A model generated the notes under the pieces. The model saw only the letters and a program-made list of their open reading frames with translations. It did not search any database and had not been told where the DNA came from. Shown here piece by piece: positions 1-64,000 of a stretch of 64,000 nt of DNA (positions within the stretch are counted from its first letter, which is position 1; every line of letters starts with the position of its first letter). The translations under genes were made by a program, and so were the position numbers. This DNA is from Candidatus Binatia bacterium (lineage in GTDB: Bacteria; Desulfobacterota; Binatia; UBA9968; JAJDTQ01). The DNA lies in the NCBI GenBank assembly GCA_951813575.1, contig OX638375.1, positions 1,279,001 through 1,343,000 on the forward strand, read 5' to 3'.

Positions 1-2
1 TC

Positions 3-1205
3 TGCGGCAACCTGCCTTCCGACTGGGATGCAAACGCGCATGGACGGCACTACTGCCTCACGGCTCGGGGGACTTTTCTTTTTCCGGACGCGGGTGGCGG
101 CCCCGGCTACCTGTACAGCGGCACGTCCTACGCGGCGCCCTACGTCTCAGGAGTGCTGGCCCGTATGATGGCCCAGGCCCGCGGACAGGTGAGCAACACC
201 GAGCTCGTCAAGCGGATGATGAACACCGCCGACAACACCGGAACCTTCAGCGACTCGTTCTTCTACGGCGCCGGCGTGATCGACCCGACTGCCGCCCTGA
301 CCGCCGTGGGTACCCTGACCACCGGCCTGCAAGGGAACCGCGCCTTGCTCCAGTCCACCTTCCTGCGCATGCCCGCCGCCTACGGGGACGCGGCCCGGCG
401 TGTCCAGGAGATGGAGGTGGCATCCTTCGACGCGTGGAACTTTCCCTTCTGGACCCAAGCCGGCGAGCTGATGCGGAACGGTCGGTACCGGACGGATCCC
501 ATCCCTTCCTTCACCGCTCGGGAGGACGCCGACACCTGCTTCATGGCCCACGGCTACACGCCCGGAGCGTCCTGCATCCCGTCGGCCGAATCGAGCCTTG
601 TGACCATGTTGATGACCACGAAGGGCATCGGCGCGGGTCTGCGGCTGTCGGACGGTATCGCCGTGGCGGGGTTCACCCGCAGGGCCGGACGGCTCGACGG
701 CCGGGCCGGCGGGGCCTTCTCGTTCCGTGGCGGCTCTTCCCTGGCGGCCATCCACTTCAACCGTGACGACGCGTGGAGACTGGGCGGGGGTTGGAACCTG
801 GGCGGCCGGATCACCCTGGCCCTGGACACGCCGCAAGGCATCGGGCGCGCCCAAGGCTCGATGTTCCGGGCCGGCGCCGCGGTGCTGTCATCATGGAGCG
901 TCAGACTCGCGCGGCAGGGAGAAACGGGGACCACCCGGTTGGCCGTGTCGCAGCCGCCCCGGGCGGAGTCGGGCACCGCACGGCTCACGGTCCCGGTGGG
1001 AAGGCGCCTCGACGGCAGCCACATCCACGAGACCCGGACGTTCTCGTTGACGCCGTCGCGCCGGACCCTGACCACGAGCCTCGAGCACCAGCGGCCGCTG
1101 GCCGGGGGCGAGGCGGTGCTGTCGCTGCAGCACACGGCCAATCCCGGGCACGCTCCGAACCCGGCCGTCTACGGTGCGGGAGTCGCCTGGCGGCTGACTT
1201 TCTGA
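3..1205 (+). CDS. Subtilisin-like serine protease autotransporter, C-terminal part (5' end outside window)
   Basis: The reading frame is open from the window edge, so the N-terminus and the Asp and His of the catalytic triad lie upstream. The S8 family serine motif GTSYAAPYVSG is visible, with the nucleophile Ser codon at 126-128. After about 100 residues of protease tail comes a region rich in Gly, Arg and alternating hydrophobic residues, ending in a terminal Phe (final residues AWRLTF). That is typical of an outer-membrane beta-barrel autotransporter domain. The likely role is a secreted or surface-anchored protease. Subtilase homology is certain. The barrel is inferred from composition and the terminal aromatic residue, and at roughly 250 residues it is a short one. 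Confidence 0.8.
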   Translation, partial: CGNLPSDWDANAHGRHYCLTARGTFLFPDAGGGPGYLYSGTSYAAPYVSGVLARMMAQARGQVSNTELVKRMMNTADNTGTFSDSFFYGAGVIDPTAALTAVGTLTTGLQGNRALLQSTFLRMPAAYGDAARRVQEMEVASFDAWNFPFWTQAGELMRNGRYRTDPIPSFTAREDADTCFMAHGYTPGASCIPSAESSLVTMLMTTKGIGAGLRLSDGIAVAGFTRRAGRLDGRAGGAFSFRGGSSLAAIHFNRDDAWRLGGGWNLGGRITLALDTPQGIGRAQGSMFRAGAAVLSSWSVRLARQGETGTTRLAVSQPPRAESGTARLTVPVGRRLDGSHIHETRTFSLTPSRRTLTTSLEHQRPLAGGEAVLSLQHTANPGHAPNPAVYGAGVAWRLTF

Positions 1206-1242
1206 CGGGCGTCTGCAGCCTGCGGGCGGACTCCTGTCCGGT

Positions 1243-2886
1243 TCAGGCCTGGTACTTGACCTCGCCCCCCACCACCGTCATCTCCACCTTGAGGTCCTTG
1301 ATACGTTCCGGCGCCACTTCGAAGGGGTCCTCCGCCAGCACCGCCAGGTCCGCCAGCTTGCCCACCTCCAGGGTTCCCTTGAGATCCTCCTCGAAGCCGG
1401 CGAAAGAGGCATGGGTGGTGTGGAGGTCAAAGGCCTGCTGGACGCTCAGGGCCTCCTCGGGCACCAGGGTCTCGCCCCAGAGCATGCGGCGCGAGACGTA
1501 GGCGCCGATGTCGCGCAGCGGATCCACCGGCCAGTACCCCGGCGCATCGGAGCCGCCGGCCATCTTCACCCCCGCCTCCAGCAGCGTCTTGAGCGGGAAC
1601 GCCCGCTCCAGGCGCCTGGCGCCGATGGCGGCGCGGATGGAATCGCCGACGAAGTAACCCAGGGAGATGTTGGGGATGGCCACGATGCCCATGCGCACCA
1701 GGCGCTCGATGCGCTCGGGCGACATCAGCCAGTTGCCCATGTGCTCGATGCGGTGGCGGTGGTCTTGGCGCGGCAATTCGGTCAGCGCCTTCTCGTACGC
1801 CTCCAGCGACATGTCGAAGGCGCGGTCGCCGATGGCGTGCACGCAGCAGCGGAGGCCCGCCCGGTGGCAGCGCAGCACGGTCTCGTCCAGCTCGTCCTGC
1901 TGGATGCGGATGAGTCCGCTGTAATCGGGCGTGTCGACGTACGGTTCGTAGAAGAGCGCGTTGCGGCCGGTGATGCCGCCGTCAATGCTCATCTTCGCGC
2001 CGCCCACCCGCAGCCACTCGTCGCCGAAGCCGGTCTGGAGGCCGGTCTCCAGCACGCTGTCCGTGCTCATCTCGGACTCGATGACGCGCAGCAGGAGGCT
2101 CGATCGCATGTGCAGGCCGCCCTCGGCCCTGAGCTCCTGGTAGGCGCGCACCGCCGAGGGGTCCTTGACGATATCGTGGATGGTGGTCACTCCCCGTTCC
2201 AGAGCCTGTTGCACGGCGAAGGCGATGCCCAGCTTGCGCGCCGTGGCGTCGAAGTCCGGGATCACGCCCGTCACGATGTGCTGGGCGCGCTCGTGCAGGA
2301 TGCCGGTGGGCTCTCCGGTGTTGGAGTCCCGCTGGATGGCGCCGCCGGCCGGATCCGGCGTTTCCCGGTCGATGCCGGCGAGCGTCAGGCCCCTGGAATT
2401 GGCCACGGTGACGTGGGCGCCGAAGGAGACGGACGTCGGGTGCTCGGGGACGGCGGAATCGAGGTCGACGCGGTCCGGGAAGCGCTTGTCCTTCATGCGG
2501 AAGTCCTGCATCGGGCTTCCCTGCGCCACCACCCAATCGCCCGCGGGAGTCACCGCGGCCCTCTTTGACAAGCGCGTGAGCACCACGTCGATGTTGGTGA
2601 CGGGGCCGTAGAAGTCGCGGACGTCCACCAGCTCCCGGTCCGCCAGCCCCTTGTCCGCCAGATGGACGTGGGCGTCGGTCAGTCCCGGGATGACGGTGAG
2701 GCCCCTGAGGTCCACTTCCCGGGTGTCGGCGCCGCAGAGCCGCCGCACGTCGTCCGAGGCGCCGACGGCGACGATCCGGCCTCCGGAGCAGGCGACGGCC
2801 TGAGCGATCCGGCCTCCGGGCGCGAACGTGCGGACCTTTCCGTTGAAGAATACCGTGTCGGGATAGGGCAAGTGACTTCCTGCCAT
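1243..2886 (-). CDS. YtcJ-like metal-dependent amidohydrolase
   Basis: A 547-residue amidohydrolase-3 family protein. The N-terminal small beta domain (FFNGKVRTF) leads into the metal site DAHVHLADKG near residue 70. Further family motifs are GAKMSIDGGITGR, VHAIGDRAFD, RIEHMGN and GGSDAPG, and the C-terminal strand is VEMTVVGGEVKYQA. The start ATG has GGAGG 8-9 bases upstream. No signal peptide is visible, so it is probably cytosolic. It is transcribed divergently from a family-5 binding protein, which suggests hydrolysis of an imported amide or N-acyl compound. The substrate cannot be read from sequence. The last 25 or so codons of a second copy survive at 4712-4797. Confidence 0.85.
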   Translation of the reverse strand: MAGSHLPYPDTVFFNGKVRTFAPGGRIAQAVACSGGRIVAVGASDDVRRLCGADTREVDLRGLTVIPGLTDAHVHLADKGLADRELVDVRDFYGPVTNIDVVLTRLSKRAAVTPAGDWVVAQGSPMQDFRMKDKRFPDRVDLDSAVPEHPTSVSFGAHVTVANSRGLTLAGIDRETPDPAGGAIQRDSNTGEPTGILHERAQHIVTGVIPDFDATARKLGIAFAVQQALERGVTTIHDIVKDPSAVRAYQELRAEGGLHMRSSLLLRVIESEMSTDSVLETGLQTGFGDEWLRVGGAKMSIDGGITGRNALFYEPYVDTPDYSGLIRIQQDELDETVLRCHRAGLRCCVHAIGDRAFDMSLEAYEKALTELPRQDHRHRIEHMGNWLMSPERIERLVRMGIVAIPNISLGYFVGDSIRAAIGARRLERAFPLKTLLEAGVKMAGGSDAPGYWPVDPLRDIGAYVSRRMLWGETLVPEEALSVQQAFDLHTTHASFAGFEEDLKGTLEVGKLADLAVLAEDPFEVAPERIKDLKVEMTVVGGEVKYQA

Positions 2887-2986
2887 TGAGAACCTCCAGG
2901 GTAGATACCGGGATGCCGGTTGTCCGCGACGCAGGTCCTATGAATATAGCCGCACCGGTGCAACGTCAATCCGGAGGCCTTCAGGG

Positions 2987-3016
2987 TTGACTTCCGGCAC
3001 GGCAATTTCATATGTA
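2987..3016 (+). promoter_or_regulatory. Candidate sigma70-type promoter for binding protein 1
   Basis: TTGACT, 18 bases, then TATGTA. The same two boxes with the same spacing occur upstream of the duplicated gene (4873-4902), while the spacer between them has diverged, which supports function. The -10 box matches consensus only moderately. Confidence 0.45.
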
Positions 3017-3026
3017 TCGCGGGACA

Positions 3027-3044
3027 CGGACCCCAAGGGGTCCG
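3027..3044 (+). promoter_or_regulatory. 5'-UTR hairpin upstream of binding protein 1
   Basis: The sequence CGGACCCC-AA-GGGGTCCG forms a near-perfect hairpin about 10 bases before the ribosome binding site. The duplicated gene keeps a hairpin at the same place with a changed stem and loop, so the structure seems to be maintained. Confidence 0.4.
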
Positions 3045-3067
3045 CATTCCGAAAGGGGGACGGCTCA

Positions 3068-4606
3068 ATGAGAATCGAAACAGGTTTTCGCGGAAGTTTG
3101 TGGAAGCAGGCCGGAGCAATGGCCGCGGGTGCGGCGCTCCTGCTCGGCGTGCTCGTCTCCGGCGCGGCCTGGGCCGCCTCCAAGGACCAGGTGGTGGTCT
3201 ACCACGCCGGCAGCATCGACTCCCTACACCCCTACAACCACAGCCTGGGCCCGGCCTACTCCATCTGGGAGCATATCATGGAGCCGCTGGTGCAGGTGGA
3301 CGAGGCGCGTGGGGCATACGTGCCCAAGCTGGCCGAGTCCTGGGAGTTGAACGGCAAGGAGTGGACGTTCAAGCTGCGCAAGGGCATCAAGTTCCACGAC
3401 GGCTCACCGCTGACGGCCCACGACGTGGAGTTTTCGTTCAACCGCATCAAGACGGACAAGAACAGCCTGCAGCGGCGGCAACTGAGAGAGCTGGTGGAGA
3501 TGCGGGTCGTGGACGACCACACCATCGTCCTGGTGACGGACACGCGCAACGTCGTGTTTCTCGACAAGCTCAAGACACGCTTCGTCATGAGCAAGGCTGC
3601 CGCGAAGAAGTACGGCAAGGACGTGGACAAGCACCCCATCGGCACCGGACCCTACAAGTTCAAGAGCTTCAAGCGCGACGGCGACCTGGTCCTGGAGCGC
3701 AACGACGCCTACTGGGGCTCCCCGAAGCCGCAGATCAAGACCCTGGTGTGGCGGAAGGTCACCGAGGAGGCCGCCCGGGTCGCGGCTCTGGAGGCCGGAC
3801 AGGCCGACGTGGTCAACGCGGTGCCGGCCCACGACGTGGAGCGCCTGAGGAAGAACCCCAGGATCAACATCAAGACGGTGCCCGGGGGGCGCATCTACTT
3901 CCTGGCCCTCAACCCGGGGTTCAAGCCCTGGGACAACAAGCTCGTGCGGCAGGCGGCCAACTATTCGGTGGACGCCTACCCCATCGTGAAGAACATCTTC
4001 GACGGCCTCGGTTTCGTGGTGGAGGGCGCCGCCGGGAAGCAACACATCGGCTTCGACCCCAACGCCAAGCGTTATCCCTACGACCCCAAGAAGTCCCGTG
4101 AACTTCTGGCCAAGGCAGGATACCCGGACGGCGTCAACGTAAAGATGTACTACTCCGCGGGACGGTATCCCAAGGACACCGAGGTGGTGCAAGCCGTCGC
4201 GGCCCAGATGAAGAAGGGCGGTTTCAACGTCGAGCTGATCACCCAGGAATGGGTGGTGTTCTGGGGCAAGTCCGGGGTCAACGGCGGCAAGCTGCCCTTC
4301 TACCACGTCAGCCGGGGCAGCGTCGTCGACGCGCACACGCACCTCGAGCAGTACTTCAAGACCGGCGCGAGCGCTCGTGTCGACTACAGCAATCCCGAGT
4401 TCGACAGGATCATGGCGCTGGAACAGGCGGAGACCGATCCCGAGAAGCGTCTCAAGCTGCTGCACCAGTTGGGCCGGATCGTGAAGGAGGACTCGCCGTG
4501 GGTGCCGTTGTGGGTTCTGGCGGACATCTACGGCGCCGCCAGCAACATCGAGTGGAAACCTCGTTCCGACGAGAGAATCCGTGCCTGGGAGATGAGGATC
4601 AAGTAG
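3068..4606 (+). CDS. ABC transporter substrate-binding protein, family 5 (copy 1)
   Basis: A 512-residue periplasmic binding protein of the peptide/nickel/oligopeptide type (SBP_bac_5). The chosen ATG follows AAAGGGGGA. An upstream TTG would add 27 residues that run through the promoter and UTR, so it is rejected. Residues 1-35 are a Sec signal peptide ending AAWAAS. Family landmarks include KGIKFHDGSPLTAHDVEFS, the GTGPYKF strand and the PYDPKKSRELLAKAGYPDG segment. No permease or ATPase gene lies nearby, so it is an orphan receptor. It is nearly identical along its length to the protein at 4954-6492 and clearly related to the one at 8560-10101. Ligand unknown; the flanking amidohydrolases suggest peptides or amides. 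Confidence 0.9.
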   Translation: MRIETGFRGSLWKQAGAMAAGAALLLGVLVSGAAWAASKDQVVVYHAGSIDSLHPYNHSLGPAYSIWEHIMEPLVQVDEARGAYVPKLAESWELNGKEWTFKLRKGIKFHDGSPLTAHDVEFSFNRIKTDKNSLQRRQLRELVEMRVVDDHTIVLVTDTRNVVFLDKLKTRFVMSKAAAKKYGKDVDKHPIGTGPYKFKSFKRDGDLVLERNDAYWGSPKPQIKTLVWRKVTEEAARVAALEAGQADVVNAVPAHDVERLRKNPRINIKTVPGGRIYFLALNPGFKPWDNKLVRQAANYSVDAYPIVKNIFDGLGFVVEGAAGKQHIGFDPNAKRYPYDPKKSRELLAKAGYPDGVNVKMYYSAGRYPKDTEVVQAVAAQMKKGGFNVELITQEWVVFWGKSGVNGGKLPFYHVSRGSVVDAHTHLEQYFKTGASARVDYSNPEFDRIMALEQAETDPEKRLKLLHQLGRIVKEDSPWVPLWVLADIYGAASNIEWKPRSDERIRAWEMRIK

Positions 4607-4625
4607 CACCCATCTCCCTTGCGTT

Positions 4626-4666
4626 GGCGCCCATGCAGATGCCCCGAGGGCATCCACATGGGCGCC
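4626..4666 (+). terminator. Strong stem-loop after binding protein 1
   Basis: A 10-bp outer stem (GGCGCCCATG / CATGGGCGCC) and a 7-bp inner stem (GATGCCC / GGGCATC) are separated by symmetric CA/CA positions and capped by CGA. It begins 20 bases after the stop codon. No T-run follows, so termination is likely but not certain. The homologous sequence after copy 2 (6493-6545) has lost the palindrome. Confidence 0.5.
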
Positions 4667-4711
4667 ATGGGCGGCCTCGACCCATGCCTGCCCGACGAGC
4701 GGCCGGCACCG

Positions 4712-4797
4712 TTACGCCTGGAACTTGATCTCGCCACCCACCACCGTCATCTCCACCTTGATGTCCTTGATGCGCTCCCCCGGCACCTTGAAGTTCG
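4712..4797 (-). pseudogene. C-terminal remnant of a duplicated YtcJ-like amidohydrolase
   Basis: Read on the minus strand, this encodes ERIKDIKVEMTVVGGEIKFQA and a stop, almost the same as the C-terminus of the amidohydrolase at 1243-2886. Just beyond it (from about 4797) the sequence jumps to the 5' flank of the binding-protein gene, matching the region upstream of 2940. About 520 codons have therefore been deleted. It marks an amidohydrolase plus binding-protein unit that was tandemly duplicated and then lost the extra amidohydrolase. Confidence 0.85.
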
Positions 4798-4872
4798 GGA
4801 CGCCGGCTTCCGCGGCGCAGGTCCTATGAATAGAGCGGTGACCACGCAACGTCGATCGAGAGCCCTACAGGG

Positions 4873-4902
4873 TTGACTTGGGACACCACAATTTCATATG
4901 TA
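4873..4902 (+). promoter_or_regulatory. Candidate promoter for binding protein 2
   Basis: TTGACT, 18 bases, TATGTA: the same boxes and spacing as at 2987-3016, with substitutions only in the spacer. Confidence 0.45.
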
Positions 4903-4912
4903 TCGCCGGATA

Positions 4913-4929
4913 CGGACCGAACGGGTCCG
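4913..4929 (+). promoter_or_regulatory. 5'-UTR hairpin upstream of binding protein 2
   Basis: CGGACC-GAACG-GGTCCG, a 6-bp stem. Compared with copy 1 the inner stem and loop differ but base pairing is preserved. Confidence 0.4.
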
Positions 4930-4953
4930 CATTCCGAAAGGGGGGACGGCTCA

Positions 4954-6492
4954 ATGAGAATCGAAACAGGTTTTCGCGGAAGTTTGTGGAAGCGGACAGG
5001 GGCACTGGTGACGGGTGCCGCGCTCCTTCTCGGTTTGCTCGCCTGCGGCTCCGCATGGGCCGCCTCCAAGGACAAGGTGGTGGTCTACCACGCGGGCGGC
5101 ATTGATTCGCTCCACCCCTACAACCATAGCCTGAGCCCGGCCTACGGCATCTGGGAGCACATCATGGAGCCGCTGGTGCAGGTGGACCAGAAGGCCAACC
5201 AGTACGTTCCGAAGCTGGCCGAGTCCTGGGAGTTCAAGGGCAAGGAGTGGGTCTTCAAGCTCAAGAAGGGCATCAAGTTCCACGACGGCTCGCCCTTGAC
5301 CGCGCACGACGTGGAGTTTTCCTTCAACCGCATCAAGACGGACAAGAAGAGCCTGCAGCGGCGACAACTGAGAGAGTTGACGGAGATGCGCGTCGTCGAC
5401 GACCACACCATCGTCCTGGTGACCAAGACGCCCAATGTCGTGTTCCTCGACAAGCTTCAGAGCCGCTTCGTCATGAGCAAGGCGGCCGCGGAGAAGGCTG
5501 GCAAGGACGTGGACAAGCACCCCATCGGCACCGGACCGTACAAGTTCAAGAGCTTCAAGCGCGATGGCGACCTGGTGCTGGAGCGTAACGACGACTACTG
5601 GGGCTCCCCGAAGCCGCAGGTCAAGACCATGGTGTGGCGCAAGGTGACCGAGGAGGCGGCTCGGGTCGCGGCCCTGGAGTCCGGGCAGGTGGACGTCATC
5701 AACGCCGTGCCGCCCCACGAGGTGGAACGGCTGAAGAAGAACCCCAGGATCACGATCAAGTCCGTTCCCGGATCGCGCATCTACTTCCTGGCCATCAACC
5801 CGGGGTTCAAGCCCTGGGACAACAAGCTGGTGCGGCAGGCGGCCAACTACTCGGTGGACGCCAACTCCATCGTCAAGAACATCTTTGACAACCTCGGTTT
5901 CGTGGTGGAGGGTGCCGGCGCGAAAACCTATATCGGCCACGACCCGAACGCCAAGCGCTATCCCTACGACCCGAAGAAGTCCCGCGAGCTGCTCGCCAAG
6001 GCGGGCTACCCGGACGGCGTCTCGGTGAAGCTCTACTACTCGCAGGGCCGCTACCCCAAGGACAGCGAAGTGCTCCAGGCCATCGCCGCCCAGATGAAGA
6101 AGGGCGGATTCAACGTCGAGCTCATCTCCCAGGAGTGGGTGGTGTTCTGGGGCAGGTCCGGGGTCAACGGGGGCAAGATGCCCTTCTACTACATCGGCCG
6201 GGGCAGCGTCATCGACGTCCACACGCATGTCGAACAATACTTCAAGACCGGCGCAAGCCCGCGAATCGATTACAGCAACCCCGAGCTGGACAAGCTCATT
6301 GAAGCGGAGATGGCGGAAGCCGATCCCGGGAAACGCGCCAAGATCCTGCACCAGATCGGCCGTATCCTGAAAGAGGACTCCCCGTGGGTGCCGCTGTGGA
6401 ACCTGGCGGACATCTACGGGTTCGCCGGCAACATCGAGTGGGACCCTCGTTCCGACGAGAGGATCCGTACCTGGGAGATGACGGTCAAGTAG
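4954..6492 (+). CDS. ABC transporter substrate-binding protein, family 5 (copy 2)
   Basis: A 512-residue paralogue of the protein at 3068-4606, alignable without gaps by eye. Its first 17 residues (MRIETGFRGSLWK...) are nearly unchanged, and so are promoter, UTR hairpin and ribosome binding site (AAAGGGGGG). A Sec signal peptide ends SAWAAS near residue 35. Differences are scattered (for example SRIYFLAINPG against GRIYFLALNPG), so the copies have diverged while staying intact. It begins a plus-strand run with the alcohol dehydrogenase, alpha/beta hydrolase and third binding protein, probably co-transcribed. Periplasmic capture of a small peptide or amide ligand is inferred from family membership only. 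Confidence 0.9.
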   Translation: MRIETGFRGSLWKRTGALVTGAALLLGLLACGSAWAASKDKVVVYHAGGIDSLHPYNHSLSPAYGIWEHIMEPLVQVDQKANQYVPKLAESWEFKGKEWVFKLKKGIKFHDGSPLTAHDVEFSFNRIKTDKKSLQRRQLRELTEMRVVDDHTIVLVTKTPNVVFLDKLQSRFVMSKAAAEKAGKDVDKHPIGTGPYKFKSFKRDGDLVLERNDDYWGSPKPQVKTMVWRKVTEEAARVAALESGQVDVINAVPPHEVERLKKNPRITIKSVPGSRIYFLAINPGFKPWDNKLVRQAANYSVDANSIVKNIFDNLGFVVEGAGAKTYIGHDPNAKRYPYDPKKSRELLAKAGYPDGVSVKLYYSQGRYPKDSEVLQAIAAQMKKGGFNVELISQEWVVFWGRSGVNGGKMPFYYIGRGSVIDVHTHVEQYFKTGASPRIDYSNPELDKLIEAEMAEADPGKRAKILHQIGRILKEDSPWVPLWNLADIYGFAGNIEWDPRSDERIRTWEMTVK

Positions 6493-6556
6493 CAGCCCAA
6501 TTTCATGCGTTGTCGCCCACGCGGGTGCCCGAAAGCCTTGTGATGGAGGTGCAGGA

Positions 6557-7645
6557 ATGAAGGCCGCCGTGCTGCTGGAGCAGAACACCCCTCTGGTGGT
6601 GGAGGACGTGGATATCGAAGGCCCCAAGGCGCAGGAGGTGCAGGTCCGCATCGGCGCCACCGGCATCTGCCACAGCGACCTGCACAACATCAAGGGCGAG
6701 TGGGACAACCAGACCCCGGTGATCCTGGGCCATGAGGGCGCCGGCGTGGTGGAGGCCGTGGGTCCGGGCGTCGACCACGTCAAGCCGGGCGACAACGTCA
6801 TCCTCTCCTTCCGCGCCAACTGCGGCCGTTGCGAGAACTGCGCGCGCGGCATCCCGGTCCTCTGCAACGGCCACAACTCCCCGCGCCAGATGATGCACGA
6901 CGGCACCGCGCGGGTGAGCCTCAAGGGACAGCCGCTGTTCATCTCGGCGCGGCTGGGCACCTGGGCCGAGCAGGTGGTGTGCCCGGCGGAACAGGCCGTT
7001 CCGGTCCCCGGCGACGTTCCGCCGGAGGTGGCCGCCCTCATCGGCTGCTGCGTCACCACCGGCGTGTGCTCCGTCACCAATGCCGCCCGGGTGGAGGCTG
7101 GCGACACCGTGGCCGTCATCGGCTGCGGCGGCGTGGGGTTGAACTGCATCCAGGGCGCCCGGCTGGTGGGCGCCAGTACCATCATCGCCATCGACATCCT
7201 CGACGGAAAGCTGGAGTACGCCCAGGAGTTCGGCGCCACCCACAAGATCAACAGCTCCCGTGAGGACGCGGCCCAACGCGTCCGCGAGATCACCGGCGGC
7301 GGCGTGGACTACGTGTTCGAGGCCATCGGCCTCGGCCCCACGGTAGAGCAGGCACTGGAGTGTGCGCGGGTAGGCGGCACCGTCGTGGTGGTGGGGATGG
7401 CTCCCATGGACCACACCGCGTCCATCAATCCCCTGCGCTTCGTAAGGGAACAGAAGACCCTTACCGGCACGGGATACGGCAACGCGCGCCAGCTCATCGA
7501 CATCCCCAGGATGGTCGAGCACTACAAGGCGGACCGGCTGGACCTGGACCGGCTGGTGTCGCACCGCTACAGGATCGAAGAGATCAACGAAGGCGTCGAG
7601 CGGTTGAAGCAGGGGGAGGCGGCCCGGGGCGTTGTGGTGTTCTGA
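6557..7645 (+). CDS. Zinc-dependent alcohol dehydrogenase (MDR family)
   Basis: A 362-residue medium-chain dehydrogenase that oxidises an alcohol or reduces an aldehyde with NAD(P). Catalytic zinc ligands are consistent with Cys38 (ICHSD) and the GHEGAG motif at 59-63. The structural zinc lobe has Cys89, Cys92, Cys95 and Cys103. The Rossmann fingerprint GCGGVGLN lies near residue 190, followed by IAIDILDGKLEYAQEFGA with an Asp after the second strand, which favours NAD over NADP. Length and motifs resemble the class III and NDMA-dependent group. It starts at an ATG after GGAGG and is followed 30 bases later by an alpha/beta hydrolase, suggesting a shared catabolic transcript. Substrate unknown. 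Confidence 0.85.
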   Translation: MKAAVLLEQNTPLVVEDVDIEGPKAQEVQVRIGATGICHSDLHNIKGEWDNQTPVILGHEGAGVVEAVGPGVDHVKPGDNVILSFRANCGRCENCARGIPVLCNGHNSPRQMMHDGTARVSLKGQPLFISARLGTWAEQVVCPAEQAVPVPGDVPPEVAALIGCCVTTGVCSVTNAARVEAGDTVAVIGCGGVGLNCIQGARLVGASTIIAIDILDGKLEYAQEFGATHKINSSREDAAQRVREITGGGVDYVFEAIGLGPTVEQALECARVGGTVVVVGMAPMDHTASINPLRFVREQKTLTGTGYGNARQLIDIPRMVEHYKADRLDLDRLVSHRYRIEEINEGVERLKQGEAARGVVVF

Positions 7646-7675
7646 GACCCGCGCCGTGCCCGTCGCGAGTGAGCC

Positions 7676-8521
7676 ATGCCCATCGCCAACGTCAGCGGCC
7701 TGAACTTCCACTACGAACTGCACGGCAACGGGGAGCCGCTGGTGCTGGTGAGCGGCACCGGCATGTCCGGGGACCACTGGAAGATCTTCCAGGTGCCCGG
7801 ACTGGAGCAGCACTACAGGGTGCTGACCTGGGACCACCGGGGCACGGGACGGAGCGACAAGCCCGACATCCACTACTCCACCCGGATGTTCGCCGACGAC
7901 TGCGTCAATCTGATGGAGGCGCTGGGCATCGGCCGGGCCCACTTCATGGGCCACTCCATGGGCGGACGCGTGTGCCAGTGGATCGCCATCGACCATCCCG
8001 AGGTGGTCCACAGCGTCATCCTTTCGGGCTCCGGACCCGGCACTTCCTACGACGGCCAGTACTATGAGCGCGGCGTCCCCTACCCCACCGCCGTGGAGAT
8101 GGCCGAGAAGGGCCACAAGCAATACATGGAAGACCATTTTGGCGGCAGCTTCATGTTTCCGCCCGAGTTCGTGCGGGACCACCCGGACAAGGTGCAGCAG
8201 TTCCGGGAGGTCAACATGACCTACCTCACGCCCTTGAAGCCTTATCTCCGCCACGTGGTGGCCCGGCAGGAACACGAGACCCGCCACCTGCTGGACCGCA
8301 TCCAGTGCCCGACCCTGGTCATCTGCGGCGCCGGCGATACCGTGGACGCGGCCACCGGCAGCCACGTGGAGTCATCCAAGGTGCTGGCGGAGGGCATCGC
8401 CGGCGCCGAGCTCAAGCTCGTGGAAGGCGGCAACCACGGCTACCTGCGTCAGATGCCGGACGTCGCCAACGCCCACTTCCTGGAGTTCCTCAAGCGCCAT
8501 CCCATGAACAGGGAAGAATAG
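7676..8521 (+). CDS. Alpha/beta hydrolase (RutD/MhpC-like)
   Basis: A 281-residue single-domain alpha/beta hydrolase. The oxyanion region is VSGTGMSGDHW (25-35), the nucleophile elbow is GHSMGG with Ser94, an acidic residue lies in CGAGDTVDA near 225, and the catalytic His is in GGNHGYLRQ near 260. No signal peptide is visible. It sits between the alcohol dehydrogenase and a Tat-exported binding protein in one strand run with short gaps. The family covers C-C hydrolases, aminoacrylate hydrolases, esterases and haloperoxidases; sequence alone does not decide between them. Confidence 0.8.
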   Translation: MPIANVSGLNFHYELHGNGEPLVLVSGTGMSGDHWKIFQVPGLEQHYRVLTWDHRGTGRSDKPDIHYSTRMFADDCVNLMEALGIGRAHFMGHSMGGRVCQWIAIDHPEVVHSVILSGSGPGTSYDGQYYERGVPYPTAVEMAEKGHKQYMEDHFGGSFMFPPEFVRDHPDKVQQFREVNMTYLTPLKPYLRHVVARQEHETRHLLDRIQCPTLVICGAGDTVDAATGSHVESSKVLAEGIAGAELKLVEGGNHGYLRQMPDVANAHFLEFLKRHPMNREE

Positions 8522-8559
8522 CCGAAGAACCAAGGACCTGAACGGAAAGGAGTTGCGAT

Positions 8560-10101
8560 ATGAGCGACGGAAGAAAACGGATCAGCCGGCGGGACGTGCT
8601 CAAGGGCGGCGCCGCCCTGGGGGCCGCGGCCCTGATAAATCCTTCGCTGGGACAGTTCGCGTACGCGGCGTCCAAGGACCGCGTGATCGTGTACAACGCC
8701 AGCAACATGGACAACCTTCACCCCTACGACCACAGCAGCGGCGCCATATACGGCCAGTGGCAGCACATGATGGAGCCGCTGGTGGAGTTCGACTACGCGC
8801 AGGCGAAGTTCGTCGGACGGCTGGCGGAGTCGTGGGAGTTCCGGGGCAAGGAGTGGCAGTTCAAGCTGCGCAAGGGCGTCAAGTTCCACGACGGTAGCCC
8901 GCTTACCTCCGCGGACGTGGCGTTCTCCATCGACCGGATGAAGACCGACAAGCGGAGCCTGCAGCGGCGGTCTTTCCGGAACGTCGCGGAAGTGCAAACC
9001 CCGGACGACCACACGGTGGTCGTCATCACCAAGAAACCCTCGGTCACCTTCCTGTCCCGCGGCGTGCGCAACCGCTTCATCATGAGCAAGACCGTGGCGG
9101 ACAAGTACGGCAAGGACGTGGACAAGCACCCCACCGGCACGGGCCCCTACAAGTTCGTCAGCTTCAAGCGTGACGGCGACCTGGTACTGACGCGGAACGA
9201 CGACTACTGGGGCGAGAAGCCGGCCATCAAGGAGCTGGTGTGGCGCAAGGTGGTGGAGGTCAACTCCCGCATGGCCGGACTCCAGGCGGGGCAGTGCGAC
9301 GTCATGGACCGGGTGCCGGTGCACGAGGTGGAGCGGATCAACCGCCACTCCCGGGTCTCGGTGCGCAGCGTACCGGGCCTGCGGATCTATTTCTTCGCGT
9401 TGAACGTCAACTTCAAGCCCTGGGACAACAAGCTCGTGCGCCAGGCCGCCAATTACTGTGTGGACGCGGACTCCATCGTCAAGAACATCTTCGGCGGCAA
9501 CGGCGAGGTGCTCCAGGGACCCGTGGGACCCCGCGTATACGGGTACAACCCCAACCTCAAGCGCTACCCCTACGACCCCAGGAAAGCAAAGGAACTGCTG
9601 GCCAAGGCCGGATATCCCGACGGCGTGGACGTGAAGCTGCACTACTCGCCCGGCAAGTACGCGAACGACACCGAGTTGGTGCAGGTGGTGGCCAGCCAGA
9701 TGTCCAAGGGCGGCTTCCGGGTGGAGATCGTGCCGCAGGAATGGGTGGTCTTCTGGGGCCGCGATGGCGTCAACGGCGGCAAGAGCCCCTTCTACTACAT
9801 CGGCAGGGGCAGCGTGCTGGACACCGACACGCCGCTGTACCAGTACTTCCGCACCGGCGGCTCCAAGCGCACCAACTTCAGCAACGCCGAATTCGACGCG
9901 CTGGTGGATGCGGAGCAGGCCGAGCCGGACGACGCCAAGCGGTTGAAGATCCTCCAGAAGATGAACGCGGTCATCATGGAGGAGGCGCCGATGATCCCGT
10001 TGTACCAGCTCTTCGACCACTACGGAGCGGCCCGCAACGTAGTGTGGACGCCGCGCCCGGACGAGAAGATCCTGCTGGAGGAGATGGACGTCAAAGTCTG
10101 A
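8560..10101 (+). CDS. ABC transporter substrate-binding protein, family 5, Tat-exported
   Basis: A 513-residue SBP_bac_5 protein. It is related along its length to the two copies upstream but more diverged, and it has a different leader. The N-terminus carries a twin-arginine signal (SRRDVLKGGAALGAAAL, RR at 10-11) in place of their Sec leader, with cleavage probably after AYA near residue 37. From there KDRVIVYNASNMDNLHPYDH matches the paralogues. The strong RBS GGAAAGGAG precedes the ATG. Exchange of the export signal while the ligand-binding body is conserved suggests folding or cofactor binding before export. No permease is nearby. Confidence 0.88.
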   Translation: MSDGRKRISRRDVLKGGAALGAAALINPSLGQFAYAASKDRVIVYNASNMDNLHPYDHSSGAIYGQWQHMMEPLVEFDYAQAKFVGRLAESWEFRGKEWQFKLRKGVKFHDGSPLTSADVAFSIDRMKTDKRSLQRRSFRNVAEVQTPDDHTVVVITKKPSVTFLSRGVRNRFIMSKTVADKYGKDVDKHPTGTGPYKFVSFKRDGDLVLTRNDDYWGEKPAIKELVWRKVVEVNSRMAGLQAGQCDVMDRVPVHEVERINRHSRVSVRSVPGLRIYFFALNVNFKPWDNKLVRQAANYCVDADSIVKNIFGGNGEVLQGPVGPRVYGYNPNLKRYPYDPRKAKELLAKAGYPDGVDVKLHYSPGKYANDTELVQVVASQMSKGGFRVEIVPQEWVVFWGRDGVNGGKSPFYYIGRGSVLDTDTPLYQYFRTGGSKRTNFSNAEFDALVDAEQAEPDDAKRLKILQKMNAVIMEEAPMIPLYQLFDHYGAARNVVWTPRPDEKILLEEMDVKV

Positions 10102-10130
10102 TCGCAAAGGGCCACGACGACCTTCCCGCC

Positions 10131-10244
10131 CCTCACCGTCATTCCCGCGAAAGCGGGAATCCAGGCGGCGGGGGGCGGGAAACCACTCCGCCTTTCGCCC
10201 CTCTCCACCCCTGGATTCCCGCTTTCGCGGGAATGACGGTGAGG
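10131..10244. repeat. Perfect 34-bp inverted repeat of a dispersed palindromic element
   Basis: Bases 10131-10164 are the exact reverse complement of 10211-10244. Each arm is itself a hairpin (ATTCCCGC-GAAA-GCGGGAAT, and its complement). It fills the gap between convergent genes, where it could act as a bidirectional terminator. A related copy lies at 46411-46450. Confidence 0.85.
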
Positions 10245-10247
10245 GGA

Positions 10248-11918
10248 TCAGGCTTCGTAAACCACCTCTCCCCCGACGATGGTGCGCTCCACCGGGATGT
10301 TGCGTATCTCCCACGGGTCCACCGTCAGCGGGTTGTCCCCCAGCACCACCAGGTCGGCCAGCTTGCCCGCCGTGATGGAGCCCTTGATACCCTCTTCGAA
10401 AGCCGCGTAGGCGGCGTTGATGGTGTAGGCGCGCAGGCCCTCCATCGGGGTGATGCGCTCGTTCTCGCCCAGCACCACGCCCGCGCGGGTCTTGCGGTTG
10501 ACCGCGCACCAGATGCCGAAGAGCGGATCGGTGGCGAACAGCGGGTCCTTGGGCAGCGCGATGGGGGTGTCGGAGTGGGCCACCGTGACCACGCCCAGGT
10601 CGATGGCGGTGCGCATGGGGTCCAACCGCTGCGCCCGCTCCATGCCCAGGAAGTCGTGGATGTGGCGGTCGCCCCAGTACCACAGGTGGTGCGGGTAGAA
10701 CGACGCGATGACCCCCAGCCGGCTCATGCGCTGTAGCGCTTCCCGGGTGACTCCCTGGCAGTGCTCGATGCGGTGGCGCGGGTCGGGCCGCGGCACCTCG
10801 TTCATGGCGTTCTCCACCGCGTCCAGGGCCACGTCGACGCCGCGGTCGCCCTGGGCGTGGATCGCCACCTGGTAGCCCTTGCCGTGGGCCTCCCGCACCA
10901 GCTTCTTCTGGTCCTCGGGCGAGTACTGGAGCACCCCGCGGGGGTCCTTGGTGGGATCGTCGGTGTCGCTGGTGATGTAGGGGTCGTAGAACGCGCAGGT
11001 ATGTACCTGGATGGAGCCGTCGCTGCAGGTCTTGACCGCGCCCAACCGGAGCCAGTCGCTGCCGAAGCCGGTGCGGAGCCCCAGGTCCCGTTCCAGGTAG
11101 AAGCGCTTGTAGGGCAAATCGTGGATCATCAGGTAGACCCGCACCTTGAGACGCCCCTCGTCGATGGTCTCCTGGTACGCCCGGTAGTAATCCGGGGTGT
11201 CGCCGGTGCCGGCGTCGTGGGTGGACGTGATGCCCACCGAGTTGTATTCGCGGCCCGCCAGCTCCACGCCGTCCTTGAGTTGCTGCAGGGTCGGATGCGG
11301 CACCAGGTTATTCACCGGCCGGGCAGCGGCCTTCTCCCTCAACACCCCGGTGAGCTTGCCGGTGCGCGGATCCCGGTCCATGTGGCCGCCCTCGGGCTGG
11401 GGCGTGTCGTCATCGATGCCGGCGAGCTTTAGCGCCGCGCTGTTGGCCATCCACACGTGGGACGACCGGTAGGTCATAACCAGCGGGTTGTCGGGGGCCG
11501 CGCTGTCGAGTTCGGCAAGGGTGGGCCAGCGCTTCTCGGCGACGGCGGTGTGCTCGTAGCCCTGGGCCTCGATCCACTGCCCCTTGGGGATCACCGCCGC
11601 GCGCTCGCGGATCCGCGCCAGGACGTCCTCAATGGAGTTGTTGGGCGGGGTGCGGACGTTCACCATCCCCAGGCGGACGCCGAAGGACATGAAGTGGGTG
11701 TGGGGCTCGATGAACCCGGGCAGCACCGTCTTGCCGCCGCAGTCGATGACCCTCGTGTTCCGGCCGGCGCACTGCCGCACCTCGTCGTTGCTTCCCACGT
11801 GAAGGATCCGGCCGCCCTTGAGAGCCACGGCCTCGGCCATCGGGTCCGCGTCGTCCACCGTGATCACGGTGCCGTTGACGAGGATCGTGTCCGCGTAGAG
11901 ACTCTCCGGCAGCGCCAT
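10248..11918 (-). CDS. YtcJ-like metal-dependent amidohydrolase
   Basis: A 556-residue amidohydrolase-3 protein. The frame is open upstream through the neighbouring gene, but the real start is the ATG at 11918. It follows AAGGAGGGGTGAGG and lies 2 bases after the stop of the upstream D-aminoacylase gene. Motifs are PHTHFMSFG near residue 68, GAVKTCSDGSIQVHTCAF, AIHAQGDRGVD, RIEHCQG, HSDTPIALP, and the terminal beta strand RTIVGGEVVYEA. The family hydrolyses amide or cyclic amide bonds with one or two metals. Near-contact spacing with the D-aminoacylase implies translational coupling and a shared substrate pathway, perhaps N-acyl or D-amino acid derivatives taken up by the adjacent binding proteins. 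Confidence 0.87.
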   Translation of the reverse strand: MALPESLYADTILVNGTVITVDDADPMAEAVALKGGRILHVGSNDEVRQCAGRNTRVIDCGGKTVLPGFIEPHTHFMSFGVRLGMVNVRTPPNNSIEDVLARIRERAAVIPKGQWIEAQGYEHTAVAEKRWPTLAELDSAAPDNPLVMTYRSSHVWMANSAALKLAGIDDDTPQPEGGHMDRDPRTGKLTGVLREKAAARPVNNLVPHPTLQQLKDGVELAGREYNSVGITSTHDAGTGDTPDYYRAYQETIDEGRLKVRVYLMIHDLPYKRFYLERDLGLRTGFGSDWLRLGAVKTCSDGSIQVHTCAFYDPYITSDTDDPTKDPRGVLQYSPEDQKKLVREAHGKGYQVAIHAQGDRGVDVALDAVENAMNEVPRPDPRHRIEHCQGVTREALQRMSRLGVIASFYPHHLWYWGDRHIHDFLGMERAQRLDPMRTAIDLGVVTVAHSDTPIALPKDPLFATDPLFGIWCAVNRKTRAGVVLGENERITPMEGLRAYTINAAYAAFEEGIKGSITAGKLADLVVLGDNPLTVDPWEIRNIPVERTIVGGEVVYEA

Positions 11919-11920
11919 CC

Positions 11921-13513
11921 TCACCCCTCCTTCTTTCCGGGACCGTACACGACCCGCCCGGGCCGGGCGCCGTTGTGGTCGCCGTTCTCGATCACCATCT
12001 GTCCGTTCACGAACACGTACTCGACGCCCTTGGGATACTGCTTGGGTTCCTCGAAGGTGGCCCGGTCCGCCACCGTGTCGGGATCGAACACCACAACGTC
12101 CGCCCAATAGCCTTCCCTGAGAAGGCCCCGGTCCTTGAGCCCCAGCACCTGGGCCGGAAACGAGGTCATCTTGCGCACGGCGTCGGGCAGGGTCAGCACC
12201 TTTTCGTCGCGCACGTACCGGCCCAGCACCCGCACGTTGGTGCCGAAGCTGCGGGGGTGCGGCATGCCGCGGGACTTGAGGTTGAGGGCGCTGCCGTCGG
12301 AGCCGATGGAGATCCACGGCACCTGCATGACGTCCTGCACGTCCTGCTCGCGGAGCGTGTGATGGATGCCGTGGATGAAGATGCCCTCGCCATAGATCAG
12401 GTCGAAACAGGTGCTGGCGGGGTCCTGCCCGCGTATCTCCGCGATCTGCTGGATGGTCTTGCCCTCCCAAGCGTGGTGCTCGGGCTTGTCCAGACGCGCC
12501 GCCACGATGCCTTCCCAGCCGCCGTGCTCGCTGACGTACTGGGTGAACTCGGGATCGTCCATGACCCGCTGGCGGAACGACGGGCTCATGAACTCGCCGA
12601 TGGTCTCCTGCACCGGCGCGTCCTGCACCCAGCGCGGGAACAGCCGCCGCCACGGGTGCTGCATGGCGGTGTAGGGATACTGGTTGGCGGTGACGTCCAG
12701 CCCCTCGCGCCGGGCCTCCTCGATCTGCTCCACCACCTGCATCACCCGGCCCCAGTTCTCCTTGGAGCGCATCTTCAGATGGTAGACGTGGATGGGGATG
12801 TCCGCCTCCCGTCCTACCTTAAGCGCCTTCTCGAGCTCCTCCATGATGTCGAAGCCCTCGCTGCCCAGGTGCACGCCGTAGTAGCCGCCGTACTTGCGCA
12901 CCACCCGGGCCATGGAGACCACCTCGTCCGGGTACTCGGGACCCTTGGCGTGCCACGCAGCCGTCAGGCCCAAGGCCCCCTGCTCCATGGCCTGGGCCAC
13001 GTAGCCGTCCATCCGCTCCTGCTCTTCCGCGCTGGCGGGACGTTCCCCGAAGCCCACCACCACGCGCTTGACCTGCTGCGGCGACACGCCCGAAGCCACG
13101 TTCATGGAGATGCCGCCGGCCGCGAGCCGCTCGAAGTACTCGCTGAACGTGCTCCAGTCCGCCTCGATGCCGTTCCGGTGGCGGTGCTCGGCCACGTACT
13201 CCTCGAACACCGGCCCCACCAGCGGCGCCACGGTCTGGCTTTCACCGATGATGTCCAGGGTCACGCCCTGGCGGATCTTGCTCTCGCCGTTGCCGTCCGC
13301 GATCAGCGGCTGGTCGCTGTGGGTGTGCATGTCGATATATCCCGGCGTCACCATCATGCCCCGGACGTCGATGGAACGAGTCCCCGAGCCCGGGTCCAGC
13401 CGGCCCATGGCCGCGATCCGGCCGTCCTTGATGGCCAGGTCGCCGTAGTACCAGGGGTTGCCGGCGCCGTCGATGATGGCGCCGCCGTGAAGCACGGTAT
13501 CGAATATCGCCAT
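11921..13513 (-). CDS. N-acyl-D-amino-acid deacylase (D-aminoacylase) family
   Basis: A 530-residue amidohydrolase of the D-aminoacylase type, which deacylates N-acyl-D-amino acids. It begins FDTVLHGGAIIDGAGNPWYYGD, followed by the metal motif YIDMHTHSDQPLIAD near residue 60. Further landmarks are GESQTVAPL, GVHLGSEG, VYHLKMRSKENWG and SIGSDGSALN, the last carrying the catalytic Asp. Start ATG with GAGAGG upstream. No export signal. It is the first gene of a two-gene minus-strand operon with the amidohydrolase at 10248. The family also includes dihydroorotase-like and N-acyl-D-glutamate enzymes, so stereospecificity is inferred. Confidence 0.85.
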   Translation of the reverse strand: MAIFDTVLHGGAIIDGAGNPWYYGDLAIKDGRIAAMGRLDPGSGTRSIDVRGMMVTPGYIDMHTHSDQPLIADGNGESKIRQGVTLDIIGESQTVAPLVGPVFEEYVAEHRHRNGIEADWSTFSEYFERLAAGGISMNVASGVSPQQVKRVVVGFGERPASAEEQERMDGYVAQAMEQGALGLTAAWHAKGPEYPDEVVSMARVVRKYGGYYGVHLGSEGFDIMEELEKALKVGREADIPIHVYHLKMRSKENWGRVMQVVEQIEEARREGLDVTANQYPYTAMQHPWRRLFPRWVQDAPVQETIGEFMSPSFRQRVMDDPEFTQYVSEHGGWEGIVAARLDKPEHHAWEGKTIQQIAEIRGQDPASTCFDLIYGEGIFIHGIHHTLREQDVQDVMQVPWISIGSDGSALNLKSRGMPHPRSFGTNVRVLGRYVRDEKVLTLPDAVRKMTSFPAQVLGLKDRGLLREGYWADVVVFDPDTVADRATFEEPKQYPKGVEYVFVNGQMVIENGDHNGARPGRVVYGPGKKEG

Positions 13514-13573
13514 GATGAAGGTTCCTCTCTGTGCCGATGGATCCTGTGTGAATGAGCGTTCCGCGGTGCGCGC

Positions 13574-13602
13574 CTTATAACATTCCTGTCATCGGGACAC
13601 AA
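13574..13602 (-). promoter_or_regulatory. Candidate promoter for the D-aminoacylase operon
   Basis: On the minus strand: TTGTGT, 17 bases, TATAAG, about 60 bases before the ATG at 13513. It lies in the 232-base divergent gap to the methyltransferase gene. No convincing plus-strand promoter was seen there. Confidence 0.4.
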
Positions 13603-13745
13603 CGTGGGGTGGGGTTGACTTTGTTCGGCCAATGTTGGGAGACTAGAGACGTTCCTGCCCGTTTTCCTGCCCATCTCGCGCCCAGTGTGTCGATGCCAGC
13701 GCGAACCGGCGTTTTTTGAGGCCCGCAACCAAAGGAGGTCCTACC

Positions 13746-15398
13746 GTGGCCGAGGAACAATTGTATGGCGACAACCCCATCGCCCAGCGGCAGACCGACC
13801 AGTACAAGCGCGAATACGTGCACAGCTTCGTCCGGAAGTGGGACGAGCTCATCGACTGGGACGCCAGAGCCGCCAGCGAAGGGGACTTTTTCATCAACAT
13901 CCTGAAGGAGCGCGGCGTCGAGCGCGTGCTGGACGTGGCCACCGGAACGGGGTTCCACTCCATCCGGCTCCTGAAGGCGGGGTTCGACGTCACCAGCGTG
14001 GACGGCAGCCCCGAAATGCTGGCTCAAGCCTTCGAGAACGCCAGGGAGCAGGGCTTCATCATGAAGACCCTCCACGCCGACTGGCGGTGGTTGAGCCGGG
14101 ACGTCCATACCCAATACGACGCAGTCATCTGCCTGGGAAACTCGCTGACCCATCTGTTCTCGGAGCAGGATCGCCGGAAGGCCCTCGCCGAGTTCTACTC
14201 GGTGCTGGAACATGATGGCGTCCTGGTCCTGGACCAACGGAACTACGACGACATCCTCGACGATGGGTTCACCTCCAAGCACATCTACTACTACTGCGGC
14301 GACAACGTCAGCGCCGCGCCCGAGTACGTGGACGAAGGGCTGGCCCGGTTCCGGTACGAGTTTCCGGACAACTCGGTTTTCCACCTGAACATGTTCCCCC
14401 TGCGCAAGGACTATGTCCGGAAGCTCATGGGCGAGGTCGGTTTCCAGCAGGTGAAGACCTTCGCCGACTTCCAGGAGAGCCACCGCGTGGAAGACCCGGA
14501 CTTCTTCATCCACGTGGCGGAGAAGCTCTACAAGAACGAGGAACGGCCCGCCAAGATCACGTTGGGAGCCAGCTATTCCGAAACGGTGGAGACGGCACGA
14601 GACTACTACAACAGCAACGACGCCGACCGCTTCTATGCCACCGTGTGGGGCGGCGAAGACATCCACGTCGGCCTCTACGAAGGCGACGGGGATACCATCT
14701 TCGACGCCAGCCGGCGGACGGTGAGAAGAATGGCGTCCATGATCGACGGGCTGGAGTCGACCACCCGCGTGCTGGACATCGGCTCCGGGTACGGCGGCTC
14801 GGCCCGATACCTGGTCGACAACTACGGCTGCCACGTCGGATGTCTGAACCTGAGCGAGGTGCAGAACGCCCGGAACCGCGACCTCAACGGCCGTAAGAGG
14901 TGCTCTCTGGCCATCAACGTGGTGGACGGAAGTTTCGAGCAAATACCCATGCCCGACGACAGCGTGGACGTGGTGTGGTCGCAGGATGCCATCCTGCACA
15001 GCGGCAACCGGCGGCAGGTGTTCGAGGAGGTCGACCGGGTCCTTGCCAAGGGCGGACAGTTCATCTTCACCGATCCCATGCAACGCGAGGATTGCCCCGC
15101 GGAGGTGCTGCAGCCCATCCTGGACCGCATTCACCTGGATTCCCTGGGGTCGGTCCCTCAATACCGGACCATGCTCTCGGGCCTGGGTTTCGAGGAACTG
15201 GAGTTTGTCGACCTCACGCCGCAGCTCGCCAACCACTACGCGCGGGTCCTCGACGAGGTGCAGGCCAATCACTGGGACCTGCTCAAGGTGTGCAGCGCCG
15301 AGTACATCGACCGGATGAAGACCGGCCTGCAGCACTGGGTGGACGGCGGCAACGGAGGCCATCTCCAATGGGGAATTCTCCATTTCCGGAAAGTGTGA
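13746..15398 (+). CDS. Fused glycine/sarcosine N-methyltransferase - dimethylglycine N-methyltransferase
   Basis: A 550-residue protein with two SAM-dependent methyltransferase domains. Domain 1 (about 1-260) is glycine N-methyltransferase-like, with SAM motif VLDVATGTG at 61-69 and acidic motif VTSVDGSPEM. Domain 2 (about 275-550) is sarcosine/dimethylglycine methyltransferase-like, with RVLDIGSGYGG near 340, VVWSQDAILHS and LQHWVDGG. Together they could convert glycine to betaine with three SAM. A GTG start is chosen because AAAGGAGG lies 7 bases before it; an upstream TTG overlaps that site. Such a GSMT-SDMT fusion is known from Actinopolyspora halophila. The next gene repeats domain 2. 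The expected role is osmoprotection. Confidence 0.85.
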   Translation: MAEEQLYGDNPIAQRQTDQYKREYVHSFVRKWDELIDWDARAASEGDFFINILKERGVERVLDVATGTGFHSIRLLKAGFDVTSVDGSPEMLAQAFENAREQGFIMKTLHADWRWLSRDVHTQYDAVICLGNSLTHLFSEQDRRKALAEFYSVLEHDGVLVLDQRNYDDILDDGFTSKHIYYYCGDNVSAAPEYVDEGLARFRYEFPDNSVFHLNMFPLRKDYVRKLMGEVGFQQVKTFADFQESHRVEDPDFFIHVAEKLYKNEERPAKITLGASYSETVETARDYYNSNDADRFYATVWGGEDIHVGLYEGDGDTIFDASRRTVRRMASMIDGLESTTRVLDIGSGYGGSARYLVDNYGCHVGCLNLSEVQNARNRDLNGRKRCSLAINVVDGSFEQIPMPDDSVDVVWSQDAILHSGNRRQVFEEVDRVLAKGGQFIFTDPMQREDCPAEVLQPILDRIHLDSLGSVPQYRTMLSGLGFEELEFVDLTPQLANHYARVLDEVQANHWDLLKVCSAEYIDRMKTGLQHWVDGGNGGHLQWGILHFRKV

Positions 15399-15416
15399 CG
15401 GCCGGACGGGTTCGCC

Positions 15417-16268
15417 ATGAAGGAGAATCCCGCGGAGGGCCAATATGCCGAGGCCGTGGAATCGGTCAGGAGCTACTACAACAGCGATGACGTGCGGCGG
15501 ATCTACGATACCTCGTACGGGGAAGAGCACCTGCATCTCGGCATCTACGAGAACGACGAAGACACGGTAGACGACGCCGGCCAGCGGACCGTGGAGCGAA
15601 TCGCCTCCATGATCCATGAACTGGGCCCGGGCACCCGCGTGCTGGACATCGGCGCGGGCCACGGGGGATCGGCGCGGTTCCTGTTTCGTGAATACGGCTG
15701 CCACGTAGCATGCCTGAACCTGAGCGACATCCAGAACGCGCGCAACCGGGATCTCAATGCCAGAGACAGGTGCTCTCTGGCCATCAACGTGGTGGACGGA
15801 AGCTTCGAAGACATCCCGGTCACGGACGACAGCTTCGACGTGGTATGGTCCCAGGACGCCATCCTGCACAGCACCCGGCGGCGGCAGGTATTCGCCGAAG
15901 TCGCCAGGGTGTTGTGCAAGGGCGGACAGTTCATTTTCACCGACCCCATGCAGGGCGAGCTCTGCCCTCCCGAAGCCCTGCAACCCATCCTCGACCGCGT
16001 CCACCTGGACTCCCTGGGATCCCTCCGGGAGTACCGTGCGATGGCGTCAGAGCTGGGTTTGCAGGAGCTGGACTTCGTCGACCTCACGCCGCACCTCGCC
16101 ACCCACTACGGCCGAATCCTCGAGGGACTGCTCGCCAATGAGAAGGATCTGACCAAGCAGTGCGGCGCGGATCATGTCCAACGCGTGAAGACCGGCCTGC
16201 AGCACTGGGTGGACGGCGGGGAGCGGGGTTACTTGCAGTGGGGGGTCCTGCATTTTCGGAAGGGCTGA
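15417..16268 (+). CDS. Sarcosine/dimethylglycine N-methyltransferase (second copy)
   Basis: A 283-residue SAM methyltransferase closely matching the C-terminal half of the preceding fused enzyme. Shared blocks include RVLDIGAGHGGSARFL (from about residue 73), CSLAINVVDGSFE, VVWSQDAILHS, GGQFIFTDPMQ and TGLQHWVDGG. It starts 18 bases after the previous stop, so the two are co-transcribed. The reaction expected from the family is methylation of sarcosine and dimethylglycine to betaine. As an extra copy it could relieve the final, slower methylation or act on another N-methyl amine. It arose most simply by duplication of the 3' half of the fused gene; which copy is older cannot be told here. Confidence 0.85.
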   Translation: MKENPAEGQYAEAVESVRSYYNSDDVRRIYDTSYGEEHLHLGIYENDEDTVDDAGQRTVERIASMIHELGPGTRVLDIGAGHGGSARFLFREYGCHVACLNLSDIQNARNRDLNARDRCSLAINVVDGSFEDIPVTDDSFDVVWSQDAILHSTRRRQVFAEVARVLCKGGQFIFTDPMQGELCPPEALQPILDRVHLDSLGSLREYRAMASELGLQELDFVDLTPHLATHYGRILEGLLANEKDLTKQCGADHVQRVKTGLQHWVDGGERGYLQWGVLHFRKG

Positions 16269-16342
16269 CGCCCATACACGATCATTGTGAAGACGGGAAC
16301 GCAAGGCCGAACGAGTTCGTTGCCGAAATTACTTCTTCTTCC

Positions 16343-17494
16343 TCACAGATCCTCAAGCAGTCGGTGCGCTGATACAGCCCGTATTCTTTCCGCCATGGGG
16401 AAGGATGTTTGCCCGGCGTGGACCACGACCAGATCGGTGAGATCCAGGTCGGCGACGGCGTGGCGCATGGAAGGTGTCACGGTCGGCGCCGAGGTGAGCT
16501 TCACTTCCACGCCCCGTCGTTCCCTCCCGTATACGGTGAACAGGTCGACCTCGGCGCCCGTGTGGGTTCGCCAGTAGTAGAACTCCCGCCCTGCGGTCCG
16601 TAGTCGTTCCATGACCAAGTCCAACACGAGCCCCTCCCACGTACTCCCCCGTGCGGGATGTACATCCAAGTCCGCGGCGCTCCTGATCCCGAGCAGATGA
16701 TGCACCACCCCCGAATCCCGGATGTACACCTTGGGCGCCTTGACTTGCCGTTTCTTCAGGTCCGCGTGCCAGGGCGGCAGTTGTCTCACCACCAAGGTGT
16801 CGGTGAGGATGTCGAGGTAGTGGCGTACGGTGGTATCCGCGACACCGAACGAGCGGGCAAACTCCGAGGAGTTCCAGGTCTGACCGTGACGGTGCGCCAG
16901 CATGGCCCAGAAACGCCGCAGCGTGGCACCCGGCGTTCTCACGCCGAGCTGCGCCAGGTCACGCTCGACAAAGGTCCGGGCGAAGCTCTCCAACCACTCG
17001 AAACAGGTCAGGTTCGATTGCGACAGATAGGCCGCCGGGAAACCGCCGCGCAGCCAGCGCCGCCGGAGACGTTGATTCCCCACTTCGTCAAGCCCTAGAC
17101 CATTCAACTCGTAGTAGTTGATCCGGCCTGCCAGGGACTCGGAGGATTGCCGGAGGAGATCCGGCGACGCGCTGCCCAGAACCAGGAACCTCGCCGGCCG
17201 CGGCCGGCGGTCCGCCAGCACCCGAAGCAGCGGGAAGAGATTGGGCAAACGCTGCACTTCATCGATGACGACCAGCCCCTTGAGACTGCGCAGGGCGAGG
17301 TTTGCGTCCCCTGCCAGCCTGGACAGGGCCCCCGGGTCCTCGAGATCGAAGTGATGGAATCGGCCCGATTGGTGCTCGGCCACCTGTCTGGCCAAGGTGG
17401 TCTTGCCAATCTGGCGCGGACCGAGAATGGCCACCACCTCGAAGTTCCGGAGCCGCCGTGCTATCTCCTTGACGTGCCTGGAGCGCGGGATCAT
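16343..17494 (-). CDS. AAA ATPase with DUF4143 (archaeal-type ATPase family)
   Basis: A 383-residue protein with Walker A GPRQIGKTT (25-33), Walker B LVVIDE (74-79) and the sensor strand FLVLGSASPDLL. The C-terminal DUF4143 nuclease-like region is recognisable from VYIRDSGVVHHLLGI and GAEVDLFTVYGRERRGVEVK, a pattern of the restriction-endonuclease-like fold. A winged-helix-like segment (NSSEFARSFGVADTTVRHYLDIL) lies between. These solitary ATPases are widespread and their cellular role is poorly understood. The gene stands alone, convergent with the methyltransferases. A 17-bp near-palindrome directly upstream suggests autoregulation. Confidence 0.85.
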   Translation of the reverse strand: MIPRSRHVKEIARRLRNFEVVAILGPRQIGKTTLARQVAEHQSGRFHHFDLEDPGALSRLAGDANLALRSLKGLVVIDEVQRLPNLFPLLRVLADRRPRPARFLVLGSASPDLLRQSSESLAGRINYYELNGLGLDEVGNQRLRRRWLRGGFPAAYLSQSNLTCFEWLESFARTFVERDLAQLGVRTPGATLRRFWAMLAHRHGQTWNSSEFARSFGVADTTVRHYLDILTDTLVVRQLPPWHADLKKRQVKAPKVYIRDSGVVHHLLGIRSAADLDVHPARGSTWEGLVLDLVMERLRTAGREFYYWRTHTGAEVDLFTVYGRERRGVEVKLTSAPTVTPSMRHAVADLDLTDLVVVHAGQTSFPMAERIRAVSAHRLLEDL

Positions 17495-17505
17495 GCCTCA
17501 TACGT

Positions 17506-17544
17506 ACCACGAAAACTCGGTGATAACCACCGACTTTTCATGGT
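17506..17544. promoter_or_regulatory. Inverted repeat (probable operator) upstream of the AAA/DUF4143 gene
   Basis: Two 17-base arms match at 15 of 17 positions around the 5-base centre ATAAC. It lies 12 bases upstream of the ATG at 17494. The central sequence TGATAAC resembles the centre of the palindrome before the other AAA ATPase (43522-43541). Confidence 0.6.
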
Positions 17545-17609
17545 AATGACATCCCGGGCCAGCAACCGGCACCTGCTGCAGAACGCGGCTTCGACGCGTC
17601 ACGCCACCC

Positions 17610-18680
17610 CTACCACCCCACCGGCGTCGCCAGCCTCCCCCCGATCTCCGGGGAGTCCGCGGCGTAGCGGTAGACCCGGAACATGCTGTTGGCGGGGCCG
17701 CGGCCTTCGTAGTCGGCGAAGTGCGGGCACACGTATTCCCAGACGATCTCGCCGGCCTGGGTGACCTCGAAGGCCCGTCCCATCTGCCCCTCGCAGATGA
17801 GGGTGTTGCCGTTGTCGAAGCGCTGGGCGCCGCTGATGTTGGGACTGAAGAACGTCCAGATGGGCGAGCCCTTGTAGTACCAGACGGTTTCGCCCGACTT
17901 CGGATCGAGCTCGATGACCCGGGAGTACGGGTTGTCGATGCAGTGGATGCCGTTGGCGAAGAGCAGGATGTTGCCGTTGGGCAGCAGGGTGCAGTCGTGT
18001 TGATGGCCCCAGGTGGCGTCCTGGTGAGCCCAGCGCGTCTTGCAGGTCTCCCGGTCGATCATCATGATGGCGTTGAGGCGCCGGAAGCTGAGCATCACGC
18101 CGCCGTCGTCCAGCGGGAAGCAGGCGTTGGCGTGGGCGAACTCGTCCCGGCCGCAGGAGTGGCACATCTCCCACCGGTCCAGGTCCAGGTCACGCCAGGC
18201 GTGCCACTCCCACACCGTGTCGCCCGCGGGAGAGACCTCCCTCACGTAGTCGCCGTAGGTGAGGCCCTCGTGCTCGCTGCCGGGCCGGCCGCCCTTGATA
18301 CGGGGCTGCACGTCCGCCGGCACCGGCTCCCAGCCGATGTAGATGGTGTTGCCGTCCGGGAGACGCCGGAAGTCGTGGTGCTGGCCCGGGTCACTGTACT
18401 CCCACACCACTTCTCCGTCCCAGGTGTACTCCCGCAGGAGGCCGCCCTTGCCGCGCCGAAGCGGCGGCCCGTCCTCCGTGCGGCCGGCCCAGAGCAGGTT
18501 GCCGTTGGGCAGAAGATACGCGTAGTTGCCCGGGCAAAGAGGGAACGACCACTCGTGGAGCACCTCGCCGCGCATGCCGATGATGTACGCCTTGGTTGAC
18601 GATTGCGGCACGATGAGCGTGTATCCCGGCGTCGCTTTCACATTGTCGTAGACCAGCACTCCCAAGTCACGGTGTCTCAT
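17610..18680 (-). CDS. Arylsulfotransferase (ASST)-like beta-propeller protein
   Basis: A 356-residue protein built of repeated blade-like segments of the form LLPNGNLLWAG, RLPDGNTIYIGWE, LLPNGNILLFANG and RFDNGNTLICEGQ, each followed by W-E or W-Y strands. This is the pattern of the arylsulfotransferase/PQQ-like propeller family. His-containing loops GQHHDFRRL and WGHQHDCTLL could contribute to an active site. No signal peptide is visible, unlike periplasmic AssT enzymes, so catalytic activity is uncertain. The start ATG has a perfect AGGAGGT. It is the last gene of the minus-strand operon, 34 bases after the amidase. Confidence 0.75.
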   Translation of the reverse strand: MRHRDLGVLVYDNVKATPGYTLIVPQSSTKAYIIGMRGEVLHEWSFPLCPGNYAYLLPNGNLLWAGRTEDGPPLRRGKGGLLREYTWDGEVVWEYSDPGQHHDFRRLPDGNTIYIGWEPVPADVQPRIKGGRPGSEHEGLTYGDYVREVSPAGDTVWEWHAWRDLDLDRWEMCHSCGRDEFAHANACFPLDDGGVMLSFRRLNAIMMIDRETCKTRWAHQDATWGHQHDCTLLPNGNILLFANGIHCIDNPYSRVIELDPKSGETVWYYKGSPIWTFFSPNISGAQRFDNGNTLICEGQMGRAFEVTQAGEIVWEYVCPHFADYEGRGPANSMFRVYRYAADSPEIGGRLATPVGW

Positions 18681-18714
18681 TGGACCTCCTGTCCCTTATG
18701 AACCGAATCGCAAC

Positions 18715-20154
18715 TCAAGAAATCTGCGGCGGCCTTCGGGTGTGCCATCCCGCCGCCTGCTCATAGGCGTGCGCCACCCGCAGCAGCGCCGCCTCCTCGA
18801 AATGGGGGGCGGCGATCTGCAGCCCGATGGGGAGACCTTGGGCGGAGAAGCCGCCGGGCACGCTGACGGCCGGCGCGCCGGTGACATTGAAAGGGATCGT
18901 GCAAAGGGTCCCCCGGGTGCCGCGGGCGTCCGACAACGGGATCCGCCCGCCCGCCGTTTCCACGTACCCCTGCTCACACTCCTCGATGGTTTCCGCCGGC
19001 ATGCTCACGGCCGGGCTCACGATCACGTCCACCTGCTCGAAGGCCCGGTCGAAGGCCTCGCAGATGAGCCGCCGGACACGCTGTGCGGTGACGTACGCGT
19101 GGGCGGGGAGCGTCAGCGCGAGGACCTGCCGGCGCATCAGCCCCGGACTGTAGTCCCGCGGGCGGGTGCGCAGAAAAGGCTCGGCCGGCGACAGGTTCTC
19201 CGCCCGGGCGGTGACGAGCTGCACCATGGGGATGTGCTCGATGTACGGAATCGACAACTCCTGCACCGTCATGCCCAGGGACTCCAACAGCTCCACCGCG
19301 TCGGCCGTCGCGCCCCTGACCTCGTCCACCGCCAGGTCGTCGAAGTAGTCGCGGACGATCCCGAATCTCAGACCCGCCACCCCCTCGCCGAGGAGCGCGC
19401 CGAAGTCCGGCACGGGAGCGTCACTGGACAGCGGATCCCTGGGGTCGGAGCCGGCAATGGCCTGCAGCATCAGCGCGCTGTCCCGCACCGTGCGGGTGAG
19501 GACGCCGAAATGGTCCGTGGAATAGCCGCCGGTGCCGGCAACGCCGCCGACCCGGCTCACCCGACCGTAGGTGGCCTTGAGCCCCACCACGCCGCACAGG
19601 GACGCCGGGTTGCGCACGGAGCCCGCGTTGTCGGTGCCGATGGAGCCCAGGGCCAGGCCCGCGGCCACGGACGCGGCCGACCCGCCGCTGGAACCGCCGG
19701 AGACCCGGTTCCGATCCCACGGATTGCGGGTGGTGCCATAGTAGGGATTGATGGTGGTGCAGCCGGCCGCCCACTCGTGCAGGTTGGTCTTGCCCAGGAT
19801 CACCGCCCCGGCCTGCTTGAGCCGGGCCACCACCGTGGCGTCCTCATCCGGGATCCAATCGGAAAGATGTTTGGAGCCCGCCGTAGTCCGGATACCCGCG
19901 GTGGCGAGGCTGTCCTTGATGGAGACCGGGATGCCGTGCAACGGACCGCGGTAGCGGCCCGCCGCCAGGTCCGCTTCGGCCTCGGCGGCATCCGCCAGCG
20001 CCTGCTCCCGGGTCAAGGTGACGAAGGTGTTGAGCTCGGGATCCAGCCGGTCGATACGTTCGAGAAACGCACGGGTCAACTCGACCGGGGAGAGCTCCCG
20101 CGCCTCGATCCGGCGCGCGGCGTCGGCGATGGTCAGGCCCTCAAGGTCCGTCAC
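18715..20154 (-). CDS. Amidase (amidase-signature family, GatA-like)
   Basis: A 479-residue amidase with the Ser-cisSer-Lys triad visible: Lys80 in VSIKDSLATAG, cis-Ser155 in GGSSGGS, and nucleophile Ser179 in GTDNAGSVR. The signature continues NPASLCGVVGLKATYGRVSR. The start is the GTG at 20154, which overlaps the TGA of the TAXI protein gene as GTGA. The open frame upstream belongs to that gene's shadow. The family hydrolyses linear amides and includes GatA, nicotinamidase-like and aryl-acylamidases. No gatB or gatC is nearby, so a catabolic role is more likely than tRNA amidation. Coupling to a binding protein suggests it acts on the transported ligand. Confidence 0.88.
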   Translation of the reverse strand: MTDLEGLTIADAARRIEARELSPVELTRAFLERIDRLDPELNTFVTLTREQALADAAEAEADLAAGRYRGPLHGIPVSIKDSLATAGIRTTAGSKHLSDWIPDEDATVVARLKQAGAVILGKTNLHEWAAGCTTINPYYGTTRNPWDRNRVSGGSSGGSAASVAAGLALGSIGTDNAGSVRNPASLCGVVGLKATYGRVSRVGGVAGTGGYSTDHFGVLTRTVRDSALMLQAIAGSDPRDPLSSDAPVPDFGALLGEGVAGLRFGIVRDYFDDLAVDEVRGATADAVELLESLGMTVQELSIPYIEHIPMVQLVTARAENLSPAEPFLRTRPRDYSPGLMRRQVLALTLPAHAYVTAQRVRRLICEAFDRAFEQVDVIVSPAVSMPAETIEECEQGYVETAGGRIPLSDARGTRGTLCTIPFNVTGAPAVSVPGGFSAQGLPIGLQIAAPHFEEAALLRVAHAYEQAAGWHTRRPPQIS

Positions 20155-21107
20155 AGGTAACCCTGCTCTCTGCAGAACTTCTCCGCTCCGGGGTGGAGCG
20201 GCACGTCCAGGGGCGTGGCCTCGGTGTCCTTCCACAACTGGTCGATGCCGGTCAGCGTCTCCCAGTAGATCTCGTTCTGCCGCTCCTTCAGCGCCGCGCA
20301 CACCTTGTAGACGTCCTCGTCCGGCAGCGAGGCCCGGGTGTAGAGGGGCCAGCCGCCGTAGTCGATGCAGGTGTGGTCCGCGTTGAGATGAGGATAGCAG
20401 CCCGCGGGCATGATCACCGTGCGCCAGCCCAGCGCGTTGAACTGCTCCATGGCGAAGTCGTCCGGCGTCACCGGCTCCAAGCCGCGCGACAACGCGTCGT
20501 CGAACCAAAGGACCAAGCCCTCGTCGAAGACCGCGTCGATGGTCTCATCCTTGAGCGCGGCCATGCGCCGCTCGTCGCCGGGTCCGCCGTTGAGCTGCAG
20601 GCTGCCGCCCCAGGATTCCAGGTCCGCCAGCGTGAACCCGTAGATCTCCAGGGTCTGGTCCAGCAGCACCCGGGTGGAATGAGTGGCGTCCTCGCGGATG
20701 GACAACCTCAACGGATATTTCTGTTCCTTGATCTGCGACAGTGACGTCAGCCCGGTGCGCGGGTGGATCATGAACACGAAGCGGTCCCATGACGGGTAGC
20801 AGGCCACCACGCGGAGCGGCAGCGGCTCCTTGAAGAGCCCGACGCCCCGGTAGGCCTGGGTCAGGAAGGCCGACGGGTTGACCATGGACATCTCCAGATC
20901 TCCCCGGGCCACCCCGTGGGCGATGATGGGCGAGCCCGTGGACATGCGCAGCCAGGGCCGGAAGTTGTCCGCCGACCCGCTCCCCACCGAGATGCACATG
21001 TCCCGGTTGCCGTAGTACGGGGTGTTCGGGTCACCGGCGACATGCAGCCCGATCTGCCATAGCATCAGGCTGCGTTGGAAGTTCGCCCCGCGCGGTAGTC
21101 GTTCCAT
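20151..21107 (-). CDS. TAXI-family (TRAP-type) solute-binding protein lacking a signal peptide
   Basis: A 318-residue protein of the TAXI/NMT1-like binding fold, recognisable from ISVGSGSADNFRPWLRMSTGSPIIAHGVARGDLEMSMVNPSAFL and LRLSIREDATHSTRVLLDQTLEIYGF. The ATG follows AAGGAGTGATCAACC, a strong site, so the start looks right. The protein nevertheless begins MERLPRGANFQRS with no hydrophobic leader. Either export uses another route or it works in the cytosol as a sensor or sequestering protein. No TRAP membrane subunits are adjacent. It lies 6 bases after the truncated hydrolase and overlaps the amidase by 4 bases. Confidence 0.75.
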   Translation of the reverse strand: MERLPRGANFQRSLMLWQIGLHVAGDPNTPYYGNRDMCISVGSGSADNFRPWLRMSTGSPIIAHGVARGDLEMSMVNPSAFLTQAYRGVGLFKEPLPLRVVACYPSWDRFVFMIHPRTGLTSLSQIKEQKYPLRLSIREDATHSTRVLLDQTLEIYGFTLADLESWGGSLQLNGGPGDERRMAALKDETIDAVFDEGLVLWFDDALSRGLEPVTPDDFAMEQFNALGWRTVIMPAGCYPHLNADHTCIDYGGWPLYTRASLPDEDVYKVCAALKERQNEIYWETLTGIDQLWKDTEATPLDVPLHPGAEKFCREQGYL

Positions 21108-21113
21108 GGTTGA

Positions 21114-21491
21114 TCACTCCTTGTTCAGTTCGGCCAAGGCCGTGTTGTACGCCTTGGTAAACGCCACTCGACCGAAATTGTGTTTGATGCCTTCGACGAC
21201 ATCCAGCTTGACGGAGACCCCCCGCTCCCGCAGGCGCGCCACATAGGGACGGCAAATGCTCACCGGATTGGTCTGCCGGCCTTCGTAGTCGAAGTGTTCG
21301 GGCCGCAACATGGCCACCGAAATGGTACCGGCGGCTGTCCGCGCCGCATACCTGTACATGGAATCCGAGGGCCTTCCGCGTTTCCTGTTGCGGGTATTGT
21401 CTCCGTGGAGATAGATGCGCAAGACGGGTTTCGGGACATCCTTCGCCGGCCGCACCGTGGCTATGGCGAAACAGTGGTTTTCGCCCTTCAC
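21114..21491 (-). pseudogene. Internally deleted alpha/beta hydrolase
   Basis: A 125-residue frame starting at a GTG that overlaps the TGA of the acyl-CoA synthetase (GTGA). The N-terminal half (KPVLRIYLHGDNT, then YRYAARTAAGTISVAMLRPEHFDYEGRQ) resembles the first strands and oxyanion region of a dienelactone-hydrolase-like protein. The C-terminal part (YVARLRERGVSVKLDVVEGIKHNF) resembles the last strands and catalytic His region. The middle, with the Gly-X-Ser-X-Gly nucleophile elbow and acidic residue, is missing, so about half of a usual 230-280-residue enzyme is gone without a frameshift. Probably inactive, but still translated in the operon and perhaps kept for coupling. Confidence 0.6.
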
Positions 21492-23635
21492 CCACCCAGC
21501 AGCCCCGCACCCCTCGCCCACCGGTACTTGGCGCCCAGGATCGCCACCGGCAACTCGGTGGTGTAGGGGCAACCGACGATGCCCCGCTCGTAAAGGTACT
21601 CGGAGGCCTCCTCCACCTGCACGTCGCCCACCAGCGACACCACCACGGGCTTCTCGATGCCCTTGTCCCGGCCTTCCTGCACCACCCGGGCGCACAGCTC
21701 GGCGAAGACCATGGGCGGCGTGATGATGGTGTGCCAGTAGCCCAGAATCAGCGCGTGGATGCGATCGTCCTCCAACCCGAAGCGGATGGTCCGCTGGTAA
21801 GTGGTGGGCGGCTCGCCGCCGGTGATGTCCACCGGATTGCCCGAGGCGCCGAAGGGCGGGATGAACTGCTTGAAGCCCTCGTCCAGGTCCTGGGGAAACT
21901 TCATGAGCGAGAGCCCGTTGGCCACCACCGCGTCCGACAGCAGCACCCCGGAGCCGCCGGCGCCGGTGATGATGACGATCTCCTCGCCCTTGGGGGTGGG
22001 CAGCACCGAGAGACCCCGGGCGAACTGGAGCATGTCGTTCAGCGAGTAGGCGCGGACCACGCCGCAGGCCTTCAGAAGGTCATCATAGACCTTGTCGTCG
22101 CCCGCCAGCGCGCCGGTGTGGGAGGCCGCGGCCCGGGCGCCGAGCTGGGTGCGGCCGGCCTTGAGCATGACCACGGGCTTCTTCTTCGACACGCGGCTGG
22201 CCACTTCGTAGAAGCTGCGGCCGTCCTTGAGGTCCTCGGCGTGCATGGCCACCACCTGGGTGTTGTCGTCCTGCTCAAAGTAGGTCAGCAGGTCGTCCTC
22301 GTCGAGGTCCGACTTGTTGCCGAGGCCGACGATGGCCGAGACCCCCAGCCGGGTGGAGCGGCTGAAGCCGATGATGGACATGCCCACGCCGCCGCTCTGG
22401 GACGACAGCGCCACCGGCCCCTTGACGTCGTAAGGGGTGCAGAACGTGGCGCAGAGGTTGGCCGGCGTGTAGTAGAATCCGTAGATGTTGGGCCCCATGA
22501 CGCGCACGTTGTGCTTGCGCGCCTCCGCCAGCAACTCCTCCTGCATCTCCTTCTCGCCCACCTCGGCAAAGCCCGACGGGATCATCACCGCGCCCGGGAT
22601 GCCCTTCTCCCCCACCTCGGTCATGGCGGCGGCGCAGAATTTGGCGGGCACCGCGAAGATGGCCACGTCCACGTCCTCCGGAATGTCCTTGACGCTCTTG
22701 TAGCACTTCTTCCCAAGGATCTCGTCGGCCCGGGGATTGATGGGGTAGAGGGCGCCGGCGTAGCCGCCGTTGATGATGTTCTTCATCACCGAGTTGCCGA
22801 TCTTCCCTTCCCCATCCGAGGCGCCGATGACCGCCACGGCCCTGGGATTCATGATGCGTTGCATGGCCGAGACGATCTCGTCCCGGGAGGGTCGGTAGGG
22901 CTCGGGCTGCGGCGCGAAGTCTACGGTCATCACGCTGTCCACCGCGGCGGCGCCGTCGGCATCCGCCAGCACCGGGTTCAAATCCACTTCCCGGATCTCC
23001 GGGAATTCGCTCACCAGCTCCGACACGTTGACGATGATGTCGGCCAAGGCCTCGCGGTCCACGGCGGCGGCGCCCCGCACTCCCTTGAGGACTTCCGCTG
23101 CGGCCACGCCGTCCAGCATGGAGAGGGCGTCGTCACGGCTTGCCGGCGCCAGCCGGAAGGTGATGTCGCGCAGCACCTCCACCAGCACCCCGCCCAGTCC
23201 GAAGGCCACCACCTTGCCGAAGCTCGGATCGGTCACCGCCCCGACGATGACTTCCACGCCCTTGCCGGACACCTGTTGCTGGACCTGGACACCGCCCAGC
23301 ACGGCGTCTGCCTTGTAGGCCCGGGCGTTCTTGATGAGAGTCCCGTAGGCCTGCTCCGCCTGCTCCCGACCGGCCACCCCCACCAGCACGCCGCCAGCCT
23401 CGGTCTTGTGCAGGATGTCCTTCGAGACGATCTTCATCACCACCGGAAAGCCGATGTCCTCGGCCAGTTCCGCGGCCTCCGCCGCAGACTGGGCCACGCC
23501 GTCCCGCGGCAGCGGAACGCCGTAGGCCCGCAGCAAGGCGCTGCATTCCGACGGCGACAACGCGGTGCGTCCCTCGGACCTGGCGTCATTCAAGACCGCG
23601 AGGACTTGCTCCCGCCGATCAGTTCCCGCTTGCAT
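21488..23635 (-). CDS. Acyl-CoA synthetase (NDP-forming), fused ATP-grasp and CoA-binding domains
   Basis: A 715-residue enzyme that makes an acyl-CoA from acid, CoA and a nucleotide triphosphate through a phospho-His intermediate. The order is ATP-grasp (about 10-235: SALLRAYGVPLPRDGVAQS, GFPVVMKIVSKDILHKTEAGGV, FGKVVAFGLGGVLVEVL), then CoA-binding (about 260-385: IMNPRAVAVIGASDGEGKIGN), then succinyl-CoA-ligase-like domains (SSQSGGVGMSIIGFS, ASHTGALAGDDKVYDDLL, ITGAGGSGVLLSD). This beta-before-alpha order is one of the known permutations. Start ATG after GGGAGG. It follows the Frc-like CoA-transferase by 80 bases. Acid substrate unknown. Confidence 0.85.
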   Translation of the reverse strand: MQAGTDRREQVLAVLNDARSEGRTALSPSECSALLRAYGVPLPRDGVAQSAAEAAELAEDIGFPVVMKIVSKDILHKTEAGGVLVGVAGREQAEQAYGTLIKNARAYKADAVLGGVQVQQQVSGKGVEVIVGAVTDPSFGKVVAFGLGGVLVEVLRDITFRLAPASRDDALSMLDGVAAAEVLKGVRGAAAVDREALADIIVNVSELVSEFPEIREVDLNPVLADADGAAAVDSVMTVDFAPQPEPYRPSRDEIVSAMQRIMNPRAVAVIGASDGEGKIGNSVMKNIINGGYAGALYPINPRADEILGKKCYKSVKDIPEDVDVAIFAVPAKFCAAAMTEVGEKGIPGAVMIPSGFAEVGEKEMQEELLAEARKHNVRVMGPNIYGFYYTPANLCATFCTPYDVKGPVALSSQSGGVGMSIIGFSRSTRLGVSAIVGLGNKSDLDEDDLLTYFEQDDNTQVVAMHAEDLKDGRSFYEVASRVSKKKPVVMLKAGRTQLGARAAASHTGALAGDDKVYDDLLKACGVVRAYSLNDMLQFARGLSVLPTPKGEEIVIITGAGGSGVLLSDAVVANGLSLMKFPQDLDEGFKQFIPPFGASGNPVDITGGEPPTTYQRTIRFGLEDDRIHALILGYWHTIITPPMVFAELCARVVQEGRDKGIEKPVVVSLVGDVQVEEASEYLYERGIVGCPYTTELPVAILGAKYRWARGAGLLGG

Positions 23636-23715
23636 CTTGTACGGCCTCCCTTCCTGGAGGATGAACCCGACGGCTTCCGCTGACGTGCGACGGGCTCATC
23701 TCAATTCGGAAGAAT

Positions 23716-24954
23716 CTATCGAGTGAACGCACCCGCGCTTCTCAGCGCGGCGATCTCCTCCGCGCCGTATCCCAGCACCTCGCTCAGCACCTCGTCGGTG
23801 TGCTCGCCCAGGAGCGGCGAGCGCTCGACCTCCACCGGCGAGTCCGAGAGCTTGATGGGGCAGCCCACGTTGTACCAGGCCCCCCGCTCGGGGTGGTCGA
23901 CCTCGACCATCATTTCCCGGAGCTGGACATGCTCGTCATGCGCCAGATCCTTGGTGCTCATGATGGGGCCGCAGGGAACGTCGAGATCGTTGAGGATCTC
24001 CATCAGCTCCCATTTGGTGTAGTCACGGGCGAACTCGGCCAGCAGGCGCCACATCTCATCCTGGTTGGCGCGCCGGACGTCGATGTCCGTGAACCGCGGG
24101 TCCTCGGCCAGCGCCTCGCCGCCGATACGAGTGGCCAGGGCAGTCCACACGTGCTCCTGCACCACCACGTAAAGGTAGTCGTTCGCGCCGCCGGGCTTGC
24201 ACGGGACGGCGTTGCCCAGTTGGCCGCCGCCGGAATCGTTGCCCGCCCGGGGGGTGAAGTCCTCGAACTCCTGCACCGAGTACTCGGCCAGCGGGCCGTG
24301 CTCGATGCGTTGATGGTCCCGGAACTTTACCCGGCAGAGGTTCATGACGCAGTCCATCATGGCGGTCTCGACGTACTGGCCGCGCCCAGTGCGCTCCCGC
24401 TGGAGCAAAGCCGCCAGGATTCCGGCCAGCAGGTGCACGCCGGTGCCGGAGTCGCCGATCTGGGCGCCGGTCACCACCGGCGGGCCGTCGAACATGCCGC
24501 TGGTGCTCATGGCGCCGCCCATGGCCTGGGCCACGTTCTCGTAGGCCTTGAAGGCGGCGTAAGGACCTTCGCTGCCGAAGCCCTTGATGGAGCCCATGAT
24601 CAGCCGGGGGTTCAACTCGTGCACCTTCTCCCAGCCGAATCCCAGACGGTCCAATACGCCCGGGCCGAAGTTCTCGAGGAGGACGTCGCACTCTTTCACC
24701 AGCCGGGTGAACACCTCCTTGCCGCGGTCGTTCTTCAGGTTCACCGTGATGGAGCGCTTGTTGCAGTTCAGCATGGTGAAGTAGAGGCTGTCGGCGTCGG
24801 GGATGTCCCGGAGCTGCTTGCGCGTGGCGTCGCCCGCGGGGGACTCGAGCTTGATGACGTCGGCGCCGAGGAAGGCCATGAGCTGGCTCGAAGTGGGGCC
24901 GGCCTGGACATGGGTCATGTCCAGGATGCGAATGCCGGAGAGTGCCTTGTCCAT
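23716..24954 (-). CDS. Class III CoA-transferase, close to formyl-CoA:oxalate CoA-transferase (Frc)
   Basis: A 412-residue CaiB/BaiF family enzyme. By eye it aligns with Oxalobacter Frc almost without gaps over the first 170 residues. It keeps HVQAGP (Gln17), the catalytic Asp as Asp168 in GAQIGDSGTG (Frc Asp169), the stretch DSLYFTMLNCNKRSI, and a glycine-rich GGGQ loop. The position of Frc Trp48 appears to be Gln47, so acceptor specificity may differ from oxalate. The start is the ATG at 24954 with AGGGAA upstream. It is the second gene of the operon, between a TPP lyase and an acyl-CoA synthetase, which fits a 2-oxo- or 2-hydroxyacyl-CoA cleavage route. Confidence 0.85.
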   Translation of the reverse strand: MDKALSGIRILDMTHVQAGPTSSQLMAFLGADVIKLESPAGDATRKQLRDIPDADSLYFTMLNCNKRSITVNLKNDRGKEVFTRLVKECDVLLENFGPGVLDRLGFGWEKVHELNPRLIMGSIKGFGSEGPYAAFKAYENVAQAMGGAMSTSGMFDGPPVVTGAQIGDSGTGVHLLAGILAALLQRERTGRGQYVETAMMDCVMNLCRVKFRDHQRIEHGPLAEYSVQEFEDFTPRAGNDSGGGQLGNAVPCKPGGANDYLYVVVQEHVWTALATRIGGEALAEDPRFTDIDVRRANQDEMWRLLAEFARDYTKWELMEILNDLDVPCGPIMSTKDLAHDEHVQLREMMVEVDHPERGAWYNVGCPIKLSDSPVEVERSPLLGEHTDEVLSEVLGYGAEEIAALRSAGAFTR

Positions 24955-24989
24955 GTGGTTCCCTGGTTGCTTGTAGCTTGTACGCTTGG

Positions 24990-26741
24990 CTACTTGTACA
25001 TGGTCTGACGCTTGGTGCCGGGAGCCCACTCGCCGGCATTCACCCAGATGTTGACGACGGCCGACTTGCCGGAGTTCCGCACCGACTCCCGGGCGCGGCG
25101 CAGCGCCGGCGCGATCTCGCGGCAGTCGGCGACCTCTTCGCCGTATCCGCCCAGCATCTCCGCGAACTTCGAGAAGGGCACGTCTCCCAGCAGGTTGCCG
25201 ACGTTGCCGCGGTCCTCGCCGTACTTGGAGAGCTGGCCGTAGCGGATCTGGTTCATGGCGGAGTTGTTGCCGATGACCGCGATATAGGGAGCGCCGAACC
25301 GGTTGGCGGTCTCCATGTCGAAGGCCGTCATGCCGAAGGAGCCGTCGCCGTAGTAGCACAAGACTTCCTTCTCCGGGTGCACCAGCTTGGAGGCCAGCGC
25401 AAAGCCCGTCCCGACGCCCAGCGCGCCAAGGGCCCCGGGGTCCATCCAGTTGCCCGGAGCCCGTGGCTCCACCGCCTGGGCGCTGATGGTCACGACGTCG
25501 CCGCCGTCGCCGATGTAGATGGTGTCCTCGGTGAGGAACTCGTTGAGCTCCCAGGCCACCCGCCAGGGGTGGATGGGACTGGCGTCGGACGTGAACATCG
25601 GCATGAGCTTCGCCGCCCGCTCATCCTCGAGGCCGCGGAGATGCTCAAGCCAGCGGGCACGGCCCTCGGCGCCGTTGTCCGGGCGTTCGCCCACCGCCGC
25701 ATGCACCGCCTTGAGGATCGCCCCCGGATCGCCCACCATACCCAGGCCGACGTCGCGGTTCTTGGCCACCGTCCGGTAGTCCATGTCGATGTGAACCACG
25801 GTGGCGTCGGCCCGAAGCCGCCGGCCGTAACCCATGCGGAAGTCGAAGGGCGTGCCGACGATGACGATGACGTCCGCCTCGCCGAAAGCATCGCCGCGGG
25901 TGCGGTTGAAGTAGTGAGGGTCGCCGGGCGGAAGCAGGCCCCGAGCCGCCCCGTTCATGTAACAGGGCACGTTGAGGGCCTTGAACAGCCCGGTGGCAGC
26001 CTCGTGGCCGCGGCAGGTCCACACCTGGGTGCCCAAAAGCACCGCCGGCCGCTCGGACCGCGCCAGCAACTCCGCCAGCTTCTCGATGTCCGCGGGGTCG
26101 CCGATGGACTTCGTGGACGCGCGTGAGCGTCCGGCCTCCGGCACGATGGCCTTGTCCGCCGGCACTTCCCGGTCGAGCACGTCCCGGGGAATCTCCAGGT
26201 AGCTCGGTCCCGGCGCCCCGGCAAAGCACTCCCGCGCCGCCATGGCCACCATGTCCGCGATGCGCTCGGTGGAACGCACGCTGGCCGAGAACTTGGTGAT
26301 GGGGGCGGCGACGTCGACGTGCGGCAGGTCCTGGAGCGAGCCCATCTTGTGCTGGGTGAGGGCCCCCTGCCCGCCGATATGCAGCACCGGACTCTCCGAC
26401 CGGAAGGCGGTGGCGATGCCCGTCAGCGCGTTGGTGAAGCCCGGCCCGGCGGTGGTCACCACGCAGCCCAACCGCCCGGTCTGCCGGGCATAGCCGTCCG
26501 CCGCATGCGCCGCCACCTGCTCGTGGCGCACATCGACGACCCGGATGCCGTGGTCGATGCAGCCGTCGTAGATGTCGATGATATGGCCGCCGCACAGGGT
26601 GAAGATGGTGTCCACCCCCTCGTTCTTGAGGGCCGCCGCCACCAAGTGACCGCCGGAGACAACGTTCTCGTCGCGGCTCTTTTGCGCGAGGGTGTCCTCG
26701 GCCGTGCTGGACGTTCGTTTGTCGGTCGAAACCCTTGCCAT
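24990..26741 (-). CDS. Thiamine-diphosphate-dependent enzyme (acetolactate synthase / oxalyl-CoA decarboxylase / 2-hydroxyacyl-CoA lyase type)
   Basis: A 583-residue three-domain TPP enzyme. The Pyr domain has the cofactor-activating Glu74 in VRHEQVAAHAADG and TAGPGFTNALTGIATAF. A central domain follows. The PP domain has the TPP/Mg motif beginning GDGSFGMTAFDMETANRFG near 465 and ending GNN. The start is the ATG at 26741 after GAAGGA; a start 18 codons upstream is less well supported. An Frc-like CoA-transferase immediately downstream is the classic partner of oxalyl-CoA decarboxylase, but the central-domain sequence resembles the broader acetolactate-synthase/2-hydroxyacyl-CoA-lyase group. 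The product may be formyl-CoA or another short acyl-CoA plus CO2 or aldehyde. First gene of the operon. Confidence 0.8.
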   Translation of the reverse strand: MARVSTDKRTSSTAEDTLAQKSRDENVVSGGHLVAAALKNEGVDTIFTLCGGHIIDIYDGCIDHGIRVVDVRHEQVAAHAADGYARQTGRLGCVVTTAGPGFTNALTGIATAFRSESPVLHIGGQGALTQHKMGSLQDLPHVDVAAPITKFSASVRSTERIADMVAMAARECFAGAPGPSYLEIPRDVLDREVPADKAIVPEAGRSRASTKSIGDPADIEKLAELLARSERPAVLLGTQVWTCRGHEAATGLFKALNVPCYMNGAARGLLPPGDPHYFNRTRGDAFGEADVIVIVGTPFDFRMGYGRRLRADATVVHIDMDYRTVAKNRDVGLGMVGDPGAILKAVHAAVGERPDNGAEGRARWLEHLRGLEDERAAKLMPMFTSDASPIHPWRVAWELNEFLTEDTIYIGDGGDVVTISAQAVEPRAPGNWMDPGALGALGVGTGFALASKLVHPEKEVLCYYGDGSFGMTAFDMETANRFGAPYIAVIGNNSAMNQIRYGQLSKYGEDRGNVGNLLGDVPFSKFAEMLGGYGEEVADCREIAPALRRARESVRNSGKSAVVNIWVNAGEWAPGTKRQTMYK

Positions 26742-27074
26742 GTATGCGTTTCCTTCGCAGAGGACCTGCCGGCTGCTTCGCCCTATTGCCACCACACCGG
26801 TGAGTTGAAGTTAGTTAATCCCGGTCCGTTACGTCTGTCAATCGGGCTTGTACGAGGGTGTGTGGTAAGATATCCACTCGTGCAGAGGAGGGCTGAGCGC
26901 ATGGACCATAAGGTCACGACCAGCAAGAGTTCAACCCGCAGGTAAGCAGTGCCGAGAAGGGGCCGAGCATCGTGGAGTCGCTGGCGATGCCCGACGCAAC
27001 GGCTGTCGAATTTGAACCGCCCCGCCTGGCGGACAAACTGCTCACGGCCCCCGAACTGTGCTGAATAGTCGAAA
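26742..27074. other. Divergent intergenic region
   Basis: This 333-base gap separates the minus-strand TPP-lyase operon from the plus-strand PhzF gene, so both promoters should lie here. No pair of consensus boxes with good spacing was found. A 14-codon open frame with a GAGG-type site begins at 26901 (MDHKVTTSKSSTRR); it is too short to support. No RNA gene was recognised. Confidence 0.5.
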
Positions 27075-27869
27075 ATGGCCTTGACCATCACTCAAGTCGA
27101 CGCTTTCACCAGCAAACCGTTCGGCGGGAACCCGGCCGCCGTGTGCCTGTTGCCGGCTCCGGTCGATGCCGCGTGGATGCAGAGGGTGGCGCGGGAGATG
27201 AACCTGTCGGAGACCGCCTTCCTGGTCCGCCGTGAGACCGGCGAGTTCGACCTGCGCTGGTTTACGCCCGCAATCGAGGTCGACCTCTGCGGCCACGCCA
27301 CGCTGGCCAGCGCCCACGTGCTTTGGGAAGAAAGGCATTTGCCGCAGGATGCAACGGCCGTCTTCCACACCCGCTCGGGCCGCTTGTCGGCGGAGCTGCG
27401 CAACGGCTGGATCGAAATGGACTTTCCGGCGGAACCGGACGAGCCGACGCCCGCTCCCGACGGGCTGGCCGCCGGCCTGGGCGCCGAGCCGGCCTACGTC
27501 GGCAGGAACCGCTTCGACTACCTCGTCGAAGTCGCCACGCAGGCCACGCTGGAGCGGCTCACCCCGGACTTCAGCCGTCTCGCGGAGATCGACACGCGCG
27601 GGATCATCGTCACGGCGCGAGCGGAGGCCGACGGCATCGATTTCGTATCGCGCTTCTTCGCGCCGAGAACCGGCATCGACGAGGACCCCGTCACCGGGTC
27701 GGCCCACTGCTGCTTGGGACCCTACTGGCAACGCCGCCTCGGCCAGGACACGTTCACCGCGCGGCAGGTGTCGGAGCGTGGCGGCCTCGTCAAGGTCGTT
27801 GTCCGCGGCCAACGCGTCACCCTGTCGGGTCAGGCGGTCACGGTCCTGCGCGGCGGGCTGCTGGCGTGA
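27075..27869 (+). CDS. PhzF family isomerase-like protein
   Basis: A 264-residue protein with the two-fold diaminopimelate-epimerase-like fold. The start VDAFTSKPFGGNPAAV is diagnostic. Glu46 in LSETAF matches the catalytic Glu45 of PhzF. CGHATLASAHVL and DEDPVTGSAHCCLG are the paired phosphate/carboxylate-binding loops. In Pseudomonas, PhzF isomerises trans-2,3-dihydro-3-hydroxyanthranilate, but no other phenazine genes are present and most family members have unknown substrates. It is monocistronic, flanked by a divergent operon upstream and palindromic repeats downstream. Confidence 0.85.
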   Translation: MALTITQVDAFTSKPFGGNPAAVCLLPAPVDAAWMQRVAREMNLSETAFLVRRETGEFDLRWFTPAIEVDLCGHATLASAHVLWEERHLPQDATAVFHTRSGRLSAELRNGWIEMDFPAEPDEPTPAPDGLAAGLGAEPAYVGRNRFDYLVEVATQATLERLTPDFSRLAEIDTRGIIVTARAEADGIDFVSRFFAPRTGIDEDPVTGSAHCCLGPYWQRRLGQDTFTARQVSERGGLVKVVVRGQRVTLSGQAVTVLRGGLLA

Positions 27870-27952
27870 CTTGACCCTCCGCCCGTCGTCCCATCCGTCA
27901 GGCCTGATCCGAAAGCGACGGCATTGCGCCTTGTTCCACTCACCCATCCTCC

Positions 27953-28050
27953 CCTGGCTCCCGGCTCAAGGCCGGGATGACGGGAGACCTGGCTCCCGGC
28001 TCAAGGCCGGGATGACGGAAAACCTGGACCCCAATCGAGTTGGGAATGAC
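27953..28050. repeat. Palindromic direct repeats between phzF-like gene and nuoN
   Basis: A 31-base unit occurs at 27953-27983 and again unchanged at 27988-28018 (period 35). A degenerate third copy runs from about 28023. The core CCCGGC-TCAAG-GCCGGG is a hairpin. It lies between convergent genes and is the same class as the elements at 10131 and 62391. Confidence 0.8.
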
Positions 28051-28073
28051 GAATAGTGGGTGCTTGGCCGCAC

Positions 28074-29516
28074 TCAGGCGAGGCTGCCGATGGCCGCCTG
28101 GATTACCCCCAGAAGCGGTGCGGGATAGACCCCGAACCAGATGAGCAGCACGGTCAGACCGGCGAGCACGAGGCCCTCGGGCAGGGAGAAGCGGCGGGTG
28201 GCGGACAGGGGCGCGGACGGGTCCTCGAGCGGCGACAGGTACAGGGTGATGATGATGCGCAGGTAGTAGTAGAGGCCGATGACGCTGCTTACCACCAGGA
28301 GGATCACCAGCGTCCAGAGATCGGACAGCACCCCGGCGGCGAGGACGTAGAACTTGCCCACGAACCCGGCGGTGAGGGGGATCCCGGCCAGGGAGAACAG
28401 CATGAGCGACAACGCGCCGCTGACCCAGGGGCGGCGCCAGAAGAGTCCGCGGTAGTCGCTGACCTCGTCGGCTTCCTTGCGCTCGTCGGAAAGCGCAGTG
28501 ATGATGCCGAAGATGCCCAGCGAGGTGATGAAATAGGCCACCAAGTAGAACGTCACCGCATGGGACCCTTCCCGTGACGCGGCGATCACCGCCACCAGCA
28601 GGTACCCCAGGTGGGCGATGGAGGAATAGGCCAGCAGGCGCTTGATGTTCTCCTGCAACAGCGCCAGGAGGTTGCCGAGGAACATGGAGGCCACGGCGAT
28701 GAGGGCCAGCACCGCCACTACCGAGTCGTAGTCCAGCAGGCCCCCGTACTGGCCGTAACGGAGCAGCAGCGCCACCATGGCGCCCTTGGAGACCGTGGTC
28801 AGATAGGCCGTCACCGGGGTGGGAGCCCCTTGGTACACATCCGGCGCCCACATGTGGAAGGGCACCACCGCCAGCTTGAAGCCGGCGCCGATAACAACCA
28901 TGGCGAAGCCGCCGAGCAGCAGCAGGGAGGGCTCCCGTGCCTTCCCGGCCAGCACCGATGTCATGGCGGTGAAGTCCATGGTGCCGAGATCCGCGTAGAT
29001 GAGCGCCATGCCGAACAGCAGGAAGGCCGCGGACGCCGCCGCCAGGATCAGGTACTTGACGCCGGATTCAAGGGCCGTCCGGGTGGTGCGGAGATAGGCC
29101 ACCAGGCCGTACAGTGAGACGCTCAGGATCTCCAGCCCCAGGAAAAACGAGATGAAGTGATTGCTCGCGGTCAACACGGCGCAGCCGAAGGTGGCCAGCG
29201 TGAGCAGCAGGTAGAACTCCTCCCGATTCCCGGGCGCGCGGTCCAGGTAGCCGTACGACAGCACCACCACCACCATGGTGGCCGCCGTAAGCAAGCCCAT
29301 ATAGAACAACGCGTACGCGTCGATGACCAGCAGCGGAGCCGCCGGCGGCCCCGAGGGCCCGACCGCCGCCGGCAATACCGCCAGCGTCACCGCCATCCCC
29401 GCCAGGGCCAGCACCGCGGTGAGCGCGTGGTTGCGGCGGAACGAGATCACCAGCATCAGCACCAGCGGCGTCACGCCCAATAGAACGATGGGGGTCAGTG
29501 TACCGAAGGGGTTCAC
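28074..29516 (-). CDS. nuoN: NADH-quinone oxidoreductase subunit N
   Basis: A 480-residue multi-pass membrane subunit of complex I, one of the three antiporter-like proton channels. Typical segments are LGLEILSVSLYGLVAYLRT, ESGVKYLILAAASAAFLLFG, KLAVVPFHMWAPDVYQGAPTPVTAYLTTVSKGA and RLLAYSSIAHLGYLLVA, with the conserved Glu and Lys residues of proton translocation. It starts at a GTG that overlaps the TGA of nuoM (GTGA). Last gene of the nuo operon. Confidence 0.95.
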   Translation of the reverse strand: MNPFGTLTPIVLLGVTPLVLMLVISFRRNHALTAVLALAGMAVTLAVLPAAVGPSGPPAAPLLVIDAYALFYMGLLTAATMVVVVLSYGYLDRAPGNREEFYLLLTLATFGCAVLTASNHFISFFLGLEILSVSLYGLVAYLRTTRTALESGVKYLILAAASAAFLLFGMALIYADLGTMDFTAMTSVLAGKAREPSLLLLGGFAMVVIGAGFKLAVVPFHMWAPDVYQGAPTPVTAYLTTVSKGAMVALLLRYGQYGGLLDYDSVVAVLALIAVASMFLGNLLALLQENIKRLLAYSSIAHLGYLLVAVIAASREGSHAVTFYLVAYFITSLGIFGIITALSDERKEADEVSDYRGLFWRRPWVSGALSLMLFSLAGIPLTAGFVGKFYVLAAGVLSDLWTLVILLVVSSVIGLYYYLRIIITLYLSPLEDPSAPLSATRRFSLPEGLVLAGLTVLLIWFGVYPAPLLGVIQAAIGSLA

Positions 29517-31081
29517 GGCCGCTTACCTCCATCCGGCGTGACGGATGCCACGGCATCCTCCTTGCGGGCTTCCGCGGCCGCGGCGCGCGCCGCCGGCGTC
29601 CGGGCCTTGTCGACGAACTCCCGCATCTGGGCCAGGGCGTTGCCGGACGTGGTCAACACCGGCTGCGGGTAGAGGCCCAGGCCCAGCGTCGCGCCTATGA
29701 GGGACGCCATGATCACCGTCTCGCGGCCGCTGGTGTCATCGAGCTTCCAGTCGTCCGTCCTGGCGCCGTAGTAGACCTTCTGCATCATCAACAGGGAATA
29801 GACCGTGGCGGCCACGAGCCCCACCGAGGCCAGCACCGTCAGCGGGACGTTGACCTGGAACGCGCCCATGAGCACCAGGAACTCGCCTATGAAGCTGGCC
29901 AGGCCGGGCAGCCCCAGGGAGGCCATGGCAAAGAACAGACCCACGCCGCCCATCCGGGGCATCATCGTCCACAAGCCGCCGAAGCTCCCCAGATCGCGGG
30001 TATGGGTACGGTGCTGCAGGTCCCCCACCATCATGAACAACGCCGCCGCGCTGAAGCCGTGGGACAGCATGATGATCACCGCGCCCTGTAGCGCAAGCTC
30101 GTTCCACGCGAAGATCCCCAGCAGGACGAAGCCCATGTGGCTGATGCTGGTGTACGCCACCATGCGCTTCAGGTCGGTCTGACCCAGGGCCAGCAGCGCG
30201 CCGTAGAGAATCCCCACCACCGCCAGGATCATGGCGATGAGGGTGAAGTCCGCGGCGGCCTGGGGAAAGATCGGCACCACGAACCGGAGCATGCCGTAGG
30301 CGCCGATCTTGAGCACGAGGCCCGCCAGCGCCACGCTCCCCGCGGTGGGCGCCTGGGTGTGCGCGTCCGGCAACCACGTGTGCAGCGGCACCACCGGCAG
30401 CTTGACCGCAAAGGCGATGAAGAAGCCCAGCATGAGCCAGAACGCCGTGCTCTCCGACATCGGCGTGCCCAACAGCTCCAGGTAGTCGAAGGTCATGACC
30501 CCGGTGGTCTGCCAGTGCACCACCACCAGCCCCAGGATGGCCAGCAGCATCAGGAGCCCGCTCCCCTGGGTGATGATGAAGAACTTGGTGGTGGCGTAGA
30601 CCCGGTTCTCGTAGCCCCAGATGCCGATGAGGAAGTACAGCGGCAGCAGGGAGATTTCCCAGAAGGCGAAGAAAAGGAACAGGTCGAAGGCGATGAACAC
30701 GCCCGACAGGGCGGTCAGGATCAGCAGCAGGTTGAAGTGGAAGAACCCCACCGACCGCGTCACCGACCTCCAGGACGTCAACACCGCCAGCACGGTCAGG
30801 AAGCTGGCCAGCAACAGCAGCAGCAGGCTGAGGCCGTCCACCGCCAGGTGAAAGCTGATGCCGAGCTGGGGGATCCAGGGCTGCTTGTAGACCATGAGCC
30901 ACGCGCCCTGCCCGGTCTCGATGCCGGCGAAGAACACGCCCCAGGTGACCACCAGCAGCAGCAGGTGCAGCAGCGCCGTCCCCAGCGAGATCCAGCGCGG
31001 CCACAGATCGCTCCAGCGTCCGGCGATCCAGGCCGCCAGACCGCCCGCCAGGGGCAGCAGCAGAATCCACGCGAGGCTCAT
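29513..31081 (-). CDS. nuoM: NADH-quinone oxidoreductase subunit M
   Basis: A 522-residue antiporter-like membrane subunit of complex I. Visible motifs are FFAFWEISLLPLYFLIGIWG, KLPVVPLHTWLPDAHTQAPTAGSVALAGLVLKIGAYG and RMVAYTSISHMGFVLLG. The start is the ATG at 31081, overlapping the nuoL stop as ATGA. The frame stays open for 58 codons further upstream inside nuoL, which is a shadow. Confidence 0.95.
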   Translation of the reverse strand: MSLAWILLLPLAGGLAAWIAGRWSDLWPRWISLGTALLHLLLLVVTWGVFFAGIETGQGAWLMVYKQPWIPQLGISFHLAVDGLSLLLLLLASFLTVLAVLTSWRSVTRSVGFFHFNLLLILTALSGVFIAFDLFLFFAFWEISLLPLYFLIGIWGYENRVYATTKFFIITQGSGLLMLLAILGLVVVHWQTTGVMTFDYLELLGTPMSESTAFWLMLGFFIAFAVKLPVVPLHTWLPDAHTQAPTAGSVALAGLVLKIGAYGMLRFVVPIFPQAAADFTLIAMILAVVGILYGALLALGQTDLKRMVAYTSISHMGFVLLGIFAWNELALQGAVIIMLSHGFSAAALFMMVGDLQHRTHTRDLGSFGGLWTMMPRMGGVGLFFAMASLGLPGLASFIGEFLVLMGAFQVNVPLTVLASVGLVAATVYSLLMMQKVYYGARTDDWKLDDTSGRETVIMASLIGATLGLGLYPQPVLTTSGNALAQMREFVDKARTPAARAAAAEARKEDAVASVTPDGGKRP

Positions 31082-32988
31082 AGCAAGATCACCAGTCCCA
31101 CGGTCAAGACCGCCCCCACCGCGATGCCGGTGGCGTACCACCGCACCGCCCCGGTCTGGGTCAGGGTGGCCACGAAGTGCAGCATCTCGGTGACGAAGGC
31201 CACGGCGCGGTAGCCGCCGTCGATGAAGTCGTCCTTGTTGACCCGCGCGCACCACAGGTACGGCTGGACGAAGAGCGTGTCATAGAGCCGGTCGAAACCC
31301 CAGCCGGAGAGCCACAGGCGTTCCAGGTCGGACGCCCACGGCAGCGCGGCGATCCGCTGCATCACGCCGGGCCGCCCCATGACCAGGACCCACACGAGGT
31401 AGATGCCGCCGAGAGAGGCGGCCGCGGCCAGCAGCTCGAACAGGAGCTCGGTGCCGTAGCTCGCATGGGCGCCGTGATACGCTGGCAGGGCCGTGTTCAG
31501 GAAACCGGTGAACAGCGCGAGCTTCCCCATGGTGTGGGGCAGCTCGATGACCCCCGCCGCAACGGACAGGACCGCCAGCACCCCCAGCGGGATGTGGACA
31601 CAGGGTCCGGGCTGCTGGATGGGCATGAGCTTCTTCACCCACTCCGTGGCGTCCCGATAGAAGGTCAGGAACACCATCCGGAACGTGTAGATGGAGGTCA
31701 GGAACGCGCCCGCGAAGGCGCCGGCCCAGAGCCAGACCCCGCCGATCTCCGAGTTGTAGGCGTTCCAGATGATCAGGTCCTTGCTGTAGAAGCCCGCGGT
31801 CACCACCGGAATGGCCGCCAGCGCCCCGGAGCCGATGAGAAAGCACCAGAAGGTGAACGGCATCAGCCGGCGCAGCCCGCCCATGCGGTACATGTCCTGC
31901 TCGTGGTGCAGGCACATGATCACCGCGCCCGCGCCGAGGAACAGCAGCGCCTTGAAGAAGGCGTGGATCATGAAGTGGAACAGCGCCGCGGACCACGCGC
32001 CCACCCCCAGGGCCAGGAACATGTAGCCGATCTGGCTGATGGTCGAGTACGCCAGCACGCGCTTGATGTCGTATTGCACCAGCGCCGCGAAACCCGCCAT
32101 CAACAGCGTCAACGTGCCGATGACCGCCACCAGCGTCAGCACCGCCGGGGCCAGGGCGAACAGCACGTGGGTACGGGCGATGAGGTAGACCCCGGCCGTC
32201 ACCATGGTGGCAGCGTGGATCAGGGCGCTCACCGGGGTCGGACCCGCCATGGCGTCGGGCAGCCAGGTCTGGAGCGGGAGCTGGGCGGACTTGCCCACCG
32301 CCCCTCCCAGAAGCAGCAGCGCCACCGCCGTCGCCAGGCCCGAGCCGGGCTGGAACTGCTGGCCGGCCCGCTGCAGCAGCTCCTGGATGTCCAGCGTCCC
32401 CAACTCGGCAAAGAGCAGGAAGAGCGCCATGAGCATGGCGGTATCGCCCACGCGGGTGACGATGAACGCCTTGCTGGCGGCCTGGCCGTTGGCCTCCTCC
32501 TTGTAGAAGAAGCCGATCAGCAGGTAGCTGCAGAGTCCCACGCCCTCCCAGCCCAGCAGCAGCAGCATCAGGTTGTCCGCCAGCAGCAGCGTCAGCATGG
32601 CGCACACGAACAGGTTCATGTACGCGAAGAAGCGGCTGTAGCCTTCTTCCTCCTCCATCATGTACTCGACGGAGTAGAGGTGGATCAGGAAGCCCACGAA
32701 CGTCACCACGAAGATCATCGTCAGCGACAAGGCGTCCAGGTAGAAGGCGAAGGCCGGCCGGAAGCCGGCCACGTCCAGCCATACCCACAAGGTCTGGGTA
32801 AAGCGGGCTCCCGCGGGCGGCGCCGCCATGAAGCTCAGCCCCACCACCAGGGTAACCACGGCGGACAGGCCGACGGAGCCCGCGCCCACGCAAGCCACCT
32901 CCGTACGCGAGAGCCGCGATCCGGCCAGCATGAGGACCAGAAAGCCCAGGAGAGGAAAAGCGGGAATCAGCCAGAGCAGCTCGAGCAT
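31078..32988 (-). CDS. nuoL: NADH-quinone oxidoreductase subunit L
   Basis: A 636-residue distal antiporter-like subunit of complex I. It carries LLLGWEGVGLCSYLLIGFFY, QLPLQTWLPDAMAGPTPVSALIHAATMVTAGVYLI and RVLAYSTISQIGYMFLALG. The long C-terminal region would contain the lateral helix. The start ATG lies 1 base after the nuoK stop. Confidence 0.95.
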   Translation of the reverse strand: MLELLWLIPAFPLLGFLVLMLAGSRLSRTEVACVGAGSVGLSAVVTLVVGLSFMAAPPAGARFTQTLWVWLDVAGFRPAFAFYLDALSLTMIFVVTFVGFLIHLYSVEYMMEEEEGYSRFFAYMNLFVCAMLTLLLADNLMLLLLGWEGVGLCSYLLIGFFYKEEANGQAASKAFIVTRVGDTAMLMALFLLFAELGTLDIQELLQRAGQQFQPGSGLATAVALLLLGGAVGKSAQLPLQTWLPDAMAGPTPVSALIHAATMVTAGVYLIARTHVLFALAPAVLTLVAVIGTLTLLMAGFAALVQYDIKRVLAYSTISQIGYMFLALGVGAWSAALFHFMIHAFFKALLFLGAGAVIMCLHHEQDMYRMGGLRRLMPFTFWCFLIGSGALAAIPVVTAGFYSKDLIIWNAYNSEIGGVWLWAGAFAGAFLTSIYTFRMVFLTFYRDATEWVKKLMPIQQPGPCVHIPLGVLAVLSVAAGVIELPHTMGKLALFTGFLNTALPAYHGAHASYGTELLFELLAAAASLGGIYLVWVLVMGRPGVMQRIAALPWASDLERLWLSGWGFDRLYDTLFVQPYLWCARVNKDDFIDGGYRAVAFVTEMLHFVATLTQTGAVRWYATGIAVGAVLTVGLVILL

Positions 32989-32989
32989 G

Positions 32990-33298
32990 TCATCCCCTCA
33001 TTTGGCTGACGACGTCCACGTCCAGGGTGTTGAACCGGTGGTAGATCTGCACCACCAGCGCCAGTCCCACCGCCACCTCGGCCGCGGCCATGGCCAGGAT
33101 GAAGAAGAACATGACCTGGCCGTCCGCCTGGCCCCAGTGCGCCCCCGCCACCACGAAGGCCAGGGCCGCGGCGTTGAGCATGATCTCCAGGGACAGCAGC
33201 ACGAAGATGATGTTGCGGCGCACCAGCACGCCCGTCAGGCCCAGCCCGAACAGCACAGCCGCCAGCACGAGGCCGTGCTCCATGGGGACCGCGGCCAT
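32990..33298 (-). CDS. nuoK: NADH-quinone oxidoreductase subunit K
   Basis: A 102-residue, three-helix membrane subunit, the usual length. It shows [21 protein letters not shown], then [20 protein letters not shown] with the conserved membrane Glu, then the third helix [20 protein letters not shown] with its Glu. Its ATG shares a base with the nuoJ stop (TGATG). Confidence 0.95.
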
Positions 33299-33813
33299 CA
33301 GGGCTCACCCTCCTCGCCGTCCGACGGCACCCGGCGGCCCAGGTGAAAGGCGCCCACCAGACCCGCCAGGAGCAGCATCGCGGCCAGTTCCACCCCCAGC
33401 ACGTAGGGACCGTAGAGCGCCGCACCCACGCGCTTGACCCCGACCGCGGCCGGGGCGCCCGCCGGGCCGGGCTCGACCGCCAGCAACACCAGGAACTCGA
33501 CGAACAGGACGGCGCAGAGGACCGCCGGCCCCCGCCAGGCCCTGGGCTCGAGCCATTGCCGCTCCCGGGCCGTGGCCTCGGCCCCGAGATTGAGCATCAT
33601 GATGACGAACACGAACAGCACCACGATGGCCCCGGCGTAGATGATCACCTCCAGCGCCGCCACGAAGGGCGCCCCCAGCGTGAAGAAGATCAACGCCAGC
33701 GACAGCAGCGACACGATCATGTAGAGCAGCGCGTGCACCGCGTTGGAGCGGGTGATGACCATGGCCGTCGAGATGACCGCAACGATGGCCGCCAGGTAAT
33801 AGATCAGGGTCAT
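33298..33813 (-). CDS. nuoJ: NADH-quinone oxidoreductase subunit J
   Basis: A 171-residue, five-helix membrane subunit. It starts [20 protein letters not shown], and [19 protein letters not shown] is the conserved third helix. ATG at 33813 overlaps the nuoI stop (ATGA). The longer open frame upstream runs through nuoI and is not used. Confidence 0.93.
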
Positions 33814-34325
33814 GGGAGCAGGCTCTTCACGTCCACGGGCTTGTCCTCGTTCTCCGACGCCCCCTTGTCCTTGCCGCTGATGGCCAGGCCGGCAACCCGA
33901 TAGAAGTTGTAGCCGGGATATTTTCCCGGGCCGTCTATCAGCAGGTCCTCTTTCTCGTAGACCAGACTCTGCCGGTCGTAGTCGCACAGCTCGAAGTCCG
34001 GCGTGAGTTGGATGGCGTAGGTGGGGCACGCCTCCTCGCACAGCCCGCAGAAGATGCAGCGCGAGAAGTTGATGCGGAAGAACTCCGGGTAACGCCGGCC
34101 GTCCTCCCGCTCCCCGGCCTGGAGGGCGATGCAGTCCACCGGACAGGCGGCGGAGCAGAGATAGCAGCCCACGCAGCGTTCGTCACCGTCGGGGTCGCGG
34201 GAGAGGATGATCCGGCCCCGGTAGCGGGGCGGCAGGTAGGGCTTCTCCTCCGGATACTGCACCGTCACCGGTCGCCTGAACAGGTGCCGCAGCACCGTCC
34301 AGATGGTCCGTAGCATGCTCAACAT
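33810..34325 (-). CDS. nuoI: NADH-quinone oxidoreductase subunit I (two [4Fe-4S] clusters)
   Basis: A 171-residue ferredoxin-like subunit. Two CxxCxxCxxxCP motifs, [12 protein letters not shown] and [12 protein letters not shown], would bind clusters N6a and N6b, which pass electrons to NuoB. An N-terminal amphipathic helix is expected. The next in-frame ATG, three codons later, is an equally possible start. Confidence 0.95.
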
Positions 34326-34356
34326 CGACGACTCCTCAAGCCTTCCAAGGCAGCAC

Positions 34357-35313
34357 TCAACCTTTCAAGAGCAACAGCACTCCCGCCGTCACCACCAGGT
34401 TCAGCAGCGAAAGCGGCAACAGCACCTTCCAGCCGAAGGCCATCAACTGGTCGAACCGCGGCCTCGGCAACGCCGCCCGCAGCGTGATGAACACCAGAAT
34501 GAAGAACAGGAGCTTCAACCCGAACCACACGATCCCCGGCAGTACCGGACCGTGCCAGCCGCCGCAAAACAGCGTCACGATCATGGCCGAGATCACGGTC
34601 ACGCCGACGTATTCGCCGACGAAGAACATGCCGAACTTCATCCCCGAGTACTCGGAGTGGAAACCCGCCACCAGCTCGGCCTCGGCCTCGGGCAGATCGA
34701 AGGGCAGCCGATGGGTCTCGGCCAGCCCGGCGATGAAGAAGATGATGAAGCCCAGGAACTGCGGCACGATGAACCAGATGTCGCTCTGCGCCTCGACGAT
34801 CTCCCGCAGGCTGAAGGAACCCGCCAGCAGCACCACCCCCATGAGCGACAGGCCCATGAAGACCTCGTAGCTGACCATCTGGGCCGAGGCCCGGAGCCCG
34901 CCCAGCAGCGCGTACTTGTTGTTGGAGGCCCAACCCGCCAGCACCACGCTGTAAACGCCCATGGACGACATGGCGAGGAAGAACAGCAGCCCGATGTTGA
35001 GGTCGACGACCCCGATGGTCTCGGTGATGGGTATCACGGCCACGGACATGAGCCCGGTGATGACGATGACCGCCGGCGCCAGGACGAACACGGCCCGGTC
35101 CGCGAACGGCGGCACCCAGTCCTCCTTGGTGAAGATCTTGATCATGTCGGCCAGCACGATGCCGAGCCCGAACGGCCCCACCCGATTGGGGCCGTAGCGG
35201 TCCTGCAAGAGCGCCAGGAACCGCCGCTCCAGCCAGATGAGCAGCGCCGCCAGGATCAGGGGGGCGTTGAGCACCCCCAGAACCACCAGGATCTGTAAAA
35301 CCACGTCCGTCAC
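34357..35313 (-). CDS. nuoH: NADH-quinone oxidoreductase subunit H
   Basis: A 318-residue, eight-helix subunit at the quinone site. Landmarks are [78 protein letters not shown] and [13 protein letters not shown]. The start is taken as the GTG at 35313, one base after the nuoG stop. The open frame continues into nuoG but has no homology there. Confidence 0.94.
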
Positions 35314-35314
35314 G

Positions 35315-38014
35315 TCACACCCTGCGGCACGGACTCCAGGCGGGGACGTCCAGGCCCCGGACGCTGCCGACCCCCATGGGCACTCCGAGCACACCCGCGG
35401 TCATGCTCGCCATGAGACGCGCCGGCAACTGGTACGCGGCCCCGTCCAGCTCGATCTCCACGTATTCCCCATCCTGCACCCCGAGACGCCGCGCATCCCC
35501 GGGGTTCAGCGCGGCGTACGGCCCCGGGCTCCGTTGGGCCACGGCCGGAGCGGCCGCGCTCAATTCGTCCGAACCGAATATGTGATAGAGCGGCACCACC
35601 AGGACCTCGCCGTCACGCCGCTCGAACGCCGCGGGGATGTCCGCGGTGTAGGCCCCGTCCCCGTCGGAACCGGGCTCCAGCAGCCGGACCCCGGGGTCGC
35701 CCCCGGTCAGCGCGCCGCCCACCTCGGACTGGAACTTGTTCAGGGACTGCACGGAATTCCACCCCGGCGCCCAGAACCGCGTGATGAGTGCCGACGGCGG
35801 CTGCTGGGGATAGCCCTCCATGGTAAACGCCAGCGGCGAATCCGGATCGCCCGGCGGCTTGGGCTCGTGGACGCTGACGTCCGCCTGAATGGCGGTGCGG
35901 CCACTGGCCCGCGGCGACTGGCGCGGCACCTTCTCGCCGTTGACCCGGAAAGACGCGGCGGGCAGGCCGCCGGGCAGCGGCGCGAACACCGGCACCGCCC
36001 GCGCCAGCGCGGCCAGGAGAGCGTCCGGTGAACCGAGGGTGGAAAGCTCCGCGCGGCCGGCCGCCCGGGCCAGGTCATGCAGCCAGCGCCATGCCGGCCT
36101 CGTCTCTCCCTGGGGGACGTAGACCTGGTAGAAACGCTGCGCCCGGCCCTCGTTGCTCACCACGGTCCCCTCGGCCTCGGCGAACGCGCCGGCCGGCAGT
36201 GCCAGCGCGGCTCCCGCGGTGGTGCCACTGGTGGAATGATCCAACGCCACCACCCGGACCGAGGCCAGCAAGGCGTCCACCGCCGCCCGGGGCGCCCGGC
36301 GATAGAGGTCGTTCTCCAACACGACCACCGTGTCCACGTGCCCGTCGGCCACCCGCTGGAAGGCCTCCGACGTGTTCATGGCGTTCAGCAGACCCAGCCC
36401 GAAACTGTTGCTCTCCGCGGCCGCGAAACACAGGTCCGCAGGCCGTTCCCGCCCCAGGGCCCGGGCCACCTGCGCGGCCGCGTCGATGACCGCCTCGCTG
36501 CCGCTGCCCGATCCGGACACCACCACCGGCCGCTCGGCCGCCCGCAACGCGCCGGCGATGGCCTCGGCCAACTCGCGCTCGCCGCCGGACAACCCGTCCA
36601 CTTCCGGAGCGGTCTCGTCCAGCGCCCGGGCCACGGCGAACCCCAGCCGCGCCACGTCGTCCGGCGCGCCGCGGCAGCTCGCGGCAGCCACCTCGTCCAG
36701 CCGGGTCTCGCCGGTGGTGGCGATATACAGCGGACCCTTGTCCTGCTGCATGACCTCCCGCAGCGCCGCGTCGTCCCACCTCGGGATCCGCAGCCCCATG
36801 GCCTCCTTGCGGGGCGCCTGCTTCACCGCCTGGCGCACCGCCAGGGCCAGCAGCGGCGCGGTCTGGGTCACGTCCTCGCCGAGAATGAAGACCGCGTCCG
36901 CGGACTCCACCTCGCGCAAGGACGGCGTCCGGACCCGGCCGCCGCGCAGCACCCGCAGCATGCGGGCCACCAGGTGGTCCTCACCGGCGGCCATGCCGCT
37001 GAAGAAGTTCCTGGCCCCCACCAGGGTGCGGAGCGCGAAGTTGGACTCCAGCGACGCCCTCGGCGAGCCGATGCCGATGACACGCGACTCCCTGCCGAGC
37101 AGCGAGCTCCCCCGTTCCAGCGCCTCCGTCGCGCTCGCCGGACGGGCCTCGCCGCCTTCGCCCAACAGCGGCTGCCTCAAGCGCTTGTCGCCGTTGACGA
37201 AGTCGTAGCCGAACCGCCCCCGGTCGCACAGGAAGTAACCGTTGACCTCGGCGTTGTAGCGGTTGAGGACGCGGCGAAGCTGGCCGTAGCGCTCCCCCGC
37301 GATGGTGTTGCAACCGAGGCTGCAATGGGCACACACCGACGGAGCCGTCTGCAGGTCCCACTTGCGGGTGTAGTGCTCCTTCAGGGTCTTGTCGGTGAAG
37401 ACCCCGGTGGGGCAAATCTCCACCAGGTTGCCGCTGAACTCGTTCTCCAGGGCGCCGTCCTCGTGGCGGCCGAAATAGACGTGGTTGTGCGACGCGAACG
37501 CGTCCAGGTCCTTGCCGCCCGCGTAGTCACGGTAGTAGCGCACGCAGCGGTAGCAGGTGATGCACCGGTTCATCTCGTGGTTGATGAACGGGCCCAGTTG
37601 CTGGTTGGTGAAGGTGCGCTTGCCGAACCGGTAGCCCCGGTAGTTGTGACCGGTCATCACCGTCATGTCCTGCAGGTGGCACTCGCCCCCCTCGTCGCAC
37701 ACCGGGCAGTCGTGGGGGTGGTTGCTCATGAGGAGCTCGATGATGCCGGCGCGGAACTGGGCCGCGTCCTTGTCACGGATGGAGAAGCGCGCGCCGTCCA
37801 TGGCCGGGGTCATGCAGGCCATGACGATGCGGCCGCGCCGGTCGTTCTCGTCCCGGTACTGCTTGACCGCGCACTGGCGGCAGGCGCCCACCGATCCCAG
37901 CGCGGGATGCCAGCAGAAGTACGGCAGGTCCAGACCCTTGGAGAGGCACTCCTCCAGGAGGTTCTTTCCGGGGTCGACCTCGTAGGGCCGGTCGTCGACG
38001 TAAATGGTGGCCAT
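35315..38014 (-). CDS. nuoG: NADH-quinone oxidoreductase subunit G (E. coli type with N7 cluster)
   Basis: An 899-residue peripheral-arm subunit. The N-terminus holds the [2Fe-2S] site ([15 protein letters not shown]). It is followed by the His-coordinated N5 site and N4 site ([34 protein letters not shown]). The extra motif CAHCSLGC with a later Cys in YFLCDRGR binds cluster N7, a feature shared with E. coli NuoG. The rest is a molybdopterin-oxidoreductase-like domain without evidence of a bound cofactor. The gene is separated from nuoF by an inserted element, whereas most other nuo junctions overlap or nearly touch. Confidence 0.95.
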
Positions 38015-38037
38015 GATGGTTACGCTGCGTCGCTTCT

Positions 38038-38198
38038 AGTGTCCTGTCCCATGAGATCTCACGCCAATTTGCTGGTCTATCTCGCCGTCGGCTGCGTTGC
38101 TCTTCCTCGCGTGGTGCCCGCCACTGCTCGTCATCGCGCCTTGCCGACGACAAGATATCCTGCGCAACTTAGCATGAGATCTCATGGGACAGGACACT
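38038..38198. mobile_element. 161-bp MITE-like element with 24-bp perfect terminal inverted repeats
   Basis: The ends 38038-38061 and 38175-38198 are exact reverse complements (AGTGTCCTGTCCCATGAGAT and four further bases). No coding sequence lies inside. It sits between nuoF and nuoG and its right end provides the last codons and stop of nuoF. The structure is that of a miniature non-autonomous transposable element. No obvious target-site duplication was found. Confidence 0.7.
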
Positions 38199-39467
38199 GG
38201 GAATGAGCTTCTCGAAGTCCTCGCGAAAATACTTGAGCGCGCTCTGCAACGGCTCCATGGCGCCCGGCGCCAGCGCGCAGAACGTATTGCCGGGTCCCAT
38301 CATCCGGGTCTGCATCTCCAGCCGCTCCAGGTCGCCGGGCCGTCCCCGGCCCTCCAGGAGCCCCTGCAGAATGCGGGCGGTCCACGGCAGACCGTCCCGG
38401 CACGGCGTGCACCAGCCGCAGGACTCCTGGGCGAAGAAGCGCTCGAGGTTGAGCACCATGCCCACCACCGAGGTCTTGTCGTCCAGGACGACCATCAGCC
38501 CGGTGCCCAGCCGGCTGCCCGCCGCCTGCACCGAGCCGTAGTCCATCTTGGTGTCCAGGTGCTCTTCCACCAGGAAGTCCGTGGAGGCGCCGCCCGGGAG
38601 GACGCCGCGGAACTGGTGGCCGTCCTGCATGCCCCGGGCGCGACGCTCGAGGATTTCCCGGATGGTGGTGCCCAGGGGCAGCTCCCAGGCGCCCGGCCGT
38701 TTCACTTTGCCGCTCACGCCGTAGAGCTTGGTGCCGCCGTCCTCGCTGCGGCTGAGTCCCAGGTACCACTGGGCGCCGTTGCGGAGGATCGGAGCGATAT
38801 TGCAAAGGGTCTCGACGTTCTGGACGATGGTGGGCTTGCCCCACAGGCCGCTTACCTGGGGGAACGGCGGCTTGGCCCGGGGATTGGCGCGCTTGCCCTC
38901 CAGCGCGTTGAGCAGCCCGGTCTCCTCGCCGCACATGTAACGGCCCGCGCTGGTGTGCAGATCCAACTCGAAGCTGTAGTCGGAACCGAGGATGTTCTTG
39001 CCCAGATAGCCCTTGTCACGGGCCTCGGCCAGGGCCCGGACGATGCGCTCCGCCGCCAGCTTGTAGGCCCAGCGGAGGAAGATGTACCCGTCGGTGGCCT
39101 GGATCGTGTAGGCCGCCAGGATCATCCCCTCGATGAGGAGGTGCGGGTTCCCTTCCAGCAGCATGCGGTCCTTGAAGGTGCCCGGCTCCATCTCGTCGGC
39201 ATTGGCCACGAGGTACTTGGGCGTGGGCGCGTTCTCGCCCATGGGCACGAAGCTCCACTTCTGGCCCGTGGGGAAGCCCGCGCCGCCGCGGCCCCGGAGC
39301 CTGGAGTCCGTTATCTCCTTCAGGACGTCCGCCGGAGTCATCTCCTTGATGACCCTGCGGAGCGCCTCGTAGCCGCCGGCCTTCTCGTAGGCCGCCAGAT
39401 CCAGCACGGCGCCGTCCGACCGGAGGTCGCCGGTCAAGGGCTTGTCCATGGATGAACCGTTCGCCAT
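38169..39467 (-). CDS. nuoF: NADH-quinone oxidoreductase subunit F (NADH/FMN site)
   Basis: A 432-residue subunit that accepts hydride from NADH onto FMN. The nucleotide region is GRGGAGFPTGQKW, and the acidic FMN/NADH stretch includes CGEETGLLNALEGKRANPR. Cluster N3 is bound by ESCGWCTPCRDG and the later Cys of NTFCALAPGA. The last residues (about SVLSHEISC) and the TAA are encoded by the terminal repeat of the element at 38038-38198, so the native C-terminus has been replaced. An alternative ATG four residues in (MDKPL) is possible. Confidence 0.95.
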   Translation of the reverse strand: MANGSSMDKPLTGDLRSDGAVLDLAAYEKAGGYEALRRVIKEMTPADVLKEITDSRLRGRGGAGFPTGQKWSFVPMGENAPTPKYLVANADEMEPGTFKDRMLLEGNPHLLIEGMILAAYTIQATDGYIFLRWAYKLAAERIVRALAEARDKGYLGKNILGSDYSFELDLHTSAGRYMCGEETGLLNALEGKRANPRAKPPFPQVSGLWGKPTIVQNVETLCNIAPILRNGAQWYLGLSRSEDGGTKLYGVSGKVKRPGAWELPLGTTIREILERRARGMQDGHQFRGVLPGGASTDFLVEEHLDTKMDYGSVQAAGSRLGTGLMVVLDDKTSVVGMVLNLERFFAQESCGWCTPCRDGLPWTARILQGLLEGRGRPGDLERLEMQTRMMGPGNTFCALAPGAMEPLQSALKYFREDFEKLIPSVLSHEISC

Positions 39468-39476
39468 AGCTCCGCC

Positions 39477-39956
39477 TCAAGCCTCCGGCGTTTGCCGGTA
39501 GCGGCCGAGTATCTCGTCCACCTTCTCGTTGTCGAGGTTCCGGTGAAGGTCGCTTCCCACCATCATGGCCGGCCCGCGGTCGCAGGTGCCCAGGCAGGCC
39601 ATGGGAAGGAGCGTGAACTTCCCGTCGGCCGTGGTTTCCCCGAGCTCCACCCCCAAACGGGTCTTGAGATGGGCGCAGATGTTCTCGTAGCCCAGGATCC
39701 AGCAACTGACGCTGTCGCACAGGAGGATGACGTTCTCCCCCACCGGCTTTCGGAAGATGAGGTTGTAGAAGGTCGCCACGCTGTCCAGCGCCTCCGGGCT
39801 CATGTCCAGCAGCCCGGCGACCTCCTTCAGGTGCTCGTCCGATACCCAGCGGTGGCCTTCCTGGACGATCTTCAGCGCCTCCACGCAGGCGGCCTGGGGG
39901 TAGTCGTAGTGGGTCGCCTCCGCCCTGATCCTCTCGCGTTCCTGTTCCGTCAGCAT
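39477..39956 (-). CDS. nuoE: NADH-quinone oxidoreductase subunit E ([2Fe-2S])
   Basis: A 159-residue thioredoxin-fold subunit binding cluster N1a with Cys residues in CDSVSC and CLGTC. It sits next to NuoF in the NADH-oxidising module. The N-terminal helical part (YPQAACVEALKIVQEGHRWVSDEHLKEVA) is typical. It ends 9 bases before the nuoF ATG. Confidence 0.95.
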   Translation of the reverse strand: MLTEQERERIRAEATHYDYPQAACVEALKIVQEGHRWVSDEHLKEVAGLLDMSPEALDSVATFYNLIFRKPVGENVILLCDSVSCWILGYENICAHLKTRLGVELGETTADGKFTLLPMACLGTCDRGPAMMVGSDLHRNLDNEKVDEILGRYRQTPEA

Positions 39957-40002
39957 GGCAACCTCGCCGTCACCCTTGTCGCTCCTCCCGTCACGATCCC
40001 CT

Positions 40003-41751
40003 TCACCGGTCGATGTCCGCCAGCACGAAGTCGATGCTCCCGAGTATCGCCAGCAGGTCCGGCACCATGGTGCCCCGGCTCATGAGCGGAATCATCTGCA
40101 TGTGGGCGAAGGACGGCGTGCGGATGCGCACCCGGTAGGGGATGGTGCCGCCGTCGCTCACCAGCCGGTAGCCGTTGTTGCCCTTGGTGGCCTCGATGCC
40201 CACGAAGGACTCCCCCGGCGGAATCACCGGACCCCAGCTCACGCTCAGGAAATGGTTGATGAGCGTCTCGATGTCGTGCATCGTGCGCTCCTTGCGTGGC
40301 GGCGTGGTCAGCGGATGATCGGACTTGTAGTGTCCGGGGGGCATGTTCTTCAGGCACTGGTCGATGATCCTGAGGCTCTGGCGCATCTCCTCGATGCGCA
40401 CCACCGCGCGGTCGTAGCAGTCGCCCTGTTGGGCGATGGGGACGTCGAACTCGAACTGGTCGTAACCCGAGTAGGGCCGCTTCTTGCGGAAGTCCCAGTC
40501 GAAGCCACAGGCCCGGAGCCCGGGGCCGGTCACGCCCCAGTCGATGGCCTCTTCCACGGTGTAGGCGCCGATGCCCTGGGTGCGCGCCTTGAAGAGGCGG
40601 TTCTGCATCACGATCTTGTCGTATTCCAGGAGCCGGTCCGGCAGGTAGTCGACGAAGTCGCGCACCATCCCCTGCCAGCCCTTGGGCAGGTCGTGGGCGA
40701 CGCCGCCGATGCGGAACCAGCTCGGATGCATGCGGCCGCCGCACACCGCCTGGACGATGTCGAAGATCCGCTCCCGGTCGTTGAAGGTGTAGAAGACCGT
40801 GGAGAGGGAGCCGACGTCCTGGGCAAAGGTGCCGTACCACACCAGGTGGCTGGCGATGCGGAAGAACTCGGACATCATCACCCGGATCACCTGGGCGCGG
40901 TCGGGCACGTCGATGCCGCCCAACTGCTCCACCGAGAGGACGTAGGCCAGGTTGTTCATCACCCCGCCGAGGTAGTCGATGCGGTCGGTGTAGGGGATGA
41001 AGGAGTGCCACGACTGCCGCTCCCCCATCTTCTCCGCGCCGCGGTGATGGAAGCCGATCTCGGGAAGGCAGTCGACGATCTCCTCGCCGTCGAGCTGCAG
41101 GATGATGCGGATGACGCCGTGGGTGCCGGGATGCTGCGGCCCCACGTTGAGGAACATGAAATCGGTGCCCTCGTGGCTGCGCTTCATGCCCCAGTCCTCG
41201 GGACGGAAGCGGAGCGCCTCCTGCTCCCGGTCCTGGCGGTCGTCGGGAAGCTGGTACGGACCCATCTCCGTGGCCCTGGCCGGATGCTCCTTGCGGAGGG
41301 GATGGCCCTCCCAGGTGAGCGGCATGAGAATGCGGCGCAGCGCGGGATGGCCGTCGAAACGGACCCCGAACATGTCCCACACCTCGCGCTCGTACCAGTT
41401 GGCGGCTGGCCACAGGCCGGTGGCGGTGGGCAGGGAGGCGTCGCCGTCGGCCAGGCCCACCTTGAGGCAAAGGTCCTCGTTCCGCCCGTAGGAGAGGAGG
41501 TGGTAGAGGACGGTGAAATCGCTGTCGGGCTGGCCGTCCCGCTGCTTGCGGAAGCGTTCGTCGATGGCGGTGAGGTCGTACAGCGTGCCGAAGGGCCGGT
41601 CCACCTCGGTCTTGAGGAACTTCAGGACCGCGGGCAGGCGCTCCCGGGACGTCCAAAGGGTCGGAAAGTCGCTCCGGGTTTCCTGCGCCGTGAAGGCATC
41701 GGCGCCGAACCGGCCTTCAAGCTCCGTCACCACCGCCGGGGCATCACTCAT
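40003..41751 (-). CDS. nuoCD: NADH-quinone oxidoreductase subunits C and D, fused
   Basis: A 582-residue fusion. NuoC (about 1-180) shows [31 protein letters not shown] and [18 protein letters not shown]. NuoD follows (about 190-582) with [39 protein letters not shown], and the C-terminal [12 protein letters not shown] of the quinone-site subunit. The C-D fusion is the E. coli arrangement. The ATG at 41751 is preferred. A TTG 16 codons upstream lies inside a dispersed repeat and would add non-homologous residues. Confidence 0.93.
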
Positions 41752-41790
41752 GAGCCGCACCCAACCGTCCGGCCGCCCGTAAACGGCGCC

Positions 41791-41844
41791 CTTCGACAAG
41801 GCTCGGGACAGGCGTAACGGAGCGCAAGCGAAGCGAAGTCGAAG
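41791..41844. repeat. Short dispersed repeat with inverted ends in the nuoB-nuoCD gap
   Basis: CTTCGAC at 41791 pairs with GTCGAAG at 41838-41844, and the flanking GGCGCC/GACGCC extends the arm imperfectly. The sequence after the left arm (AAGGCTCGGGACAGG) looks like a repeat scattered in many proteobacterial genomes. It explains the 120-base gap between nuoB and nuoCD. Confidence 0.45.
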
Positions 41845-41871
41845 GACGCCATTGATCCGAGTTCCCTGGAC

Positions 41872-42501
41872 TCAGACTTCATCCGGCGAGCGGAGGCTGG
41901 TGGCGCGGATGCGGTCGGGCCGTTTCACGTCCCGCATGGCCGCCATCGGCACCTTCTCGACGCCCTGGGGCCCCACCATCCAGCTCAGCGGCCGGCGCTC
42001 GTTACCCACGGCCTTCTGCAGCAACGTCAACGCTTCCAGGAAGGCCCAGGGACTGGGCGGACACCCCGGCACGTACACGTCCACCGGAAGGATCTTGTCC
42101 ACCCCCTGCACCACGCTGTAGATGTCGTACATGCCCCCGGAGTTGGCGCAGGCGCCCATGGAGATGACCCAGCGGGGCTCCATCATCTGCTCGTACAGCC
42201 GCTTCACGATGGGCGCCATCTTGATGAAGGGAGTGCCCGCGATGACGATGACGTCGGCCTCCCGGGGCGTCCCGCGGATGACCTCGGCGCCGAAGCGGGC
42301 CACGTCGAACTTGCTCGTGAGGCTCGTGGCCATCTCCACGAAGCAGCAGGACAGTCCGAAATGGAACGGCCACATGGAGTTCTTGCGCCCCCACCGGACC
42401 AGGTCCTCCAACCGGGCCATGACCAGAAGCCGCCGTATGGCTTCGTCGAAGCCGCCCTTCTCGGGCTCGGCCGGCTTGGGCTTGGACAACGACCATTGCA
42501 T
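41872..42501 (-). CDS. nuoB: NADH-quinone oxidoreductase subunit B (cluster N2)
   Basis: A 209-residue subunit carrying the terminal [4Fe-4S] cluster N2. Its ligands are visible in [21 protein letters not shown] and [15 protein letters not shown]. It docks on NuoD and NuoI and donates electrons to quinone. The C-terminal extension ([21 protein letters not shown]) is E. coli-like. It begins 9 bases after nuoA. Confidence 0.95.
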
Positions 42502-42510
42502 GGGGTCCCT

Positions 42511-42912
42511 CTATCCTTTCTCCCGACCGGCCTTGGCCAGCCTGAGTCGGACCGGCTCCCAGTCCAATGCGCCCATTCGGTACTCGTAGATGAGCGCCAC
42601 CACCAGGATCGCGACGAACACCACCATGCCCGCGTAGCCGGGCCAGCCCACTTCCTCGTAGGCCACGGCATAGGCGAAAATGAAGACGGCCTCGAGATCG
42701 AAGATCACGAACAGTATCGCGACGACATAGAATTTGACGGATAAACGCACGCGGGCCGAGCCGGTGGAGACGATGCCGGACTCGTAGGGCTGTCCGGTGG
42801 CACGATCCGAATGCCGCTCGCCCAGGACGAACGACAAGCCGATCATGCTCCCCGCCACCACGAGAGCAATCAAAAAGTACAGGCCCAGCGGCCAGAGCGT
42901 CTCGCTACCCAT
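42511..42912 (-). CDS. nuoA: NADH-quinone oxidoreductase subunit A
   Basis: A 133-residue subunit with three membrane helices and the conserved loop PYESGIVSTGSARVRLSVKFYVVAILFVIFDLEAVF. First gene of the nuo operon; its ATG follows the leader that starts at the promoter near 42972-43000. Confidence 0.94.
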   Translation of the reverse strand: MGSETLWPLGLYFLIALVVAGSMIGLSFVLGERHSDRATGQPYESGIVSTGSARVRLSVKFYVVAILFVIFDLEAVFIFAYAVAYEEVGWPGYAGMVVFVAILVVALIYEYRMGALDWEPVRLRLAKAGREKG

Positions 42913-42971
42913 GATGCATCGTCGCGTACAATGTCGTCTGGAAAGTCATGCCGAGGCTGGAATCGCAGCCT

Positions 42972-43000
42972 AGTATACGGGTCAAGGGGATGTCAACTAA
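42972..43000 (-). promoter_or_regulatory. Candidate promoter of the nuo operon
   Basis: On the minus strand there is TATACT as -10. The -35 could be TTAGTT with a 17-base spacer or the overlapping TTGACA with 13. The leader to nuoA is about 60 bases. Confidence 0.45.
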
Positions 43001-43028
43001 CCGCGCCCATCGCAGGCCATCGCAGGTC

Positions 43029-43409
43029 TCAAACGGGCATGTTGAAGAAAGCCGCATCCCGCGCCTGGAGGGTCGGCACCACCAATGCCCGATCCAGGTA
43101 CTCGTTGCGCATCTCGCAGGATGGCTCCGCGATGAGTGCGCAGCCGTGGCAGGCGGCGCCGTGCAGCCAACGTTCTTCCATGCTGTCGCCGGGTACGTGC
43201 TCGGCACAGACCGGGTCGTTGGAGCACAGAGCCCCGGCTTCCAGGGACTGGCGGAGATGCGCTTCAATATCGCGTGCCTGCTGCACGAGACCGCCCAGGG
43301 TGCCTTCGGCGTCCGGCGTTGCGGTATAGAGAAGCAACGCATGCCTGACGCCCGCGACGTCGACGAAGATCCGTTCACGAATGGAAGCGGCCGGGTAGCC
43401 GCACCGCAC
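43029..43409 (-). pseudogene. C-terminal fragment of a DUF1998 / DrmB-like protein
   Basis: About 127 codons resembling the end of DUF1998 (MZB) proteins such as DISARM DrmB. It reads LLYTATPDAEGTLGGLV, CSNDPVCAEH, LHGAACHGCALIAEPSCEMRNEYLDRALVVPT, with a four-Cys set likely to bind zinc. Full family members are several hundred residues and carry helicase-associated regions. Here the frame closes at a TGA about ten codons above the GTG, and no upstream half is present. It is probably the relic of a phage-defence or helicase gene. The family call is from motif memory. Confidence 0.5.
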
Positions 43410-43521
43410 GGTCTTCGTGGCGACGTCCTTTCGATCCTGCTTTCACAGCCGTCGTCTTATCATGTTCACGGAAGTTCGGGGAATCGGTGATGCTGGATCA
43501 ATCAAATCAACGCCGCTCTTT

Positions 43522-43541
43522 TATTATGTTGATAAACATAA
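43522..43541. promoter_or_regulatory. Perfect palindrome upstream of second AAA ATPase
   Basis: ATTATGTT-GATA-AACATAAT, an 8-bp perfect inverted repeat in a strikingly AT-rich stretch (about 43515-43560) of a GC-rich genome. A second arm pair, TTATTATG and CATAATAA, flanks it. It ends 22 bases before the ATG and probably overlaps the promoter, so it is a good autoregulatory operator candidate. Confidence 0.6.
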
Positions 43542-43563
43542 TGTTATCTTGCATAATAAGGAG

Positions 43564-44949
43564 ATGCGGTTCCTCGATCGCCGCCGCGAGATAGAGCGGT
43601 TGGACAATGTGCTGACACGGACTGGAGCGTTCGCCGTCATCTGGGGACGCCGCAGGATCGGCAAGTCGCGCCTTCTCATTGAATGGTCGCGGCGCCACCG
43701 GGGCCTGTACACGGTCGCGGATCAGTCCGTCCCGCCGGTGCAGCGGCGCTACCTGGCGGAAGCAGTCGCTGAACGATTCCCCGGCTTTGCAGACGTCGAG
43801 TACCCGGACTGGCGCTCGTTTCTGACGCGGCTTTCCGCCGACGCCGACCGCGCCGGCTGGCAAGGTCCGTGGGTGCTGGACGAGCTTCCCTACCTCATCG
43901 ACGCGGACCCCACTCTAGCCGGGGTCTTGCAGAACTGGTTGGACCGCCCGGAGCGGCGGTTGCGCCTGGTCGTGTGCGGATCGAGTCAGCGCATGATGCA
44001 CAGCTTGATACTCGATGCTGCCGCTCCGCTCTACGGTCGGGCTGCCGAAGCCTTTGGGATCCGCCCCCTGCCGGCAGGGCATCTCGCCGAGGCTTTCCCC
44101 TTCGACAAGCATCACGACCTGGTAACCGTCTATGCCCTGTGGGGAGGCATACCTCGTTACTGGGAGCTTGCCGAACCCTTCGGAAACGACATCGAAGCCG
44201 CGGTGGACACTCTGGTTCTCGACGCCGCGGGCCCGCTGCATGGAGAACCTGATCGGCTGTTGCGGGAGGAGACCCCTCCAGCTACGGCGTTGCGCCCCTT
44301 GCTGGACGTCATCGGCAACGGGGTGCACCGGGTCAGCGAGGTCGCGGGCCGTCTTGGCAAGCCCGCCTCCAGCCTGTCGAGACCGCTGGCATCGCTCACG
44401 GAGATGGGGTTGGTACGCCGCGAAACACCCTTCGGAACCGACCCGAAGTCCGGTAAACGCAGCCTCTACCGGATCGACGATCCCTTTCTGCGCCTGTGGT
44501 TTCGGGTGGTCGCGCCCCATCGCGCGGCGCTGGCCGCCACGCCCCCGGAGACGCGGCTCGCATACTGGCGGCGGCATCGGCGCGGCCTTGAGGCTCTTGC
44601 CTGGGAGGAGTTGTGCCGCAGGGCGGTGCCCCTCCTTCACCGTTCCGATACGACCCTGGGCCGGCTGGGTCCGTGGGAGCCCGCGCAACGATACTGGCGG
44701 GGCAATGCGCCGGAACTCGACATCGTCGCGCGCTCGGTTGACGGGAAACGATTGCTGGTGGGCGAGGCCAAGTCGACGACTCGCCCGGTTGCGGCCACCG
44801 CCGCCGCGCACGTTCATTCGGGCGACCTGGCCGGCGCTGAAGGCGCCGATGTTTGCCAAGCGCTGTTCGTTCCGGAGAGTGCGGCCACGGACGCCCGGAA
44901 CGGCATCCACATCGTCGATGCGCGGACAGTCATGAGCGTGCTGACATAG
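43564..44949 (+). CDS. AAA ATPase of the archaeal-ATPase / DUF234 type
   Basis: A 461-residue P-loop ATPase. Walker A is GRRRIGKS (28-35), the Walker B region is WVLDELPYL, and the sensor-like strand is LVVCGSSQRMM. A winged-helix segment (LLDVIGNGVHRVSEVAGRLGKPASSLSRPLASLTEMGLV) follows. The C-terminal DUF234 nuclease-like part contains DPFLRLWFRVV and ELDIVARSVDGKRLLVGEAKST, a likely D-(E)xK nuclease pattern. The ATG at 43564 starts the homology. AAGGAG abuts it directly, unusually close, so translation may be weak or the mRNA nearly leaderless. Upstream in-frame starts run through the palindrome and are not favoured. Physiological role unknown. Confidence 0.8.
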   Translation: MRFLDRRREIERLDNVLTRTGAFAVIWGRRRIGKSRLLIEWSRRHRGLYTVADQSVPPVQRRYLAEAVAERFPGFADVEYPDWRSFLTRLSADADRAGWQGPWVLDELPYLIDADPTLAGVLQNWLDRPERRLRLVVCGSSQRMMHSLILDAAAPLYGRAAEAFGIRPLPAGHLAEAFPFDKHHDLVTVYALWGGIPRYWELAEPFGNDIEAAVDTLVLDAAGPLHGEPDRLLREETPPATALRPLLDVIGNGVHRVSEVAGRLGKPASSLSRPLASLTEMGLVRRETPFGTDPKSGKRSLYRIDDPFLRLWFRVVAPHRAALAATPPETRLAYWRRHRRGLEALAWEELCRRAVPLLHRSDTTLGRLGPWEPAQRYWRGNAPELDIVARSVDGKRLLVGEAKSTTRPVAATAAAHVHSGDLAGAEGADVCQALFVPESAATDARNGIHIVDARTVMSVLT

Positions 44950-45075
44950 GCAACGAGCACGGTCGTCTGGCCCTCCGGGGCAAAGTGGAGTATACGGTGA
45001 AGGGGCGTACGGAAGACGGGCTGGAGGCCACCCGATCAGCGGAACGGCGCAGCCTGCACCGAGGGAGGAATTCGA

Positions 45076-45324
45076 ATGGGCCTGGCATACGATGATCTGA
45101 TCGAGCCGGTGATCGTCCGGCAGGAATCCAAGAGCCGCTTCTACTGCATGTGCGGGCGGACCCGGAACTTTCCGTTCTGCGACGGGTCGCACAAGGTGAC
45201 GACCATCACGCCGCGCGAGATCACGGTGGACGAACCCCGGACCATGGCCATCTGCGCGTGCTGGCGGTCGAAGACGCGGCCTTACTGCGACGGAACGCAC
45301 GGCAAGCTGGTGGCGCCGAAGTAG
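45076..45324 (+). CDS. Double CDGSH iron-sulfur protein
   Basis: An 82-residue protein with two CDGSH-type [2Fe-2S] motifs: CMCGRTRNFPFCDGSH (24-39) and CACWRSKTRPYCDGTH (60-75). Each binds a 3Cys-1His cluster, acting in electron transfer or iron-sulfur storage. The ATG follows GGGAGGAA. It heads a short run with a cupin protein 36 bases later and the selenocysteine GST candidate 49 bases after that, suggesting one redox-related transcript. Confidence 0.9.
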   Translation: MGLAYDDLIEPVIVRQESKSRFYCMCGRTRNFPFCDGSHKVTTITPREITVDEPRTMAICACWRSKTRPYCDGTHGKLVAPK

Positions 45325-45360
45325 CGGCTATTCGATTCGAGGCAGAGGGAGGACACACGC

Positions 45361-45747
45361 ATGTACGAAGTGAAGAACCCCATCACGGAGGCCAAGGCCA
45401 ACCCGGATATACGCCATCTTTCGTTGTGGCGCACGGACCTGACCTACTTCTGGACCATCAACTGCGAAGAGAACATGCAGGACGACATGCACTACCACGA
45501 GAACGACGACCACATCTTCATGGTCCTCGAGGGAGAGTGCACGGTGCGGACGCCGGAGAACGAGTACGTCCTGAAGCCCCACGACATGATACTGCTGGAA
45601 TCGGGCCAGCCCTACCAGCTCTGCAACACTGGAGAGGGGCGCATGCTGCTGTTCGGGGCGGGCAACTCGCAAGTCGACGGCAAGCCGCGCACGCGGGTGC
45701 CGAGGCGGCCCAGCCACATTCCGGTGAAGCAGCCCATCATCGCGTAG
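45361..45747 (+). CDS. Small cupin-domain protein
   Basis: A 128-residue single-domain cupin. Motif 1 is MHYHENDDHIFMVLEGECTVRTPE with two His and a Glu/Asp set for one metal. Motif 2 is less well kept (ESGQPYQLCNTGEG), where the usual His is absent, so metal binding may be weak. No signal peptide. Function unknown: it could be a sensor, isomerase or dioxygenase-like protein. It lies between the CDGSH protein and the GST. Confidence 0.8.
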   Translation: MYEVKNPITEAKANPDIRHLSLWRTDLTYFWTINCEENMQDDMHYHENDDHIFMVLEGECTVRTPENEYVLKPHDMILLESGQPYQLCNTGEGRMLLFGAGNSQVDGKPRTRVPRRPSHIPVKQPIIA

Positions 45748-45796
45748 AAATCTGCTCCGCGCACACGCGGGGGCGCAAACTTCGAAGGAGGAAGAC

Positions 45797-46360
45797 ATGT
45801 TGCGACTACTGTCCTACGGCCCTTGACCGTACGCCCACAGGACAAGGCTTGTCCTGGCGGAAAAAGACATCCCCTACGACCTGGTGGAGTGCGATCTCCA
45901 GAACAAGTCCGAGGAGCTCGTCACCCTCAACCCCTACGGCAAGGTGCCGGTGCTGGTGGACGGCGACACGGTGATCTACGAATCCGCCGTCATCAACGAG
46001 TACCTGGACGAGAAGTTTCCCGAGGTGCCGCTGATGCCCAACGACCTGGCGCAGCGGGCGCAGGTGCGGATCTGGATCGACTTCTGCAACACCCGGCTCC
46101 AGGCCGCCGCCGGCAACATCCGGCACGACCACGAGGTCGAGAAGAACAGGAAGCGCCTGGCGGAGCACCTGGCGACGCTGGACGAGCAGATGGCCGGCAA
46201 AGACTTCATCGTCGACGACTATTCGCTGGCGGACATCACCTATGTCCCGTTCTTCACCCGGAAAGACCACTACAAGGTGTCCATCGGTGATGAGTTCCCC
46301 AACGTGAAGCGCTGGCGCGAGAGACTGCTGGAGCGGCCGAAGGTGAAGTCGACGCCGTAG
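45797..46360 (+). CDS. Glutathione S-transferase with in-frame TGA read as selenocysteine (Sec10)
   Basis: A 187-residue GST. The thioredoxin-fold N-terminal domain is MLRLLSYGP-U-PYAHRTRLVL, followed by the cis-Pro/GSH-binding stretch LNPYGKVPVLVDGDTVIYESAVINEYL, then an all-helical C-terminal domain with VDDYSLADITYVPF. The single TGA (45824-45826) falls at the catalytic Cys of the Cys-Pro-Tyr/Phe motif used by omega- and SspA-like GSTs. The frame is intact before and after it. AAGGAGG lies 7 bases before the ATG. A SECIS-like hairpin begins 11 bases after the TGA (45838-45856). A Sec would suit thiol-transferase or peroxide chemistry. The alternative, a nonsense mutation, is less likely given the hairpin and no other lesion. 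Confidence 0.82.
45838..45856 (+). promoter_or_regulatory. Bacterial SECIS-like element
   Basis: CAGGACA-AGGCT-TGTCCTG, a 7-bp perfect stem (9 bp if the loop closes fully) with apical loop AGGCU. It starts 11 nt after the TGA, the same distance as the fdhF minimal SECIS, whose loop is AGGUCU. It would recruit SelB to recode UGA as selenocysteine while encoding His-Arg-Thr-Arg-Leu-Val-Leu. Confidence 0.75.
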
Positions 46361-46410
46361 AGCGCTGACATCGGTGCTGACGTCGATGAAGGGCTCCCCC
46401 ACACCACCCC

Positions 46411-46482
46411 GCCTGGATTCCCGCTTTCGCGGGAATGACGGAGGGGTGCGCGGGAATGACGGAGGGGTGCGCGGGGTTGACG
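46411..46482. repeat. Dispersed palindromic repeat upstream of and inside the larE 5' region
   Basis: CCTGGATTCCCGCTTTCGCG and the following GGAATGACGG match the arm of the element at 10211-10244. Two shorter partial repeats of GCGGGAATGACGGAGGGGT follow. The repeat is in frame with larE, giving spurious N-terminal codons. Confidence 0.75.
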
Positions 46483-47327
46483 GAGCGGGGCTGGGGAATG
46501 ACCCTTTCGAGGACGCCGAGCTGGCGCAAAAGGTGGCCGGGCTTCAGGCGCTGCTGAGAGAGATGGGCCAGGCAGTGGTCTGTTTCTCTGGCGGCGTGGA
46601 CTCCGGCTACCTGCTGGCCGAGGCCGTGAACGCCCTCGGCGACAACGCTCTGGCGCTCACCGCGGTCTCCCCGAGCCTCGCGCCCGAGGAGGGCGCCGAC
46701 GCCCGGAGCCTGGCCGAGAGCATCGGCGCGAGGCATCGGCTCATCGACACCTACGAGCTGGACGACCCGCGCTACGCCGCCAACCCCGTCAACCGCTGCT
46801 ACTTCTGCAAGACCGAGCTCTACGGCAAGGCCATCGAGGAGGCCGCCTCCCTGGGCATCGCCCACGTGCTGGACGGCTTCAACGTGGACGACCGCGGCGA
46901 CCACCGCCCGGGCCGCAAGGCCGCCCGCGAGCGCGGCGTCCGCTCGCCGCTGGACGAGCTGGGCTTCACCAAGGCCGACATCCGCGAAGCGGCCCGGCGC
47001 ATGGGTCTACGGGTCTGGGACAAGCCGGCACTGGCCTGCCTTTCCAGCCGCTTCCCCTACGGGACCGCCATCACTCCGGAGAAGCTCACCCGGGTGAACC
47101 GCTGCGAGCGCGTGCTGCAGGAGCTCGGCTTCCGCGTCTACCGGGTCCGCTACCATGACGAACTGGCGCGCATCGAGGTGGCCCCGGACGAGTTCGACAA
47201 GCTGTTCCGGCCAGGCGTCCGCGAGGAGATCCTCCGCCGTTTCAAGGACGCCGGCTTCACCTACGTCAGCATCGACCTGCAAGGCTACCGCACGGGTTCC
47301 CTCAACGAGACCGTGAAGCAGCAGTAG
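46467..47327 (+). CDS. larE: ATP-dependent sacrificial sulfur transferase LarE
   Basis: About 286 residues. The PP-loop SGGVDSGYLL (41-50) adenylates the pyridinium carboxylate substrate during synthesis of the nickel-pincer cofactor of lactate racemase. Other LarE landmarks are NPVNRCYFCKTELY, VLDGFNVDD, GRKAARERGVRSPL and ALACLSSRFPYGT, whose Cys is the likely sulfur donor. The start is uncertain because the palindromic repeat supplies the upstream codons. The GTG at 46467 is preferred; a GTG at 46374 or ATG at 46386 would add repeat-encoded residues. No larA, larB or larC is in the window, so the cofactor's target enzyme must lie elsewhere. Confidence 0.85.
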   Translation: MRGVDGAGLGNDPFEDAELAQKVAGLQALLREMGQAVVCFSGGVDSGYLLAEAVNALGDNALALTAVSPSLAPEEGADARSLAESIGARHRLIDTYELDDPRYAANPVNRCYFCKTELYGKAIEEAASLGIAHVLDGFNVDDRGDHRPGRKAARERGVRSPLDELGFTKADIREAARRMGLRVWDKPALACLSSRFPYGTAITPEKLTRVNRCERVLQELGFRVYRVRYHDELARIEVAPDEFDKLFRPGVREEILRRFKDAGFTYVSIDLQGYRTGSLNETVKQQ

Positions 47328-47498
47328 CGCACCCCTTGCCGCGCCTCGATAATTGCGGAGAGGAACTGCCGGGTGCAGCCCATCTGTTCCGGCAAACCGT
47401 GTACATTCTCGCGGCTTTACGGTTGACACTGCCGGGCCTTGTTGATAGCCCTAGCCCCTCGGTCGCATCGGGGCCGAAGCAGACAAGGAGGTTGCACC

Positions 47499-48533
47499 AT
47501 GTTTCGCAGAATCGTGTTGCTTGCGGCGCTACTGGCGCTCGTGTTGGTCCACGCCCCGGCGGGAGCCGAAGATTTCTACAAGGACAAGGCCCTGCGCATG
47601 CTGGTGGGCTTCTCCCCCGGCGGCGGTTACGACACCTACACCCGCTACATCGCCCGCTACATCAGCAAGTACATTCCGGGAAAACCGACTCCGGTGGTCC
47701 AGAACATGCCCGGAGCGGGGAGCCTGATCACCGCCAACCACATCTACAAGCGGGCCAAGCCGGACGGCAAGACCCTGGGGGTGTGGAGCCCGGCGCTGAT
47801 CTTCGCCAAGGCCATGGGCGACAAGAAGGTACGGATCGAGCCGGCGGAGTTCGAGTACATCGGCACCCCGACGTCGGACTCGGTGGCCTGCGGCCTCATG
47901 GCCGCCTCCGGGCTCAAGTCCCTGGACGACGTTGTCAAGTCGGGCAAGGTGGTGACCATGGGCGGCACCCGCGCCCCCGGGAACACCACCGATCCCTTTC
48001 TGTTCCTCAACAAGGAACTGGGGACCAGGTTCAAGAGCATCCCGGGTTACGGCGGCACGGCGACGATCCGGCTGGCCATGGAGTCGGGCGAGATCGACGG
48101 CGCGTGCTGGACCTGGGAGTCCATGAGAGTCACGGCCCGAGGCATGCTCGACGCCCCGCCGGACAAGCGGCTCATCCCGTTCATCATCACCAAGCGGCAC
48201 CCCGACCCCGAGGTTAAGGACATCCCGCTCTTCTCGGACGTCCTCAAGGGTGAGAACCTCGCGGCCTTCAATGCCTGGAACGGGCAGAACAAGATCACGC
48301 GGGTCTACACGCTGCCGCCGGGCACGCCCAAGGACCGGGTCGCCATCCTGCGGAAGGCCTACAAGTCGGTGATGGAGGATCCGGACTTCCTGGCGGAGGC
48401 GAAGAAGGCCAAGCTCAACATCGACTACGTATCGCCCCAGGACATCGCGGATGCGTTGCACTCCATCAACAACATGCCGCCGAAGATCAAGGAGTATCTT
48501 CAGATCCTGACGGGCTTCAAGAAGGCGAAGTAG
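47499..48533 (+). CDS. Tripartite tricarboxylate transporter substrate-binding protein (Bug/TctC family)
   Basis: A 344-residue periplasmic receptor. The signal peptide is MFRRIVLLAALLALVLVHAP, with cleavage after AGA near 24. Family segments are LRMLVGFSPGGGYDTYTR, VVQNMPGAGSLITANHIYK and GGTRAPGNTTDPF. The ATG follows ACAAGGAGG; an upstream start in the same frame is rejected. TctA and TctB membrane subunits are absent, as is common for this expanded family. The ligand is likely a small carboxylate. Its 3' end overlaps the convergent VOC gene by 17 bases. TTGACA at 47424 may belong to its promoter, but no good -10 was seen. Confidence 0.88.
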   Translation: MFRRIVLLAALLALVLVHAPAGAEDFYKDKALRMLVGFSPGGGYDTYTRYIARYISKYIPGKPTPVVQNMPGAGSLITANHIYKRAKPDGKTLGVWSPALIFAKAMGDKKVRIEPAEFEYIGTPTSDSVACGLMAASGLKSLDDVVKSGKVVTMGGTRAPGNTTDPFLFLNKELGTRFKSIPGYGGTATIRLAMESGEIDGACWTWESMRVTARGMLDAPPDKRLIPFIITKRHPDPEVKDIPLFSDVLKGENLAAFNAWNGQNKITRVYTLPPGTPKDRVAILRKAYKSVMEDPDFLAEAKKAKLNIDYVSPQDIADALHSINNMPPKIKEYLQILTGFKKAK

Positions 48534-48981
48534 GCGCCATACCCTTCTTCGTCAGCTCTGCGACGGCGTCCGGAGTCTTCTTCAATCCGTCCAAGCCCAT
48601 GCCGTTGAGCACGTTGGGCGCCTTGGAGAACTGGACGTCGTCGTAAGGCACCACCTCGATGCGGTTGCCCCAGGGGTCGCGGAAGTTGAGGCGTTGGTCC
48701 AGGGTCTTGACGCCCAGCCGCTCCAGGGCGGCCCGCACCGGCGTCCGGTCGTCCACCACGAAACCGAAATGGCGCTTGCCGTCGGCCTCCTGGGTCTTGC
48801 CGAGGCTCAACTGGATGAACTGGTCGCCGAGGTCGATGAAGGCGTTGTGGTCGCTCCGGCCCCGCAGGGTGAAATCGAAGATGGCGCCATAGAACTCCAG
48901 CGCCTGATCCAGGTCTCCCACCTCCAGCACCACGTGGTTGATGCCCATGGCCCGGGCCTTGCTGGGCGCGTTCTCGCTCAT
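48517..48981 (-). CDS. VOC (glyoxalase/bleomycin-resistance) family protein
   Basis: A 154-residue protein of the vicinal-oxygen-chelate fold: INHVVLEVGDLDQALEFYGAIF, then FIDLGDQFIQLSLGK, HFGFVVDD and FRDPWGNRIEVVPYD. The candidate metal ligands are His16, the Glu/Gln of the second strand, His in KRHFGF and Glu near the end. The start is the ATG at 48981. A much longer open frame upstream is a shadow. It follows the deacetylase gene at 49029 by 47 bases. Confidence 0.85.
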   Translation of the reverse strand: MSENAPSKARAMGINHVVLEVGDLDQALEFYGAIFDFTLRGRSDHNAFIDLGDQFIQLSLGKTQEADGKRHFGFVVDDRTPVRAALERLGVKTLDQRLNFRDPWGNRIEVVPYDDVQFSKAPNVLNGMGLDGLKKTPDAVAELTKKGMAPTSPS

Positions 48982-49028
48982 GGCCGCTCCTTTCCGGTTC
49001 GAGCCTGTTCTTCCGTGGCCATCCTCTT

Positions 49029-49940
49029 CTACCCCGCGTGGTTCTCGAGGATCCACCGCGCGATCTCGCCGCGCCGCGCGAACCACACGTCCGGGAACGA
49101 CTTGGCGTACCGGATGGCCTCGTCGTAGAGCTTGCCGGTGGCCGGAAAAGCCATCTGGCAGTGCATGGCCAGGGTCAGCATCTTGGGATGTGTAGCCGAC
49201 TCCTCGTAAAGGATGTCGAACTCGTCCCGGAAGGCCTGCAGAAGATCGCTGGCGCTCTTGCCCCGGCGGTACATGCCGGTGTCGTTCAAACCGCTGATGG
49301 CATTCTTGTAGGGAATGATCACCATGGTCTTGCCGCCCGCTTCCGCGAGGTAGGGAACGTCGTCGTTGACCGCGTCGCCGTGCCAGGTGAAGCCTTCCTC
49401 CGCCAGAAGCTCCAGGGTGTTCTCGGTATGCCGCATGCCCGACGACAGCCAGCCCGAGGGGCGGACGCCCACGAGGTCCTCGAACGTCTTCACGCAGGCG
49501 CGTATCTCCTCCCGTTCCTCGTCCCTGGTGAGCAGCACCAGTTGCACGTCCTCGGCGTAGCTGTGGGCCACCACCTCGTGGCCGTCCTCGTGGACCTTCT
49601 TCACCGCTTCCGGGTAGCGCACGGCGCAGAGCGCGTTGGTGTTGAAGGACGCCTTGACGCCGTACTTCTCCAGGATGCGCAGAATGCGCCACACGCCGGT
49701 GCGGCCGCCGTAGTCGTTCTCGCTGGCGGTGCGGAAGTCGTACGGGCAGCGGACGTCCTCGGTCAACGGGTTCGAGCCCCCCACGTGGCGTGAGCGCCGC
49801 AGCTTCGGGTCGGGCGTCTCCGTCCACGCTTCCAGGTTGCCCGCCAGCGCCACCGCGATGCGGGCGCCGCCGGGCCAGCGGATGTCGAGCTTCGCGGCCC
49901 TGGAGAACACGTCGTAGAAGGAATCGTGTTGGGGAATCAT
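49029..49940 (-). CDS. Polysaccharide deacetylase (NodB-homology, PuuE/allantoinase-like)
   Basis: A 303-residue NodB-fold hydrolase. It shows RWPGGARIAVALAGNLEAW, NDYGGRTGVWRILRILEKYGVKASFNTNA, GHEVVAHSYAED with a possible metal His, and WLSSGMRHTENTLELLAEEGFTWHGD. Position and motifs resemble the cytosolic group that acts on small amides rather than chitin. The expected first Asp of the metal triad is not obvious, as the early strand reads ALAGN. The ATG at 49940 follows GGAGGTGAG. It lies between a double cupin gene and the VOC gene in one minus-strand run. Confidence 0.8.
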   Translation of the reverse strand: MIPQHDSFYDVFSRAAKLDIRWPGGARIAVALAGNLEAWTETPDPKLRRSRHVGGSNPLTEDVRCPYDFRTASENDYGGRTGVWRILRILEKYGVKASFNTNALCAVRYPEAVKKVHEDGHEVVAHSYAEDVQLVLLTRDEEREEIRACVKTFEDLVGVRPSGWLSSGMRHTENTLELLAEEGFTWHGDAVNDDVPYLAEAGGKTMVIIPYKNAISGLNDTGMYRRGKSASDLLQAFRDEFDILYEESATHPKMLTLAMHCQMAFPATGKLYDEAIRYAKSFPDVWFARRGEIARWILENHAG

Positions 49941-49975
49941 GGGTCTCACCTCCGTCACCCGCCGGCTGCCGGCGG

Positions 49976-51031
49976 TCACATCTGCGCGGTGACGCCGTTG
50001 CGGGCGCACTCGTCCTCGTACATCTGCCGCAGCAACTTGTCCTCGTCCTCGAACTCGATCTGCTCGACGCCCCGCTCCTCGCCCTGCACCGCGGTGGAGG
50101 CATGGAGCGCCACGAAGCGGCAGGGCTCGGCTCCGGTGTTGTAGTGCTGGTGCCAGCTACCCGCCGGCGGCGAGATGACGGTGCCTTCCTGCCAGTCGAA
50201 GCGCTCGGGCTTCTCGCCCTCCTGCCACATGAGCGAGTAGCCGGTGGAATCGAGCATGTAGATGTGGGCGCCGGGGCCGTGGCGGTGAGCCTTCTTGTAG
50301 GTCCCCACCGGGAACTGGGAGACATGGGCCAGCATGGTGCTGCCGGCCATGTGGATGTACATGTTGCGGTTGCCCTTGCCGCGCTTTTCCCGCGGCACCA
50401 GCTTGATGTCGCGGATGTTGCTGATGAAGTTGTTCTCCAGGATGCCGCCGTAATAGTCGGTGTTGTACTTGCCCTCGCGGCTGAAGAAATCTTCCTGTGA
50501 GGGGTCGAAGCGGTCCCGGAAGACGTGGTCGGTGTTGAAGATGAAGTCCGGGTCCCGGTAGAGCTCGAACACCACCGGCGCGCTGGTGAGGGCGAAAAAG
50601 CGCGCGCGTTCGGTGCCGCTGGCGTTGAAGTGCTGGTGCGAGGCGTTGAGCGGGATGGCGAAGAGGCTGCCGGCTTCCCACTCGAAGGTCCGCTTGCGGG
50701 CCTCGTCGTACCACACCGTGGTGGCGCCCCGGCCCTCGGCGATGAGCACGATCTCCTCGAACAGATGCCGCTGCGGCTCGAGGCTCGCGCCGGCGGCGAT
50801 CTCGCACACGTAGCCGTCGGCCACGTTCTGGTCCGAGAACGACAGGTAGGCGCCCTGGCCGCCCCGGCGCGGCCAGTCCCCCAACTCCAGGGTGCGCACG
50901 TCCTGGACGTGGGAGCCGCTCACCACCGGCAACCCCTCCGATTCGATCCACCGGTCATAGGCGCCGAACCGGTCGCTCATGAACTGGACGTAGGGGTGGA
51001 CCTTGAACTCCATGACTGCCTTGGTGGCCAT
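49976..51031 (-). CDS. Bicupin protein
   Basis: A 351-residue protein with two cupin domains. The first (about 60-150) has EPQRHLFEEIVLIAEGRGATTVWYD, and the second (about 230-320) has KKAHRHGPGAHIYMLDSTGYSLMW and SPPAGSWHQHYNTG. This is the general layout of gentisate/hydroxynaphthoate dioxygenase-like and related bicupins. The ATG at 51031 follows AAAGGAG. It resembles the protein at 53212-54159 in architecture. Substrate unknown. Confidence 0.75.
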   Translation of the reverse strand: MATKAVMEFKVHPYVQFMSDRFGAYDRWIESEGLPVVSGSHVQDVRTLELGDWPRRGGQGAYLSFSDQNVADGYVCEIAAGASLEPQRHLFEEIVLIAEGRGATTVWYDEARKRTFEWEAGSLFAIPLNASHQHFNASGTERARFFALTSAPVVFELYRDPDFIFNTDHVFRDRFDPSQEDFFSREGKYNTDYYGGILENNFISNIRDIKLVPREKRGKGNRNMYIHMAGSTMLAHVSQFPVGTYKKAHRHGPGAHIYMLDSTGYSLMWQEGEKPERFDWQEGTVISPPAGSWHQHYNTGAEPCRFVALHASTAVQGEERGVEQIEFEDEDKLLRQMYEDECARNGVTAQM

Positions 51032-51128
51032 GACGGACTCCTTTCCGAAAGGAATGGGCACAGGCTATCGACTTTGGCGCGAGAATGCGAGCCGTGGCCG
51101 GCGTTCCGATTTCTGCTAAGGTGAGCAC

Positions 51129-53183
51129 ATGAAAACCAGCCGAAAACCTCCCGCAGCCAAGGTCGTCCCGCACGAACTCGAGCATCACGGCCACGCGCGC
51201 ACCGACGACTACTACTGGTTGAGAGACCGGGACAATCCCGACACGGTGGCCTACCTGGAGGCCGAGAACGAGTACACCAAGGACGCCATGGCCCACGTCC
51301 AGCCGCTGGAAGAGGCGCTGTTCGAGGAAATCAAGGGGCGCATCAAGCAGACGGACATGTCGGTGCCCTACCGGCGGGACGACTACTACTATTACACCCG
51401 CTACGAGGAAGGCCGGGAGTACCCACTCTACGCCCGCAAGCGCGAGTCGCTGGAGCATCAGGAAGAGCTCATGCTCGACGTCAACGTCCTGGCCGAGGGG
51501 CACGAGTTCTTCGCGGTGGGAAGGCTGGCGGTGAGCTACGGGCAGGACCTGCTGGCGTACACGGAGGACGCGCAGGGACGGCGCATCTACACCATCCGTT
51601 TCAGGAACCTCGCCACCGGCGAGACGCTCCCCGACGTCATCCCGGAGGTGACCAGCAACATCACCTGGGCCAACGACGACCGGACCCTGTTCTACGCCAA
51701 GCAGGACCCCGAGACCCTGCGGTCCTGCCGCATCTACCGCCATGTGCTGGGAACGGACCCGGCGGAGGACGTGCTCGTCTACGAGGAGACCGACGATACC
51801 TTCTCGTCCTACGTGTTCAAGACCAAGTCCAAGCGCTACCTCATGATCGTCTCCGCCCAGACCCTGAGCAACGAGTACCGCTATCTCGACGCCGGCGATC
51901 CCACGGGAACGTTCACGCTCTTCCTTCCGCGGGAACGGGGACACGAGCACGCCGTGGACCACTTCGAGGACCGCTTCTTCATCCACACCAACCACGAGGC
52001 CCAGAACTTCCGGCTCGTGTCGACGCCCCTGGACCGCACCGGCAAGGAGCACTGGGAGGAGGTCATACCGCACCGGCCCGACGTGCTGCTGGAGGGCTTC
52101 GAGGTGTTCCGCGACCACCTGGTGCTGGAAGAGCGGCGGGACGGGCTGGTGCAGCTCCGGGTGATGCCGTGGGACGGTTCGCAGGAACACTACCTGGAGT
52201 TCGGGGAGCCCGCGTACCTGGCCGGCACGAACGTCAACCTGGAGTTCGACACCACGGTGCTGCGGTACGGCTACACCTCCATGACCACGCCCAGCTCCAT
52301 CTACGACTACGACATGGTGACCCGGGAGAAGACCCTGCTGAAGCAGGAAGAGGTGCTGGGCGGGTTCGATGCGGCCGGCTACCGCACCGAACGGCTGCAC
52401 GCGACGGCCGCGGACGGCGTCCGGGTCCCCATCTCGCTGGTGTACCGCCAGGGAACGGAACGGAACGGTGGAAGGCCGCTACTGCTGTACGGCTACGGCT
52501 CCTACGGCCACAGCCTGGACGCAACCTTCGGCTCCGCGCGCCTGAGCCTCCTGGACCGAGGCTTCGTATTCGCCATCGCCCACGTCCGGGGCGGCGAGGA
52601 GATGGGGCGGGCGTGGTACGAGGACGGCCGGCTGCTGGCAAAGAAGAACACCTTCGCCGATTTCATCGCCTGCGCCGAGCATCTGGTGGAGCAGGGCTAC
52701 ACCGCTCCGGAACGGCTCTTCGCCATGGGCGGCAGCGCCGGCGGGCTACTGATGGGCGCGGTGGTGAACCTTCGGCCGGAGCTGTTCAAGGGTGTGGTGT
52801 CGCAGGTCCCGTTCGTCGACATCGTCACCACCATGCTCGACCCGGACATACCCCTCACCACCGGCGAGTACGACGAGTGGGGCAATCCCAACGACAGGGA
52901 GTACTATGACTACATGCTGTCGTACTCGCCCTACGACAACGTCGAGGCCAAGGAGTACCCCCACATGCTGGTGACCACCGGCCTGCACGACTCCCAGGTA
53001 CAGTACTGGGAGCCGGCCAAGTGGGTGGCCAAGCTCCGCGCCGTCAAGACGGACGACAACCGGCTATTGCTGAAAACCAATATGGAGGCGGGACACGGGG
53101 GCGCATCCGGGCGCTTCAAGCGCTATCGCGAGATCGCCCTGGAATACGCCTTTCTGTTGGACCTGGCTGGGGTCGAGGAGTAG
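51129..53183 (+). CDS. Oligopeptidase B (prolyl oligopeptidase family S9A)
   Basis: A 684-residue serine peptidase. The beta-propeller domain fills about residues 60-400 (YYYYTRYEEGREYPLYARK). The alpha/beta hydrolase domain follows with nucleophile Ser in GGSAGGLLMGA near 535, Asp in TTGLHDSQVQYWEP near 618 and His in AGHGGASGRF near 653. VDIVTTMLDPDIPLTTGEYDEWGNP is typical of PtrB, which cleaves after Arg or Lys in short peptides. No signal peptide, so cytosolic. Start ATG with AAGGTGAG upstream. Confidence 0.9.
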   Translation: MKTSRKPPAAKVVPHELEHHGHARTDDYYWLRDRDNPDTVAYLEAENEYTKDAMAHVQPLEEALFEEIKGRIKQTDMSVPYRRDDYYYYTRYEEGREYPLYARKRESLEHQEELMLDVNVLAEGHEFFAVGRLAVSYGQDLLAYTEDAQGRRIYTIRFRNLATGETLPDVIPEVTSNITWANDDRTLFYAKQDPETLRSCRIYRHVLGTDPAEDVLVYEETDDTFSSYVFKTKSKRYLMIVSAQTLSNEYRYLDAGDPTGTFTLFLPRERGHEHAVDHFEDRFFIHTNHEAQNFRLVSTPLDRTGKEHWEEVIPHRPDVLLEGFEVFRDHLVLEERRDGLVQLRVMPWDGSQEHYLEFGEPAYLAGTNVNLEFDTTVLRYGYTSMTTPSSIYDYDMVTREKTLLKQEEVLGGFDAAGYRTERLHATAADGVRVPISLVYRQGTERNGGRPLLLYGYGSYGHSLDATFGSARLSLLDRGFVFAIAHVRGGEEMGRAWYEDGRLLAKKNTFADFIACAEHLVEQGYTAPERLFAMGGSAGGLLMGAVVNLRPELFKGVVSQVPFVDIVTTMLDPDIPLTTGEYDEWGNPNDREYYDYMLSYSPYDNVEAKEYPHMLVTTGLHDSQVQYWEPAKWVAKLRAVKTDDNRLLLKTNMEAGHGGASGRFKRYREIALEYAFLLDLAGVEE

Positions 53184-53211
53184 CGATTTCGGGCGGGTTT
53201 GAAACCCGCGC

Positions 53212-54159
53212 CTACTTGTCCTCGTCGTCCTCGTCCATCGACATGGCCTTCAGGTGTTTGTCGATGGTGGTGTAGCCCTTCCACTGGTCCACCAGCCAGT
53301 AGCGGATGCCGAACTCGAACCGGAGCTCCCGGCTCTCGCCGTCGCTGGGGTTGAAGTGCTGGTGGTGCATCATGCCGGGAGGGACGTGGACGGCGTCGCC
53401 CTGCTCCCAGGTGTACTGCTTGCCGCCGATCTCCGAGTAGCCGGCGCCCTTCAGGGCATAGAGATACGCCTCCGGATGGGCGTGGCTGTGGCTCTTGGAA
53501 CGGGGCAGCTCGACGAAGATGGAGCTGATGGCCGCGGCCGTGGCCTTGAAACCGTTGCGGTTGCCGCTCCGGCCCATGAGAAAATAGGTAGCGCCGTGCT
53601 TGGACTCGGCGGAGAGCTCGTGCTGGTCCTGGTGCATGGAGATACGCCGGCCGTCCTCCGGCCAGTCCTGCGATTCCTCCGGACCGATGGCGGCCAGCGT
53701 CGCCGAATCGGTGGCGCCACAGTCCTCGAACTGGTCCATGCGACCCATGTACACCGACGCCTCCAGGTGCCAGGCCAGCCCGGAGATATAGCCCACCGGG
53801 ACATCCCCGGTGTTGAACAACTGGTGCTGGGACCGGTAGGGCACGTGCAGGACGGTGCCCGGACCGAAGTCGTAACGCTTGCCGTCCAGCACCATGCAGC
53901 CGGTGCCGCTCTCGACGTAGATGGCTTCCTCGCCGTGGCTGTGACGCCCGGTATGCCATCCCACGGGAATCTCGGCCCGCATCATCATGCTGCCCCCGGT
54001 GGGAAATCCCCGCTCGGGCGCGATCATCAACGCCGCCCTGGCGTCCTGCCGCGTCCGGACCCACTCGAGCTCCTTGTGGTGCGCCACCCGGGGCGCGTTT
54101 TCCACGAACTCCTCGTTCCGTTCGGTCGCGTTCAGCCATTCGCTGTAGAAATCACTCAT
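53212..54159 (-). CDS. Bicupin protein
   Basis: A 315-residue double cupin. Domain 1 (about 45-130) has GWHTGRHSHGEEAIYVESGTGCMVLDGK and VPYRSQHQLFNTG. Domain 2 (about 210-300) has SHSHAHPEAYLYALKGAGYSEIGGK and VHVPPGMMHHQHFNPS. Both carry complete His/Glu metal sets, so both sites could bind iron or another metal. The ATG at 54159 follows GGAGGAACC. It is convergent with oligopeptidase B, with only 28 bases between stops. It may be a ring-cleaving dioxygenase, but this is not decided by sequence. Confidence 0.75.
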   Translation of the reverse strand: MSDFYSEWLNATERNEEFVENAPRVAHHKELEWVRTRQDARAALMIAPERGFPTGGSMMMRAEIPVGWHTGRHSHGEEAIYVESGTGCMVLDGKRYDFGPGTVLHVPYRSQHQLFNTGDVPVGYISGLAWHLEASVYMGRMDQFEDCGATDSATLAAIGPEESQDWPEDGRRISMHQDQHELSAESKHGATYFLMGRSGNRNGFKATAAAISSIFVELPRSKSHSHAHPEAYLYALKGAGYSEIGGKQYTWEQGDAVHVPPGMMHHQHFNPSDGESRELRFEFGIRYWLVDQWKGYTTIDKHLKAMSMDEDDEDK

Positions 54160-54430
54160 CGGTTCCTCCGCTGGGCCGTCCCGTACACGTCCCGGCCAAC
54201 CCTCGTTTGCTTGAGCCTTCTTAGACGAATTCCGACGCCACCACAAGAACACACCACCCGAACACGGGCGGGCTGTTTGACATTCCAACCATCATGAACT
54301 AGTGAAATTGACCGTTCGACAAACATTGACAAATTGAAACCGACCCTGGGAGCTGACCCCGCCCTCCTCCCTGCCCGACCCGGATCGGTTCAGTACCACC
54401 CTCTGTTGTGCCCGAAGGGTGAGGCAATAC

Positions 54431-55375
54431 ATGGACAGCACCTGTTCCTCGTCAGTTCGGGACGATGACGCCAACGCACAGCAGTGGCAATTCGCGTACC
54501 GCGAAGCCCTGAGTCCATACATCATCAAACGGGTCCTGCTCATCGTCGGCCTCTACCTGAGTTTGTACAGCGCCATTTGCCCCCTGGGCGCCAACGACCT
54601 CCCATTGACCCAACGCCTGGCCTATTTCGGCCTGTGCGCGGCCTTGTGCACCCCCCTGTGCCACGCCGAGTACGTGGTGACGCTCTACCTCACGCGGTTC
54701 TGGACGACATGCCGCATCGCGTTGGCGGTCGCCGCGTACACGCTGGTCGCCACGCCGAGCTCCACCGCCATCGCGTACGGGGTCGACACCATGTTCCATG
54801 GAGAACTCTCCGCCCACGGTTTGCCGGTGGTGTTCCTGTTCATGACGCTGTCCGTCGTGCTGTGCACCGCGGTCGTCCACTACCTGGTCGCCCAACGCGT
54901 GAGAAACGAATCCGCCGGTGCTCCGGCAACGGAGTCGGTTCCCGAACCGGTTTCGCCCGACCTTCCCGACAGCCGCCCGGAAGACCGGGCGGAACCCGCC
55001 CCGGGAACCCGGCCAACCCGGTCCAAGTTCCTCGACCGCGTGGACCCCGAGATCGGCCGCGACATCATCTTTCTCAAGATGAGCGATCACTACGTGGAGG
55101 TCGTCACCGCCAAGGGGCGCTGCGCCATCCTGATGCGTTTCGCCGACGCCGTCGCCGAACTCGGCGGCACGGGCGTTCGCGTCCACCGTTCCTACTGGGT
55201 CGCCTACCGCCATGTGAACGGCTGGGCGAGACGCAACCAACGCACGGTGCTGCGGCTCGACGGCGGCCACATGATTCCGGTCAGCCGTACCTACCTCGAT
55301 GCCGTACGGGCGGCGCTCGAGCGTTATCGCGCCGGCGTCCTCGCCACCCGCCGTCCACCTTCCAGGCACGCTTGA
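54431..55375 (+). CDS. Membrane-anchored LytTR-type transcriptional regulator
   Basis: A 314-residue protein. Four hydrophobic segments fill about residues 30-165, followed by an acidic and Pro-rich linker. The LytTR DNA-binding domain covers about 200-300: DIIFLKMSDHYVEVVTAKGRCAILMRFADAVAEL, VHRSYWVAYRHVNGW and DGGHMIPVSRTY. There is no receiver domain, so it may sense a membrane signal directly. The ATG at 54431 is used (GAAGGGTGAGG upstream). The 271-base gap upstream of it holds no gene. Its stop codon lies within the -35 box of the next promoter. Confidence 0.85.
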   Translation: MDSTCSSSVRDDDANAQQWQFAYREALSPYIIKRVLLIVGLYLSLYSAICPLGANDLPLTQRLAYFGLCAALCTPLCHAEYVVTLYLTRFWTTCRIALAVAAYTLVATPSSTAIAYGVDTMFHGELSAHGLPVVFLFMTLSVVLCTAVVHYLVAQRVRNESAGAPATESVPEPVSPDLPDSRPEDRAEPAPGTRPTRSKFLDRVDPEIGRDIIFLKMSDHYVEVVTAKGRCAILMRFADAVAELGGTGVRVHRSYWVAYRHVNGWARRNQRTVLRLDGGHMIPVSRTYLDAVRAALERYRAGVLATRRPPSRHA

Positions 55376-55401
55376 CAGTCATCACGGGCGGAGTCTATAA
55401 A
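55372..55401 (+). promoter_or_regulatory. Candidate sigma70 promoter for the luciferase-like/Mo-hydroxylase cluster
   Basis: TTGACA (55372-55377), 18 bases, TATAAA (55396-55401): one of the best consensus matches in the window. It would give a leader of about 240 bases before the gene at 55646. Confidence 0.55.
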
Positions 55402-55523
55402 TGAAGCTCGCTCGGAAGGTCATGCGGAACGTCAATGCCTTGGCGCGGTCCAAGAGTGCTCCTGCCCGGCCGCGCCGTTCTGGGTCCCCCAGCAGCGACA
55501 TCGTCCGTTCATGAAATCCCCCG

Positions 55524-55549
55524 GAAATGACGCCTTGAGGCGTCATTTC
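55524..55549 (+). promoter_or_regulatory. Leader hairpin 1
   Basis: GAAATGACGCC-TTGA-GGCGTCATTTC, an 11-bp perfect stem with a 4-base loop inside the leader of the 55646 gene. No T-run follows. Confidence 0.5.
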
Positions 55550-55575
55550 GAGCACTAGGAACGAGTGACCCGAGC

Positions 55576-55606
55576 CCCCACGCCGGGCGTGGGGCGGAAT
55601 TCTTTT
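55576..55606 (+). terminator. Leader hairpin 2, intrinsic-terminator-like
   Basis: CCCCACGC-CGG-GCGTGGGG, then CGGAATTCTTTT. It ends about 25 bases before the ribosome binding site of the downstream gene. It could terminate the LytTR transcript or act as an attenuator. Confidence 0.45.
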
Positions 55607-55645
55607 CGTGTCAACGACCACAAGAAACCGCAAGGAGGTTTGAGC

Positions 55646-56635
55646 ATGGCGACAAATTTGAAGTTCGGACTGCTGTTGCCCCATTTCGGGGATCAAGGAT
55701 CGGCGGAGAAGTGCATCGAAGGATCGAAGCTGGCCGAGTCGTTGGGATTCGACTCCGTCTGGGTCCGCGACCACCTGGTCTTCGAGCCCCACGGCATGGA
55801 GGGCACGGACAATACCCATATCGAGTGCGTCGCCATCCTTTCGGCGATCTCGTCGGTGTGCAAGAACCTGATCCTGGGCTCGGGTACGATGATCTCCCAC
55901 AGACACCCGATCCACCTGGCCCAGTGCATGGCGGCCCTGAGCGTCCTGGCCGACGGCAAGGTCATCATGGGAATCGGCGCGGGAACGTTCCAGCATGAGT
56001 TCGCCGCGGCCGGGCTCAAGAACACGCGGGACGACCGCTTCAACATGGCCAAGATCAACTCCAACATCGTACGGCGGCTCTGGGCCGGCGAGAAGGTGGA
56101 CTACGAGGACGAGTACTACTCCTTCACGGATGTGGAGCTCAAGCCGACGCCCTTGGCGCCCATCCCCATCTGGTACGGCGGCGGCACCCCGGCTTCGTGC
56201 CGGCGCGCGGTGGACTACTGTGACGGGTGGATGCCCGGACGGATCCCGCTGCGCACCTTCCACAAATGCATCAAGTACCTGCATGACCTGTGCGACAAGG
56301 CCGGCAAGCCCATGGTCACCACCGGCGCCATTCCCATCACCAGCATCGCCAAGGACAAGGACACGGCGGTGAGCAAGGTCAACGCGCCGGGTCTCATCAA
56401 CGAGGGCAACAAGAAGCCCACCTGGGTGAAGCCCGAATCCGGCACCTTCTCCAAGCTCGAGGACATCGAGGGGCTGCTGCTGGCAGGCACTCCCGAGGAC
56501 ATCGTCCGCGACACGCAGCGCTACGAAGAGGGCGGGCTCAACCACATCGTCTACGACCTCCGGTTCCGCTACGAAGACTGGTACGAGCAGATCGAGCTGC
56601 TGGGCAAGGAAGTCCTGCCGGCGGTCCGCGCCTAG
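55646..56635 (+). CDS. Luciferase-like (LLM class) flavin/F420-dependent oxidoreductase
   Basis: A 329-residue TIM-barrel enzyme of the bacterial luciferase family: KFGLLLPHFGDQGSAEKCIEG, LAESLGFDSVWVRDHLVF, LILGSGTMISHRHPIHLAQ, LADGKVIMGIGAG and PLAPIPIWYGGGTPASCRRA. It transfers hydride or oxygen using FMNH2 or F420. The ATG follows AAGGAGG. It is the first gene of a plus-strand cluster with a hydrolase, a second LLM enzyme and a Mo-hydroxylase, pointing to oxidative breakdown of a heterocyclic or amide compound. Cofactor not distinguishable here. Confidence 0.85.
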   Translation: MATNLKFGLLLPHFGDQGSAEKCIEGSKLAESLGFDSVWVRDHLVFEPHGMEGTDNTHIECVAILSAISSVCKNLILGSGTMISHRHPIHLAQCMAALSVLADGKVIMGIGAGTFQHEFAAAGLKNTRDDRFNMAKINSNIVRRLWAGEKVDYEDEYYSFTDVELKPTPLAPIPIWYGGGTPASCRRAVDYCDGWMPGRIPLRTFHKCIKYLHDLCDKAGKPMVTTGAIPITSIAKDKDTAVSKVNAPGLINEGNKKPTWVKPESGTFSKLEDIEGLLLAGTPEDIVRDTQRYEEGGLNHIVYDLRFRYEDWYEQIELLGKEVLPAVRA

Positions 56636-56742
56636 GCGCCGGACTGCCTCGACGAAGCATGCAGGGGCGGCCGGCCGGTCGTCCCTGCCGGAGATCGTCC
56701 CGCCGACATTTGCCGCGGCGCAGACCACGATGGGAGAGCCAC

Positions 56743-57657
56743 ATGCAAACAGAGGACGTCTATTTTTATAGCGAGGGCTACAAGGTCCACGGCACCATCT
56801 ACCTGCCGGACGGCGACGCGGGCAAACCCTGGCCGGGCATCGTCCAGGGCCCCGGCTTCCTGGGCCTCAAGGACGCCAAGCACTACATCCTGATGTTCGA
56901 GCGGCTGTGCGAGGCCGGCTACGCCTGCCTGTGCTTCGACTACCGCGGCTGGGGCCAGAGCGAGGGCCCGCAGAAGGGCTGGGTCATGCCCACCTGGCAG
57001 GCCGAGGACATCCGCAACGCCATCAGCTACATGGAGACCCGCGACGACGTGGACTCCGACCGCATCGCCACCTACGGCTCCGGCGGCACCGGCGGCGGCA
57101 ACGCGGTTCTGGTGGGCGGCACCGACGAGCGGGTCAAGGCCGTGGTCTGTTACCTCGGCGTGTGCAACGGCCGCGACTGGCTCCATTCCATGCGCCGGGA
57201 GTACGAGTGGATCGACTACCTCAAGCGCATCGAGGAAGACCGCCGGCAGCGGGCGCTGACCGGCGCCGGCGAGCTGGTGGCGGCGCGCGAGGAGATCATG
57301 GTGCAGACCCCGGAGCGCAAGACCACCAACATCAAGAAAGAGGTGGCGTCCAAGATCCCCAACCAGATGCCGCTGCAGTGCGCCGACGCCATCCTGGACT
57401 ACGCGCCGGAGGACGTCGTCCACAAGATCTCGCCGCGGGGCGTGCTGTTCATCGCGGTGGAATACGACGCCACCACGCCCGAGGAGCACTCCGTCCGCAT
57501 GTACGAGAAGGCGGGAGAGCCCAAGAAGCTCGTCATGCTGAAGAAGACCACCCACTACGGCGTCTACAACGACTACTTCGACCAGATCGCCGGCGAGGTG
57601 GTGGACTGGTACAACCGCCACCTGAAATACGACCGCATCGGCATTACCGAACCCTAG
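56743..57657 (+). CDS. Alpha/beta hydrolase (dienelactone-hydrolase/YcjY-like) with altered nucleophile elbow
   Basis: A 304-residue protein. Strand and oxyanion region: PGIVQGPGFLGLKDAKHY. Core: YACLCFDYRGWGQSEG. The acidic residue lies in FIAVEYDATTP near 245, and a His is in KKTTHYGVYND near 270. The elbow reads TYGSGGTGGGN. Where relatives have Gly-X-Ser-X-Ser/Gly-Gly, the nucleophile Ser appears to be Gly. It may therefore use a neighbouring Ser or Thr or be non-hydrolytic. Start ATG after a GGGAGAG site. It lies between the two LLM oxidoreductases in one operon. Confidence 0.75.
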   Translation: MQTEDVYFYSEGYKVHGTIYLPDGDAGKPWPGIVQGPGFLGLKDAKHYILMFERLCEAGYACLCFDYRGWGQSEGPQKGWVMPTWQAEDIRNAISYMETRDDVDSDRIATYGSGGTGGGNAVLVGGTDERVKAVVCYLGVCNGRDWLHSMRREYEWIDYLKRIEEDRRQRALTGAGELVAAREEIMVQTPERKTTNIKKEVASKIPNQMPLQCADAILDYAPEDVVHKISPRGVLFIAVEYDATTPEEHSVRMYEKAGEPKKLVMLKKTTHYGVYNDYFDQIAGEVVDWYNRHLKYDRIGITEP

Positions 57658-57696
57658 CGCCGGGTTTCACGCACACGTCCATTCGAGGAGCTGATC

Positions 57697-58719
57697 ATGG
57701 GTAAATTCGAATTCGGCATCCGGGTGCCCAACTCGGGACCGCTCTCCAGCAAGGAGAACATCGTCAAGGCTGCGCAGAACTCGGAGGAGCTGGGGTTCGA
57801 CACCATCTGGCTCCACGACCACGTGGTGTGGAGCTCGGAGATGCACCGGCACCACATCTCATCGGGAGCCGCCGAGGCCCTCACCGACGCCCAGGAAGCC
57901 AACTTCTTCGAGTGCATGACCACCATGTCGTACCTGGCCGCCAAGACCAAGAACATCCAGATCGGCGTGGCCTGCCTGGTGATGCCCCTGCGCAACCCCA
58001 TCTACGCGGCCAAGCAGTGCGCCACCCTGGACCACCTGTGCGACGGGCGGCTCCTGGTGGGCGTGGGGCTCGGCTCCAAGGCCACCCGCGACTCCAGCGA
58101 GTTCGACGTGTTCGAGGTGCCCATCAAGGGCCGGGGCAACCGCACCGACGAGTACATTGAGGCCATGAAGGCCATCTGGACCCAGCCCATGGCCTCCTAC
58201 GAGGGCAAGTACCTCAAGTTCGACAACGCCGAGATCCACCCCAAGCCGCTGCAGAAGCCCCACCCTCCGGTGTGGGTGGGCGGCTGGATGGACCAGGCGG
58301 CGGTGCGAGCCGGCCGTTACGGCGAGGGCTGGATCCCCGGGTGGCTGTCGCCCAAGGAGATGGCCCGGGGCTGCGAGCTCCTGAGGAATGCGGCCGAAGA
58401 GGCCGGCCGGGATCCCGCGGGCATCAAGATCGCGGTGGAAAAGCTGGCCGCCATCGCCCGCACCCGTGACGAGGCCATGACCCTGGCGCTCCCCACCATC
58501 CGCGAGAGCTCCCATACCTACGAGCGCGACGTGGACAACATCCAGTTCGCCCTGGACCGCCACATCATCGGCTCGGTGGACGACGTCCGCCGCCGCATCG
58601 ACGAGTTCATCGAGGCCGGCGTGCAGCACTTCGAGTTGAAGCTCATCTACCCGGACATGGACACCATGCAGAAAGAGATGCTGCTCTGGTCGGAGGAGAT
58701 CATACCGCACTATGTCTAG
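57697..58719 (+). CDS. Luciferase-like (LLM class) oxidoreductase, second copy
   Basis: A 340-residue LLM-family enzyme, only distantly similar to that at 55646: FGIRVPNSGPLSSKENIVKAAQNSEELGFDTIWLHDHVVW, IQIGVACLVMPLRNPIYAAKQCATLDHLCDGRLLVGVGLG and PHPPVWVGGWMDQAAVRAGRYGEGW. The ATG follows GAGGAG. Its stop overlaps the start of the [2Fe-2S] subunit gene by 8 bases, so expression of the oxidoreductase and the Mo-hydroxylase is coupled. Confidence 0.87.
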   Translation: MGKFEFGIRVPNSGPLSSKENIVKAAQNSEELGFDTIWLHDHVVWSSEMHRHHISSGAAEALTDAQEANFFECMTTMSYLAAKTKNIQIGVACLVMPLRNPIYAAKQCATLDHLCDGRLLVGVGLGSKATRDSSEFDVFEVPIKGRGNRTDEYIEAMKAIWTQPMASYEGKYLKFDNAEIHPKPLQKPHPPVWVGGWMDQAAVRAGRYGEGWIPGWLSPKEMARGCELLRNAAEEAGRDPAGIKIAVEKLAAIARTRDEAMTLALPTIRESSHTYERDVDNIQFALDRHIIGSVDDVRRRIDEFIEAGVQHFELKLIYPDMDTMQKEMLLWSEEIIPHYV

Positions 58720-59212
58720 ACCTGCTCGAGCCCTTGTGGAACTGCGCTTCGAGCTCAACGGCAGGGACGTGGCCGTGGAGTGCGAGCCGCAGCAGACCCT
58801 TTCGGAAGTCCTTCGGAACCGGCTGAACCTCACCGGCGCCAAGATCTCGTGCGAAGTGCAGGTCTGCGGCGCGTGCACGGTGCTGGTGGACGGCCTGCCG
58901 GTGAGCTCCTGCACCTACCTGGCCTACGAGGCCCAGGGGCGCACCGTCACCACCATCGAGGGGCTGGAGGACCGTGACCGCACGCTGCACCCCATCCAGC
59001 AGTGCTTCATCGACGAGTTCGCGTTCCAGTGCGGCTTCTGCACCCCGGGCATGATCCTGTCCGTCAAGGCGTTGCTCGACGACAACCCCGACCCCACCGA
59101 CGACGAGATCATCCACCACATGGACGGCAACCTCTGCCGCTGCACCGGGTACGTCTCCATCCTGAAGGCGATCCGCAAGGCGGCGGCGGTGATGAAGGAG
59201 GGGCGCGAATGA
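58712..59212 (+). CDS. Molybdenum hydroxylase, [2Fe-2S] subunit (CoxS/XdhC-like small subunit)
   Basis: A 166-residue electron-transfer subunit. The plant-ferredoxin-type cluster uses Cys47, Cys52, Cys55 and Cys67. The second, helical cluster uses Cys107, Cys110, Cys142 and Cys144 (QCGFCTPGM, LCRCTGY). Electrons pass from the molybdenum centre to FAD through these. It overlaps the LLM gene upstream and the large-subunit gene downstream (ATGA). Confidence 0.93.
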   Translation: MSRPARALVELRFELNGRDVAVECEPQQTLSEVLRNRLNLTGAKISCEVQVCGACTVLVDGLPVSSCTYLAYEAQGRTVTTIEGLEDRDRTLHPIQQCFIDEFAFQCGFCTPGMILSVKALLDDNPDPTDDEIIHHMDGNLCRCTGYVSILKAIRKAAAVMKEGRE

Positions 59213-61509
59213 GCGACGACAAGAGCCGCGATTTCGAGGTGGTCAACCGCTCGGTGCCGCGCCGCGACGGCCGCGCCAAGGTATCCGGCCGGGCGCTCTA
59301 CGTGAGCGACGTCAAGCTCGCGGGCATGGCCTACGCCAAGGTGCTGCGGAGCCCCTACGCCCACGCGACCATCGTCTCCATGGACACCTCCCGGGCCGAG
59401 GCCCATCCCGGCGTCTACAACGTGCTGCGGGGCGACGACCTGGAGGGCCTGAACCCCTACTTCGGCCACGCCGTCAAGGACCATCCCCTGGTGGCCATCG
59501 ACAAGGTCCGCTACGCGGGCGAGCCCGTGGCCGCGGTCATCGCCGAGGACGAGCTCACCGCCTACGAGGCGCTGGAACTGATCCATGTCGAGTACGAGGA
59601 GTTGCCGGCGGTCATGGAACCCCAGGAGTCGCTGGCGGCGGACGCACCGCTGCTCCACCAGCGCCAGTTCGAGGCCGGCGCGCTGCGCGGGTTCGAAGGC
59701 GAGGTCACCGCGGGGCGTGGCACCAACCTGTGCCAGGAGCACCACATCAAGTGGGGCGACGTGGACGAAGCGTTCGCCAACGCCGCGGCCGTGGCGGAGG
59801 GCGAATACTACTTCCCGATGGCCTATGCCTACGCCATGGAGCCCTACGTCGCCATCGCCGAGGTGGGCGACGACGGCGTCACCATCTACTCCTCGGCCCA
59901 GCACCCCTTCATGGTGCGCCACGACCTGAAGACCATCTTCGACATGCCGGTGAGCCAGATCCGCCTCATCGTGCCGTTCGTGGGCGGCGGCTACGGCAGC
60001 AAGTCGTACACCAAGATCGAGCCGCTGGCGTCGGCCTGCGCGTGGAAGGCGCGGCGCCCGGTGAAGCTCCAGCTCAGCGTCGAAGAAGCCATGCTTACCA
60101 CCCGCGGCGACGACGCCCTCACCTGGATGCGCACCGCGGTGGACGCCGACGGCAAGATCATCGCACGCCAGGCCAAGATCTACATGAACACCGGCGCCTA
60201 CGCGGAGAACAGCCCGCTGGTGTGTGAGAAATCGTCCAACCGCTGCGTCGGACCGTACGCCATCCCCAACGTCCAGATCGACAACCACATGGTCTACACC
60301 AACACGGTGCCAGCGAGTTCCTTCCGGGGCTTCGGCTGCGCCCAGGTGACCATGGCCGGCGAGTCCCAGATCGACGAGCTGGCGGCCAAGATCGGCATGG
60401 ACCCCTACGAGTTCCGCCTGCACAACGCGGCGCGGCCCAAGCAGGAGTTCTTTCCCGGCATGCGTCCGTTCGACGGCACCCTGACCGAGGACCTCAAGAT
60501 CGTCGCCGAGAACATCGGCTGGAAGGAGCCCCTGCCGAGCGGCCACGGGCGCAGCATCGGCTGCTCCGCCAGCGACGCCGGCGCCTATCCGCTCACCTCC
60601 ACGGCCGTGCGCGTGCACGCCGACGGCTCGGCGTCGCTGATGATCGGCAGCACCGAGCTGGGCCAGGGCAGCCACACCGTGCTGCCGCAGATCGCGGCCG
60701 AGGAACTCGGCATACCCTTCGACCTGGTCCGGGTGGTGTCCTCCGACACCGCCATCACGCCTTACGACCGTTCCACCGGCGCCAGCCGCACCACCACCCT
60801 CATGGGCCGGGCGGTGCAGGAGGCCAGCCAGGAAGCCAAGGAGCAGATGGTCCGCATGGCGGCGGACGTGCTCGGGGTCGAGGAATCGGAGATCGAGTCC
60901 GTCCGCGGCGGCATCACCTGCGGCGAGGCGCGGCTCAACTGGTCCGAGGTGCTGACCCGCTACTACAAGCTCCCGGACGGCGAGGTCATCGGCCGCGCCT
61001 ACATCCGCAAGGACAAGGACTTCGCGCAGTTGCCGGTGTTCTGGGAAGCCGCCTCCACGGGCATCGAGGTATCGGTGGACGAGGAGACCGGCAAGGTGAC
61101 CATGGAGAAGCTCGGCACCTGCGGCGACGTGGGCCTGGCCATCAACCCGGCGCTGGCCGAGGGGCAGGACATCGGCGCCGCCACCACCGGCATGGGCATC
61201 GGCATGTTCGAGGAGCTGGAGTTCGACCGCAACCAGTTGCTCAACGGCAACCTGCTGGAGTACCGGCTGCCTCGGTTCTCGGACATGCCGCGGACGGTGA
61301 AACTGGAGCTGGTCCAGAACCGGGACGGCGTGGGCCCCTACGGCGCCAAGGGGGGCGGCGAAGCATCGCTCAACTCGCTGCCGGCCAACATCGCCAACGC
61401 GGTGTACGCCGCCACCGGCGCGCGGATACGCCGGGCACCGCTCACGCCTGAGAAGGTCTGGCGCGCCATTCGGGAAACGCGCGCCGCACGTGGAGAGAAC
61501 GAGTCATGA
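59209..61509 (+). CDS. Molybdenum hydroxylase, molybdopterin-binding large subunit
   Basis: A 766-residue xanthine-oxidase-family catalytic subunit. It starts VVNRSVPRRDGRAKVSGRALY, then has the Moco motifs VGGGYGSKSYTKIEP and PASSFRGFGCAQVTMAGE, plus STELGQGSHTVLPQIAAEELG. The catalytic Glu is near residue 718 in GAKGGGEAS. The loop around SFRGFG lacks the AYRCSFR motif of CO dehydrogenase, so it should hydroxylate an organic substrate. The order small-large-medium with overlaps is seen in several aromatic and aldehyde hydroxylases. The ATG at 59209 overlaps the small-subunit stop. Confidence 0.92.
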   Translation: MSDDKSRDFEVVNRSVPRRDGRAKVSGRALYVSDVKLAGMAYAKVLRSPYAHATIVSMDTSRAEAHPGVYNVLRGDDLEGLNPYFGHAVKDHPLVAIDKVRYAGEPVAAVIAEDELTAYEALELIHVEYEELPAVMEPQESLAADAPLLHQRQFEAGALRGFEGEVTAGRGTNLCQEHHIKWGDVDEAFANAAAVAEGEYYFPMAYAYAMEPYVAIAEVGDDGVTIYSSAQHPFMVRHDLKTIFDMPVSQIRLIVPFVGGGYGSKSYTKIEPLASACAWKARRPVKLQLSVEEAMLTTRGDDALTWMRTAVDADGKIIARQAKIYMNTGAYAENSPLVCEKSSNRCVGPYAIPNVQIDNHMVYTNTVPASSFRGFGCAQVTMAGESQIDELAAKIGMDPYEFRLHNAARPKQEFFPGMRPFDGTLTEDLKIVAENIGWKEPLPSGHGRSIGCSASDAGAYPLTSTAVRVHADGSASLMIGSTELGQGSHTVLPQIAAEELGIPFDLVRVVSSDTAITPYDRSTGASRTTTLMGRAVQEASQEAKEQMVRMAADVLGVEESEIESVRGGITCGEARLNWSEVLTRYYKLPDGEVIGRAYIRKDKDFAQLPVFWEAASTGIEVSVDEETGKVTMEKLGTCGDVGLAINPALAEGQDIGAATTGMGIGMFEELEFDRNQLLNGNLLEYRLPRFSDMPRTVKLELVQNRDGVGPYGAKGGGEASLNSLPANIANAVYAATGARIRRAPLTPEKVWRAIRETRAARGENES

Positions 61510-62375
61510 TGCCGCTGCGACGCTTCGCCATCCACCGCCCCGCCGACCTGCGGGAAGCCGCGGAAATGCTCGACCACTACGGTGAGAACGGCAGCCTCTA
61601 CGCCGGCGGCACCGAGCTCCTGCTGGCCATGCGGCACGACCTGCTGCGCTACGCGCACCTGATCGACATCAAGACCGTGGCGGGCCTCGACGGCATCGAG
61701 CGCCGCGATGAGCATCTGCACATCGGCGCCGCCGCCACCCACCGGACCATCGAGCGCTCCGCCGTCGTCCGGGAGCAGCTCCCGGTCATGGCCGAGATGG
61801 CGGCCAACGTCGCCAACGTGCGCGTGCGCGCCACCGGCACGCTGGGCGGGAATCTCGCCTTCGCCGAGCCCCACTCCGATCCGGCCACCCTGTTGCTGGC
61901 CCTGGGCGGTAATGCCCGGGCGCAGGGCAAGTCGGGCGAGCGGACGCTTGCCATGGACGAGCTTCTGGCCGGCGCATATGAGAATTCCCTGGCGCAGGAC
62001 GAGATCCTGACCGGCGTGGACGTGCCGGTGCCGGGGCCGTCTCAACGCACCGCCTACCTCAAGTTCCAGGTGCACGAGCGGCCGCTGCTGGGGCTGGCGC
62101 TCTCGCTTGAGCTGGACGATGACGGCGGAGTGATCCGCGAAGCCCGTTGCGCCGTGGGCTGCGTGAGCCCCACCCCGTGCCGGTCCGCGACTGCCGAGAG
62201 CCTCATCGCCGGCCCCGCGGACTCACTCGAGCAGCGCATTGAGGAGGCCGGCGAGGCCCTCGCGGACGAGGCCGCGCTGACCGACGATCGCGAAGGCAGC
62301 GCCGAGTACAAACGCCACCTCATCGGCGTGTTGCTGCGCCGCGCCGCCAGGAAATGCCTCAACGGCAACGGCTGA
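61506..62375 (+). CDS. Molybdenum hydroxylase, FAD-binding medium subunit
   Basis: A 289-residue FAD subunit of the CoxM type. The two flavin motifs are YAGGTELLLAMR (near 32) and TLGGNLAFAEPHSD (near 117), followed by the CO-dehydrogenase flavoprotein C-terminal domain (LKFQVHERPLLGLALSLEL). Its ATG overlaps the large-subunit stop (ATGA). It completes a three-subunit hydroxylase. Electron acceptor and substrate unknown. Confidence 0.92.
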   Translation: MMPLRRFAIHRPADLREAAEMLDHYGENGSLYAGGTELLLAMRHDLLRYAHLIDIKTVAGLDGIERRDEHLHIGAAATHRTIERSAVVREQLPVMAEMAANVANVRVRATGTLGGNLAFAEPHSDPATLLLALGGNARAQGKSGERTLAMDELLAGAYENSLAQDEILTGVDVPVPGPSQRTAYLKFQVHERPLLGLALSLELDDDGGVIREARCAVGCVSPTPCRSATAESLIAGPADSLEQRIEEAGEALADEAALTDDREGSAEYKRHLIGVLLRRAARKCLNGNG

Positions 62376-62390
62376 ACGCTGTATCCCGCT

Positions 62391-62792
62391 CCCCGTCATT
62401 CCAGCCTTGACCCGGGACCCAAGCACCTCACTCCCCGTCATCCCGGGCTTGACACGGGATCCAGGCGCCCCACTCCCCGTCATCCCGGGCTTGACACGGG
62501 ATCCAGGCGCCTCACTCCCCGTCATCCCGGGCTTGACACGGGATCCAGGCGCCCCGCTCCCCGTCATCCCGGGCTTGACCCGGGATCCAGGCGCCCCGCT
62601 CCCCATCATCCCGGGCTTGACCCGGGATCCAGGCGCCCCGCTCCCCGTCATCCCGGGCTTGGCCCGGGATCCAGGCGCCCCGCTCCCCGTCATCCCGGGC
62701 TTGACCCGGGATCCAGGGGTGGTGGTGGGCGGTGGTGGTTTGCCCCGCCCGACCCCTCTCTGGACCCCGGGTCAAGCCCGGGGTGACGGGAG
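62391..62792. repeat. Tandem array of 42-bp palindromic repeats plus one inverted copy
   Basis: Eight units with a constant 42-base period. GTCAT (or ATCAT) begins at 62395, 62437, 62479, 62521, 62563, 62605, 62647 and 62689. The core is ATCCCGGG-CTTGA-CCCGGGAT, a hairpin. An inverted copy lies at about 62758-62792. Because 42 is a multiple of three, several frames are open with 14-residue repeats; these are not genes. It fills the gap between the Mo-hydroxylase operon and sfsA. Confidence 0.92.
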
Positions 62793-62819
62793 GAGCGGAT
62801 TCCCGATCCAAATACCGTC

Positions 62820-63515
62820 ATGCGTTTCCCTTCACCACTGATTCCGGGCACCCTCGTCGAGCGCTACAAGCGCTTTCTGGCCGACGTCCGCCTCGACGAC
62901 GGCACCCTGGTGACCGCACACTGCACCAACACCGGCAGCATGCTGGGCTGCAAGGAGCCCGGCAGCCGGGTCTACCTCTCGGACCAGAGCGGCCGGGGCC
63001 GGAAGCTCGACTACACCTGGGAGTTGATCCGGGTAGACCGAACGCTGGTGGGGATCAATACGCTGGCGGCCAACCGGCTGGCCGGGGAAGGAATCGCGGG
63101 CGGCGTGATCCAGGAGCTTCAGGGATATGAGCACGTCCGCGCGGAGGTGCCGACGCGTCCGGGCTCCCGACTCGACTTCCTCCTGGAAGGCCCCGCAGAG
63201 CAGTGCTACGTCGAGGTCAAGAACGTGACCCTGGTGGTGGACCGGGTGGCCGCCTTTCCCGACGCCGTCAGCGAGCGTGGCACCAAACACCTGAAGGAGC
63301 TCATACGGCTGCGGCGCAGGGGAAACCGGGCCGTTCTGCTGTTCGTGATCCAGAGGGCAGGCTGCCCCTCCTTCAGGCCCGCGGACGAGATCGATCCCGA
63401 GTACGGACGGTGGCTGCGCCGCGCGGTCAAGGCCGGGGTCGAGGTCTATCCCTACGGCGCCCGGGTGACCACCCGGGCCATCGCTCTCAAGGACCCCGTT
63501 CCGCTGCACCTCTGA
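62820..63515 (+). CDS. sfsA: Sugar fermentation stimulation protein A
   Basis: A 231-residue SfsA-family protein of near-standard length: GTLVERYKRFLADVRLDDGTLVTAHCTNTGSM, RLDFLLEG, CYVEVKNVTLV, FPDAVSERGTKHLKEL and FRPADEIDPEYG. The fold contains an OB-like N-terminal part and a nuclease-like core with D-ExK residues (RLDF, VEVKN). It was first described as affecting maltose metabolism in E. coli; the biochemical role is unsettled. It starts at an ATG just after the repeat array, and no clear ribosome binding site is seen. Confidence 0.9.
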   Translation: MRFPSPLIPGTLVERYKRFLADVRLDDGTLVTAHCTNTGSMLGCKEPGSRVYLSDQSGRGRKLDYTWELIRVDRTLVGINTLAANRLAGEGIAGGVIQELQGYEHVRAEVPTRPGSRLDFLLEGPAEQCYVEVKNVTLVVDRVAAFPDAVSERGTKHLKELIRLRRRGNRAVLLFVIQRAGCPSFRPADEIDPEYGRWLRRAVKAGVEVYPYGARVTTRAIALKDPVPLHL

Positions 63516-63559
63516 GAAGACGCCGGGCGCGTCTCGCAACTCACGGCACGGAGAAGCCG

Positions 63560-64000
63560 TCAGTCGAGGCTCATGATGAAGCCCTTGACCGCCTGATTGA
63601 ACTGCCCGGGTTGCTCCCGGTAGCAGAAGTGACCCGCCTTGTTGATGACGTGCAACTGCGCGTTCTCGGTGCTGCCGGCAATGAAATCGAACAGTGACAG
63701 GCCCCGACGGTAGTGCGCCGTGGGATCGTTGTAGCCCCACACCACCAGGGTGGGGGTCTTGAGCCGTCCCTCCATCATCCACTGGAGGCACTCGTCCTTG
63801 TCAAGGATCACGTTGGGCCCGAACAGCCTGTCCTTCAATCCCTCCCCTTCCATCTTGCGCACGGATTCCTGGTACTTGGGCAGGTTGGAGATCTCCACCG
63901 CGGCGTCGATCCAGCGGTCCGTGATATGCCCGGCGCCATAGGAGTAGTGTTCCACCACCCATCGCTGACTCTCTCGACTGAGGTAGGGCTCGGGTCTCGC
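63560..64000 (-). CDS. Alpha/beta hydrolase, C-terminal part (5' end outside window)
   Basis: The minus-strand frame is open to the window edge (147 codons visible). The C-terminal half of an alpha/beta hydrolase is seen: LKTPTLVVWGYNDPTAHYRRGLSLFDFI carries the acidic residue and INKAGHFCYREQPGQFNQAV the catalytic His. The cap and the nucleophile elbow lie upstream. It is similar in layout to meta-cleavage (C-C bond) hydrolases such as MhpC. Convergent with sfsA. Confidence 0.8.
   Translation of the reverse strand, partial: ARPEPYLSRESQRWVVEHYSYGAGHITDRWIDAAVEISNLPKYQESVRKMEGEGLKDRLFGPNVILDKDECLQWMMEGRLKTPTLVVWGYNDPTAHYRRGLSLFDFIAGSTENAQLHVINKAGHFCYREQPGQFNQAVKGFIMSLD

Follow-up and report, generated by a model that had tools for sequence, protein, structure and literature searches.

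Introduction

GST-like selenoproteins were first reported in 2005, when the Sargasso Sea survey gave four sequences assigned to COG0625 (PMC1088965), and the GOS survey of 2008 holds 12 such sequences (PMC2398784). Published examples include PPR62222.1 and MEK9676863.1. Subsequent reviews also list them (PMC9312934, PMC13188914), and a 2026 review of prokaryotic selenoproteins describes the functions of the GST-like and similar members as largely uncharacterized (PMC13188914). The published proteins (COG0625/PF13409) combine a GST domain, an in-frame UGA aligned to the Cys of homologues and a downstream hairpin of the bacterial SECIS type; the gene discussed here shares these features, the likeness being set at the level of COG and Pfam. 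Our literature search, which was incomplete in coverage, turned up no paper describing selenoproteins from Binatota or Binatia.

Proteins that resemble the product of this gene in fold and sequence but are without selenocysteine (Sec) include the SspA homologues and the omega and tau GSTs. Omega-class GSTs have a single catalytic Cys that forms a mixed disulfide with glutathione, and we take this Cys to occupy the position aligned to the Sec considered below.

Here we analyze a gene from a 64,000-nucleotide stretch of a Candidatus Binatia genome (the window; coordinates without a contig label refer to it). We conclude, with a probability of about 0.95, that positions 45797-46360 encode a GST-fold selenoprotein with a predicted Sec at residue 10, which supports the selenoprotein reading given in a preliminary description of the sequence. 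Because GST-like selenoproteins have been known for two decades, the gene is an added member of a described family rather than the first of its sort, an assignment that is well supported.

The gene and its reading frame

The features of the gene, all on the + strand, are as follows.

45785..45791, +: Shine-Dalgarno-like AAGGAGG, read directly, 5 bases 5' of the ATG
45797..46360, +: Sec-containing GST-like gene of 187 residues with TGA as codon 10 (translation; GST_N and GST_C matches in Pfam; relatives keep the frame open but for the TGA)
45824..45826, +: in-frame TGA read as Sec, residue 10, at the catalytic position of a U-P-Y motif (TGA in every readable orthologue of the order, Cys codons in cyanobacterial homologues)
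45838..45856, +: bacterial SECIS-like hairpin (fold, synonymous conservation, covariation)

Translation of the frame gives a lone TGA and an ordinary stop at 46358-46360, and purine-rich motifs resembling AAGGAGG also lie 5' of most homologues. Both GST domains exceed their Pfam cut-offs, placing the protein in the GST superfamily: GST_N_2 is matched at residues 10-72 (4e-22; 78.9 bits against a cut-off of 25) and GST_C at residues 112-181 (5e-13; 49.5 bits against 20.7). The preliminary description, which had the gene intact apart from one TGA, with its ribosome binding site and C-terminal GST domain preserved, is thus confirmed on each of these points, as is its prediction that a standard gene caller would begin at GTG 45884: with translation table 11, the frame yields an ORF of 158 aa that opens only at that codon and spans 45884-46360.

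Conservation of the in-frame TGA

The TGA lies at the catalytic position of the GST N-terminal domain in the context SYGP-U-PYAHRTR. Our search sample comprised 39 genomes, namely the window's own and 38 relatives, and each of the nine genomes of the genus has the gene with one TGA and no more, as do almost all genomes of the order. All 30 loci that we extracted from the order of the window (Candidatus Binatia, phylum Binatota) have the TGA at the identical codon, so it is not a chance occurrence; on named contigs the loci of the order belong to Candidatus Binatia and to MAGs filed as Deltaproteobacteria. The 30 loci are 55-93% identical to the window protein, every readable orthologue of the order, down to about 54% identity, has the TGA, the surrounding residues are conserved as protein (S-Y-x-x-U-P-Y-A-H-R-T-R), and no Cys form was found among the readable orthologues of the order's clade.

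Cys forms occur elsewhere. Alignments to named loci that reach position 10 have TGA in 33 cases, TGT or TGC in 46 and a Ser codon in 3, a tally of alignments to which a few loci contributed two. The Cys forms that share the CPYAHRTRLV motif are cyanobacterial (Nostoc, Calothrix, Anabaena, Pseudanabaena); they match the window protein over its full length at 41-46% identity but have Cys, mostly encoded by TGT, where the window protein has Sec. The earlier proposals that the TGA replaces the catalytic Cys, and that homologues with either Cys or TGA at position 10 might be sought, are therefore both borne out: orthologues retain the UGA, and more distant relatives have Cys at the aligned position.

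Among 297 genomes sampled across the phylum, only the window's class gave strong matches, and TGA forms were limited to the window's order. Searches of viral contigs returned nothing beyond a 21-residue fragment match, and searches of plasmid records returned distant GSTs only, at <60% identity. The Sec forms do not make one group in our tree, but this tree was rooted arbitrarily at its midpoint and has poor support at its deep forks. The 'nonSec' label of its tip L080 is an artefact, as L080 carries TGA at the codon 10 position, and so do L081 and L107.

Several further TGA-containing genes were observed. A second, distant clade (L096, L110, L121; motif UP[YF]AMRTRIV), 38-40% identical to the window protein, has the TGA at the same codon and a hairpin of the same type. 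Three more GST-like genes (G023:C207:1665-2252, G019:C51:4244-4831 and G009:C221:3221-3802) are 34-36% identical, each with a single internal TGA. A scan of the window for further coding-like TGA sites yielded no second convincing selenoprotein. The top other site, at 15396, looks like an ordinary stop followed by the next gene; it and 16266 (both +) end two similar frames (LQWGxLHFRK) in TGA with open coding-like sequence after it, and both are probably normal stops.

The downstream hairpin

The hairpin begins 11 nt past the TGA and consists of an eight-pair stem (45838-45845 with 45849-45856) closed by the apical loop GGC (45846-45848), the loop being GGC or GGA among the homologues. This agrees with the bacterial selenoprotein hairpin as worded in the 2005 survey, which lies directly after the UGA and has an apical loop that is small and contains G (PMC1088965). 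As a single sequence it folds only moderately better than its shuffles (z -0.7 to -2.2). Across homologues, codons 11-20 are the same codon at a frequency of 0.79 versus 0.40 expected, the remainder of the gene being near expectation; synonymous conservation peaks at codons 14-20, and both Arg codons are AGG in 20 of 20 sequences. The stem pairs in 96% of cells across 22 distinct sequences, pairing collapses in all slid versions of the stem, and none of 500 shuffles matches the covariation score. Double-sided (compensatory) changes affect 3 pairs in 9 cells; the covariation rests on these few changes because the hairpin is nearly invariant in the order, and several of them come from the distant second clade. 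The hairpin whose presence in relatives the preliminary description had proposed checking is hence found there, compensatory changes included.

Selenocysteine machinery of the host

The genome, a single contig of 4.21 Mb, encodes tRNA-Sec, SelA, SelB and SelD, so that selA, selB, selC and selD, by which the preliminary description had suggested checking its reading, are all present. At 73.1 bits the tRNA-Sec exceeds the gathering score (47), and its anticodon is TCA in the gene (UCA); SelA, SelB and SelD score 517, 378 and 374 bits in the genome search, and their genes form one run on one strand (G000:C1:2675632-2679699; L009, L010, L048). SelD carries an in-frame TGA of its own near the N-terminus, MSMEAIRLTQEVKAAG-U-AAKLGPADL (AAG-U-AAKLG), at a well-known Sec position of this protein, which independently indicates that the host reads UGA as Sec. 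Among the 39 genomes examined, many of them draft MAGs, SelA is above cut-off in 37 and tRNA-Sec in 28.

Fold, active site and small thiol

The AlphaFold model has a GST fold (pLDDT 86.1) in which residue 10 lies directly ahead of a helix at 11-22. In the PDB the model most closely resembles tau GSTs and SspA homologues, one of the latter having glutathione bound, and a profile search of the PDB matched SspA homologues (closest: 4qq7 and 6v91) and omega-1 and tau GSTs. K49, V50, P51, E62 and S63, which we take to fall in the glutathione site of GSTs, are invariant in 30 of 30 sequences.

We infer that SelB and Sec-tRNA(UCA) would recognize the hairpin just past the UGA and so place Sec at residue 10. 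This residue is at the N-terminal end of helix 1, the site of the catalytic Cys in omega-type GSTs. The selenolate would most likely attack the mixed disulfide of glutathione (or of a gamma-glutamyl-thiol) or a similar electrophile and would be released by a small thiol, as in the omega-class thiol transferases. The role most likely to follow is that of a thiol-dependent oxidoreductase of the omega-GST type; thiol-transferase chemistry as such is somewhat favored, and a Sec at residue 10 would suit either a thiol transferase or a peroxide/dehydroascorbate reductase.

Glutathione is an uncertain candidate for the small thiol, since a search for the E. coli-type (usual bacterial) glutathione synthetase found none in the genome, despite the presence of a relative of plant-type glutamate-cysteine ligase. 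This relative and a YbdK-type carboxylate-amine ligase lie at G000:C1:1730971-1731828 and 3124914-3125756 (L133, L134). A search with PF08886 (proteobacterial-type GshA) gave no match in the genome, nor in any control genome. The lack of a match to this synthetase is the ground for a further reading, which we consider unlikely, of a Binatota-specific branch of Sec-GSTs with Sec fixed and no Cys form that uses a thiol other than glutathione, such as gamma-glutamylcysteine.

Alternative explanations

A recent nonsense mutation would likewise appear as one in-frame stop in an otherwise intact gene, and a misread TGC or TGT would be another way to arrive at a TGA here. Such a pseudogene or sequencing error is scarcely credible given that all readable orthologues, from many genera, share the TGA and that the rest of the protein is strongly conserved; misreading in particular is excluded in practice by the recurrence of the TGA in independent genomes. 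The TGA might instead be a true stop with a restart at GTG 45884, the frame that a gene caller would report, yet the 158-residue product would lack two elements of the thioredoxin fold, strand 1 and the catalytic helix, the codons flanking the TGA are conserved as protein, and a ribosome binding site precedes the ATG, all of which makes a restart highly improbable. We rejected these readings because of the order-wide TGA, the sel genes, the cyanobacterial Cys homologues and the conserved hairpin.

That the protein is a Sec-containing regulator associated with RNA polymerase, akin to SspA, and not an enzyme would fit its closest PDB sequence matches, 4qq7 and 6v91, and its top NCBIfam match, SspA. 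The latter match, however, reaches 109.9 bits against an equivalog cut-off of 314, and the site corresponding to the His in the PHP motif of SspA is occupied by E, Q, D, A, G or K and in no case by H. The invariant glutathione-site residues and a conserved Sec, which points to catalysis, further argue against a regulator, and we regard it as improbable next to a GST-fold selenoenzyme.

Genomic neighborhood

Three genes adjoin the Sec-GST gene in the window.

45076..45324, +: double CDGSH iron-sulfur protein, upstream (two stretches of Pfam zf-CDGSH; adjacent within the genus only)
45361..45747, +: small cupin protein, upstream (Pfam Cupin_2; adjacent within the genus only)
46515..47327, +: downstream gene for LarE, an ATP-dependent sacrificial sulfur transferase (325.8 bits with NCBIfam TIGR00268, whose cut-off is 150; neighbor in the genus)

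The preliminary description had placed the gene in a small redox cluster with the double CDGSH protein and the cupin. Pfam confirms these neighbors, but they do not make a stable functional unit: in our synteny comparison, the CDGSH, cupin, Sec-GST and LarE genes adjoin in most genomes of the genus and not beyond it, so the arrangement says little on function, and a function deduced from the CDGSH/cupin neighborhood was dropped. Elsewhere in the order, many members have the Sec-GST gene placed after genes for an ABC transporter of the peptide type (SBP_bac_5, OppB/OppC-like), and several have a DUF3105 gene following it. The gap from the transporter genes to the Sec-GST is short in one part of the order (L066, L067, L068, L069, L081, L082 and others).

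Implications

Throughout an entire order of uncultured bacteria, standard gene callers shorten the Sec-GST gene and so remove its active site. A Sec fixed throughout that order, together with Cys-containing relatives in cyanobacteria, provides a clean comparison with which to study the need for selenium in an enzyme of the GST fold.

Follow-up and report, generated by a model that had tools for sequence, protein, structure and literature searches.

The locus studied here raises the question of whether an in-frame UGA codon in a gene resembling glutathione S-transferases (GSTs) ends translation or is read as selenocysteine (Sec) and, in the latter case, which activity the protein would have. 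The window, i.e. the whole stretch of 64,000 nucleotides that was analysed, belongs to a Candidatus Binatia genome contained in one contig of 4.21 Mb.

A GST-like gene with an in-frame UGA codon

The forward strand of the window shows an open reading frame between positions 45797 and 46360 which, with TGA translated as Sec, encodes a protein of 187 amino acids and ends at a TAG stop codon. A Shine-Dalgarno-like AAGGAGG is located at 45785-45791 of the same strand, with the ATG 5 nt downstream. In frame with this ATG (45797) there is a single TGA, at 45824-45826 on the forward strand, which corresponds to residue 10 of the predicted protein (MLRLLSYGP-U-PYAHRTRLVLAEKD...). The same codon is TGA in 57 distinct homologues, and homologues without TGA show a Cys or a Ser at this position. 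The genome contains 16 GST-like matches and only this one, named here SecGST for selenocysteine-containing glutathione S-transferase, has an internal stop. Since comparisons within the genus give dN/dS values of 0.16-0.29 for the part located 3' of the TGA, this part is under selection as a protein. Automatic annotation would make the gene truncated or let it begin at 45884, and the catalytic residue would be lost.

A SECIS-like hairpin downstream of the UGA codon

The preliminary description had reported a hairpin 11 nt after the TGA, and it was found base for base at 45838-45856 of the forward strand. The 11 nt (45827-45837) are followed by CAGGACA (45838-45844), the apical AGGCT (45845-45849) with a conserved GG, and TGTCCTG (45850-45856). 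The stem contains seven perfect pairs, or eight with A45845-T45849 as the closing pair of a GGC triloop. The minimum free energy (MFE) fold of 43 nt shows the hairpin together with a lower pairing between 45832-45835 and 45856-45859, with an energy of -14.1 kcal/mol and a z-score of -2.02; seven of 200 shuffled sequences fold as well, and the z-score in a context of 104 nt is only -0.80. This optional lower stem, CGCC/GGCG with a 3-nt bulge, flanks the hairpin at 45832-45859 (forward strand) in the fold of the window sequence, and is absent from the consensus fold of 44 homologous sequences. A published bacterial SECIS (bSECIS) model gives as constraints an apical loop of 3-9 nt located 16-37 nt from the UGA and with a G among its first two positions, an upper stem of 4-16 bp and an MFE of -7.5 kcal/mol or lower (PMC13188914). 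The hairpin fits these constraints as given there, with a GGC (or AGGCT) loop 19 (or 18) nt after the UGA, a stem of 8 (or 7) bp, a stem energy of -9.2 kcal/mol and the context fold of -14.1 kcal/mol.

The spacing had also been described as exactly that of Escherichia coli fdhF. The distance from the UGA to the base of the stem is indeed 11 nt in both, but the apical loop starts at 18 nt here and at 17 nt in fdhF, i.e. 1 nt further from the UGA in SecGST. The fdhF 45-mer used for this comparison matches at 99% or more in 5,363 of 5,369 matching records, and fdhF is annotated in the three matches listed. Both elements share an apical AGG (AGGUCU in fdhF and AGGCU here), but the fdhF stem has a bulged U, while that of SecGST has no bulge, is longer without interruption and belongs to another protein family. 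The claim that a perfect stem is unlikely by chance holds to the extent that the probability of seven Watson-Crick pairs out of seven, given the peptide HRTRLVL and the codon usage of the clade, is 0.0038. It was nevertheless overstated, since, when both strands of the window are scanned, five of 1,533 TGA triplets, the SecGST TGA among them, are followed by a perfect stem that reaches 8 bp or more and whose loop contains a G and lies in the SECIS range. The Rfam search of the window gave no match at the gathering threshold, and a covariance model built from the hairpin gave one strong match in the genome. Taken from a single sequence, the hairpin makes a modest case which is suggestive and not decisive; the decisive evidence comes from the homologues.

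Among the four other look-alikes in the window, the longest open frame belongs to that at TGA 24879 on the forward strand, a perfect 9-bp hairpin 30 nt after the TGA (24879-24935). The translation of this frame, inspected by eye, resembles no selenoprotein. By eye, the complementary strand near this position resembles the 5' end of a CaiB-type CoA-transferase gene, and since the gene there seems to be encoded on the opposite strand, this hairpin looks like a chance SECIS look-alike.

The hairpin is conserved with the UGA codon

Of the 148 class genomes searched, 38 have a match at E <= 1e-40, and in 36 of these the match contains one TGA. After removing copies of one locus reached via two collections, the first homologue set contains 46 sequences with TGA, 17 with Cys and four with another residue (above 90 bits); homologues with neither Cys nor TGA at or below 90 bits, which are distant GSTs with mostly Thr or Pro at the site, were excluded from the pairing table. 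The hairpin is in register, with at least six of seven pairs, in 44 of the 46 TGA sequences, none of the 17 Cys sequences and one of the four others. The two remaining TGA sequences, like ten more of their kind described below, carry a different SECIS-like hairpin, displaced by 13 nt in the downstream direction. The proposal that the hairpin is a SECIS and speaks for recoding would have suffered from Cys orthologues keeping it, or from TGA orthologues without any stem-loop, and neither was seen in this set. Genomes whose Cys homologue lacks the hairpin include carriers of tRNA-Sec (e.g. G068, G083, G040, G065, G082, G017 and G032), so its absence is not simply the absence of the Sec trait. A register-free bSECIS scan, which required a perfect stem of 5 bp or more and a stem energy <= -7.5, was passed by 48 of 57 TGA sequences, one of 19 Cys sequences (L158) and none of 19 with Ser or another residue.

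Compensatory changes in the stem, which had been suggested as a check, are present. In the alignment of 44 sequences (37 distinct rows), 97% of cells are paired, and double compensatory changes are found at three of the eight hairpin pairs (11 cells): C-G to U-A or G-C, G-C to A-U, and A-U to G-C or U-A. Neither the compensatory cells nor the score observed are reached in any of 500 shuffles, registers slid along the alignment pair in 26-47% of cells, and RNAalifold recovers the same eight pairs unprompted. One pair is missing in nine of the 44 in-register hairpins: in four the pair beneath the A-U that closes the loop is a U-U mismatch (L110, L113, L123 and L132), four have lost the basal pair (L126, L129, L130 and L136) and one the second pair (L138). 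Codon choice is also constrained. The loop Arg is encoded by AGG in all 44 sequences and the stem Arg in 42, while elsewhere in these genes AGG makes up 7% of Arg codons. Mean synonymous divergence (pS) among 39 main-clade sequences is 0.13 for codons +4 to +10, 0.75 downstream and 0.73 upstream, and SecGST shows how strongly a SECIS in a coding region freezes codons. Since the hairpin is kept in the TGA relatives and is missing from nearly all relatives with another residue, the UGA of the GST-like gene is, judging from these comparisons, almost certainly read as Sec.

Several genomes contain two or three SecGST copies (G123, G124, G125, G127, G128, G131 and G140, with three in G131). G111 shows a partial second GST copy (G111:C863:2026-2307), 69% identical and interrupted by a TAG, which is possibly a decaying duplicate.

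Selenocysteine machinery

The genome of the window contains a tRNA-Sec gene scoring 73.1 bits (cut-off 47) and adjacent selA, selB and selD genes at G000:C1:2675632-2679930, with 585, 378 and 374 bits, respectively, all above curated cut-offs. In selD (L151, G000:C1:2675632-2676558) there is likewise a TGA in frame (VKAAG-U-AAKLG), and after it a strong bSECIS-like hairpin whose loop is about 33 nt downstream and whose apex contains GG. Given the tRNA-Sec, the three sel genes and the TGA within selD, this bacterium decodes Sec, and probably two or more SECIS elements depend on its SelB.

A tRNA-Sec above the cut-off is present in 28 of the 36 SecGST genomes. As 107 of the 148 genomes of the class have one, this co-occurrence is not discriminating. 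A new search with laxer filters found no tRNA-Sec above the cut-off in any of the eight remaining genomes, five of which show selB above its cut-off. The other three (G126, G130 and G138) carry a TGA-containing GST gene with the hairpin, and neither tRNA-Sec nor selB was found above the cut-offs. These absences may be gaps in draft genomes, an explanation that fits G138 poorly, as it is listed as 100% complete.

Other SECIS registers and the possible origins of Sec

A search of the class with one TGA homologue lacking the main hairpin gave matches at E <= 1e-45 in 113 of the 148 genomes. It gave a second SecGST group of 12 distinct TGA sequences (L157, L168 and L186-L195), all belonging to family f5 and with the TGA at the same codon. 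All 12 share an alternative hairpin, GCCCUUUU-GGA-AAAAGGGC (one with GCUCUUUU), with the loop at +32 nt. The hairpin codons CTT TTG GAA AAA GGG are invariant in the 12 sequences, and related genes without TGA mostly show other codons; the probability of eight Watson-Crick pairs out of eight given the peptide is 0.00012. A tRNA-Sec is present in 10 of these 12 genomes (not in G026 and G052). A third register is shown by one TGA homologue, L213 (G133:C207; UPWCQKVRIALAEK), which has a 7-bp stem, AAGUGCG-GAU-CGCACUU, with the GAU loop at +20 and an energy of -7.2 kcal/mol. The 57 TGA homologues therefore show the loop at +19 in 44 sequences, at +32 in 12 and at +20 in one.

In a protein tree with the Sec column masked, the +32 group forms one branch with a support of 100, located beside Ser-type GSTs and away from the +19 group. 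A second tree leaves out five rows: four long-branch or distant, and one short. A constraint that joins the two Sec groups lowers the log-likelihood by 30 units, and with an AU p of 0.072 a single clade of all Sec forms is neither rejected nor supported. The different registers suggest several independent gains, which the tree favours and does not settle (AU p = 0.07), and this is our preferred reading: with somewhat better than even chances, Sec entered the GST family of one class two or perhaps three times, always at one and the same catalytic codon, and every gain had its own SECIS in a different part of the coding region. A single gain followed by SECIS relocation and losses is less preferred. 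No description of two SECIS registers in one family was found in the accessible parts of the literature searched.

Protein fold and likely activity

SecGST matches the Pfam domains GST_N_2 (4e-22) and GST_C (5e-13). Its AlphaFold model, based on 51 aligned sequences, has a mean pLDDT of 95.4 and superposes on GSTs with Z values of 24-25 over about 182-187 residues. Residue 10 directly precedes helix 1 (residues 11-22) in this model. The phmmer alignments pair it with the Cys of the SspA-type proteins 4qq7 and 4hoj, whose entry titles state bound glutathione, and by range offset it corresponds to residue 13 of the Glycine max GST 2vo4 and to residue 32 of human GSTO2, which we take to be the catalytic Cys of that enzyme. 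The residues VP 50-51 and S63, presumably belonging to the glutathione-binding site, are invariant in the 51-sequence alignment. The protein thus shows what defines the SecGST family, namely the N-terminal and C-terminal domains of a GST and a Sec in the N-terminal catalytic position. Its gene is located in the order CDGSH, cupin, SecGST and LarE-like (names that we assume for the neighbours), which is kept in most of the genus and not beyond it, so the neighbourhood gives no functional hint.

According to a study on soybean tau GST, Ser13 is the catalytic residue, and replacement of the active-site Ser by Sec gives strong peroxidase activity and abolishes CDNB conjugation (PMC10812501). The engineered seleno-GSTs have Sec at the equivalent active-site position (U10 here against residue 13 of 2vo4), but they are made in the laboratory (PMC10812501, PMC9944854), while in SecGST the same exchange seems to have come about by evolution. 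By analogy with this chemistry, and since Sec10 is at the catalytic N-terminus of helix 1, SecGST is likely to be a glutathione-dependent selenol peroxidase or thiol transferase.

An alternative accepts both the SECIS and the Sec residue, and proposes that the protein is mainly an SspA-like regulator of RNA polymerase, or a structural GST without redox catalysis. SspA-type proteins are in fact its best sequence matches among solved structures and in NCBIfam. SecGST shares with them, and with omega- and tau-class GSTs, the fold and the residues assumed to form the glutathione site, and its Sec10 falls where they have the catalytic Cys or Ser. SecGST differs from them in having Sec in place of Cys or Ser, and it reaches 109.9 bits against the NCBIfam SspA equivalog, whose cut-off is 314. 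The invariance of VP 50-51 and S63 also argues against a purely regulatory or structural role, and a Sec at the catalytic position would hardly be sensible without chemistry there. Such a role is improbable, although it is the most viable of the alternatives, and a redox enzyme is preferred.

Discussion

We are highly confident in the reading as a whole, in which a bacterial SECIS hairpin directs the insertion of Sec10 into a GST with glutathione-dependent selenolate redox chemistry. In the proposed mechanism, SelB-GTP-Sec-tRNASec would bind, just outside the ribosome, the apical loop that contains the GG, and Sec would be inserted at the UGA (45824-45826) in place of termination. Sec10 would then occupy, at the N-terminal end of helix 1, the place of the catalytic Cys or Ser. 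The glutathione site of the GST fold is intact in this reading, and the selenolate of Sec10 would most likely drive glutathione-dependent redox reactions, either hydroperoxide reduction or thiol transfer and deglutathionylation.

It is very unlikely that the hairpin is kept for another reason, such as translational pausing or mRNA stability, and that a near-cognate tRNA reads the UGA. This possibility draws on the indirect nature of the evidence for Sec insertion in SecGST and on the three SecGST genomes that seem to have neither tRNA-Sec nor selB, but it does not explain why none of the 17 Cys homologues shows the hairpin. The hairpin geometry also fits the bSECIS model of PMC13188914, the distance from the UGA to the stem is the same as in fdhF, and the same genome has a second UGA-containing gene, selD, with a GG at the hairpin apex. 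Least credible of all is an ordinary stop in a mutated or mis-sequenced GST pseudogene, with a possible restart at GTG 45884 and a palindrome due to codon coincidence, because, although translation table 11 gives a separate 158-aa open reading frame from this GTG and perfect hairpins after TGA do arise by chance (four others in the window), 57 distinct homologues carry a TGA at this very codon, dN/dS is 0.16-0.29 3' of it, synonymous sites are frozen in the stem alone and the Sec machinery of the genome is complete.

This kind of selenoprotein is already known, as the SecGST family has been in print since 2005. Sec-containing GSTs are described from the Sargasso Sea (four sequences; PMC1088965) and from GOS (12 sequences; PMC2398784), and a 2026 review lists SecGST among selenoproteins largely uncharacterised in function (PMC13188914). 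The published SecGST (COG0625 / PF13409), as described there, likewise has a UGA-encoded Sec with a predicted bSECIS in place of a Cys, with Cys forms widespread. The likeness is one of description, and the published members are metagenome sequences, while the present gene is found in whole genomes with Sec machinery and adds the covariation evidence and three SECIS registers. Neither the placement of SecGST in this class nor covariation evidence for it was found described in the parts of the literature searched that were accessible.

With these genomes, a sparse metagenomic family becomes genome-anchored, with dozens of members. As SecGST corresponds in nature to the seleno-GSTs made in the laboratory, which have peroxidase activity, its function is directly testable. 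The three SECIS registers in one family are a test of what SelB really requires and, if true, the several gains of Sec would be a natural replicate experiment in fitting a SECIS into a fixed protein sequence.
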